From Acidimicrobiaceae bacterium (lineage in GTDB: Bacteria > Actinomycetota > Acidimicrobiia > Acidimicrobiales > Ilumatobacteraceae), in NCBI GenBank assembly GCA_002698945.1, contig NZZV01000108.1, positions 1-32,946 of the forward strand: 32,946 nt of DNA, given 5' to 3'. The position numbers were made by a program, and so were the translations under genes. This document shows, piece by piece, positions 1 to 32,946 of this stretch (its first letter is position 1; every line of letters starts with the position of its first letter). The notes beneath the pieces are model-generated. The model saw nothing but the letters and a program-made list of their open reading frames with translations, had not been told where the DNA came from and did no database searches.

Positions 1-869
1 ACGCCCTCGTCCTCCGTCGCCCGTCGGTCGATCGTGGCCGGGAGCACCGAGACGTCACCGCCGTCGTGCTGGACGACCCAGAACATGCCGACACCTGTGT
101 TGTGCAGCGCCGGCTCGCCCACGGACGGCAACGGCACGACAATGTCGGTCGGTGTCTGCGTGACGGTCGCCGGGTCGGCCGGGTCGTCAGGGGCCTCCGC
201 TGGTGCCGTGTACTCGAAGATCTGTTCGGGCACGTCGTACAGCTCGGCCGCCGGAATCCGGATCAGCGCCTCGTCGCCGAGTGCAGCGCGGTCGATGGCG
301 ACGACGTACAGCCATGACAGCAGCGGGTCCTCGCAGGCATCCGCCAGTTCCTCGAACACGGGTGTCCACAGTGCGATGCCGTCCCGATTCGTGACCTCGA
401 ACTGGGTGACCACGTCGGCGCAGGCGTTGTCGGGGCGGGTCATCACCAACGCAACGTTCCTACTGAAGTCGATCGGCTCGACCGAGGGGGCGGGGTTCAT
501 GATCTCGCCATAGGTCTCGGCGTCGGTAGCGACCCAGGCATCGCCGAAGCCCTCCGCCGTCTCTTCGACGTGCAGGACGTCGAAGTACTCCTCGCCGGCG
601 ATCAACGTCTCGCCCGGTGCCGGCCGCAGTGCTGCGTCGGGTTCGTCGGGGACGGTGAGGTAGCCCTCGATCGGATCGGTGTCGTCGCCGGTCGTCAGCA
701 CGAGTCCGGTGACGCCGGCGACGATCAGCACCACCACGGCGGCCGGGAGCAGCCAGAAGGGTGTGCCGGACGGCTGGCGGCGCCGCTCGAACACGTCCCG
801 CGCAGCGGCTTCGTCGACCTCGGGGGCGAGGCGGGCGAGCTGGGTCGTGAAGTCGGTTTGCTCAGGCAT
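1..869 (-). CDS. Membrane-anchored protein coupled to ECF sigma factor (partial, C-terminus off window)
   Basis: This reading frame is open from an ATG at 869 to the left edge, so it is absent from the ORF track. It begins MPEQTDFTTQLARLAPEV, with a short charged cytoplasmic part (residues 1-37), one hydrophobic segment (about 38-60, FWLLPAAVVVLIVAGVTGLVL) and a long acidic extracytoplasmic part. The start codon overlaps the end of the sigma-factor gene by 8 bp (ATGCCTGA), so the two are probably translationally coupled. Position and topology suggest an anti-sigma or sensor partner. I see no HxxxCxxC zinc anti-sigma motif in the N-terminal part, so that role is an inference. The gene is truncated by the window and is not itself broken. 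Confidence 0.75.
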   Translation of the reverse strand, partial: MPEQTDFTTQLARLAPEVDEAAARDVFERRRQPSGTPFWLLPAAVVVLIVAGVTGLVLTTGDDTDPIEGYLTVPDEPDAALRPAPGETLIAGEEYFDVLHVEETAEGFGDAWVATDAETYGEIMNPAPSVEPIDFSRNVALVMTRPDNACADVVTQFEVTNRDGIALWTPVFEELADACEDPLLSWLYVVAIDRAALGDEALIRIPAAELYDVPEQIFEYTAPAEAPDDPADPATVTQTPTDIVVPLPSVGEPALHNTGVGMFWVVQHDGGDVSVLPATIDRRATEDEG

Positions 870-1329
870 CGGACACCTCCATCAGGGAACGGAGACGGGT
901 GCGAGCGTCGTGCAGGTTCGACTTCACCGTGCCGGGGCTGACCTCCAGCGCCGCCGCCACCTCGTCGACCGGCAGGTCGGCGAGGTAGTGCAGGCACACC
1001 GCGGCCCGCATCGCGTCGGGCAGTGCGGCGATGGCGCGTCGCAGGTCGAGCAGGTCGGCGGTCAGGTCGGCGTCGGGCACCGGCTTCACCGTGGCGAGGA
1101 TCTCGCGGCGGCGACGCCGGTTGCGTTGCCCGTTGAGGAGCCGGTGCAGTGCCACCCGGCGGACCCAACCAGCGGGGTCGTCGTAGCCCGAGACCTCGCT
1201 CCAACGACGGTCGGCCTGGATGAAGGCCTCCTGGACCGCGTCGGCGGCGTCGACCGGATCGAACGCGACGCCGAGCGACCGCACCAGACGCCGGTACTCG
1301 GCGTCGAAGAGCCTGCTCACATCCGTCAT
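862..1329 (-). CDS. ECF (SigE-family) RNA polymerase sigma factor
   Basis: A 155-residue protein with the two conserved ECF regions. Region 2 is DAADAVQEAFIQADRRW. Region 4 is a helix-turn-helix ending LEVSPGTVKSNLHDARTRLRSLM, preceded by LPDAMRAAVCLHYLADLPVDEVA. The length fits the short SigE-like sigma factors of actinobacteria. The ORF track starts eight codons earlier; I chose the internal ATG at 1329 because GGGGGTG lies about 5 nt before it. It overlaps the downstream membrane protein by 8 bp, which suggests a sigma/regulator pair answering an envelope signal. The promoter should lie in the 147-bp gap shared with the divergent serine hydrolase, where a palindromic repeat is inserted. 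Confidence 0.9.
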   Translation of the reverse strand: MTDVSRLFDAEYRRLVRSLGVAFDPVDAADAVQEAFIQADRRWSEVSGYDDPAGWVRRVALHRLLNGQRNRRRRREILATVKPVPDADLTADLLDLRRAIAALPDAMRAAVCLHYLADLPVDEVAAALEVSPGTVKSNLHDARTRLRSLMEVSDA

Positions 1330-1380
1330 GTCACCCCCGACACCCGTCAGCATGCCACCCGGTTGGGTCGGTTGGTTCTA

Positions 1381-1460
1381 CGGATGGGGTCAGACCAGTT
1401 CCGACGTATCGAGCTCGAGCACCGCCGGGTTGATTGTCGGATCTGGTCTGACCCCATCCG
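1381..1460. repeat. Palindrome-pair intergenic element, copy 1
   Basis: Two inverted arms of 25 bp (1381-1405 and 1436-1460) match at 24 of 25 positions, with an 18-bp perfect block containing GGGGTCAGACC, separated by 30 bp. Each arm is itself an imperfect palindrome around GGTCnGACC. Copies 2 (18971-19054) and 3 (32262-32346) have the same core and similar total length but different spacers. It sits between the divergent sigma factor and serine hydrolase genes and ends 2 bp before the TAGGGT box of the latter. Confidence 0.9.
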
Positions 1461-1462
1461 TC

Positions 1463-1468
1463 TAGGGT
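1463..1468 (+). promoter_or_regulatory. -10 box (TAGGGT) of the serine hydrolase, probable leaderless start
   Basis: TAGGGT lies 8 nt before the ATG at 1477. This TAnnnT spacing recurs before at least nine starts in the window and matches the known leaderless promoter arrangement of actinobacteria. The -35 region would fall within the adjacent palindromic element. Confidence 0.5.
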
Positions 1469-1476
1469 TCCGGGGC

Positions 1477-2460
1477 ATGACGGTGCAGGAGCATGTGGAC
1501 CGGCTCTTCGGGCGGTCGCCGGAGCAGGGGGTCTCGCTCGCGATGGTGGTGCTCCACCGGGGCGAGGTGGTGGGGGAGCGGTACGGCACCCAGCCGGCGA
1601 ACGACTTCAACCCGGCGGTCGAGATCGGGCCCGACTCGACGCTCATCTCGTGGAGCACCGCCAAGTCGATGACCCACGCCGCCTGCGGCATCCTCGTCCG
1701 CGACGGACTGCTCGACCTCGATGCTCCGGCACCGGTTCCGGAGTGGGCGGACACACCGAAGGCTGAGATCACCACGCTCGACCTGCTCGAGATGCGGCCC
1801 GGCCTCCGCTTCCTGGAGGACTACGTCGACGGTGACGAGTCGAACTGCATCGCCATGCTGTGGGGCGACGGCGCCCACGACCACGCCGCGTACGCTGCCG
1901 GCCTCCCCCTCGACCACGAGCCCGGCGAGGTCTGGAACTACTCGTCAGGCACGACCAACATCATCACCCGTATCATCGGCGACATCGTCGGCCACGACCA
2001 GGAGCACACCGAACGGTTCCTGATGGAGCGGCTGTTCGGACCGACCGGGATGACGAGTGCGATCCCCAAGTTCGACGGGGTCGGCACCTGGGTCGGGTCG
2101 TCGTACGTCTACGCGACCGCCCGCGACTTCGCCCGGTTCGGTGAGCTGTACCGCCACGACGGTGTGACCGAGGACGGCGAGCGCATCCTGCCGGAGGGGT
2201 GGGCCGACCACGGCCGCACCGTCGTCGCTCACGACCCGACCGACGACCTGCCGACCGGTTTCGACTACGGCCGCCACTGGTGGATGTGGCCCGAGTTCCC
2301 CGGTTCGATGGCCGCCCACGGCTACGAGGGTCAGTACGTCGTGGTCGTGCCCGACCGCGAACTGACGATCGTGCACCTCGGCAAGACCCCGGCGGAGCAC
2401 CGCCGCCACGTCGTCGGCGCGATCTCGGAACTCATCCGCAGCGTCCCGCTGTCGGCATAA
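1477..2460 (+). CDS. Class C beta-lactamase-fold serine hydrolase
   Basis: A 327-residue protein of the penicillin-binding/class C β-lactamase fold, which acts on ester or amide bonds through an acyl-enzyme. The nucleophile motif SxxK is S60-T-A-K63, the Tyr motif is at Y155 (NYSSG), and the third-strand motif is HGYEG at 281-285, which replaces KTG as in many non-lactamase members. There is no signal peptide, so it is probably cytoplasmic. The substrate cannot be told from sequence. The ORF-track version (679-2460) has a spurious N-terminal extension. The true start at 1477 is marked by family similarity beginning there and by a TAGGGT box 8 nt upstream. Confidence 0.88.
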   Translation: MTVQEHVDRLFGRSPEQGVSLAMVVLHRGEVVGERYGTQPANDFNPAVEIGPDSTLISWSTAKSMTHAACGILVRDGLLDLDAPAPVPEWADTPKAEITTLDLLEMRPGLRFLEDYVDGDESNCIAMLWGDGAHDHAAYAAGLPLDHEPGEVWNYSSGTTNIITRIIGDIVGHDQEHTERFLMERLFGPTGMTSAIPKFDGVGTWVGSSYVYATARDFARFGELYRHDGVTEDGERILPEGWADHGRTVVAHDPTDDLPTGFDYGRHWWMWPEFPGSMAAHGYEGQYVVVVPDRELTIVHLGKTPAEHRRHVVGAISELIRSVPLSA

Positions 2461-2500
2461 CCTGGGCACGGTCGCCCTCCGCTCCGGCGGCGAGTCCCGA

Positions 2501-3871
2501 ATGACCGACCCGACGACCTCCGCCTCCGACGCCGCAGCGTCCGATTCGACCACTCCTGGAGCGGCCGAGCAGGTCGACGAGCACGTCGCCGGGGACCCAG
2601 TGCTCGAGGAGGCCGACACCGCACTCCGCGTCGGCGCGGCCGACGACGACGAGCCGGCGCCCGACGAGGCGCCCGAGCCGGCGCCGACGCGTCGCCCGTT
2701 CCGATTCACGTTGAAGCTGCTGCTGTTCCTGGCCGCCATCTACTACTTCGTCGTACCACTCGTCCCCGACTTCCGGAACGCGCTGGAAGACCTGCGACAG
2801 GTCGAACCCGCCCTGCTCGTGCTGGGCCTGATGCTCGAGCTGATGGCGCTGTACTGCTACGCCCCGCTCATGAAGGCCGCCCTCGGCGATGCCGGTCACG
2901 ACATCTCACGCGGTCGCCTGTTCCGGATCCAGATGAGCACCCGAGCGCTGTCGTCGATCGTCCCGGGCGGCAACGCCGCATCCTCGGCACTGGGCTACCG
3001 CCTCCTCACCTTGTCGGGGATCTCGGGCCCCGACGCCGGGTTCGCACTCGCGACCGTCGGGCTCGGTTCGGCCGTGGTGCTCAACCTGATCCTGTGGTGT
3101 GGCCTCGTCGTGTCGATCCTCGTCCGCGGCGTCAACCCGATCTACGCGTCGGCGGCGTTGGCCGGCGTCATCGTGATGGGACTCGCCGCGGCGCTGGTCT
3201 TCGGTCTGATGGAAGGGCAGGGTCGGTCCGAACGAGCGGTGCGCTGGATCGCTCGCAAGATCCACGTCGACGAGGACAAGGCCGCAATGGTGCTGCACCG
3301 CCTCGCAGAGCGGCTCGAGCAGCTGATCTCTGATCGGCAGCTGTTGGGGCGGGTCGTGCTGTGGGCGGCTCTCAACTGGATGTTCGACATGGCTGCGCTG
3401 TGGGTGTTCCTACGGGCATTCAACACGACCATGCCGATCGACGCGATCATCGTCTCGTTCGGCATCGCCAACGTGCTTGCCGCGATCCCGATTACACCCG
3501 GTGGGCTCGGCTACGTCGACGCCAGCTATGTCGCGCTGCTCGTCGGCTTCGGTGCGACGCGCAGCCGCGCCACGCTCGGGGTTGCCTCGTACCGGTTCGC
3601 GCAGTTCTTCTTCCCGATCCTGCTCGGCGGTCTGATGTACCTGTCGCTGCGCGTCGGTCCGTGGTCGATCGAGCGGCGCGATCGACTGATACGACTGCGT
3701 GACCTTGCCGAGGAGGAGACGCGACGCGGTGAATCGAAGATCGATTTCCAGATGCGGTTCCCGACCCGGGACGACACCGGACAGCTGATCCGTCGACCGC
3801 CTTCGGCACTCGTCAAGATCGAGGAGCAGCAGGAGAAGTTCCGGCGGTGGCGTCGGAATCGCAAGCAGTGA
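2501..3871 (+). CDS. Lysylphosphatidylglycerol synthase TM-region family (flippase-like) membrane protein
   Basis: This 456-residue integral membrane protein resembles the UPF0104/LPG-synthase transmembrane family (PF03706). A disordered acidic N-terminus (about 1-65, rich in Asp/Glu/Ala/Pro) is followed by about eight hydrophobic segments, including FTLKLLLFLAAIYYFVVPLV. Family motifs visible are the RALSSIVPGGNAASSALGYR loop and the late ITPGGLGYVDASYVALL segment. A charged cytoplasmic tail (from about 390) ends RRWRRNRKQ. There is no C-terminal aminoacyl-transferase domain, so it is more likely a lipid-translocating or regulatory membrane protein than a synthase. It overlaps mutY at its 3' end. 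No strong ribosome-binding site precedes the ATG. Confidence 0.8.
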   Translation: MTDPTTSASDAAASDSTTPGAAEQVDEHVAGDPVLEEADTALRVGAADDDEPAPDEAPEPAPTRRPFRFTLKLLLFLAAIYYFVVPLVPDFRNALEDLRQVEPALLVLGLMLELMALYCYAPLMKAALGDAGHDISRGRLFRIQMSTRALSSIVPGGNAASSALGYRLLTLSGISGPDAGFALATVGLGSAVVLNLILWCGLVVSILVRGVNPIYASAALAGVIVMGLAAALVFGLMEGQGRSERAVRWIARKIHVDEDKAAMVLHRLAERLEQLISDRQLLGRVVLWAALNWMFDMAALWVFLRAFNTTMPIDAIIVSFGIANVLAAIPITPGGLGYVDASYVALLVGFGATRSRATLGVASYRFAQFFFPILLGGLMYLSLRVGPWSIERRDRLIRLRDLAEEETRRGESKIDFQMRFPTRDDTGQLIRRPPSALVKIEEQQEKFRRWRRNRKQ

Positions 3872-4716
3872 GCGATCTCACCGGCGACGTCTTGGCGTGG
3901 GGTGTACCCCGCCTGCGCGACCTGCCGTGGCGACACACTCGCGACGCGTGGGCGGTGCTCGTGAGCGAGGTCATGCTGCAGCAGACCCAGGTCGGTCGGG
4001 TGATCCCGCGTTGGTACTCGTTCCTCGACCGGTTCCCGACCCCCGCTACGTGCGCGGCCGCCCCGCTCGGCGACGTACTCCGTGAGTGGCAGGGGCTCGG
4101 CTACCCGCGTCGGGCCCGCAACCTGCACGCCACCGCGCAGCAGGTGACCGAGCTGGGCGGGTTTCCGCGCGATCTCGACGGGCTGCTCGCGTTGCCCGGC
4201 ATCGGCCCGTACACGGCTCGTGCGGTGATGGCGTTCGCGTTCGAACTCGACGCTGCCGTCGTCGACACCAACATCGCCCGCGTCTACGCCCGGGTGGCGG
4301 GGGAGCGACTGACGCCGAAGCGGGTCCAGTCGATCGCCGACGACCACTGCCCGAGCGGCGACGCCTGGGTGTGGAACCAGTGCCTGATGGATCTCGGCGC
4401 CGTGCTGTGCCGGCCGCGCGATCCGGCCTGCGGCGACTGCCCGATACGGAAGCGGTGTGGGTGGCATGGCGACCCGGAGCGACCCGATCCGGCAGTGGGC
4501 TCGAGCGGTGTGAGCGGCAAACAGGCTCCGTTCGAGGGCAGCGACCGGCAAGCCCGCGGTCGCCTCATGAAGGCACTCGGTAACGGTCCCGTCGGGCTGA
4601 CCGCCGTCGCAGCGGTGATGCAGCGAGACGATGCGACCGCCGAGCGCCTGGTGACCGATCTGGTGCGGGACGGGCTCTGCTGCACCGACGGCGTCACCAT
4701 CTGCCTCCCGACCTGA
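3847..4716 (+). CDS. mutY: A/G-specific adenine DNA glycosylase MutY
   Basis: MutY removes adenine mispaired with 8-oxoguanine, the first step of base-excision repair at such lesions. The catalytic Glu is E41 (SEVMLQQTQ). The helix-hairpin-helix is LPGIGPYTA, followed by the catalytic Asp D140 (VVDTNIARV). The 4Fe-4S cluster ligands C188, C195, C198 and C204 keep exact C-x6-C-x2-C-x5-C spacing. At 289 residues it is shorter than E. coli MutY and appears to lack a full C-terminal Nudix-like 8-oxoG recognition domain. The start is either GTG 3847 (AGGAG 11 nt upstream) or GTG 3868, which overlaps the upstream stop as GTGA. It is co-transcribed with the membrane protein. Confidence 0.93.
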   Translation: MASESQAVSDLTGDVLAWGVPRLRDLPWRHTRDAWAVLVSEVMLQQTQVGRVIPRWYSFLDRFPTPATCAAAPLGDVLREWQGLGYPRRARNLHATAQQVTELGGFPRDLDGLLALPGIGPYTARAVMAFAFELDAAVVDTNIARVYARVAGERLTPKRVQSIADDHCPSGDAWVWNQCLMDLGAVLCRPRDPACGDCPIRKRCGWHGDPERPDPAVGSSGVSGKQAPFEGSDRQARGRLMKALGNGPVGLTAVAAVMQRDDATAERLVTDLVRDGLCCTDGVTICLPT

Positions 4717-4730
4717 CACCCGACGAACTC

Positions 4731-4767
4731 GTGAACAATTTGCGCACTGAGTGCGCAAATTGTTCAC
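4731..4767. terminator. Perfect 17-bp inverted repeat between convergent genes (possible bidirectional terminator)
   Basis: GTGAACAATTTGCGCAC is followed by the 3-nt loop TGA and its exact reverse complement. It lies 14 bp after the mutY stop and 29 bp before the stop of the opposing UGSC gene. It would form a strong hairpin in both transcripts, but there is no U-tract. Its AT content is unusual for this genome, so it could also be a dispersed palindromic repeat. Confidence 0.7.
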
Positions 4768-4796
4768 GCATTGGCGATGGGAAGGGGCCCGTGGGG

Positions 4797-5318
4797 TCAG
4801 CCGGCGGTGACTTGGGCGACGATGTCGTCGAAGGCGGCGTCGGCGTAGGCGCGCATCTCGTCGTCGGTGCGGTCCTGGATCGGATGCGGGGTGAACACCC
4901 GCGCCATCGCTGAGTAGCCGAGCGACTTCGACTGTGCCTCGGCCGCGGTCACGAACTCGTTCGACGCGACGAACACGCCGGGGATGCCCCGCAGCTCCAG
5001 ATCACTGATGTCGTGCACACTGCACGACGTACAGCTGCCTCAATCGGCGAGCGCCTCGATCACCACATGACACTCGGTGGCGATCTCGTGGCGCAGGTCG
5101 ACCGGGGCCGGCTTGGTGAACGTCGGCTTCGAGTACCGCTTGACGTTGGCGCCGACACCGGCCAGTCGCTCCTCGAGTCGGTCGAGGAACACGTCGCCGC
5201 GCGGCTTCGAGATGTCGAGCAGCCCGACCGTGAGCCCGTCGAGCGACGCCGGGCGCGCCAGACGTGCTCGCTCGGCGACGGTGCGTTCTCCGGTGGGGTC
5301 GAGGATCGTTCGAGTCAT
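4797..5318 (-). CDS. UGSC-family selenoprotein (in-frame TGA read as selenocysteine)
   Basis: The ORF track shows two fragments (4797-5018 and 5040-5585) in the same frame, separated by a TGA at 5040-5042. Read through, they form one 173-residue protein from ATG 5318, with AGGAG 7 nt upstream, and Sec at position 93 in the motif ALAD-U-GSCTSC. This matches the UGSC family, whose members carry Sec or Cys at this site. The motif also resembles U-G-T-C-T-x-C of glycine reductase subunit B. Both halves look like normal coding sequence: MTRTILDPTGERTVAERARL at the N-terminus and LELRGIPGVFVASNEF after the motif. A perfect hairpin follows the UGA. The stop of the upstream thioredoxin-like gene is 14 bp away, so the two form an operon. 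The likely role is selenol/thiol redox or reductase chemistry; the substrate is unknown. The alternative is a Cys-to-stop mutation or sequencing error. Confidence 0.85.
5010..5028 (-). promoter_or_regulatory. Candidate bacterial SECIS hairpin
   Basis: In the mRNA, 11 nt after the UGA, GTCGTGCA and TGCACGAC pair perfectly (8 bp) around a GTG loop. The loop lies about 19 nt after the UGA, within the usual bacterial SECIS range, and carries a G at its first position. An outer pair, GCAGCT just after the UGA with AGCTGC further downstream (about 4991-4996), could extend the structure. It overlaps codons for the conserved TSCSVHD segment, so part of the pairing could come from protein constraint. 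Confidence 0.6.
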
Positions 5319-5332
5319 GGTCACTCCTGTCG

Positions 5333-6766
5333 TCAGTATCGCACCGCTCGCGTGACCGGCGTCGAACCCTTCGCGCCGTTCGCCCATCCGGCGATCAGCA
5401 TCGAGAACAGCCCGGCGCCCCCGCCGGCGCAGGCGAGCATGAGCCCGGTCGGGGTGAACTTCGGCAGATCGCCCTCCAGCCCGATCGGCACCCCTTCGGC
5501 GATGTCGCCGGCCCCGCGGGCCAGTTCGGCAGCCGGGGTGGTGAGACGACTGTGCAGTTCGAACAGGATGCGGTCGCGGTCCCACCCGGCTTCGGCGAAA
5601 ACCCGCGCGTGCTCGGGGCCCATCACCAGGATTGCGTCGAACGCGATGACGAGCTTGTGGTGGTGCATCGCCTGGAGCTGATGGGCGAGCGAGTTCGCCA
5701 GCGACTCGGGTGTGCGGCTGAGCTGGTCGACGATGCAGTGCGGACCTTCACCGGCGAACACGGTGATCGCGTCGACACCTTCGTCGATGCCGAACTGGCC
5801 GGCCAGCGTGCCGTAGGGCGAGGCGGTGTCGTCCTCGGCGAAGCAGAAGCCGACCTTGCCCGGATTGCCATGGGTGGCGCGATCGACCTCGCCCGGCCTC
5901 CCACCGCCGACGTTGCGCACCAGCAGCTGCAGCGCCCGACCGATCGTGGAGTTGGCGCGGTTGCCTTGGCCCATGGCGTTGATGCCCGAGTTCATGCCGA
6001 TCCGGCGGGTGCCGGGCCCGCTGCACACGATGACCGGACTGACCGGCATCGTGGTGGCGAGCAGCCCGTGCATGTTGAACTCGTCGTTGCAGACGGCCTC
6101 GACGGCGGTGAGGACCCACGGCAGGTATTCGGGTTTGCAGCCCGCCATCACCGCAGCGATCGCCACCTTCTCGACCGTGACGTCGACGAGGTCGGGTGGC
6201 ACCGTGGCGACGATCTCGTCGGGAGCACGGGTGGTGCCGTCGAGCATCGCCATGACCCGTGCCTCGGTGGGCGGCACGACGGGGAGGCCGTCGGTCCAGC
6301 CTCGGGTGAACATCATCTCGATGTCGTCCTCGGCGTCGGCGATCTCGATTCGACGAGCCTGCAGGATGCTGCCGCCATGTCGGACCCGCAGCTCGTCGAC
6401 CAGGTCGGGGTCGACACTCTTGCTCCCGCAGCCGGGGCGGAAGTCGGGCAGATCGGGACCGAGTCCGTCGATACCGGTGAGCTCCTCCCAGGCAGTGCGG
6501 AGCCAGCCGACGGTGCGGTCGACCTCGACACCGTCTTCGACCTTGATCAGCGTCGGTACGGTCTCGATCTCGTGGTGCCAACTCACGCCGAGGTCGGCAT
6601 CGTGGATCGCGGCCGGGTCGCCGGGGAAGTCGGGGTCGTCCTGGGTGTACACGGCGAGCCCGGGATCGGCGGCGAGTTGCTGGAGCACCGGCACGACCGT
6701 GCGACACGTCTCGCAGTCACGCTTGACGACGACGACCAACCCGTCGGGCAACACCGGCTTCCCCAT
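5333..6766 (-). CDS. Thioredoxin-like/UGSC-partner fusion protein
   Basis: A 477-residue protein. Residues 1 to about 110 form a thioredoxin-like domain with CxxC at C18-E-T-C21 (VVVVKRDCETCRTVVPVLQQL) and a cis-Pro-like segment ETVPTLIKV. A domain of about 300 residues follows that I do not recognise by name. It has motifs GWTDGLPVVPPTE, AGCKPEYLPWVLTAVEA, NMHGLLATTMP, CSGPG and RNVGGG, and further Cys residues. It ends 14 bp before the selenoprotein, so the two probably act together, the thioredoxin part plausibly reducing the selenenyl-sulfide of its partner (inference). The ORF track adds 81 spurious residues. ATG 6766 is supported by TAGCGT 8 nt upstream and by the start of recognisable fold. 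Confidence 0.8.
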   Translation of the reverse strand: MGKPVLPDGLVVVVKRDCETCRTVVPVLQQLAADPGLAVYTQDDPDFPGDPAAIHDADLGVSWHHEIETVPTLIKVEDGVEVDRTVGWLRTAWEELTGIDGLGPDLPDFRPGCGSKSVDPDLVDELRVRHGGSILQARRIEIADAEDDIEMMFTRGWTDGLPVVPPTEARVMAMLDGTTRAPDEIVATVPPDLVDVTVEKVAIAAVMAGCKPEYLPWVLTAVEAVCNDEFNMHGLLATTMPVSPVIVCSGPGTRRIGMNSGINAMGQGNRANSTIGRALQLLVRNVGGGRPGEVDRATHGNPGKVGFCFAEDDTASPYGTLAGQFGIDEGVDAITVFAGEGPHCIVDQLSRTPESLANSLAHQLQAMHHHKLVIAFDAILVMGPEHARVFAEAGWDRDRILFELHSRLTTPAAELARGAGDIAEGVPIGLEGDLPKFTPTGLMLACAGGGAGLFSMLIAGWANGAKGSTPVTRAVRY

Positions 6767-6774
6767 GTGGGCCG

Positions 6775-6780
6775 ACGCTA
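6775..6780 (-). promoter_or_regulatory. -10 box (TAGCGT) of the thioredoxin-like/UGSC operon
   Basis: On the minus strand TAGCGT is followed by 8 nt and the ATG at 6766, the leaderless pattern seen elsewhere in the window. It implies that the operon has its own promoter and is not merely read from the upstream dioxygenase gene. Confidence 0.5.
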
Positions 6781-6849
6781 CGCCCCACCAGCCAGCCCCG
6801 ACGAACCCACCGATCCGTTCGCCCCAGCCCCGCTCCTGTGCTGCGCCCC

Positions 6850-6921
6850 GGACGCCTGGGCGATTAAATCGCCTGTGTGTCCACCGGTGGACGCCTGGGC
6901 GATTTAATCGACTGTGTGTCC
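6850..6921. repeat. Tandem pair of 33-bp imperfect palindromes (39-bp period)
   Basis: Two copies, 6850-6882 and 6889-6921, begin GGACGCCTGGGCGATT and end CTGTGTGTCC. They differ at two positions, A/T in the centre and C/A after AATCG. Each is an imperfect palindrome with GGAC/GTCC ends and an AT-rich centre GGCGATTwAATCGCC. They lie between the dioxygenase stop (6957) and the UGSC operon promoter. They may serve as a terminator, as an operator, or be a dispersed repeat. Confidence 0.85.
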
Positions 6922-6956
6922 GGCCGAGGCCCGGGTCGCGGTGGGGCAGGTGACAG

Positions 6957-7832
6957 TCAGGCGGGGGCGAGGGGGATCTGGGGGAAGCGGGGGTCGTCGA
7001 GGGGGTCACCGGGGCGGAGGCCGTCGGGCTCGAACGGGGGCGAGACCTGCCATGGGCGGTCGGCCCACACGGCGTCGTCGCCGACCCAGCGCAGGCTCAC
7101 CACGCGCCGTCGTCGCTCGGACGACGGATTGCCGGGAGCGTCGTGCAGGGTGCGGTAGTGGAACACCACCACGTCGCCCGGTTCGACTCCGAACGACACG
7201 GTGCGCAGCGACGGATCGTCCACCAGCATCGCGTCGATGTCCGGCAACAGTTCGTACCGCCCCGACTCGGGCGCGTACGGCGTGTGGTCGACGAACTTGC
7301 GCGGGATGAACCAGCGGCCCCAGCGATGCGAACCGGCGACGAACCGCATCCCGACCTCCTCGGGCACCGGGTCGAGGGCGATCCACATCGAGACGTTCTG
7401 GTCACCGTCGATGCAGTAGTAGGGCTGGTCGTGATGCCACGGTGTTCGCTCCGTGGCGCCCGGCTCCTTCACCAGCACGTGCTCGTGGAAGAACCGCACC
7501 GTGTCCGACCCCATCAGATCGGCGGCGAGGCGGGCGAGGCCACCGTCGAACACCAACCGCTCGTACTGCGGTACCGAGCGCCACGTCACGTAGTCGCTCC
7601 AGAATCCGACCGACTCGTCGGGGTTCGTGTACCAGTGCGACCACGAACTCGGATGGGTGCGGTTGAATTCGACGCCCTCGGCCAGGGCCGCCAACGTCGC
7701 GTCGTCGACCACGCCGCGGAGCACGGCGGCGCCGTCTCGCCGAAAGGTCTCGATGGCGTCGACGTTCCGCTCGGTGTCGGGTGCGGTGCCGGTCTCGGGT
7801 GCGTCGGTCGCGTCGGGGGAAGCGCTCTTCAT
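6957..7832 (-). CDS. Phytanoyl-CoA dioxygenase (PhyH) family protein
   Basis: A 291-residue Fe(II)/2-oxoglutarate-dependent dioxygenase of the PhyH family. The facial triad is H133-x-D135 (WHHDQPYY) with the distal His at H230 (RTLHDAPGN), and the Arg cluster RRRVVSLRW that would hold 2-oxoglutarate follows. The double-stranded β-helix core spans about residues 110-255. The substrate cannot be assigned; members hydroxylate acyl-CoAs, small metabolites or natural products. It is transcribed in the direction of the UGSC operon, but the 190-bp gap holds a palindrome pair and a separate -10 box, so co-transcription is uncertain. No TAnnnT box is seen, although GATCCT sits 7 nt before the ATG. Confidence 0.87.
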   Translation of the reverse strand: MKSASPDATDAPETGTAPDTERNVDAIETFRRDGAAVLRGVVDDATLAALAEGVEFNRTHPSSWSHWYTNPDESVGFWSDYVTWRSVPQYERLVFDGGLARLAADLMGSDTVRFFHEHVLVKEPGATERTPWHHDQPYYCIDGDQNVSMWIALDPVPEEVGMRFVAGSHRWGRWFIPRKFVDHTPYAPESGRYELLPDIDAMLVDDPSLRTVSFGVEPGDVVVFHYRTLHDAPGNPSSERRRRVVSLRWVGDDAVWADRPWQVSPPFEPDGLRPGDPLDDPRFPQIPLAPA

Positions 7833-7866
7833 CGGAAACAGGATCGCAGAACGCGCCTCCGATCTC

Positions 7867-7872
7867 TAGGCT
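7867..7872 (+). promoter_or_regulatory. -10 box (TAGGCT) of the lipoprotein gene
   Basis: TAGGCT is 8 nt before GTG 7881. This favours 7881 over GTG 7932 as the start. The same hexamer with a 6-nt spacing precedes the aldo/keto reductase. Confidence 0.45.
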
Positions 7873-7880
7873 GCGCTGTC

Positions 7881-8555
7881 GTGGCACGAGGGCTCCAGGG
7901 TGGGAACCGGCTCGAATGCGGCCCTCGAAGGGTGACGCGACGTCGACGCGGTTGGCGCGCGCTCGCCGGCTTGGCGATCGTGTCGGCGCTGACAGCGGCC
8001 GGCTGTGACGGGGAAGAGGAGCCCGACGTGGTGGCCCCGAGCTTGCTCGAGACGCTCCCGACCGGTGACTACGAACCGGCGGCGACGCTCGTCGAGCTCG
8101 CCGAACGTTCGGACCGGGTGGCGAAGGGCACGATCGTCGACGTCGAGGAGGGATGGCGGTTCGGCGACGGACCCGACGATCCCGACTCGAAACGAATGGT
8201 CGAGCTGATCGTCGAGTCGGGCGAACTCGACGGTCCGCTCCACGTGGTGTGGCCGTACGTGCACGGCTACGAGATCGACGTGATCCGAGCGTCGATGCCG
8301 ATCGGTGCGCCCGTCGTGCTGTATCTCTCCGATTTCAGGGAGGTCGCCGGCGAGCCCGGCTGGTACCACCTCGGACCCGACGACGAGCACACCCACTGGG
8401 CACTGACGACACCGCAGGGCATCATCCTCGCCGACAGCGAAGCGGGCGTCGCGGTCCTGGGTGACCCCTCGGCGCCGTTCGCCGACGCGCCGCCGCTCGA
8501 CGCCGACTTCGACCTCTGGTTGGGCGCCGTCTCCTCCGTTCCCTCGGACGGGTGA
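7881..8555 (+). CDS. Putative lipoprotein of unknown function
   Basis: A 224-residue protein. A basic N-terminus (RRVTRRRRGWR) is followed by a hydrophobic stretch and the lipobox LTAAGC, so it should be lipid-anchored outside the membrane. The mature part (about 180 residues) is acidic, with VAKGTIVDVEEGWRFGDG and a TTPQGIILADSE segment near the end; I do not recognise a family. I start it at GTG 7881 because of the TAGGCT box 8 nt upstream. GTG 7932 would give a more typical signal-peptide length. The ORF-track N-terminus back to 7143 is a shadow of the opposing dioxygenase. It is followed closely by the DUF1801 gene. Confidence 0.72.
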   Translation: MARGLQGGNRLECGPRRVTRRRRGWRALAGLAIVSALTAAGCDGEEEPDVVAPSLLETLPTGDYEPAATLVELAERSDRVAKGTIVDVEEGWRFGDGPDDPDSKRMVELIVESGELDGPLHVVWPYVHGYEIDVIRASMPIGAPVVLYLSDFREVAGEPGWYHLGPDDEHTHWALTTPQGIILADSEAGVAVLGDPSAPFADAPPLDADFDLWLGAVSSVPSDG

Positions 8556-8606
8556 TCCTTGCCACGACGCCTTGCATTCGCAGGCGTTCCGTTCGACACT
8601 GACAGC

Positions 8607-8963
8607 GTGGCCAGCTATGAGATCGACGACTATCTCGTCGGACTTCCCGACGACCAGTGCCGCGCCCTGGACGACCTGCGTCGCTCGATCGTCGCCACCC
8701 TGCCGGAGGCGGAGCAGGGGATCTCGTACAAGCTCCCGGCGTTTCGCGTCGACGGTCACCTCGTCGCCGGGTTCGGGGCGTTCAACGATCACCTGAGCTA
8801 CCTGCCCCACAGCGGTACGGTGCTGCCGGCTCTGCATCTCGATGCCGCCGGCTACGAGTGCACGAAGTCGTCGTTGCACTTCACCCCGGACCATCCCTTG
8901 CCGGACGAGTTGGTCGAACGGCTCCTCCAGACCCGGCTCGCGGAGATCCGCGGCGACGACTGA
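8607..8963 (+). CDS. DUF1801 family protein
   Basis: A 118-residue protein matching the DUF1801/YdhG-like pattern: an N-terminal helix IDDYLVGLPDDQCRALDDLRRSI, the signature EQGISYKLPAFRVDGHLVAGFGAFNDHLSYLPHSG, and a terminal helix LPDELVERLLQTRLAEI. Proteins of this fold are small and cytoplasmic with no firmly known biochemical role. I chose GTG 8607 because the family alignment begins there; the ORF track starts at a TTG at 8559. Its stop codon lies within a short 15-bp tandem duplication. Confidence 0.83.
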   Translation: MASYEIDDYLVGLPDDQCRALDDLRRSIVATLPEAEQGISYKLPAFRVDGHLVAGFGAFNDHLSYLPHSGTVLPALHLDAAGYECTKSSLHFTPDHPLPDELVERLLQTRLAEIRGDD

Positions 8964-8982
8964 TCCAGCGACGACTGATCCA
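8953..8982. repeat. 15-bp tandem duplication over the DUF1801 stop codon
   Basis: GCGACGACTGATCCA occurs twice in direct succession (8953-8967 and 8968-8982). The first copy includes the TGA stop of the DUF1801 gene. It is probably a recent slippage duplication. Confidence 0.85.
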
Positions 8983-9042
8983 GCGGCCACGGAACGCGAC
9001 GCTGATCCGGCGCGAGCGCGACGGCGATGTCATGCTCCGGTG

Positions 9043-9801
9043 ATGCGTGTGGTGGGCATCGATCTGGCGGCGAGTCCGGCGACCACGGGGGTGGTCGTGC
9101 TCGACGACGGCGCCGGGAGCTGGGCAGCTCGCGCGATCGCAGAGGAGGCCGACGACGACCTGCTCGTCGACGTGGTCCGCGGTGCAGGCGCGGTCGGCGT
9201 CGATGCTCCGCTCGGTTGGCCGGACGCGTTCGTTGCAGCCGTGGCCGCACACCACCGGTTCGAGCACTGGTCCGGGACGACCGACCGTCGCCCGATGACC
9301 CACCGCCGCACCGACGTCGTCACCCGTGACATCGTCGGTCGGTATCCGTTGTCGGTGTCGGCCGATCTCCTCGGGGTCGTGGCGATGCGTGCGGCGCTGT
9401 TGCAGCAGCGATGGGCCGATGAGGTGTGGGGCCGCCGCGCCGCCCGCGACGGCAGCGGACCCCTGAGTGAGACGTATCCCGCGGCAGCGTTCGCGGCGTG
9501 GGGGATCGCGTGTCGCGGCTACAAGGCCCGCGGTCGCCCGGAGGAGGCCCGTGCAGTTCGCGGCACCATCGTTCGTGAACTCGCCCGTTCCACGGACGAG
9601 TGGCTCGCGCTCGACACCATCGCCGAGCTCGCCGTCGAGAACGACCATGTGCTCGATGCCCTGGTGTGCGCCCTGGTCGCTCTGGCGGTCGTGACGGGTG
9701 CGACGACGACCCCGTCGGCGGGCGAGGCCGAGGTCGCGCGTCGGGAGGGCTGGATCCACGTGCCGACGAGCCCGCTCGACCGCCTCCGTCCACCGCCCTG
9801 A
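9043..9801 (+). CDS. DUF429 family predicted RNase H-fold protein
   Basis: A 252-residue protein of the DUF429 family, predicted to adopt an RNase H-like fold. Acidic residues in the expected places are the first-strand Asp in GIDLAAS, the second in GVDAPLGWP and the late VLDALVCAL. It also has the typical SETYPAAAFAAWGI segment. The function is not established; members are predicted nucleases. The ORF-track extension upstream of ATG 9043 overlaps the DUF1801 gene in another frame and is not real. It runs in the same direction as the DUF1801 gene about 80 bp upstream and ends 20 bp before the convergent CoA-binding gene, with no clear terminator hairpin between. Confidence 0.8.
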   Translation: MRVVGIDLAASPATTGVVVLDDGAGSWAARAIAEEADDDLLVDVVRGAGAVGVDAPLGWPDAFVAAVAAHHRFEHWSGTTDRRPMTHRRTDVVTRDIVGRYPLSVSADLLGVVAMRAALLQQRWADEVWGRRAARDGSGPLSETYPAAAFAAWGIACRGYKARGRPEEARAVRGTIVRELARSTDEWLALDTIAELAVENDHVLDALVCALVALAVVTGATTTPSAGEAEVARREGWIHVPTSPLDRLRPPP

Positions 9802-9821
9802 CGGCGGCGCAGGTCAGGCGC

Positions 9822-10241
9822 TCAGTCGCGAACGAGTCGGGCGTGCTCGATCTCGAGGCAGCGGTCCTGCACGACGTCGAGGCCGGCCGTGACCGCTGTC
9901 GTGGCGGCGTGCTCGTCGATCAGGCCGAGTTGGAACCACACCGACGATGCCCCCACGGCGATCGCCTCGTCGACGACGCCCCGCAGATGCTCCGTCCGCC
10001 GGAACACGTCGACCATGTCGGGTACCTCGGGCAGGTCGGCCAGCGACGGGTACACGGTGCGACCGAGCACCCGATCGACGGTCGGGTTGACGAACCAGAC
10101 GGTCCAGTCGGTGTGGTCGACGAGATAGCGGGCGACCGTGTGGCTCGGACGCCCGGGGTTCGCCGACACGCCGACGATCGCAACCGATCGGGTGCGTCGC
10201 ATCAGGTCGAGCCGCCCCTCCGGGGTGTCGATCAGGGACAT
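9822..10241 (-). CDS. CoA-binding domain protein (YccU family)
   Basis: A 139-residue single-domain protein with a Rossmann-like CoA-binding fold, as in succinyl-CoA synthetase α subunits. The nucleotide-binding segment is SVAIVGVSANPGRPSHTVARYL, followed by VWFVNPTVDRVLGRTVYPSLADLP and the conserved C-terminal VWFQLGLIDEHAATTAVTAGLDVVQDRCLEIEH. This matches the stand-alone YccU-type proteins, whose cellular role is unsettled. The ORF track extends to 10460, but the extra 73 residues are encoded by a 42-bp tandem repeat (14-residue unit GVTGSAWRVGPGGS) and are unlikely to be translated. ATG 10241 fits the family length. Confidence 0.88.
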   Translation of the reverse strand: MSLIDTPEGRLDLMRRTRSVAIVGVSANPGRPSHTVARYLVDHTDWTVWFVNPTVDRVLGRTVYPSLADLPEVPDMVDVFRRTEHLRGVVDEAIAVGASSVWFQLGLIDEHAATTAVTAGLDVVQDRCLEIEHARLVRD

Positions 10242-10317
10242 GTGGGTACTCGGCGGTCGTGGCGCTGTGGTGGTCGCACGTCCCCATCTTGCACCGCTGC
10301 TCCGTCGACCCCAACCC

Positions 10318-10415
10318 GTCACGCCGGACCTGCCAGGCCCAACCCGCCAGGCCGAACCAGTCACGCCGGACCCGCCAGGCCCAACCCGCCAGGCCGAACC
10401 AGTCACGCCGGACCC
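10318..10415. repeat. 42-bp tandem repeat (two full units and a partial third)
   Basis: Units begin at 10318, 10360 and 10402 with GTCACGCCGGAC and contain the internal direct repeat CCAGGCC. The first two units are nearly identical, and the third stops after about 14 bp. The array fills much of the 203-bp gap between the divergent CoA-binding and aldo/keto reductase genes, and ends 17 bp before the reductase -10 box. Confidence 0.9.
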
Positions 10416-10432
10416 GTTCCCGGGCGCCGGTG

Positions 10433-10438
10433 TAGGCT
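10433..10438 (+). promoter_or_regulatory. -10 box (TAGGCT) of the aldo/keto reductase
   Basis: TAGGCT is separated by 6 nt from ATG 10445, in the leaderless arrangement. The tandem repeat lies immediately upstream. Confidence 0.5.
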
Positions 10439-10444
10439 CGTGCC

Positions 10445-11323
10445 ATGTTGCCGACCGCACCGTTCGGCTCGACCGGACACCACTCGACCCGTGTCATCTT
10501 CGGCGCCGCTGCGCTCGGCGGCATGAGCCAACAGCGCGCCGACGACACGCTCGAGCAGATCGACCGGGCGGGCATCAACCACATCGACACCGCGGCGGGC
10601 TACGGCGACAGCGAAGACCGGCTCCGGCCGTTCCTGTCCGAGCATCGTGGCCGCTTCTTCCTCGCGACGAAGACCGGCGAGCGCGACGGCGGCGCCGCCC
10701 GCGCCGAACTCGAACGTTCGCTCGAGCGCATGGGCGTCGACCAGGTCGATCTGATCCAGCTCCACAACCTCGTCGAACCCGACGAGTGGGACGTGGCGTT
10801 CGCGCCGGGCGGAGTCGTCGCCGCGATGGCGCAGGCGCGTGACGAGGGGCTGACCCGCTTCATCGGGGTGACCGGACACGGTCTGCGGATCGCGTCGGTG
10901 CACGTGCGAGGCCTCGAGGCGTTCCCGTTCGACAGTGTCTTGTTCCCGTTCAACCATTCGCTGGTCGGTCTCGATGCCTACCGTTCCGACGTCGAGGAGC
11001 TCCGGGCGGTGTGTCGTGAGCGTGGCGTCGCCGCCCAGACGATCAAGTCGATCGCCCGTGGACGGTGGGCCGATCCGGATCAGCCGCACTTCAGCTGGTA
11101 CGAGCCGCTCACCGATCCCGACGCGATCGCTCGGGCGGTGCGCTTCGTACTCGCCGAGCCGGATCTGTTCCTCAACACGACGAGCGACGCCCGCCTGCTG
11201 CCGGCGATCGTCGACGCCGCGAACGGCGACCTGACCGCACCGACCGACGAGGCGATGCGCGCCGACGCCGAACGTTTCGGGGTTTCACCGCTGTTCGACG
11301 GCCGCGAACTCGAGCGGATCTAG
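10445..11323 (+). CDS. Aldo/keto reductase family protein
   Basis: A 292-residue (β/α)8 NADPH-dependent oxidoreductase. The catalytic tetrad is visible as D48 (HIDTAAGYG), Y53, K76 (LATKTGER) and H107 (LIQLHN), and the sequence GLTRFIGVTGHG follows as in the family. The carbonyl substrate cannot be told. It starts at an ATG preceded by a TAGGCT box, so it is probably leaderless and transcribed alone. Its 3' end faces the membrane protein gene at 11388 with 64 bp between and no convincing terminator hairpin. Confidence 0.9.
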   Translation: MLPTAPFGSTGHHSTRVIFGAAALGGMSQQRADDTLEQIDRAGINHIDTAAGYGDSEDRLRPFLSEHRGRFFLATKTGERDGGAARAELERSLERMGVDQVDLIQLHNLVEPDEWDVAFAPGGVVAAMAQARDEGLTRFIGVTGHGLRIASVHVRGLEAFPFDSVLFPFNHSLVGLDAYRSDVEELRAVCRERGVAAQTIKSIARGRWADPDQPHFSWYEPLTDPDAIARAVRFVLAEPDLFLNTTSDARLLPAIVDAANGDLTAPTDEAMRADAERFGVSPLFDGRELERI

Positions 11324-11387
11324 TCGCCCCGGATCGAGCGGACCCCTCGAGCGGGCGCCTCGAATCGGCCCCTCGACCGGAACGGGG

Positions 11388-12746
11388 TCAGTCGGCCAGC
11401 TGCACGAGGGCGGTGTCGCCGGGGCAGACCCCGGCGTCGACCAGCAGCCCGGCGAGCACCACGTAACCCTCGTTCTCGTAGCGGCGCGGTTCGTCGCCTT
11501 GCAGATTGCTGCACACCGTCGCGACGGCCAGTTCAGCGGCCGGACTCGCGACGTCGTCGGCGAGTCCGGCTTGCACGGCGAATGCTGTCCCGGACTCCAC
11601 AGCGGCGTCGCACGTCGCCAGGGCGGTCGTCCACGACACGCCGGTGACGGTGCACTGCACCTCGATGATCTGCGCCGAGGTGCTCGGATCGACGGTCTGA
11701 TCCGCCGGGGGTGTCGTCGCCGCGAACGGTTCGGTGGAGAAGGTCAGCCGCTGCCACGCCCAACCGGCCGCCGGATCGTCCACACCGGCGAGCACCTCCT
11801 CGTCGTCGAGCCACAGCGTGACGGCGTGGTTGTCGTCCGCGTCGGCGCCCGGGATCGCGGTCTCCTGGAAGTCCTGCCACTGCAGCGGGAACGCCTCGGC
11901 GAACGCCCCGAGGTCGAGCGACAACTCGTACCGGGTGCGCGGTCCACCGACCTCGGCGTCGTCGCCTTCGTCGCCTTCGTCGACCTGATCGATCAGGTCG
12001 ATGTAGCCACGGCGGAGGCGGTTCGTGAGGATGGCGTCCGCGGACGCATCGTCGCGAAGGTACGCGATCGCTCGATCGATCGTCTGGGGGAGCGGGCTGG
12101 ACGGGTCGACCGGGACCCACAACCCCTCGGCATTGCGGGCGAGCACCTCGACCCCGTCCGGGCTCGTGAGGTTGTCGGCGGCGTTGGGGCTGCCGGCGAG
12201 TCCGACGAACTCGTAGGCGCCGGTGTCGACGTCGAACGTGAGCGTGCCCTGGAGCGGAATCGCGTCCGCCGTCGATGTGACCAGGATGCTCGTCGACCGA
12301 ATGGCCGGGACCTCGGCACCCGCAGCCGGGATCTGGTCGCGGTCGAGCCAGTCCTGCACGTAGCGGGCACCGACGTAGATGCCGATCGCTGCCGCGCCGA
12401 GCAGGCAGGTGGCGACCAGGCCTCGTGCGAGGCGTCGGTACCACGGATTCGCCCGTCGATACACGCTGCGGTTGCGGTCGTCACGGCTGCGGTAGACGTT
12501 CGCGGCGGCACCGGACGCCGCGCCGCGTGTCACCGACTCCGCGATCGGTGCCGACGCCGACGCCGACGCGGCCGAGGCGCCGAGCCTCGGCTCGTTCGGG
12601 TCGACGTCGTCGGTGCTCTCGCCGTGCCAGGCGTCGGAGAGGGCGCCGAGGGTCGTCGCGGTCGCAGCGTCGTCGGTCGACGTCTGCTGTTCCGGGACCT
12701 CGTCCGGTCCGGACGCGTCGCGCTCACCCACCGTCATGGGCCACAT
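11388..12746 (-). CDS. Single-pass membrane protein of unknown function
   Basis: A 452-residue protein. The N-terminal cytoplasmic part (about 1-105) is low-complexity and acidic, becoming basic before the membrane (SRDDRNRSVYRRANPWYRRLARG). One TM segment (about 108-128, LVATCLLGAAAIGIYVGARYV) is followed by a large acidic external domain of about 320 residues. This contains VPAIRSTSILVTSTADAIPLQGTLTFDVDTGAYEFVG and three later Cys residues that could form disulfides. I recognise no family. ATG 12746 and ATG 12737 are both possible starts, and neither has a clear ribosome-binding site. It is divergent from kgd, with an inverted repeat in the gap. Confidence 0.78.
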   Translation of the reverse strand: MWPMTVGERDASGPDEVPEQQTSTDDAATATTLGALSDAWHGESTDDVDPNEPRLGASAASASASAPIAESVTRGAASGAAANVYRSRDDRNRSVYRRANPWYRRLARGLVATCLLGAAAIGIYVGARYVQDWLDRDQIPAAGAEVPAIRSTSILVTSTADAIPLQGTLTFDVDTGAYEFVGLAGSPNAADNLTSPDGVEVLARNAEGLWVPVDPSSPLPQTIDRAIAYLRDDASADAILTNRLRRGYIDLIDQVDEGDEGDDAEVGGPRTRYELSLDLGAFAEAFPLQWQDFQETAIPGADADDNHAVTLWLDDEEVLAGVDDPAAGWAWQRLTFSTEPFAATTPPADQTVDPSTSAQIIEVQCTVTGVSWTTALATCDAAVESGTAFAVQAGLADDVASPAAELAVATVCSNLQGDEPRRYENEGYVVLAGLLVDAGVCPGDTALVQLAD

Positions 12747-12880
12747 CGTGCCAGATCACGGGACCTCGAATGGGTGACTGGGTCGCCGGCCGGCGGGGCC
12801 GATGGTCGCCGAACCCTTCCGGAACCACGCCCGAATCCGTCCCGGAGCCGTCCCGACCCGTTCCCGACCACGCCTCGAGC

Positions 12881-12923
12881 CGTTCACCGACCCTCCCGTC
12901 CCGGAGGTCCGGGACCGTGAACG
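12881..12923. promoter_or_regulatory. Nested inverted repeat upstream of kgd (possible operator)
   Basis: The inner perfect repeat GTCCCGGA-GG-TCCGGGAC (12898-12915) is enclosed by an outer pair, CGTTCAC (12881-12887) and GTGAACG (12917-12923). It lies 46-88 bp before the kgd start, just upstream of the region a -35 box would occupy. Regulator binding is an inference from symmetry and position. Confidence 0.4.
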
Positions 12924-12955
12924 CCCACCTTTCGGGCTCCGGGCCCCGCCCCCGG

Positions 12956-12961
12956 TACGCT
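12956..12961 (+). promoter_or_regulatory. -10 box (TACGCT) of kgd
   Basis: TACGCT lies 7 nt before GTG 12969, matching the leaderless spacing. No clear TTGACA-like -35 box is visible in the GC-rich stretch upstream. Confidence 0.5.
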
Positions 12962-12968
12962 CGACTTC

Positions 12969-15900
12969 GTGTCTGGCACAGAGACCTCCGGATCGTCGTT
13001 CGGGACCAATTCCTGGCTCGTCGAAGAGATGTACGAGCGCTACGTCGCCGATCCCAACGCGGTGGCCGAATCGTGGCGCGAGTTCTTCGAGGACTACACG
13101 TCGATCTCCGCTCCCGCCCATCGAGAGCAGTCGGCACCCCCCGCCGCCGACACGAACGGATCGGCCCCGGCGGCCGATCTGCCCGCCCCCACCGCAGATG
13201 CTCCGTCCGCGGCACCCGCACCCGCACCCGCACCGGCGCCCGCACCAGCACCGGAGCCGACGAAGGCTGCAGCGACCGAACCCGCCGAGGAGCCGGGTGA
13301 GCTGATCAAGGGGGTCGGCGCCGCGATCGTGCGCAACATGGCGGCGAGTCTCGAGGTGCCGACCGCCACCAGCTTCCGCAACGTGCCGGCCAAGCTGCTC
13401 GAGGTCAACCGCAAGGTGATCAACGGGTACCGCACCCGGTCGGGTCTCGGCAAGGTCAGCTTCACCCACCTCATCGGATACGCCGTCGTGCGCGCGATCG
13501 CCGAGTCGGTACCGAACATGAAGAACGGGTTCGTCGAGGGTGCCGACGGCAAGCCGCGCCTCGTCCGCAACGAGCACGTCAACATGGGACTCGCGGTCGA
13601 CGTCGACAAGGGCGACGGCACCCGCACGCTGGTCGTGCCGGTCCTCAAGGAGGCCGACACCCTCGACTTCGCCGGGTTCCTCGCGGCCTACAACGAGATC
13701 ATCCGCAAGGTCCAGAGCAACAAGCTGACGATCGACGACTACGCCGGTGCCAACGTCAGCCTCACGAACCCGGGCACGATCGGCACGGTCCAGTCGGTGC
13801 CGCGGCTCATGCCCGGCCAAGGGGTCATCATCGGTGTCGGCAACATCGACTACCCGGCGGAGTTCGAAGGTGCCGACAAGCGCAACCTGTCCTCGTTCGG
13901 CGTGTCGAAGGTCGTCACCATCACCAGCACGTACGACCACCGCATCATCCAGGGCGCCGAATCGGGCCTGTTCCTGAAGCGAGTGCACGAACTGCTGCTC
14001 GGCGAGCACGGCTTCTACGAACAGATCTTCCACGACCTCGACATGCCGTACGAGGCGGTCAAGTGGCGGCCCGACACGAACCCGATCGATCACGAGGAGG
14101 CGATGCTCGCCAAGCAGATGGCGGTCGCCAAGCTCATCCGCGTCCATCGCGTCCGCGGCCACCTCATCGCCGACCTCGACCCGCTGCACTGGAAAGAGCC
14201 GCACACCCCGGTCGAACTCGATCCAGCCACGTACGGGTTGACGATCTGGGACCTCGATCGCGAGTTCCTCACCGACGGCGTCGGCGGCCGCGACAAGATG
14301 TCGCTCGGCGACCTGCTGGGCGTGCTACGCGACGCATACTGCCGCACCATCGGCGTCGAGTACATGCACATCCAGAACACCGAGGAACAGCGGTGGATCC
14401 AGGAGCAGGTCGAGACCAAGCCGCCGACGTTCGACAAGGACCAGAAGATGCGGATCCTCGAGCGGCTCAACGCCGCCGAGGCGTTCGAGAAGTTCCTCGC
14501 GACGAAGTACGTCGGCACGAAGCGGTTCGGGATCGAAGGCGCCGAGTCGGCGATCCCCATCCTCGACGAGATCCTGTCGCATGCCGCCGACGACGGCCTC
14601 GACGGCTCGGTGCTCGGCATGGCGCACCGCGGTCGTCTCAACGTGCTGTCGAACATCGTCGGCAAGAGCTACGAGGCGATCTTCTCCGAGTTCGAGGGGC
14701 ACGTCGACCCGAACACGGTGCAGGGGTCCGGCGACGTCAAGTACCACCTCGGCGCGACGGGGAAGTACCACAGCCCCTCGGGTGCCGACATCAAGGTCGA
14801 ACTCGCCGCCAACCCGAGCCATCTCGAGACGGTCGATCCGATCGTCATGGGCATGGTCCGTGCGCAGCAGGACCAGATCGAACCGATGGGGGCCTTCTCG
14901 GTCCTGCCGCTGCTCATCCACGGTGACGCAGCGTTCGCCGGCCAGGGTGTCGTCGCCGAGTGCCTCGCCATGAGCGACATCGGCGGGTATCGCATCGGCG
15001 GCACGGTCCACCTGATCATCAACAACCAGATCGGCTTCACGACCGCGCCCGAGTGGAGCCGGTCGTCGATGTACTGCTCCGACGTCGCGAAGACGGTCCA
15101 GGCGCCGATCTTCCACGTCAACGGCGACGATCCGGAAGCGTGCGTGCGCGTGGCCCGACTCGCCTGGGAGTACCGCCAGAAATTCCACAAGGACGTCGTC
15201 ATCGACATGGTGTGCTACCGCCGCCACGGTCACAACGAGGGCGACGACCCGAGCTACACCCAGCCCCTCATGTACAAGGCGATCGCCGAGCGTCGCAGCG
15301 TTCGCAAGATCTACGTCGAGACGCTCGTCAAGCGGGGCGACATCACCGTCGAGGAGGCCGAGCAGGCGCTGGAGGACTTCCAGAGCAAGCTGCAGGTGGC
15401 CCTCGACGAGACCCGTTCGCGCGGCGGCGAGGCCCACAAGGTGCCCAAGCCGCCCAAGCCGCTCGGCGTGCTGCCCCACATCCCGACCGGCGTCGAACGC
15501 GACACGCTCGAGCGGATCTTCCGGCAGCTCACCAACTACCCCGAGGGCTTCACCCCGCACCCGAAGCTCGCGCGCCAGTTCGAGACCCGGACCAAGCAGT
15601 TCGACGAGCACCAGGAGGTCGACTGGGCGACCGCCGAGGCGCTGGCGATCGGCTCGCTCGTGCTCGAGGGCGCCCCGGTCAGGCTCGCCGGTGAGGACTC
15701 ACGGCGCGGCACCTTCAGCCAGCGGCACGCCGCGCTGGTCGACTTCGAGACCGGCCAGCCGTGGATCCCGCTCGCCGACATCGATGGCGCTCAGGCGAAC
15801 TTCTGGGTCTACGACTCGCTGCTCTCCGAGTACGCGGCGCTCGGCTACGAGTACGGCTACGCCCACTCGAATCCCGAGGCGCTCGTCGTCTGGGAGGCCC

Positions 15901-16649
15901 AGTTCGGCGACTTCGTCAACGGTGCCCAGATCATCATCGACCAGTACATCGTCGCCGCCGAGGACAAGTGGGGCCAGCGCAACGGCGTCGTGCTCCTCCT
16001 CCCACACGGCTACGAAGGCCAGGGCCCCGAGCACTCGTCGGCGCGCATCGAACGCTTCCTCACGCTCGCGGCCGAGGACAACATGCAGCTCGTCAACTGC
16101 ACGACGGCCCGCCAGTACTTCCACCTGCTCCGGCGCCAGGTCCATCAGGAGCGCCAGACGCCGCTGGTCGTGTTCACGCCGAAGCAGGGCCTGCGGATGA
16201 AGCAGACCCGCAGCCACATCGACGAGCTGACGATGGGTTCGTTCGAAGAGGTGCTGGACGATCCGCACGTGACCGACCCCGATGCGGTCGCCCGCATCGT
16301 GTTCTGTTCGGGCAAGGTCGCGTGGGACGCGATGTCGGAGCGCGACGCTCGCGGTGCGCCGCTCGCCGTCGTGCGCGTCGAGCAGTTGTTCCCGTTGCCG
16401 ACCGAGCAGATGCTGTCGATCGTGCAGAACCGCTACCCGAACGCTCGCGAGCTCGTGTGGCTCCAGGAGGAGCCCGAGAACATGGGTCCCTGGCACTTCA
16501 TCGAGCACCACACCTGGCGGGTGAAGGAGCTGGGCTACGACCTGCGCCACGTCGCACGCGTCGAGTCGGGGAGCCCGGCCACCGGTTCGAAGACGGTCCA
16601 CGACCAGGAGCACGCCGACCTGATGGACGGCATCTTCGAGGGCCTCTGA
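12969..16649 (+). CDS. kgd: Multifunctional 2-oxoglutarate dehydrogenase/decarboxylase (E1-E2 fusion)
   Basis: A 1226-residue protein with the actinobacterial Kgd layout. An E1-type N-terminal helix (SWLVEEMYERYVADPNAVAESWREFF) is joined by a Pro-Ala linker to an E2 acyltransferase-type catalytic domain (about 110-355) whose active His lies in YDHRIIQGAESG (about 324). There is no lipoyl domain. The E1 part follows, with MAHRGRLNVL (about 551) and the thiamine-diphosphate motif GDAAFAGQG to NNQIGF (about 652-690). Kgd decarboxylates 2-oxoglutarate in the TCA cycle and works with lipoylated E2 and E3 partners encoded elsewhere. In mycobacteria it is controlled by GarA and acetyl-CoA; whether that applies here is unknown. 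Confidence 0.96.
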   Translation: MSGTETSGSSFGTNSWLVEEMYERYVADPNAVAESWREFFEDYTSISAPAHREQSAPPAADTNGSAPAADLPAPTADAPSAAPAPAPAPAPAPAPEPTKAAATEPAEEPGELIKGVGAAIVRNMAASLEVPTATSFRNVPAKLLEVNRKVINGYRTRSGLGKVSFTHLIGYAVVRAIAESVPNMKNGFVEGADGKPRLVRNEHVNMGLAVDVDKGDGTRTLVVPVLKEADTLDFAGFLAAYNEIIRKVQSNKLTIDDYAGANVSLTNPGTIGTVQSVPRLMPGQGVIIGVGNIDYPAEFEGADKRNLSSFGVSKVVTITSTYDHRIIQGAESGLFLKRVHELLLGEHGFYEQIFHDLDMPYEAVKWRPDTNPIDHEEAMLAKQMAVAKLIRVHRVRGHLIADLDPLHWKEPHTPVELDPATYGLTIWDLDREFLTDGVGGRDKMSLGDLLGVLRDAYCRTIGVEYMHIQNTEEQRWIQEQVETKPPTFDKDQKMRILERLNAAEAFEKFLATKYVGTKRFGIEGAESAIPILDEILSHAADDGLDGSVLGMAHRGRLNVLSNIVGKSYEAIFSEFEGHVDPNTVQGSGDVKYHLGATGKYHSPSGADIKVELAANPSHLETVDPIVMGMVRAQQDQIEPMGAFSVLPLLIHGDAAFAGQGVVAECLAMSDIGGYRIGGTVHLIINNQIGFTTAPEWSRSSMYCSDVAKTVQAPIFHVNGDDPEACVRVARLAWEYRQKFHKDVVIDMVCYRRHGHNEGDDPSYTQPLMYKAIAERRSVRKIYVETLVKRGDITVEEAEQALEDFQSKLQVALDETRSRGGEAHKVPKPPKPLGVLPHIPTGVERDTLERIFRQLTNYPEGFTPHPKLARQFETRTKQFDEHQEVDWATAEALAIGSLVLEGAPVRLAGEDSRRGTFSQRHAALVDFETGQPWIPLADIDGAQANFWVYDSLLSEYAALGYEYGYAHSNPEALVVWEAQFGDFVNGAQIIIDQYIVAAEDKWGQRNGVVLLLPHGYEGQGPEHSSARIERFLTLAAEDNMQLVNCTTARQYFHLLRRQVHQERQTPLVVFTPKQGLRMKQTRSHIDELTMGSFEEVLDDPHVTDPDAVARIVFCSGKVAWDAMSERDARGAPLAVVRVEQLFPLPTEQMLSIVQNRYPNARELVWLQEEPENMGPWHFIEHHTWRVKELGYDLRHVARVESGSPATGSKTVHDQEHADLMDGIFEGL

Positions 16650-16722
16650 GCCGCCCGGATGACGACGGACCCCGTTCGTCGAATGCTGTGTCGTGACGGT
16701 TCCGGCCCGTACGATGGGTCAG

Positions 16723-16740
16723 CGAGTGCTCATGCACTCG
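16723..16740. promoter_or_regulatory. Small inverted repeat before the NYN/S1 gene
   Basis: CGAGTGC-TCAT-GCACTCG has a perfect 7-bp stem and a 4-nt loop and ends 10 nt before ATG 16751. A TACGAT box at 16710-16715 would place it within the 5' leader, so it could affect ribosome access. It could equally be the kgd terminator or a chance match. Confidence 0.35.
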
Positions 16741-16750
16741 ATGGATCAAC

Positions 16751-18187
16751 ATGACACAACAGAACAGCAAACCTCGCCTCTTCGTCGTCGATGGATCGAA
16801 CATCGCCACGGAAGGTCGGTCCAAGCCCAGCCTCGAACAGCTCACCGAAGCGGTCGACGCCTTTCGTGAGGAGTACCCCGACGTCGATGTGACCGTCGTG
16901 GTCGACGCCACGTTCGGACACCGCATCGCCAAGAAGGAAGTCAAGGACTTCGATCGGGCCGTCGCCAACAACGAACTCGTCACCCCGCCCGCCGGAGCGG
17001 TCGGGCGTGGCGACGCCTTCATCCTCGCCATCGCCGACAAGGCCGGTGCCGGGGTGTTCTCGAACGACTCGTTCCAGGAGTTCCACGGTGACTACGGCTG
17101 GCTCTTCGAACACGGCCGGCTGATCGGTGGCAAGCCCGTCCCGCACGTCGGCTGGGTGTTCGTCGACCGCAACCCGGTTCGCGGACCCAAGAGCCGTGAG
17201 TCGATCCGGGCGGCGAAGAAGGCGGAATCGAACGACGAACCGGCGACCGCCGCGAAAGAACGCGCCCAGCGGCGTGTCCGCAAGAAGAAGGCCGCCGCGT
17301 CCGAGCCGTCCGCCGAGCGACCGCCGAAGGACGAACAAGGCGAATCTCCGTCCGCTGATCAGTGGTCCTCCGATCAGCAGTCCGCGGAGCCGGCCGACCG
17401 TTCGCAGTCCGGCGGCGGCAAGCCCGACGAGGGCAAGTCGTCCAAGCACGTCAACGAGTTGGGGAACTTCCTCGACTTCGTGGAAAAGTACGCCGTCGGC
17501 CAGACGATCACGGTCAAGGTCTCGAGCTACTCGTCGCACGGCGCCTACGCCGACTTCGGAGACGTCCAGGTCTACATCCCGCTCCGATTGATGGCCGACC
17601 CGGCGCCGACGAGTGCGCGCAAGGCCGTCACGACCGGCGACGAGATCGACGTGGTCGTCGCCGCCTTCTCGCCCGAACGACGCAGCATCGACGTGGCGTT
17701 GCCGGCGATGTCGGACCAGATCGAGTCCGGCGTCGGACAGGCGGACCGCGATGATCGGCCTGATCGGGCTGATCGGCAGTCGGCGGACGATTCGGCGAAC
17801 CGGCCGAAGAAGCGTCGTCCGTCGCGTCGGCGTGGCAAGCAGTCGACGGCCGAGTCGCCGAGCAGCGAGCCGGCCGAGCAGACCTCCGACGAACAGCAGT
17901 CCGGTGCGAGCGACGACACGCCGGCCGAGGCCGCACCGCCGAAGAAGCGGGCAGCTCGCAAGAAGGCTGCCGCCAAGAAGGCTCCGGCCAAGAAGGCCGC
18001 CGCGAAGAAGGGTGCCGCCAAGAAGGCTGCTGCGAAGAAGGCTCCGGCCAAGAAGGCCGCCGCGAAGAAGGGTGCCGCCAAGAAGGCTGCTGCGAAGAAG
18101 GCCCCGGCCAAGAAGACCGCCGCCCGCAAGCGCGCCGCCAAGAAGTCCGCTGCACCCGCCGGCGAGACCGGGGCGAACGACTCGTGA
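16751..18187 (+). CDS. NYN-type nuclease / S1 RNA-binding / histone-H1-like tail fusion
   Basis: A 478-residue protein of three parts. Residues 8 to about 135 form a PIN-like NYN (Zc3h12a-type) ribonuclease domain with acidic residues D14 (FVVDGSN), D52 (VVVDAT), D88 (GRGDAF) and D106 (FSNDSF). A charged linker leads to an S1-type OB fold (about 247-320, YAVGQTITVKVSSYSSHGAYADFGDVQVYIPL). The C-terminal 80 residues are Ala/Lys-rich repeats (KKAAAKKAPAKK) like histone H1 or HupB tails. The parts together suggest an RNA-processing nuclease tethered to RNA or nucleoid; this is inferred from domains. Its stop overlaps the start of the exonuclease III gene as GTGA, so they are co-translated. Confidence 0.87.
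   Translation: MTQQNSKPRLFVVDGSNIATEGRSKPSLEQLTEAVDAFREEYPDVDVTVVVDATFGHRIAKKEVKDFDRAVANNELVTPPAGAVGRGDAFILAIADKAGAGVFSNDSFQEFHGDYGWLFEHGRLIGGKPVPHVGWVFVDRNPVRGPKSRESIRAAKKAESNDEPATAAKERAQRRVRKKKAAASEPSAERPPKDEQGESPSADQWSSDQQSAEPADRSQSGGGKPDEGKSSKHVNELGNFLDFVEKYAVGQTITVKVSSYSSHGAYADFGDVQVYIPLRLMADPAPTSARKAVTTGDEIDVVVAAFSPERRSIDVALPAMSDQIESGVGQADRDDRPDRADRQSADDSANRPKKRRPSRRRGKQSTAESPSSEPAEQTSDEQQSGASDDTPAEAAPPKKRAARKKAAAKKAPAKKAAAKKGAAKKAAAKKAPAKKAAAKKGAAKKAAAKKAPAKKTAARKRAAKKSAAPAGETGANDS
17941..18120 (+). repeat. 60-bp tandem coding repeat in the Ala/Lys tail
   Basis: The blocks 18001-18060 and 18061-18120 differ by two bases, and 17941-18000 is a degenerate third unit. Each encodes 20 residues built on KKAAAKKAPAKK. 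Length variation between strains is likely. Confidence 0.85.
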
Positions 18188-18960
18188 GGGTCGTGACCTG
18201 GAACATCAACTCGCTGCGAGCGCGTCTCGAGCGGGTCGAGGAATGGGTCGCCGAGGTGCAGCCCGACGTGCTGTGCCTCCAGGAGACCAAGCTCGCCGAC
18301 GACGCCTTCCCGGCTCTGTCGTTCGAAGCACTCGGCTACGAATGTGCCCACTACGGGCAGGGCCAGTGGAACGGGGTCGCCATCGTCTCGAAGGTGGGCC
18401 TCGACGACGTCGTGGCCAACTTCGCCGAGGGCATCGAGCCCGATCCCGACGCCCGCATCATCACGGCGACGTGCGGCGGCGTGCGCGTGGCGTGCTGCTA
18501 CGTCCCCAACGGTCGGGCGCTCGACGACGACCACTACGTCTACAAGCTGAGCTGGCTCGAGCGACTGCTCGACCACGTGCGGCAGGAGAACGATCCGAGC
18601 GGCGACGTGATCGTCACCGGGGACTTCAACATCGCACCGACCGACGCCGACGTGTACGACATCCGCAAGTTCGCCGGCGCGACCCACGTCAGCGAGCCCG
18701 AACGCGAACGACTGCAGGCGCTGTGCGACTGGGGTCTCACGGATCTGTTCCGTCACCAGCACGCCGACGCGGATCGCGTCTACTCGTGGTGGGACTACCG
18801 CGGTGGCGACTTCCACCAGGGACGTGGTCTGCGGATCGACCTCGTGCTCGGGAGCGCGTCGCTCGTCGATCGCGTCGACTGGGCGGTCGTCGACCGCAAC
18901 GCCCGCAAGGGCAAGCAGCCGAGCGACCACGCCCCGGTCATCGTCGACCTGACCATCTGA
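18184..18960 (+). CDS. xth: Exodeoxyribonuclease III / AP endonuclease family protein
   Basis: A 258-residue member of the exonuclease III/AP endonuclease family, which cleaves DNA 5' of abasic sites and trims 3' blocks in base-excision repair. The active-site motifs are WNINSLRAR (metal and phosphate site), LQETKL with E34, GDFNIAP, the late LRIDLVLGS, and SDHAPV with the catalytic His. The length and motif spacing are normal. The GTG start overlaps the previous stop by four bases (GTGA). Together with mutY earlier in the window it represents base-excision repair, though not in one operon. Transcription should end in the palindromic element just downstream. Confidence 0.94.
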   Translation: MRVVTWNINSLRARLERVEEWVAEVQPDVLCLQETKLADDAFPALSFEALGYECAHYGQGQWNGVAIVSKVGLDDVVANFAEGIEPDPDARIITATCGGVRVACCYVPNGRALDDDHYVYKLSWLERLLDHVRQENDPSGDVIVTGDFNIAPTDADVYDIRKFAGATHVSEPERERLQALCDWGLTDLFRHQHADADRVYSWWDYRGGDFHQGRGLRIDLVLGSASLVDRVDWAVVDRNARKGKQPSDHAPVIVDLTI

Positions 18961-18970
18961 AGCGGTCGGT

Positions 18971-19054
18971 GTCGGTTGAGGTCAGACCCCAACCGACATG
19001 GTTGCGGAACCTGGCGCTGGTCGGGGTGTCGGTTGGGGTCTGACCTCAACCGAC
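18971..19054. repeat. Palindrome-pair intergenic element, copy 2
   Basis: Two perfect 28-bp inverted arms (18971-18998 and 19027-19054) with a 28-bp spacer. Each arm is also an imperfect palindrome: GTCGGTTG, then GGTCAGACC, then CAACCGAC. It fills the gap between the convergent exonuclease and helicase genes. The right arm contains the TGA stop of the helicase (19046-19048). It may act as a bidirectional terminator. Confidence 0.92.
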
Positions 19055-20929
19055 CGTCTGGAGGGCTCGTTCGATGCCGTGGAACAGGCGGCGACTCGTG
19101 ATCGCGCCGAGCCCGGTGAGCGCGTCGAGCTCGTCCGGTGACGTCGGGCGGTGGGTCGCGATCAGTGACAGGACGTGGTCGGTCACCAGGGCGTCGGGGA
19201 GGATGCCGTTGGCGCGGGCCGCGTTCGCCCGCCAGGTGTGCAATCGGTCGAGCGCGGTGTCGCGCGGTGTCGGCTCGGTGCTCACCAGGTCCGGCGGTGG
19301 AGGCAGGATCACGGGCTCGCCTGGTTCGAATCCGTCGAGCAGAGGAGTACGCCGTCGCTGGTAGCCGTTGCGACGCTCGGCCCAGTGCACCGTCAGCCGG
19401 TCGGTCGCCCGGGTGACCGCCACGTAGAACAAGCGGGCCTCCTCGGCCTTCAGGGCCGCCGTCGTGGCCGACCGGTGCGGGACGAGGCTCGTCTCGCAGC
19501 CGACGAGGTGGACGGTGTGCCACTCGCGGCCCTTCGCCGCGTGGAAGGTCAGGAGTTCGACGCCGGGTTCGGCGGTACCGAACGGGTCGGTCGCTGCGAC
19601 CCAGGCCCGGAAGGCGAGCCCGTCGCCGGTCGGCTGTGTTCGCAAGAAGTCGTTCGCCGCGAGCGCGACGGTGGTGCGGGGATCGCCATCTCCTTCGCTC
19701 ACGTCGTGTTGGTCGCGGATCCAACGGCGGAGCGCGTCGGGTTCGCGCAATCGGTACGCCTCGTCGAGCAAGGGCCCGATTTCGGTGCCGGCCCCGTCGA
19801 TCCGCTTGCGGACGGCGACCCCGGCAGCGGCCAACGCCGCTCTGATCGGTGCCAACGTCGCGTGCGTCCGTGCGAGGACGGCGACATTGCCGGAGCGGAG
19901 CAAGGTCGGGTCGTCACGGGCGATCGAGGTCGCGACCGCCGCTGCCTCGCCGGCCTCGTCGTCGTGGGCGGCCACCCGGACGCTCGGACCGTCACCGCGG
20001 GCCGACTCGATCGTGGTGTCGACCTCTGCCCGGGCCAGGATGACGCGGCCGATCTCGACCACCTGTGGTGTGCAGCGATGATTGACCGGCAGTCGAATGA
20101 TCTCGACCCCGGGGAAGCGGTCGCCGACGTCGGTGAGCAGCGCCGGGTCGGACCCGGTGAAGCCGTAGATCGCCTGCGCCGGATCGCCGACGAGGAACAG
20201 GTCGTCGCGCCCGGCCCGGAGCACGTCGAGGAAACGGTGCTGGAGCGGGTTGAGGTCCTGCGCCTCGTCGACGAGGACGTGTCGGAACCGCCAACGGAGT
20301 GCGTCGGCGAACGAGTCGTCGCGTTCGGCGGCGTCGATCGTCAGGGCGATCAGGTCGTCGAGGTCGACGATGCGACGCTGGCGCTTCTCCTCGGTGTAGG
20401 CGGTCAGCACGTCGGCGATGAACTCGGGTTCGTGGAGCGACCTGAGCTCGCCGTTGCGCACCGCACGCACGTACGCACGCGGCGACAGCCCACGGGAGGT
20501 GGCGACGCCGACCGCGGCGACCACCGACGACAGATCGGCGGCCGATGCCCGGTCGGTGAAGGCGCGCAACCCACCGATGATGCGAGCCCGGTCGTCGACC
20601 ACGGTGCGGGGCGCCTGATCGAGATCGGCCCACCGCTGACGAAGGAGCTGGTTCGAGATCGAGTGGAACGTGCCGGCTGCCACCTGATCGTTGACGCCCA
20701 TGCCGGCCAGTCGCCGGCGCAGCTCACCGGCCGCCTCACGCGTGAACGTCAGGACCAACGTGTGGCGGGCGTCCGCCGACTCGGTCGCGATGCGGTACGC
20801 CGCTCGACGGGTGAGGACACGTGTCTTGCCCGACCCGGCGCCGGCGATGACGGCGACGAGCGACGACTCGCAGGTGACGGCGCGGTGTTGGTCGGCATCG
20901 AGATCGGCCAACAACGCTGCGGGGTCCAC
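19046..20929 (-). CDS. UvrD/PcrA-like superfamily 1 DNA helicase with HRDC-like C-terminus
   Basis: A 627-residue helicase. Motif I is GAGSGKT, motif II is VLVDEAQD, motif III is FLVGDPAQAIYGFTG, motif V lies around LLTFHAAKGREWHTVHLVG, and motif VI is YVAVTRATDRL. A helical C-terminal region (about the last 75 residues, HTWRANAARANGILPDALVTDHVLSLIATHRP) resembles HRDC, as in actinobacterial UvrD2-like proteins. At about 630 residues it is shorter than PcrA. I start it at GTG 20929 (VDPAALLADLDADQHRAV), which matches the usual N-terminus and has TACCGT 7 nt upstream. ATGs at 20956 and 20980 would overlap the divergent gene. Its stop lies in a palindromic repeat. Confidence 0.9.
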   Translation of the reverse strand: MDPAALLADLDADQHRAVTCESSLVAVIAGAGSGKTRVLTRRAAYRIATESADARHTLVLTFTREAAGELRRRLAGMGVNDQVAAGTFHSISNQLLRQRWADLDQAPRTVVDDRARIIGGLRAFTDRASAADLSSVVAAVGVATSRGLSPRAYVRAVRNGELRSLHEPEFIADVLTAYTEEKRQRRIVDLDDLIALTIDAAERDDSFADALRWRFRHVLVDEAQDLNPLQHRFLDVLRAGRDDLFLVGDPAQAIYGFTGSDPALLTDVGDRFPGVEIIRLPVNHRCTPQVVEIGRVILARAEVDTTIESARGDGPSVRVAAHDDEAGEAAAVATSIARDDPTLLRSGNVAVLARTHATLAPIRAALAAAGVAVRKRIDGAGTEIGPLLDEAYRLREPDALRRWIRDQHDVSEGDGDPRTTVALAANDFLRTQPTGDGLAFRAWVAATDPFGTAEPGVELLTFHAAKGREWHTVHLVGCETSLVPHRSATTAALKAEEARLFYVAVTRATDRLTVHWAERRNGYQRRRTPLLDGFEPGEPVILPPPPDLVSTEPTPRDTALDRLHTWRANAARANGILPDALVTDHVLSLIATHRPTSPDELDALTGLGAITSRRLFHGIERALQTVG

Positions 20930-20936
20930 CCCGTTC

Positions 20937-20946
20937 ACGGTACTGT
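20937..20946. promoter_or_regulatory. Overlapping divergent -10 boxes (TACCGT minus strand, TACTGT plus strand)
   Basis: TACCGT on the minus strand (20942-20937) is 7 nt before helicase GTG 20929. TACTGT on the plus strand (20941-20946) is 8 nt before ATG 20955. They share two bases, so RNA polymerase could probably occupy only one at a time. Confidence 0.5.
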
Positions 20947-20954
20947 TTGCGCTC

Positions 20955-21572
20955 ATGCCGTACCCCAAGAATCTGCTCAACGACTTCGAGACCGTTGCGC
21001 TCGATCTGCACCCGCACTGGTGGTACTACACCAAGGCGCTCCTGGCCGTCGCGGCATCGGTCATCTTCGCGATCGTCGCGGTGACGGTGTCCGACGGCAC
21101 GGTGCAGACGGGCCTGATGTGGGTGGCGTTCGCGGCCATCGTCGTGTCGCTCGGTTGGCTCATCAAGCGGTACGCCACCTGGTCGACGACGAACTTCGTC
21201 GTCACCAGCGACCGCGTCATCTATCGCTCGGGTGTCATGCGCAAGAGCGGCATCGAGATCCCGCTCGAGCGGGTCAACAACGTGTCGTCGAACCAGGGTG
21301 TGTTCGAGCGGATGCTCGGTGCCGGCGACCTCCTCATCGAATCGGGAGGCGAATCGGGTCAGCAGCGGTTCACCGACATCAAGAACCCGAGCCGGGTCCA
21401 GAACCTGATCCACGCCCAGCGCGAGGCGAACAACTCCCGGATGTTCGGGGGGCGGGGCGACGGTGGCAGCGACGTCGCGACCCAGCTCGAGAAGCTCGAG
21501 GGGATGCTCGAACGGGGCACCCTCACGCAGGAAGAGTTCGACGCCCAGAAGCGGCGTCTGCTGGGCGACTGA
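20955..21572 (+). CDS. PH-domain membrane protein with short C-terminal SHOCT-like region
   Basis: A 205-residue protein. The N-terminus MPYPKNLLNDFETVALDLHPHWWYY is followed by two TM segments (about 29-48 and 53-72) and a bacterial PH (bPH2, YdbS/YdbT-like) domain, TTNFVVTSDRVIYRSGVMRKSGIEIPLERVNNVS. After an Arg/Gly linker the last 35 residues (LEKLEGMLERGTLTQEEFDAQKRRLLGD) form a SHOCT-like helical pair, often an oligomerisation element. It is presumably a membrane-surface protein; its function is unknown. It starts at an ATG 8 nt after TACTGT and is divergent from the helicase. Confidence 0.87.
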   Translation: MPYPKNLLNDFETVALDLHPHWWYYTKALLAVAASVIFAIVAVTVSDGTVQTGLMWVAFAAIVVSLGWLIKRYATWSTTNFVVTSDRVIYRSGVMRKSGIEIPLERVNNVSSNQGVFERMLGAGDLLIESGGESGQQRFTDIKNPSRVQNLIHAQREANNSRMFGGRGDGGSDVATQLEKLEGMLERGTLTQEEFDAQKRRLLGD

Positions 21573-21618
21573 CGGCTCGATCCGGCCGTGCCGGTCTCGC
21601 CGTGCCAAGCTCGGCGGC

Positions 21619-22536
21619 ATGACACGCGCTCACCTCGACTCGGGCATCGAGCTCGAGTACGACACCTTCGGATCGCCCGACGACCCGGCCCTGTTGTTGG
21701 TCATGGGTTTCACCGCCCAGATGATCGCCTGGCAGGACGGCTTCTGCGAGCAGCTCGCCGCCCGGGGCCGATACGTCATCCGCTTCGACAACCGCGACTG
21801 CGGGCTGTCGAGCAAGCTCGACGGCCAGCACGTCGACACCGCAGCGGTGCTCGGTGCCGCGATGTCGGGGGCCGAGATCCCGCCGGTGCCGTACCTGCTG
21901 TCCGACATGGCGGCCGACGCGATCGGCTTGCTCGACCACCTCGACATCGACCGTGCCCACGTGGTGGGCGCCTCGATGGGCGGCATGATCGTCCAGACGA
22001 TGGCCATCGAGCATCCCGACCGGCTCCACAGCGTCACGTCGATCATGTCCACCGTCGGCGACCCGGCTTACGGCGCAGCGAAGCCGGAGGCGATGGCGAT
22101 CCTGCTCTCCCCGCCGCCGTCGGGTCGCGATGAGGTGATCGAACGGTCCGGGGGCTTCAAGATCTGGGCGTCGAAGCGCTACTACGACGAGGCGGCTGCC
22201 AAGGAGTTCGCCGCGATCGCCTACGACCGTTCGTTCTACCCCGAAGGAGCGACCCGCCAGCTCGCGGCGATCACCGCGTCGGGTGATCGCAGCGAGGCGT
22301 TGCGGTCGGTCACGACACCCATGCTCGTGATCCACGGTCTCGACGACACCCTGATCGATCCGTCGGGCGGTCGCCGCACGGCCGAGCTCGTGCCCAACGC
22401 CCACCTCCTCGAGGTCGCCGACATGGGCCACGACATGCCACCGCCATTGTGGCCGCTGCTCACCTCGGCGATCGTGGGTCACCAGGCGTCGGCGGTCCAT
22501 CCGTCGGCCGGCGCTCCGGTGGAGGTGGCGTCATGA
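21619..22536 (+). CDS. Alpha/beta hydrolase
   Basis: A 305-residue α/β-hydrolase-fold enzyme. The nucleophile elbow is G117-A-S119-M-G121, the acid is D242 or D243 ([11 protein letters not shown]) and the base is H271 (ADMGHDMP). The oxyanion region [14 protein letters not shown] and the [10 protein letters not shown] segment are typical of the group that includes aclacinomycin methylesterase-like (RdmC) enzymes. The substrate is probably an ester. CAAGCT lies 7 nt before the ATG, a weaker form of the window's -10 pattern. Its stop overlaps the start of the racemase gene as ATGA, so the two are translationally coupled and may act in one pathway. Confidence 0.9.
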
Positions 22537-23690
22537 GCGGGCCGCTCGCGGGCTACCGCATCATCGAGATCGCCGGGATCGGCCCCGGCCCCTTCGCTGC
22601 GATGTTGCTGAGCGACATGGGCGCCGAGGTCATCCGCGTCGAACGCGCCGGCGCCGTACGCGGCGCGGCGCCCGACACGCCGCACGGCGACATCCTCCGA
22701 CGCGGACGCCGCAACATCGCGCTCGACCTGAAGCACCCCGACGGTGTGGAGACCCTGCTCCAGCTGGTCGAGGGGGCCGACGCCCTGATCGAGGGATTCC
22801 GACCCGGCGTGATGGAGCGTCTCGGCGTGGGACCGGACGTCTGTCTCGAACGCAACCCGAAGCTCGTGTTCGGCCGGATGACCGGTTGGGGACAGAGCGG
22901 GCCGTACGCGCAAGCTGCCGGTCATGACATCAACTACATCGCGCTGGCGGGAGCGCTGGCGCACTACGGCCGCGCCGGCCAGCCGCCCACGCCGCCGATG
23001 AACATGGTCGGCGACTTCGGTGGCGGTGGCATGTTCCTCGCGTTCGGCGTGGTGTGCGCACTGCTCGAGGCGCAACGCAGCGGTCAGGGGCAGGTGGTCG
23101 ACACCGCCATGGTCGACGGTACGGCGGTGCTCATGACCATGTTCTGGGCGTTCCACCACATGGGCGCCCACGACATCACCCGTCGCGGCGCCAACCTGCT
23201 CGACACCGGTGCGCACTTCTACGACGTGTACGAGTGCGCCGACGGCGAATACGTCTCGCTCGGTTCGATCGAGCCGCAGTTCTACGCCGAGCTGCTGCGG
23301 CTGACCGGCCTGGAGGGCGACGACGAGTTCGCGAAGCAGATGGATGCGTCGCAGTGGCCGCACCTCAAGCAGCGCCTCGCCGAACTGTTCCGCACCAAGT
23401 CGCGCGACGAGTGGTGCGAGATCATGGAACACACCGACGTCTGCTTCGCTCCGGTGCTGCGGATGGACGAGGCGGCGCAACACCCGCACAACGTCGAGCG
23501 CGGTACCTTCATCGCTCCCGGCGGCGTCACCCAGCCCGCACCGGCGCCGAGGTTCAGCCGCACCGCGGCCGAGGTCGACCGACCGCCAGCACACGACGGC
23601 CAGCACACCCGTGAGGTGCTGACCGAGTGGGGGATCGACGCCGCCCGTGTCGACGCCCTCCTCGAGTCCGGCGCCGCCAAGCAAGCCTGA
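22533..23690 (+). CDS. Alpha-methylacyl-CoA racemase / class III CoA-transferase family
   Basis: A 385-residue member of the CaiB/BaiF family, closest in pattern to α-methylacyl-CoA racemase. Racemase hallmarks are H131 ([13 protein letters not shown]) and D161 ([34 protein letters not shown]), which correspond to the catalytic His and Asp of M. tuberculosis MCR. The N-terminal [31 protein letters not shown] is the CoA-binding start of the family. Such enzymes epimerise 2-methylacyl-CoAs so that branched chains or sterol side chains can enter β-oxidation. GGAGG precedes the ATG, which overlaps the hydrolase stop. Confidence 0.92.
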
Positions 23691-23766
23691 CTCGACGCGC
23701 CGTCACCGGTGTGCTGGAGCCGTGAGGTCGGCGGGAACTGGTCGGACGGTCGTGGCCATCGGCTCG

Positions 23767-23772
23767 TATCGT
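23767..23772 (+). promoter_or_regulatory. -10 box (TATCGT) of the PIG-L deacetylase
   Basis: TATCGT lies 7 nt before ATG 23780, which favours that start over the GTG at 23771 used in the ORF track (that GTG overlaps the box itself). Confidence 0.5.
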
Positions 23773-23779
23773 GGCCCGA

Positions 23780-24619
23780 ATGGCGACACTGGTCTGTTTC
23801 CACGCCCACCCTGACGACGAGGCGATCGCCACGGGCGGTTCGATGGCTCGCGCCAGCGACGAAGGCCACCGTGTGGTGCTGGTGGTGGCCACCGACGGCA
23901 TCCACGGTGAGCGGCCTGACGATCTGGCGCCCGACGAGTCGCTCGTCGACCGTCGCAAGGCGGAGACGATGGCGTCGGCGGCGGCGCTGGGCATCCACCG
24001 GGTCGAGTTCCTCGACTACCACGACTCGGGCATGACCGGCTGGGACGCCAACGGCCACGATCACGCCTTCGCCAACGCCGATCTCGACGAGGCGGCCACC
24101 CGCCTCGCCGACATCGTCCGTGACGAACGGGCCGACGTCCTGACCATCTACGACTGGCACGGCGGCTACGGCCATCCCGACCACATCCGCGTGCACGAGG
24201 TCGGTTGCCGCGCCGAGGAGATGGTGCGCGACGACCTCCCCGACCTGCGGGTGGTCGAGTCGACGATGAACCGTGACGAGATGCGTCGTGGCCTCGACGC
24301 CGCCAGGGCCGACGGGGTCGACTTCGGCCCCGACGAGTTCGACCCCGACGGTCCGATGGACGACGGCAACCCGATGGGGACCCCGGAAGCCGAGATCACC
24401 CTCGCCGTCGACGTCTCGGCTTGGGCCGAGCGCAAGCGGCGGTCGATCGCTGCGCACCGGAGCCAGGTCACCGACTCGAGCTTCTTCCTCCAGATGCCCA
24501 TGGACGCGTTCACGGGGGCATTCGGGACCGAGTGGTACATCGAGCACGACCGGGACGCGCGGAGTGGTCCCCGGCGTGGGTGGTTGTTCGACGAGGTCGG
24601 GTCGGCGCACCCCGCCTGA
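23780..24619 (+). CDS. PIG-L family deacetylase (MshB/Mca-like)
   Basis: A 279-residue zinc-dependent N-deacetylase of the LmbE/PIG-L family. The metal site is made by AHPDDE (H10, D13) near the N-terminus and GHPDH (H132, H135) in the middle. The length and the DWHGGYGHPDH block resemble the mycothiol enzymes MshB (GlcNAc-inositol deacetylase) and Mca (mycothiol conjugate amidase). Sequence alone does not separate these from other PIG-L deacetylases, and no other mycothiol gene is nearby. It appears to be transcribed alone from a leaderless promoter. Confidence 0.88.
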   Translation: MATLVCFHAHPDDEAIATGGSMARASDEGHRVVLVVATDGIHGERPDDLAPDESLVDRRKAETMASAAALGIHRVEFLDYHDSGMTGWDANGHDHAFANADLDEAATRLADIVRDERADVLTIYDWHGGYGHPDHIRVHEVGCRAEEMVRDDLPDLRVVESTMNRDEMRRGLDAARADGVDFGPDEFDPDGPMDDGNPMGTPEAEITLAVDVSAWAERKRRSIAAHRSQVTDSSFFLQMPMDAFTGAFGTEWYIEHDRDARSGPRRGWLFDEVGSAHPA

Positions 24620-24674
24620 CGACGTCACATCGGATTGCCGAGGTTTCGTCGGCGGCATTGGGCAAGATGAGTCC

Positions 24675-25463
24675 ATGCCGAGGAGCAGGACCGTCGTCGC
24701 GTTCACCGTCGGTGGGCTGATGCTCGTCGCCGCATGCAGCGACGACGAACCGACGACGTCACCGACCCCGCCAAGTTTCACGTTCGCGTCGACGACGACG
24801 CCGGCGACCACGCCACCGGCGTCGTCACCGTCGTCGGCGTCGTCGCCGTCGTCGGCGCCCGCCGAGGGGGAGGAGGCGTCGACGGTGCGGCCGACCACGA
24901 CAGTGCTCACGCCGCCGCCGACCGAGGCGACGACCACGACGACCGAACCGCTGGCGTTGCAGGAGCTGATCCTGCGCGGCGACGGCATCGGTTCGGCGAG
25001 GTTCGGGGCGGCGCCACAGGGTGTCGTCGAGTACGTGACCTCCGTGCTCGGCGGGAACACCGCCGACACCGGATGGGTCGATCCCTTTTCGTTCGCCGAC
25101 TGCGGGGCGGGCGGTGCCGCCACCAGGGCACGCCGGGTCGACTGGGGAGTGCTGTCGCTGCTGTTCTCCGATGCCTCGTCGTACGCCCTCGACCGTGAGC
25201 ACTTCATCGGCTACGAGTACGGCCGGGTCGGTGAGATCGGCGACGACCCGGTGGGCCTGCACACCGAGGGCAACGTCGGGCTCGGCTCCCGCGTCGTCGA
25301 TCTGTTCGCCGAGTTCCCCGACGCGTCGGTGAACGAGGGGGACGACGAGGTCGGCATCCCACCGAACTTCTACGTGAGTGACGTCTTCTACGGCCTGCTC
25401 ACCGGAACGGCCGACGACGACGTCGTCACCGTGATCTTCGGCGGCTACGGCTGCGGCGAGTGA
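24675..25463 (+). CDS. Putative lipoprotein with Thr/Pro/Ser-rich linker
   Basis: A 262-residue protein with a signal peptide and lipobox LVAAC (Cys at about 21). About 70 residues of Thr/Ser/Pro/Ala-rich linker (TTTPATTPPASSPSSASS) are followed by a globular domain beginning LALQELILRGDGIGSARFGAAPQGVVEYVTSVLGG. Cys residues in FADCGAG and at the very end (GYGCGE) could pair. The RGDGIG-ARFG-PQGVV pattern recurs in extracellular actinobacterial proteins, but I cannot assign a function. CAAGAT is 6 nt before the ATG. It ends 3 bp before the four-TM protein, suggesting an operon. Confidence 0.82.
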   Translation: MPRSRTVVAFTVGGLMLVAACSDDEPTTSPTPPSFTFASTTTPATTPPASSPSSASSPSSAPAEGEEASTVRPTTTVLTPPPTEATTTTTEPLALQELILRGDGIGSARFGAAPQGVVEYVTSVLGGNTADTGWVDPFSFADCGAGGAATRARRVDWGVLSLLFSDASSYALDREHFIGYEYGRVGEIGDDPVGLHTEGNVGLGSRVVDLFAEFPDASVNEGDDEVGIPPNFYVSDVFYGLLTGTADDDVVTVIFGGYGCGE

Positions 25464-25466
25464 GCT

Positions 25467-25823
25467 GTGGGCGACCTGCACACCATCGCCGCCTGGGTGC
25501 TGATCATCGGCAACGCCGTCGCCGGTGTCTGGTGTCTCGCCGCCTACCGGTGGCGACAGCTGGCCGGTGTCCCGATGTGGAGTGTCGTCGTCGTGGCGCA
25601 GGCCACCACGTTCGTGCAAGCGGCGATCGGGGCGCTGTGGGCGAATCAGGACGACATCGAGATCGACGACATGCACATGCTGTACGGCTTCTCGACGCTG
25701 GTGGCGGTGGCGATCCTCTACAGCTACCGCGGCAGTCCGTTCATCAAGGACAAGACGACCCTCCTGTACGGGTTCGGCAGCCTGTTCATCATGGGACTCG
25801 GTCTGCGCAACCTCGTCCTCTGA
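25467..25823 (+). CDS. Small four-TM membrane protein
   Basis: A 118-residue hydrophobic protein with four predicted TM segments (about 6-25, 37-58, 69-87 and 98-117). A short acidic loop DDIEIDD between segments 2 and 3 leads into HMLYGF, and a second YGFGS occurs before the last segment. I do not recognise a family beyond a conserved actinobacterial membrane protein. It starts at GTG 25467, three bases after the lipoprotein stop, so it is most likely translated from the same mRNA. A strong hairpin follows the stop codon. Confidence 0.75.
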   Translation: MGDLHTIAAWVLIIGNAVAGVWCLAAYRWRQLAGVPMWSVVVVAQATTFVQAAIGALWANQDDIEIDDMHMLYGFSTLVAVAILYSYRGSPFIKDKTTLLYGFGSLFIMGLGLRNLVL

Positions 25824-25853
25824 GTCGACCAGAAGGGGCACCTTCTGGCCGAC
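25824..25853. terminator. Hairpin between convergent genes (probable bidirectional terminator)
   Basis: CCAGAAGG-GGCA-CCTTCTGG forms a perfect 8-bp stem (25829-25848), extended by GTCG/CGAC with one A-C mismatch. It lies right after the four-TM protein stop and 24 bp before the PurU stop. There is no U-tract, as is usual in high-GC actinobacteria. Confidence 0.7.
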
Positions 25854-25877
25854 ATGCCGGACGACGCGGTCGTGTTG

Positions 25878-26732
25878 TCAGGGGAACACGACGGTCTTGT
25901 CGCCGACCAGGAAGACTCGGTCCTCGGCCCAGTACCGCACGGCGCGAGCCAGCACGAGCCGCTCGGTGTCCTGACCCAGCTCCACCAACTGGTCGGCGGT
26001 GTGGGCGTGCGACACCCGGGCGACGTCCTGCTCGATGATCGGTCCCTCGTCGAGTTCGGCGGTGACGAAGTGGGCCGTCGCGCCGACGAGCTTCACGCCC
26101 CGATCGTGGGCCTGGTGGTACGGGCGAGCGCCCTTGAAGCCGGGCAGGAACGAGTGGTGGATGTTGATCGCGCGACCGCGGAGGAATTCACAGAGGTCGT
26201 CGGACAGGATCTGCATGTAGCGGGCGAGCACGACCAGATCGATGTCGTGAGTGCGTACCAACTCCTGGATCTGCGCCTCCTGCTCGGCCTTGGTGTCGTT
26301 GCTGACAGGCAGGTGCAGGAACGGGATGTCGTACCGACCGGCGACCGGTTGGCAGTCGGGATGGTTCGAGACGATCAGCGGGATGTCGATCGGGAGCAGC
26401 CCGTTCCGCCAGCGATAGAGCAGGTCGACCAGGCAGTGGTCGAACTTCGACACCATCACCAGGACCTTGGGGCGGGCGTGCGCGGGGCGTACGTGCACCT
26501 CGGCCATCGGATCGCTCAGACGGTCCGACACCGCCCAGTGCACGTTCGACGGGTCGTCCGTGGGGGTGTCGATGACCATCCGCATGCAGAAGGTGCTGGT
26601 GTCCGGGTCGCTGAACTGTTGGTTCTCCACGATGTTGCCGCCCACGTCGAGCACGCCGGCGCACACGGCGGCGACGATGCCCGGCCGGTCGGGACAGGTG
26701 AGGGTGAGGACGTGGTGATGGGCCGCGCTCAT
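25878..26732 (-). CDS. purU: Formyltetrahydrofolate deformylase
   Basis: A 284-residue protein with an N-terminal ACT-type regulatory domain (residues 7 to about 85, LTLTCPDRPGIVAAVCAGVLDVGGNIVE) and a formyltransferase-fold catalytic domain. PurU hydrolyses 10-formyl-THF to THF and formate, balancing one-carbon units. The catalytic residues sit in INIHHSFLPGFKGARPYHQA and the downstream Asp in AELDEGPIIEQDV. The ORF track adds about 99 spurious residues. ATG 26732 is the family start and has CATACT 6 nt upstream. The gene is convergent with the four-TM gene, across a terminator hairpin. Confidence 0.95.
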   Translation of the reverse strand: MSAAHHHVLTLTCPDRPGIVAAVCAGVLDVGGNIVENQQFSDPDTSTFCMRMVIDTPTDDPSNVHWAVSDRLSDPMAEVHVRPAHARPKVLVMVSKFDHCLVDLLYRWRNGLLPIDIPLIVSNHPDCQPVAGRYDIPFLHLPVSNDTKAEQEAQIQELVRTHDIDLVVLARYMQILSDDLCEFLRGRAINIHHSFLPGFKGARPYHQAHDRGVKLVGATAHFVTAELDEGPIIEQDVARVSHAHTADQLVELGQDTERLVLARAVRYWAEDRVFLVGDKTVVFP

Positions 26733-26863
26733 GCAGGGAGTATGGCGGCGAAGCCGGCGTGGCGGGACACACCAGGCCGGATCGGATCTCCGGTCGGACC
26801 GGACGCGAGCCGGGTCGGTGTTCACGACGTGTCGGCCCGTCCGGGTGCGGGTATCACCCGCAC

Positions 26864-27454
26864 ATGCTTGCGATGATGAGCCGAACGAGCCCTCGACGCC
26901 TGTCCGCTGCCGTCGCCGTCGCGGCGCTCGCCCTGACGTCGTGCGGTGACGACGCCGCCGGCGACGCCGACGACGCTGCTGGCGCCGATGTCGTCGCCGA
27001 CGAGGAACAGCAGGACGCCCAGCCCACACCCGGCTCGGGGACCGGGTTCTCCGAGGGCGACTTCGATGCCATCCCGATCCCGCGCGGCGCCACCGAACAA
27101 ACCGAGCAGACGGAACGCGATGGGGTCGTCACGCAGTCGTTCACGGTCACAGCGACGAGTCCCGAGCAGATCATGGAGTTCTTCTCCGTCCAGCTCGTCG
27201 AGGACGGTTGGGAGGCCGTCGAGGAGGTGCGAACCACCGGCACCGATTCCTTCGCCGGCGCCTGGGTGCAGGGCGAGAACCGACTGGAGGTCTCGGCACT
27301 GTTGGCCCAGGGGGTCGACGACGAGCGTTCCCAGTTCAGTCTGGTCCTGCTGCCCGACCGGACGCCCGGTGAGGAGATCAACGACCCCGTCACCACTGAC
27401 CCCGCCACCACTGACCCCGCCACCACTGACCCCGCCACCACTGACGAGGGCTGA
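26864..27454 (+). CDS. Putative lipoprotein with C-terminal TTDPA repeats
   Basis: A 196-residue protein. The signal peptide ends in lipobox LTSC (Cys at about 26), followed by an acidic linker (DDAAGDADDAAGADVVADEEQQD). A small domain of about 100 residues then begins FSEGDFDAIPIPRGATEQ and includes TVTATSPEQIMEFFSVQLVEDGWEAVE, which looks like an α/β sandwich seen in secreted actinobacterial proteins; the function is unknown. The C-terminus is four copies of TTDPA/TTDEG encoded by 15-bp repeats. ATGs at 26873 and 26876 are alternative starts. TATCAC sits 6 nt before 26864. Confidence 0.8.
   Translation: MLAMMSRTSPRRLSAAVAVAALALTSCGDDAAGDADDAAGADVVADEEQQDAQPTPGSGTGFSEGDFDAIPIPRGATEQTEQTERDGVVTQSFTVTATSPEQIMEFFSVQLVEDGWEAVEEVRTTGTDSFAGAWVQGENRLEVSALLAQGVDDERSQFSLVLLPDRTPGEEINDPVTTDPATTDPATTDPATTDEG
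27392..27445 (+). repeat. 15-bp tandem repeat (3.6 copies) in lipoprotein C-terminus
   Basis: ACCACTGACCCCGCC is repeated exactly three times, then ACCACTGAC. It encodes TTDPA repeats at the end of the lipoprotein and is likely to vary in copy number. Confidence 0.9.
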
Positions 27455-27481
27455 CCCGGGTCACGGAGCCATTCCGGGTCA
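27452..27481. terminator. Inverted repeat across convergent stop codons
   Basis: TGACCCGG (27452-27459) and CCGGGTCA (27474-27481) flank a 14-nt loop. The repeat includes the lipoprotein stop and reaches the SDR stop. A smaller palindrome, TGACCCGGGTCA, lies at its left end. It is a plausible shared terminator. Confidence 0.45.
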
Positions 27482-28444
27482 CAACCCGGCGCGTTCGGTC
27501 ACCCAGCTCCACAGGCGCTCACGCCGTTCGGGCGTGTCGGTCTTCTTGGTGGTCGGCAGCTTGTGGATCGACCGGAGCCGCCGGTCGAGCCAGAAACCTC
27601 CGTTGTGGTCGAGCGGCGCCGCGTCTCCGGCCAGCCACACGAGGGTGTCGGCGCCCTGATCGGCGTCCCGCAGCAAGGGGCCCATGACCTTGCGAAATCC
27701 AGGTAGTGCGGCTTCGACGCCGGGTGTATCGGCCCAGCCGGGGTGCATCGCCTGGAACGAGACCCCGCGGTGTCCTGACCGTTCGGCCCACATCTCGTTG
27801 AGGGTCACCTGGGCGCGCTTGGCTCGTGCGTACTGCTCGGTGCCCTTGTAGTCGTCCGCGGGCATCTGGAGCTGATCGACGGTCAGCCCGGCGGTGTACA
27901 TGCCGCCCGACGACATCGTGATCACCCGACTCCCCTCGGTCTCGGCGAGACGATCGAGGAGGAGCGTCGTCAGGAGGAACGGTCCGACGACCTGGCTCGC
28001 GATCGTCTGCTCCGTCCCGTCGGAGGAATCGTGACGCTCGGCGGTCAGAGCACCGGCGTTGTGGATCAGCACGTCGAGGCGATCGTGGTCGGTCAGTACC
28101 TGGTCGGCGAGGTGGCGGACCTGGTCGTACTCGCCCGTGTCGCAGGCGATCTGGCTGACGGCGGTGTTCCCGGACGAGGCGACGATCTCGTCGACGACGC
28201 CCTGGTTGCGGTCTGCCGAGCGACCGACCACCACGAGCGTGGCACCTTGTTCGGTGAACAGCTGGGCCGCGCAGCGCCCGAGGCCCGACGTCGCGCCAGT
28301 GAGCACGACGACCCGCCCACCGAAGTCGTAGTCGGTCAGCGGGGTCCAGTCGTCGAGCCGGCGCCGGGCGTGGTAGCCGATCTTGGTGAAGCTCGTGACG
28401 ATCGGGATCTCGATCGCTGCATCGGCCAGGTCCCGCACATTCAT
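27479..28444 (-). CDS. Short-chain dehydrogenase/reductase
   Basis: A 321-residue classical-type SDR. The NAD(P)-binding motif TGATSGLG starts at residue 49, the structural NAG is in LIHNAG, and the active site has Ser in ITMSSGG (about 178) with Y205-x3-K209 (EQYARAKR). The extra N-terminal 40 residues (ADAAIEIPIVTSFTKIGYHARRRLDDW) and the overall layout resemble DHRS12/retinol-dehydrogenase-like SDRs. The substrate is unknown. ATG 28444 is preferred over the ORF-track start at 28531 because the family-like sequence begins there. Upstream are near-repeats of ATGAAyGTGCG that include an out-of-frame ATG at 28479. Confidence 0.88.
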   Translation of the reverse strand: MNVRDLADAAIEIPIVTSFTKIGYHARRRLDDWTPLTDYDFGGRVVVLTGATSGLGRCAAQLFTEQGATLVVVGRSADRNQGVVDEIVASSGNTAVSQIACDTGEYDQVRHLADQVLTDHDRLDVLIHNAGALTAERHDSSDGTEQTIASQVVGPFLLTTLLLDRLAETEGSRVITMSSGGMYTAGLTVDQLQMPADDYKGTEQYARAKRAQVTLNEMWAERSGHRGVSFQAMHPGWADTPGVEAALPGFRKVMGPLLRDADQGADTLVWLAGDAAPLDHNGGFWLDRRLRSIHKLPTTKKTDTPERRERLWSWVTERAGL

Positions 28445-28656
28445 GGCGCGCACATTCGTGGTTGGTCTCGCACGTTCATGGTTCCAGCTTCCTCCAGCGT
28501 GGTCGCGATGTCGATGGCCGGGAGCGGCCACCGGCGGGGGAGTGCCCGCGGTTCGATGGGTTCACACGTTCTGCAGCGCTCCTACGAGCGACACCCGAAC
28601 GGTGGATGCGGAGCCGCACCGGTTTCGGGTGACCGTGGGCAGGGAACCGTCGATGC

Positions 28657-28896
28657 GTGACCGACTCCGCTTCCGACCATCCCGCCCCAGCGATCATCGC
28701 CACCTTCCCCGATCGGGGCGAGGCCGAGGTCGTCGCCGCCAAGCTGATCGGTGCCGGTCTCGACGCCGTCGTGGTGGACGAGGTCGAGGGCGGCGCGATT
28801 CCCGTCGACACGGAGCCCGGCGTCGTCGTGGCCGTGCCGGCCCCCGAAGAGGCCGCTGCCCGGGCCGTGCTCGGCACCGACACTCCCGCCACCTGA
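28657..28896 (+). CDS. Small DUF2007-like protein
   Basis: A 79-residue protein resembling DUF2007 (putative signal-transducing) proteins: PAIIATFPDRGEAEVVAAKLIGAGLDAVVVDE, a short turn, then GVVVAVPAPEEAAARAVLG. The pattern is a βαβ-βα ferredoxin-like unit. The function is not known. It starts at GTG 28657 with AGGGA 11 nt upstream. It is divergent from the SDR across a 212-bp gap that otherwise shows only the short ATGAAyGTGCG near-repeats, and lies 79 bp upstream of the esterase in the same direction. Confidence 0.75.
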   Translation: MTDSASDHPAPAIIATFPDRGEAEVVAAKLIGAGLDAVVVDEVEGGAIPVDTEPGVVVAVPAPEEAAARAVLGTDTPAT

Positions 28897-28975
28897 CGCG
28901 ACGTCACTATCCTCGTCGCATCGGCGCGGACGATCGTCGCCGATTGATCGATGCCGACATCGACGGGAGGGTGGG

Positions 28976-29797
28976 ATGACGACGAGGGGAGCACCGGTGG
29001 AGCTCTACGCCGGAGTAGCCGCTGGAGGCGAGGGACGGCCCGACCGGAGGACCACGTACTACTCGACGCTGTTCGAGAACCAGGTCGTCACGAACGTCGT
29101 CGTCCCGACGGTCACGCCGGTCGTCCCGGACGTCGCCAACGGCACGGCGATCGTGGTCGCGCCCGGCGGCGGCTTCCACGCACTCTCGATCGAGAGTGAG
29201 GGGTTCGAGGTCGCCGAGTGGCTGGCCGATCGTGGCGTGTCGGCCTTCGTGTTGGAGTACCGGCTCGTGCCGTGCGGTGACGATGCCGTCGCCGAGCTGG
29301 TCACCAAGATGACGACCGACCTCGACGGCGTCCACGCCGAGATGAACGAGATCGCGCCGCTCGCCGCGGCGGATGCGAGGGCCGCCGTCGCGTGGATCCG
29401 CGACCGCGCCGCCGACCTCGGGGTTCGACCCGACCGGGTGGGGTTCATCGGCTTTTCGGCCGGCGGCAACGTGACGATGCGGGTGGCCTACGCCAACCAG
29501 AAGCGAGAGCGTCCGGACTTCATCGCACCGATCTACGCCTCCGTTCGCGGCTGCGACCTGGCGGAGCCGCCGGCCGGGAGCGGGCCGATGTTCATCGTCG
29601 CCGCCACCGACGACGGGCTCGGCCTGGCCGGCGACTCGGTGCTGATCTACGAGACGTGGCGGCGCGCCGGCGTTCCGGTCGAGCTCCACCTGTACGCCAC
29701 CGGCGGCCACGGCTTCGGGATGAAGCGTCAGGGTTTGCCGTCGGACTCGTGGATCGACCGCTTCGGTGACTGGCTCACCGCCAACGACCTGTTGTGA
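28976..29797 (+). CDS. Alpha/beta hydrolase, esterase/lipase (BD-FAE-like) family
   Basis: A 273-residue α/β hydrolase. The oxyanion turn VVAPGGGFHALSIESEGFEVAEWLADRG takes the place of HGGG, the nucleophile is S161 in GFSAGGN, the acid is D212 or D213 (AATDDGL) and the base is H245 (TGGHGFGMK). The GGHGFG ending and the VPVELHLYATGGHGF strand are typical of the acetyl-xylan/feruloyl-esterase-like group. There is no signal peptide, so it is cytoplasmic. GGGAGG lies 7 nt before the ATG, so this gene uses a leadered ribosome-binding site, unlike many neighbours. Confidence 0.88.
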   Translation: MTTRGAPVELYAGVAAGGEGRPDRRTTYYSTLFENQVVTNVVVPTVTPVVPDVANGTAIVVAPGGGFHALSIESEGFEVAEWLADRGVSAFVLEYRLVPCGDDAVAELVTKMTTDLDGVHAEMNEIAPLAAADARAAVAWIRDRAADLGVRPDRVGFIGFSAGGNVTMRVAYANQKRERPDFIAPIYASVRGCDLAEPPAGSGPMFIVAATDDGLGLAGDSVLIYETWRRAGVPVELHLYATGGHGFGMKRQGLPSDSWIDRFGDWLTANDLL

Positions 29798-29826
29798 CCG
29801 ATCAGGCCTCACTGGAGACGCGTGAG

Positions 29827-29842
29827 CGAGCGGCCCCGCTCG
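29827..29842. terminator. Hairpin between esterase and UDP-glucose pyrophosphorylase genes
   Basis: CGAGCGG-CC-CCGCTCG has a perfect 7-bp stem, 29 bp after the esterase stop and 41 bp before the opposing stop. The loop is only 2 nt and there is no U-tract. Confidence 0.4.
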
Positions 29843-29883
29843 ACGCTGCGCGCACGGCGGATTCGTGACCCTGCCGGTCGTCG

Positions 29884-31227
29884 TCAGGAGCCGAGGACTG
29901 CGCCGTCGGGGACGGTGCCGCCCTCGGGACCGAGTTCGGCGTCGCCGACGACGCGGACGCCGGCACCGAAGGTCCAATCACCACGCACGACGAGCGACGT
30001 CGCCTCGGCCAGGCTCGGCGCTCCGGCAGGGAAACGCAGGTCGAATTCGTCGATCAGCTTGTAGCTGGGGGCGAGTTCGACGAACGGGATCTCGTCGGGT
30101 ACTTGGACGAGGCGGAAGTCGTCGGTCAGTCGGTAGCAGTCGCTGCGAACCACGAGCAGGTCGTCCGTCGTCTTGACGGGGATGAACCGATCACGTCCGA
30201 CTTCGACGGTGGTCGCCCCGTCGAAGACCTCGACCGCCGCCCCCATCGCGGTCTCGAGTTGGACCACCTTCGGGCTCTCCGGGGCGGTCGGATCGACGGT
30301 CTTGCGGTTGATGATGACGGGCAACCCGAGATCGCCGCCGTTGTCGTCGAGCAGTCGCCGGGTGGCCGCCACGTCGAACCACAGGTTGTTCGTGGACGTG
30401 AACGGGTGCCGGTCGATGTCGCCCTGCTCGTCGGGCGGCGTCTGCGCCGTCTCGCGCAGGATCAGCCGCCCGTCGGACTTGCGGATCGCGAAGTGGCCAC
30501 CCTTGCGGTCGCTCGGCGTGCGGCGGACCGCCTCGATCGCGAACGGAGCACCACTGTTCGCGAACCAGCTCGCGACCTCGGGGTCGGGGACCGCGCCGAG
30601 GTTGTCGGAGTTGGCGACGAACACACGCTCGAATCCCCGCTCGGCGAGCCGGTCGAGGAATCCGGTCGCGTGGAGCACGGTGTAGAGGTCGCCGTGCCCG
30701 GGAGGACACCACTCGAGCTCGGGATCGTCGGGCCACGAGACGGGGGTGAGCTCGTCGGCGAGCAGCTTCGGGACCCGGTGCTGCATCAGCTCGATCGGCA
30801 GATCGTCGACGGCGAGGTCGGGATACTTCGCGAGGGCGGCGAGGCTGTCGGCCGACGTGCGGAACGAGTGCAGGAAGCTGAGCGGGAGGCGAGCACCGGT
30901 GGTGCTGCGCAGCGTCTGGACCTGGCGGACGATGATGTCGAGGAAGCTCAGCCCGTCGCGCACCTCGAGCAACGACTTCGCCTGCTCCATCCCCATCGAG
31001 GTGCCCAGCCCGCCGTTCAGGCGGATCATCGCCGTACCGGCGAGCGCCGTGTGGTCGCCGGACGGAACGCCGAGTGCCGGTGCGTGATACGGGTCGATGT
31101 CGGCGTCGCGGAGCAGGCCGCCGGCGCCGGCCCGCACGTCGGCGAGTTGTCGTTCGAAGACCGAGATCGCCGTCGGGGCGATCCCGGCGCGTTCCATCAC
31201 GGCCCGTGGGTCGGTCTCAGCGGTCAC
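29884..31227 (-). CDS. UTP-glucose-1-phosphate uridylyltransferase (UDPGP family)
   Basis: A 447-residue member of the eukaryotic-type UDPGP family, which makes UDP-glucose from UTP and glucose-1-phosphate for polysaccharide and envelope synthesis. The nucleotide-binding loop MIRLNGGLGTSMGMEQAKSLL is at about 67-87. The uridine/sugar site includes WCPPGHGDLY, FVANSDNLGAVPD and the late LPVIINRKTVDPT with the catalytic-type Lys. The C-terminus forms a β-helix-like tail. It differs from the GalU type used by many bacteria. I start it at GTG 31227 because TACGGT lies 7 nt upstream; the ORF-track ATG at 31350 overlaps the divergent patatin gene. Confidence 0.91.
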   Translation of the reverse strand: MTAETDPRAVMERAGIAPTAISVFERQLADVRAGAGGLLRDADIDPYHAPALGVPSGDHTALAGTAMIRLNGGLGTSMGMEQAKSLLEVRDGLSFLDIIVRQVQTLRSTTGARLPLSFLHSFRTSADSLAALAKYPDLAVDDLPIELMQHRVPKLLADELTPVSWPDDPELEWCPPGHGDLYTVLHATGFLDRLAERGFERVFVANSDNLGAVPDPEVASWFANSGAPFAIEAVRRTPSDRKGGHFAIRKSDGRLILRETAQTPPDEQGDIDRHPFTSTNNLWFDVAATRRLLDDNGGDLGLPVIINRKTVDPTAPESPKVVQLETAMGAAVEVFDGATTVEVGRDRFIPVKTTDDLLVVRSDCYRLTDDFRLVQVPDEIPFVELAPSYKLIDEFDLRFPAGAPSLAEATSLVVRGDWTFGAGVRVVGDAELGPEGGTVPDGAVLGS

Positions 31228-31234
31228 GCCCGTC

Positions 31235-31240
31235 ACCGTA
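31235..31240 (-). promoter_or_regulatory. -10 box (TACGGT) of the UDP-glucose pyrophosphorylase
   Basis: On the minus strand TACGGT is followed by 7 nt and GTG 31227. An alternative GTG at 31236 overlaps the box and is therefore less likely. Confidence 0.5.
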
Positions 31241-31316
31241 CCCCGACGACTCCCGGCCCAACCGCCCGGTGGGCCCGGTCGACGATCGGGCCGCGACGCC
31301 GCGCCACACTGGTGGT

Positions 31317-32252
31317 GTGACGGAACCGGCTGTCGGGAAGCGAGTTGCACTCGCGTTGGGGAGCGGAGGCGCGCGCGGCTATGCCCACATCGGAGTGATC
31401 CGGGAGCTGGAGGCGAACGGCTTCGAGATCGTCGGGATCGCCGGGTCGTCGATGGGGGCGTTGGTGGGTGGGTTGCACGCTGTCGGCGGACTCGACGAGT
31501 TCGCCGAGTGGGCAGTGACGCTCACCCAGCGCGATGTCCTCCGGATGCTCGACCCGACGCTGATGGGCCCGGGGATGGTGCGTGCCAGCAAGATCTTCCT
31601 CAAACTCGGTGAACTCGTCGGCGACGTGCACATCGAGGACCTCCCCATCCCGTACACGGCCGTGGCCGCCGACCTCACGCATCGCAAGGAGGTCTGGTTC
31701 CAGCACGGACGCCTCGATGCGGCCATCCGTGCGTCGACCGCGATCCCCGGGGTGATCACGCCGGTCGTCATCAACGGACGGTTGCTCGCGGACGGCGGAC
31801 TCGTCGATCCGCTGCCGGTCGTCGCGACCGCCGGGATCGACGCCGACGTGGTGGTGGGCGTCGCGCTCGCCGGGGAACACTTGAGCGTGGCCGGCTGGCC
31901 CGACGCTCCGTCGCGGGAAGTGGCGACGGTCGACGAGGAGGAGGTGCGACCCGACAGTGAACTGGTCCGCACCCTCAACCGCTGGATGGGCAACATCCGC
32001 AGCCAGTTGACCGATACCGACGCCGCGGACGCGCTGGCCTACGATCCGCCACCCGCCGGGCTGAAGACGCGCGACGTCGTCGATCTCTCGCTCGACACGC
32101 TCCGCAGCGTCGTGGCCAAGTACCGCCTCGCCGGGTACCCGCCCGACGTGCTGATCACGATCCCGCGCGACGCCGGCGGCACCCTCGACTTCCACCGTGC
32201 CGCCGAGATGATCGAACTCGGCCGAGCACGAACCCGAGCCGCACTGTCCTGA
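31317..32252 (+). CDS. Patatin-like phospholipase (RssA/YchK-like)
   Basis: A 311-residue patatin-family acyl hydrolase. The oxyanion Gly-rich motif is ALGSGGARGYAHIGV, the nucleophile is S45 in GSSMG, and the catalytic dyad is completed by D158 in the DGG motif (LLADGGLVDPLPV). It lacks a signal peptide and resembles bacterial RssA-type cytoplasmic patatins; the lipid substrate is unknown. The start is GTG 31317 with CACACT 6 nt upstream, a weaker form of the -10 pattern. The ORF-track N-terminus lies over the divergent pyrophosphorylase gene. It is followed by palindromic element copy 3. Confidence 0.9.
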   Translation: MTEPAVGKRVALALGSGGARGYAHIGVIRELEANGFEIVGIAGSSMGALVGGLHAVGGLDEFAEWAVTLTQRDVLRMLDPTLMGPGMVRASKIFLKLGELVGDVHIEDLPIPYTAVAADLTHRKEVWFQHGRLDAAIRASTAIPGVITPVVINGRLLADGGLVDPLPVVATAGIDADVVVGVALAGEHLSVAGWPDAPSREVATVDEEEVRPDSELVRTLNRWMGNIRSQLTDTDAADALAYDPPPAGLKTRDVVDLSLDTLRSVVAKYRLAGYPPDVLITIPRDAGGTLDFHRAAEMIELGRARTRAALS

Positions 32253-32261
32253 AGGCAGCGA

Positions 32262-32346
32262 GTCGGATGAGGTCAGACCCCAACCGACACGGCGGCGGTT
32301 GATCCCGAGCAACTCCGATGTCGGTTGGGGTCTGACCTCATCCGAC
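32262..32346. repeat. Palindrome-pair intergenic element, copy 3
   Basis: Two perfect 28-bp inverted arms (32262-32289 and 32319-32346) with a 29-bp spacer. They differ from copy 2 by a T-to-A change (GGTTGAGG to GGATGAGG) that is matched in the opposite arm. The element lies 9 bp after the patatin stop and ends 8 bp before the DoxX -10 box. TCTGAC within its right arm (32331-32336) is 18 bp from that box and could serve as a -35. Confidence 0.92.
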
Positions 32347-32354
32347 GGTGGGGC

Positions 32355-32360
32355 TACGGT
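32355..32360 (+). promoter_or_regulatory. -10 box (TACGGT) of the DoxX-like gene
   Basis: TACGGT lies 7 nt before ATG 32368, the leaderless spacing. The -35 region would fall inside the palindromic element. Confidence 0.5.
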
Positions 32361-32367
32361 CGACGGC

Positions 32368-32889
32368 ATGAATGATGCGGATGCGGTCGACCTGGCGCTG
32401 CTCGTGTTCCGGTGCGGGATCGGTGCGGTGATGCTGGCACACGGGATCAACCACATCTGGGGCGGCGGCAAGATCGAGGGCACGGCCGGGTGGTTCGGTT
32501 CGATGGGGATGCGGCCGCCGCTCGTGCAGGCGTGGCTCGCCAGCCTCACCGAGATCGGCGGGGGAGCGCTGCTCGTGCTCGGCCTGCTCACCCCCTTCGG
32601 TGGTGCCGCCGTCGTCGGCACGATGTTCGTCGCCTGGGCGATCAACCACCGGGGCAACGGGTTCTTCATCTTCCGTCCCGGTGAGGGGTGGGAGTACGTC
32701 ATGACCCTGGGGCTGTGCGGCATGCTGCTGGGCGCGGTCGGACCCGGAGCCTGGTCGCTCGACGATGCGCTCGATCTGCGTGACGACCTCATCGGCTGGA
32801 CGGGCCTCGCGATCTCGGTCGGCGCGGGCATCGGTGGGGCGTTGGTGTTGCTCGCGACGTGTTGGCGTCCACCCGAGTCGAGCGACTGA
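32368..32889 (+). CDS. DoxX family membrane protein
   Basis: A 173-residue protein with four hydrophobic segments and the DoxX pattern: LLVFRCGIGAVMLAHGINHIWGGGKIEGTAGWFGSMGM, then LASLTEIGGGALLVLGLLTPFGGAAVVGTMFVAWAINH. DoxX proteins are small membrane proteins linked to thiol/quinone redox in some bacteria; the exact role of this one is unknown. The C-terminal 40 residues carry a fourth TM (SVGAGIGGALVLLATCW). The start at ATG 32368 has a -10 box 7 nt upstream. It is convergent with the SDR at the right edge, with 17 bp between stops. Confidence 0.88.
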   Translation: MNDADAVDLALLVFRCGIGAVMLAHGINHIWGGGKIEGTAGWFGSMGMRPPLVQAWLASLTEIGGGALLVLGLLTPFGGAAVVGTMFVAWAINHRGNGFFIFRPGEGWEYVMTLGLCGMLLGAVGPGAWSLDDALDLRDDLIGWTGLAISVGAGIGGALVLLATCWRPPESSD

Positions 32890-32906
32890 CCGTCCGACCG
32901 GCCGGG

Positions 32907-32946
32907 CTACTGGCCGATCGGCATGCCGCCGTCGACCCGGACCAGG
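32907..32946 (-). CDS. C-terminus of a short-chain dehydrogenase (partial)
   Basis: Too short for the ORF track. On the minus strand the window edge reads LVRVDGGMPIGQ and then TAG. The ending (V)RVDGGMPIGQ is typical of classical FabG-like SDRs, where this segment forms the last strand and tail. Only twelve residues are visible, so the assignment rests on that motif and on the correct position facing the DoxX gene. Confidence 0.5.
   Translation of the reverse strand, partial: LVRVDGGMPIGQ

Follow-up and report, generated by a model that had tools for sequence, protein, structure and literature searches.

This study analyzed a 32,946-nucleotide stretch of an Acidimicrobiaceae bacterium (contig NZZV01000108.1; hereafter the window), which contains a gene whose product joins a NYN domain, an S1 domain, and an Ala/Lys-rich tail in one polypeptide (hereafter NYN-S1). 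The features of this gene and its neighbors are as follows:

12969-16649, forward strand: upstream gene, alpha-ketoglutarate dehydrogenase E1-like, named from reading the sequence and not from a family search
16751-18187, forward strand: NYN, linker, S1, and basic tail gene; open reading frame of 478 amino acids with an ATG start
16751-17182, forward strand: NYN (Zc3h12a/Regnase-type, PIN-like) nuclease domain, amino acids 1-144 (Pfam at 9-112, AlphaFold2, Foldseek)
16790-16792, forward strand: D14, putative metal ligand, aligned with Regnase-1 D141 (profile alignment; invariant, 60/60)
16904-16906, forward strand: D52, invariant acidic residue (60/60), outside the four Regnase Asp residues by profile alignment
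17012-17014, forward strand: D88, aligned with Regnase-1 D226 (profile alignment; invariant, 60/60)
17066-17068, forward strand: D106, aligned with Regnase-1 D244 (profile alignment; invariant, 60/60)
17183-17455, forward strand: NYN-S1 linker of approximately 90 amino acids, variable and poorly conserved; site of the basic segment in lineages f22, f28, and f103
17456-17710, forward strand: S1 (OB-fold) domain, amino acids 236-320 (Pfam at 247-315, AlphaFold2, Foldseek)
17711-17929, forward strand: spacer of mixed charge between S1 and the Ala/Lys-rich tail, poorly conserved (from the translation)
17930-18154, forward strand: Ala/Lys-rich, histone-H1-like tail, amino acids 394-468 (Pfam HC2; tandem array at 17959-18153)
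18184-18960, forward strand: xth, exonuclease III (NCBIfam TIGR00633, E 1.2e-76), overlapping the end of the NYN-S1 gene by 4 nt

An earlier note on this DNA, made from the letters alone, had named the three parts as a NYN nuclease, an S1 domain, and a histone-H1-like tail, and all three scored above the Pfam cut-offs: RNase_Zc3h12a NYN (PF11977) at amino acids 9-112 (E 2.8e-7, 30.8 bits against a cut-off of 23), S1 (PF00575) at 247-315 (E 1.6e-6, 28.8 bits against 22), and HC2 histone-H1-like (PF07382) at 394-468 (E 8.8e-12, 46 bits against 40). The HC2 match is compositional and is thus read as likeness and not as descent. No match to the Rae1/YacP family (NYN_YacP, PF05991) was obtained in Pfam at E values up to 10. 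Each part is already known, and what appears new is their combination in the order NYN, S1, basic arm. Neither a protein joining NYN and S1 nor that order was found in the literature searched, which covered few subscription journals; within this coverage, the claim that no characterized protein has this order met no counterexample, and the protein is apparently uncharacterized.

The AlphaFold2 model of the NYN domain, based on 60 orthologous NYN domains, had a pLDDT of 89.6. Its best solved matches in Foldseek were the PIN domains of Regnase, ZC3H12B, and ZC3H12C (E 6.5e-7, TM 0.71), the Regnase/ZC3H12 chains being matched with a probability of 1.00 and TM scores of 0.66-0.72; the PIN domain of KHNYN and PRORP were also among the best hits. 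The S1 model (pLDDT 97.0) most closely matched ribosomal protein S1 domains from Vibrio and M. tuberculosis, and a profile search of PDB sequences agreed with Foldseek for both domains. Within the genomes, the S1 matches ranking next fell in frames of 470-527 amino acids that contain S1 repeats, a length that fits ribosomal protein S1. The PIN-like and OB folds on which the earlier reading depended were therefore both found in the AlphaFold2 models.

The catalytic Asp residues of Regnase-1 are D141, D225, D226, and D244 (PMC5362230). The profile alignment pairs D14 with D141, D88 with D226, and D106 with D244, whereas the position of D225 is occupied by G87. The proposal that four acidic residues are in place consequently holds for three canonical Asp residues but not for the fourth, although D52 and E110 are, like the three, invariant in 60/60 orthologs, in which the NYN domain has 41 invariant columns. 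Three active-site Asp residues have also been reported for the NYN domains of a Bacteroides CRISPR-associated protein and MARF1 (PMC11346440).

The NYN-S1 gene is strongly conserved and mostly single-copy. Of 61 genomes of close relatives, counting this one, 57 carried it, as did 94 of the 240 good genomes from the Acidimicrobiia, a class of soil- and water-dwelling bacteria, among which some families of the Acidimicrobiales were without it. A 397-genome sample of the phylum contained the gene only in the same order and in one genome of the same class, with no credible match outside the Acidimicrobiia; two weak matches in other Actinobacteria (L059 and L060) were rejected as chance because the longest open reading frames there read as unrelated proteins. 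When 85,462 species genomes were scanned, the best 80 matches belonged to the Acidimicrobiia, to unclassified Actinomycetota, or to genomes with seemingly mistaken labels (Bifidobacterium breve and Acidobacteria MAGs). Comparison with three relatives yielded dN/dS values of approximately 0.06-0.09 for the NYN domain; for S1, the values were approximately 0.12-0.14 against the two nearest relatives and approximately 0.5 against the third. A second NYN-like frame, shorter at approximately 150-270 amino acids and 28-35% identical where an identity was given, was observed in some genomes of the order that also carry the NYN-S1 gene (G054, G046, G372, G058, and others).

We further analyzed the tail, which had been described as an Ala/Lys stretch of 80 residues. 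An HC2-like tail is present, but its Ala/Lys-rich part spans approximately 75 residues, encoded by a tandem array with a period of 60 bp (3.2 copies, 91% match). Both NYN and S1 were present in 67/67 complete orthologs. The expectation that orthologs would also carry the tail was borne out in 60 of these, with a C-terminal extension of at least 25 residues, but not in the other seven (five from f22, one from f28, and one from f103), which stop at or just past S1 and have a strongly basic stretch in the NYN-S1 linker instead. Tail length across orthologs ranged from 0 to more than 390 residues, and the sequence was also highly variable. Nevertheless, a basic stretch in either the tail or the linker, defined as a net charge of +8 or more in a 40-residue window, was found in 67/67 complete orthologs. 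Because the tail-less orthologs keep the basic stretch in the linker, conservation applies to basic charge and low complexity and not to the position or sequence of a tail. At least 10 Lys residues within 40 were present in the NYN-S1 protein at 55/79 loci, compared with 0/360 gene-like open reading frames of the same loci, which were chosen by a codon-position GC rule and not by a gene finder. Retention across many families, low dN/dS, and a Lys-rich stretch without equal among neighboring frames argue that the gene is not a chance open reading frame.

The 4-nt overlap with the exonuclease III gene noted earlier is present in the sequence, the NYN-S1 stop codon TGA lying at 18185-18187 and the GTG start of xth at 18184. 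In the Ilumatobacteraceae, exonuclease III was next downstream in nearly all loci with sequence there, starting, where found, between 4 bases inside and approximately 100 bases past the NYN-S1 gene. Outside this family, it was often separated by hundreds of bases, placed on the opposite side and strand, or outside the stretch compared, with short contigs accounting for part of these absences. Across all loci, exonuclease III lay downstream on the same strand in 45/79, and in five it was found upstream in the reverse orientation; the alpha-ketoglutarate-dehydrogenase-like homologue, upstream on the same strand in 59/79, is the more widely kept neighbor. In f22, it is the upstream gene that the NYN-S1 gene adjoins or overlaps; outside the order, the neighbors were genes for AMP-binding enzymes, a CoA transferase, and an FAD oxidase, and no RNA or DNA theme was seen among them. 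The suggested link between RNA and DNA processing through coupling to exonuclease III is thus weak, that neighbor being steady mainly within the family, and we give a joint RNA-DNA pathway little weight because the neighbor links shift between families.

The xth gene and a UvrD-like gene converge on a REP/BIME-like inverted repeat with perfect 28-nt arms (18971-18998 and 19027-19054), which recurs in the window at 32262-32288 and 32320-32346. Approximately 100 copies per strand were counted in this genome with up to 3 mismatches, mostly as opposite pairs approximately 57 bases apart; the closest relative, G001, has many copies too, whereas the other eight members of the genus searched have almost none or none.

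Several roles for the protein were considered and set aside. RNase E/G was present in 51/53 genomes and RNase J in 53/53, with or without the NYN-S1 gene, and a role as substitute for a standard RNase was accordingly rejected. NYN_YacP (PF05991) proteins coexist with the NYN-S1 protein in many of the same genomes, including this one, where the match is on another contig; as they neither track nor alternate with the NYN-S1 gene, alternation with YacP/Rae1 was rejected as well. A defense or mobile-element origin is disfavored because the searches of PADLOC, PHROGs, viral contigs, and plasmids returned no match to the protein.

The architecture, the folds, the invariant Asp residues, the purifying selection, and the retained basic charge, all computed here, point to a metal-dependent single-strand endoribonuclease of the Zc3h12a/NYN family that would grip its substrate through S1 and a polycationic arm, a reading to which we assign a probability of approximately 0.62. 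The enzyme would be chromosomally encoded and would serve ordinary, accessory housekeeping RNA turnover in much of the Acidimicrobiales, adding to RNase E/G and RNase J without replacing either. The NYN domain would be the cutter, presumably with a bound metal, and the S1 domain, being nearest to ribosomal protein S1 domains, would grip single-stranded RNA. The flexible arm, mostly C-terminal and sometimes in the linker, may add sequence-independent affinity for RNA, the ribosome, or DNA. We infer RNA as the substrate from the NYN family and the S1 domain, and we keep it at that strength because the wider PIN-like superfamily also includes DNA nucleases. Counting against this explanation are the Gly at the position of Regnase D225 and a tail that is a near-identical tandem array and varies greatly between orthologs. 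The arm may also prolong the stay of the enzyme on its substrate, in the way that actinobacterial topoisomerase I (TopA) is held on DNA by its lysine repeats, which raise its processivity (PMC7398561).

A narrower form of the same explanation, in which the bS1-like domain and the basic arm dock on ribosomes or polysomes and the enzyme cuts mRNA or rRNA there, is tentative, with perhaps one chance in four. It would resemble Rae1/YacP in its working while belonging to another family. The affinity of the S1 domain to those of ribosomal protein S1 is consistent with it, as is the occurrence of AKKA repeats on the ribosomal protein RplV, which binds 23S rRNA (PMC10665949); work cited in PMC11346440 also places the bacterial NYN enzyme Rae1/YacP in ribosome-dependent mRNA decay. 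The occurrence of NYN_YacP proteins beside NYN-S1 in many genomes, without alternation, speaks against this form.

Less likely again is an RNase tethered to the nucleoid, in which the histone-H1-like tail would sit on chromosomal DNA while NYN-S1 cut nascent transcripts or the RNA of R-loops. The AKKA/PAKK tails of HupB, HbhA, and TopA bind DNA, and HbhA has been reported to be nucleoid-associated (PMC10665949); together with the retention of TopA on DNA by its lysine repeats (PMC7398561), the HC2 match above its cut-off, and the exonuclease III overlap within the family, these points favor such tethering. The genome studied here also encodes a wax ester synthase/diacylglycerol acyltransferase (WS/DGAT) with a similar Ala/Lys-rich C-terminal tail (L202:2878-4686, reverse strand, contig C121). 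Because both this enzyme and the rRNA-binding RplV have such tails, an Ala/Lys tail is not diagnostic of DNA, and the action at the nucleoid or on R-loops that the earlier note had suggested appears weak. The loss of the tail in 7/67 orthologs, although the linker keeps the basic charge, and the limited reach of the exonuclease III linkage also count against it, and we know of no NYN enzyme that cuts RNA inside RNA-DNA hybrids. The HC2 search, by which alone Ala/Lys-tailed proteins of this genome were sought, also returned a fragment at the edge of contig C25 (L201:2-433, forward strand) that consists almost entirely of PAKKKAAAKK-like repeats, is ended by the contig end, and is possibly a HupB-like protein.

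Low-complexity Ala/Lys tails can grow by repeat slippage with little function, and the tail could accordingly be a neutral expansion in a GC-rich genome, NYN-S1 alone being the working enzyme. The near-identical tandem repeats in the DNA and the range of tail lengths suit this explanation, but the basic charge in every complete ortholog, carried by the linker in the orthologs without a tail, and the lack of any such Lys-rich stretch in the 360 neighboring gene-like frames render it improbable. Least probable of all, at about one chance in ten, is a chromatin-tethered Regnase-type RNase that cuts nascent or R-loop RNA and works with a co-translated exonuclease III at DNA damage or transcription conflicts.

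The endoribonuclease reading would add a conserved predicted RNase across much of one bacterial order and offers a natural test of the role of a histone-H1-like arm on an RNA enzyme, for which the lineages with the basic segment in the linker and those with it in the tail form a ready-made comparison. If the arm were to tie the enzyme to DNA, RNA cleavage would be organized on bacterial chromatin.

Among known systems, the Zc3h12a-like NYN family (Regnase-1/MCPIP1, ZC3H12B/C, and KHNYN) provided the best sequence and structure matches and shares the NYN fold and the SND motif, with Asp aligned at three of the four catalytic positions. In contrast to Regnase-1 and KHNYN, the protein described here is bacterial, carries S1 and an Ala/Lys tail, and has Gly at the Asp225 position; neither a CCCH zinc finger nor a KH domain was found in it by Pfam. 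Rae1/YacP of Bacillus subtilis is likewise a bacterial chromosomal NYN protein, an endoribonuclease in RNA decay, but belongs to a different NYN family (PF05991) by Pfam. The CRISPR-associated NYN protein of Bacteroides fragilis is also bacterial with three active-site Asp residues and cuts single-stranded RNA with Mn2+, as the NYN domain of MARF1 does with Mn2+ or Mg2+ (PMC11346440); it resides in a type III CRISPR locus, whereas the NYN-S1 protein has no defense-model match. The tails of TopA, HupB, and HbhA are Ala/Lys-rich, histone-H1-like C-terminal repeats similar to the one described here, but they sit on DNA-binding or DNA-relaxing proteins and not on a predicted RNase. RNase E/G likewise combines a nuclease with an S1 domain in one chain, which in many bacteria also has a charged, disordered region, although its catalytic domain is unrelated to the NYN domain of the NYN-S1 protein.
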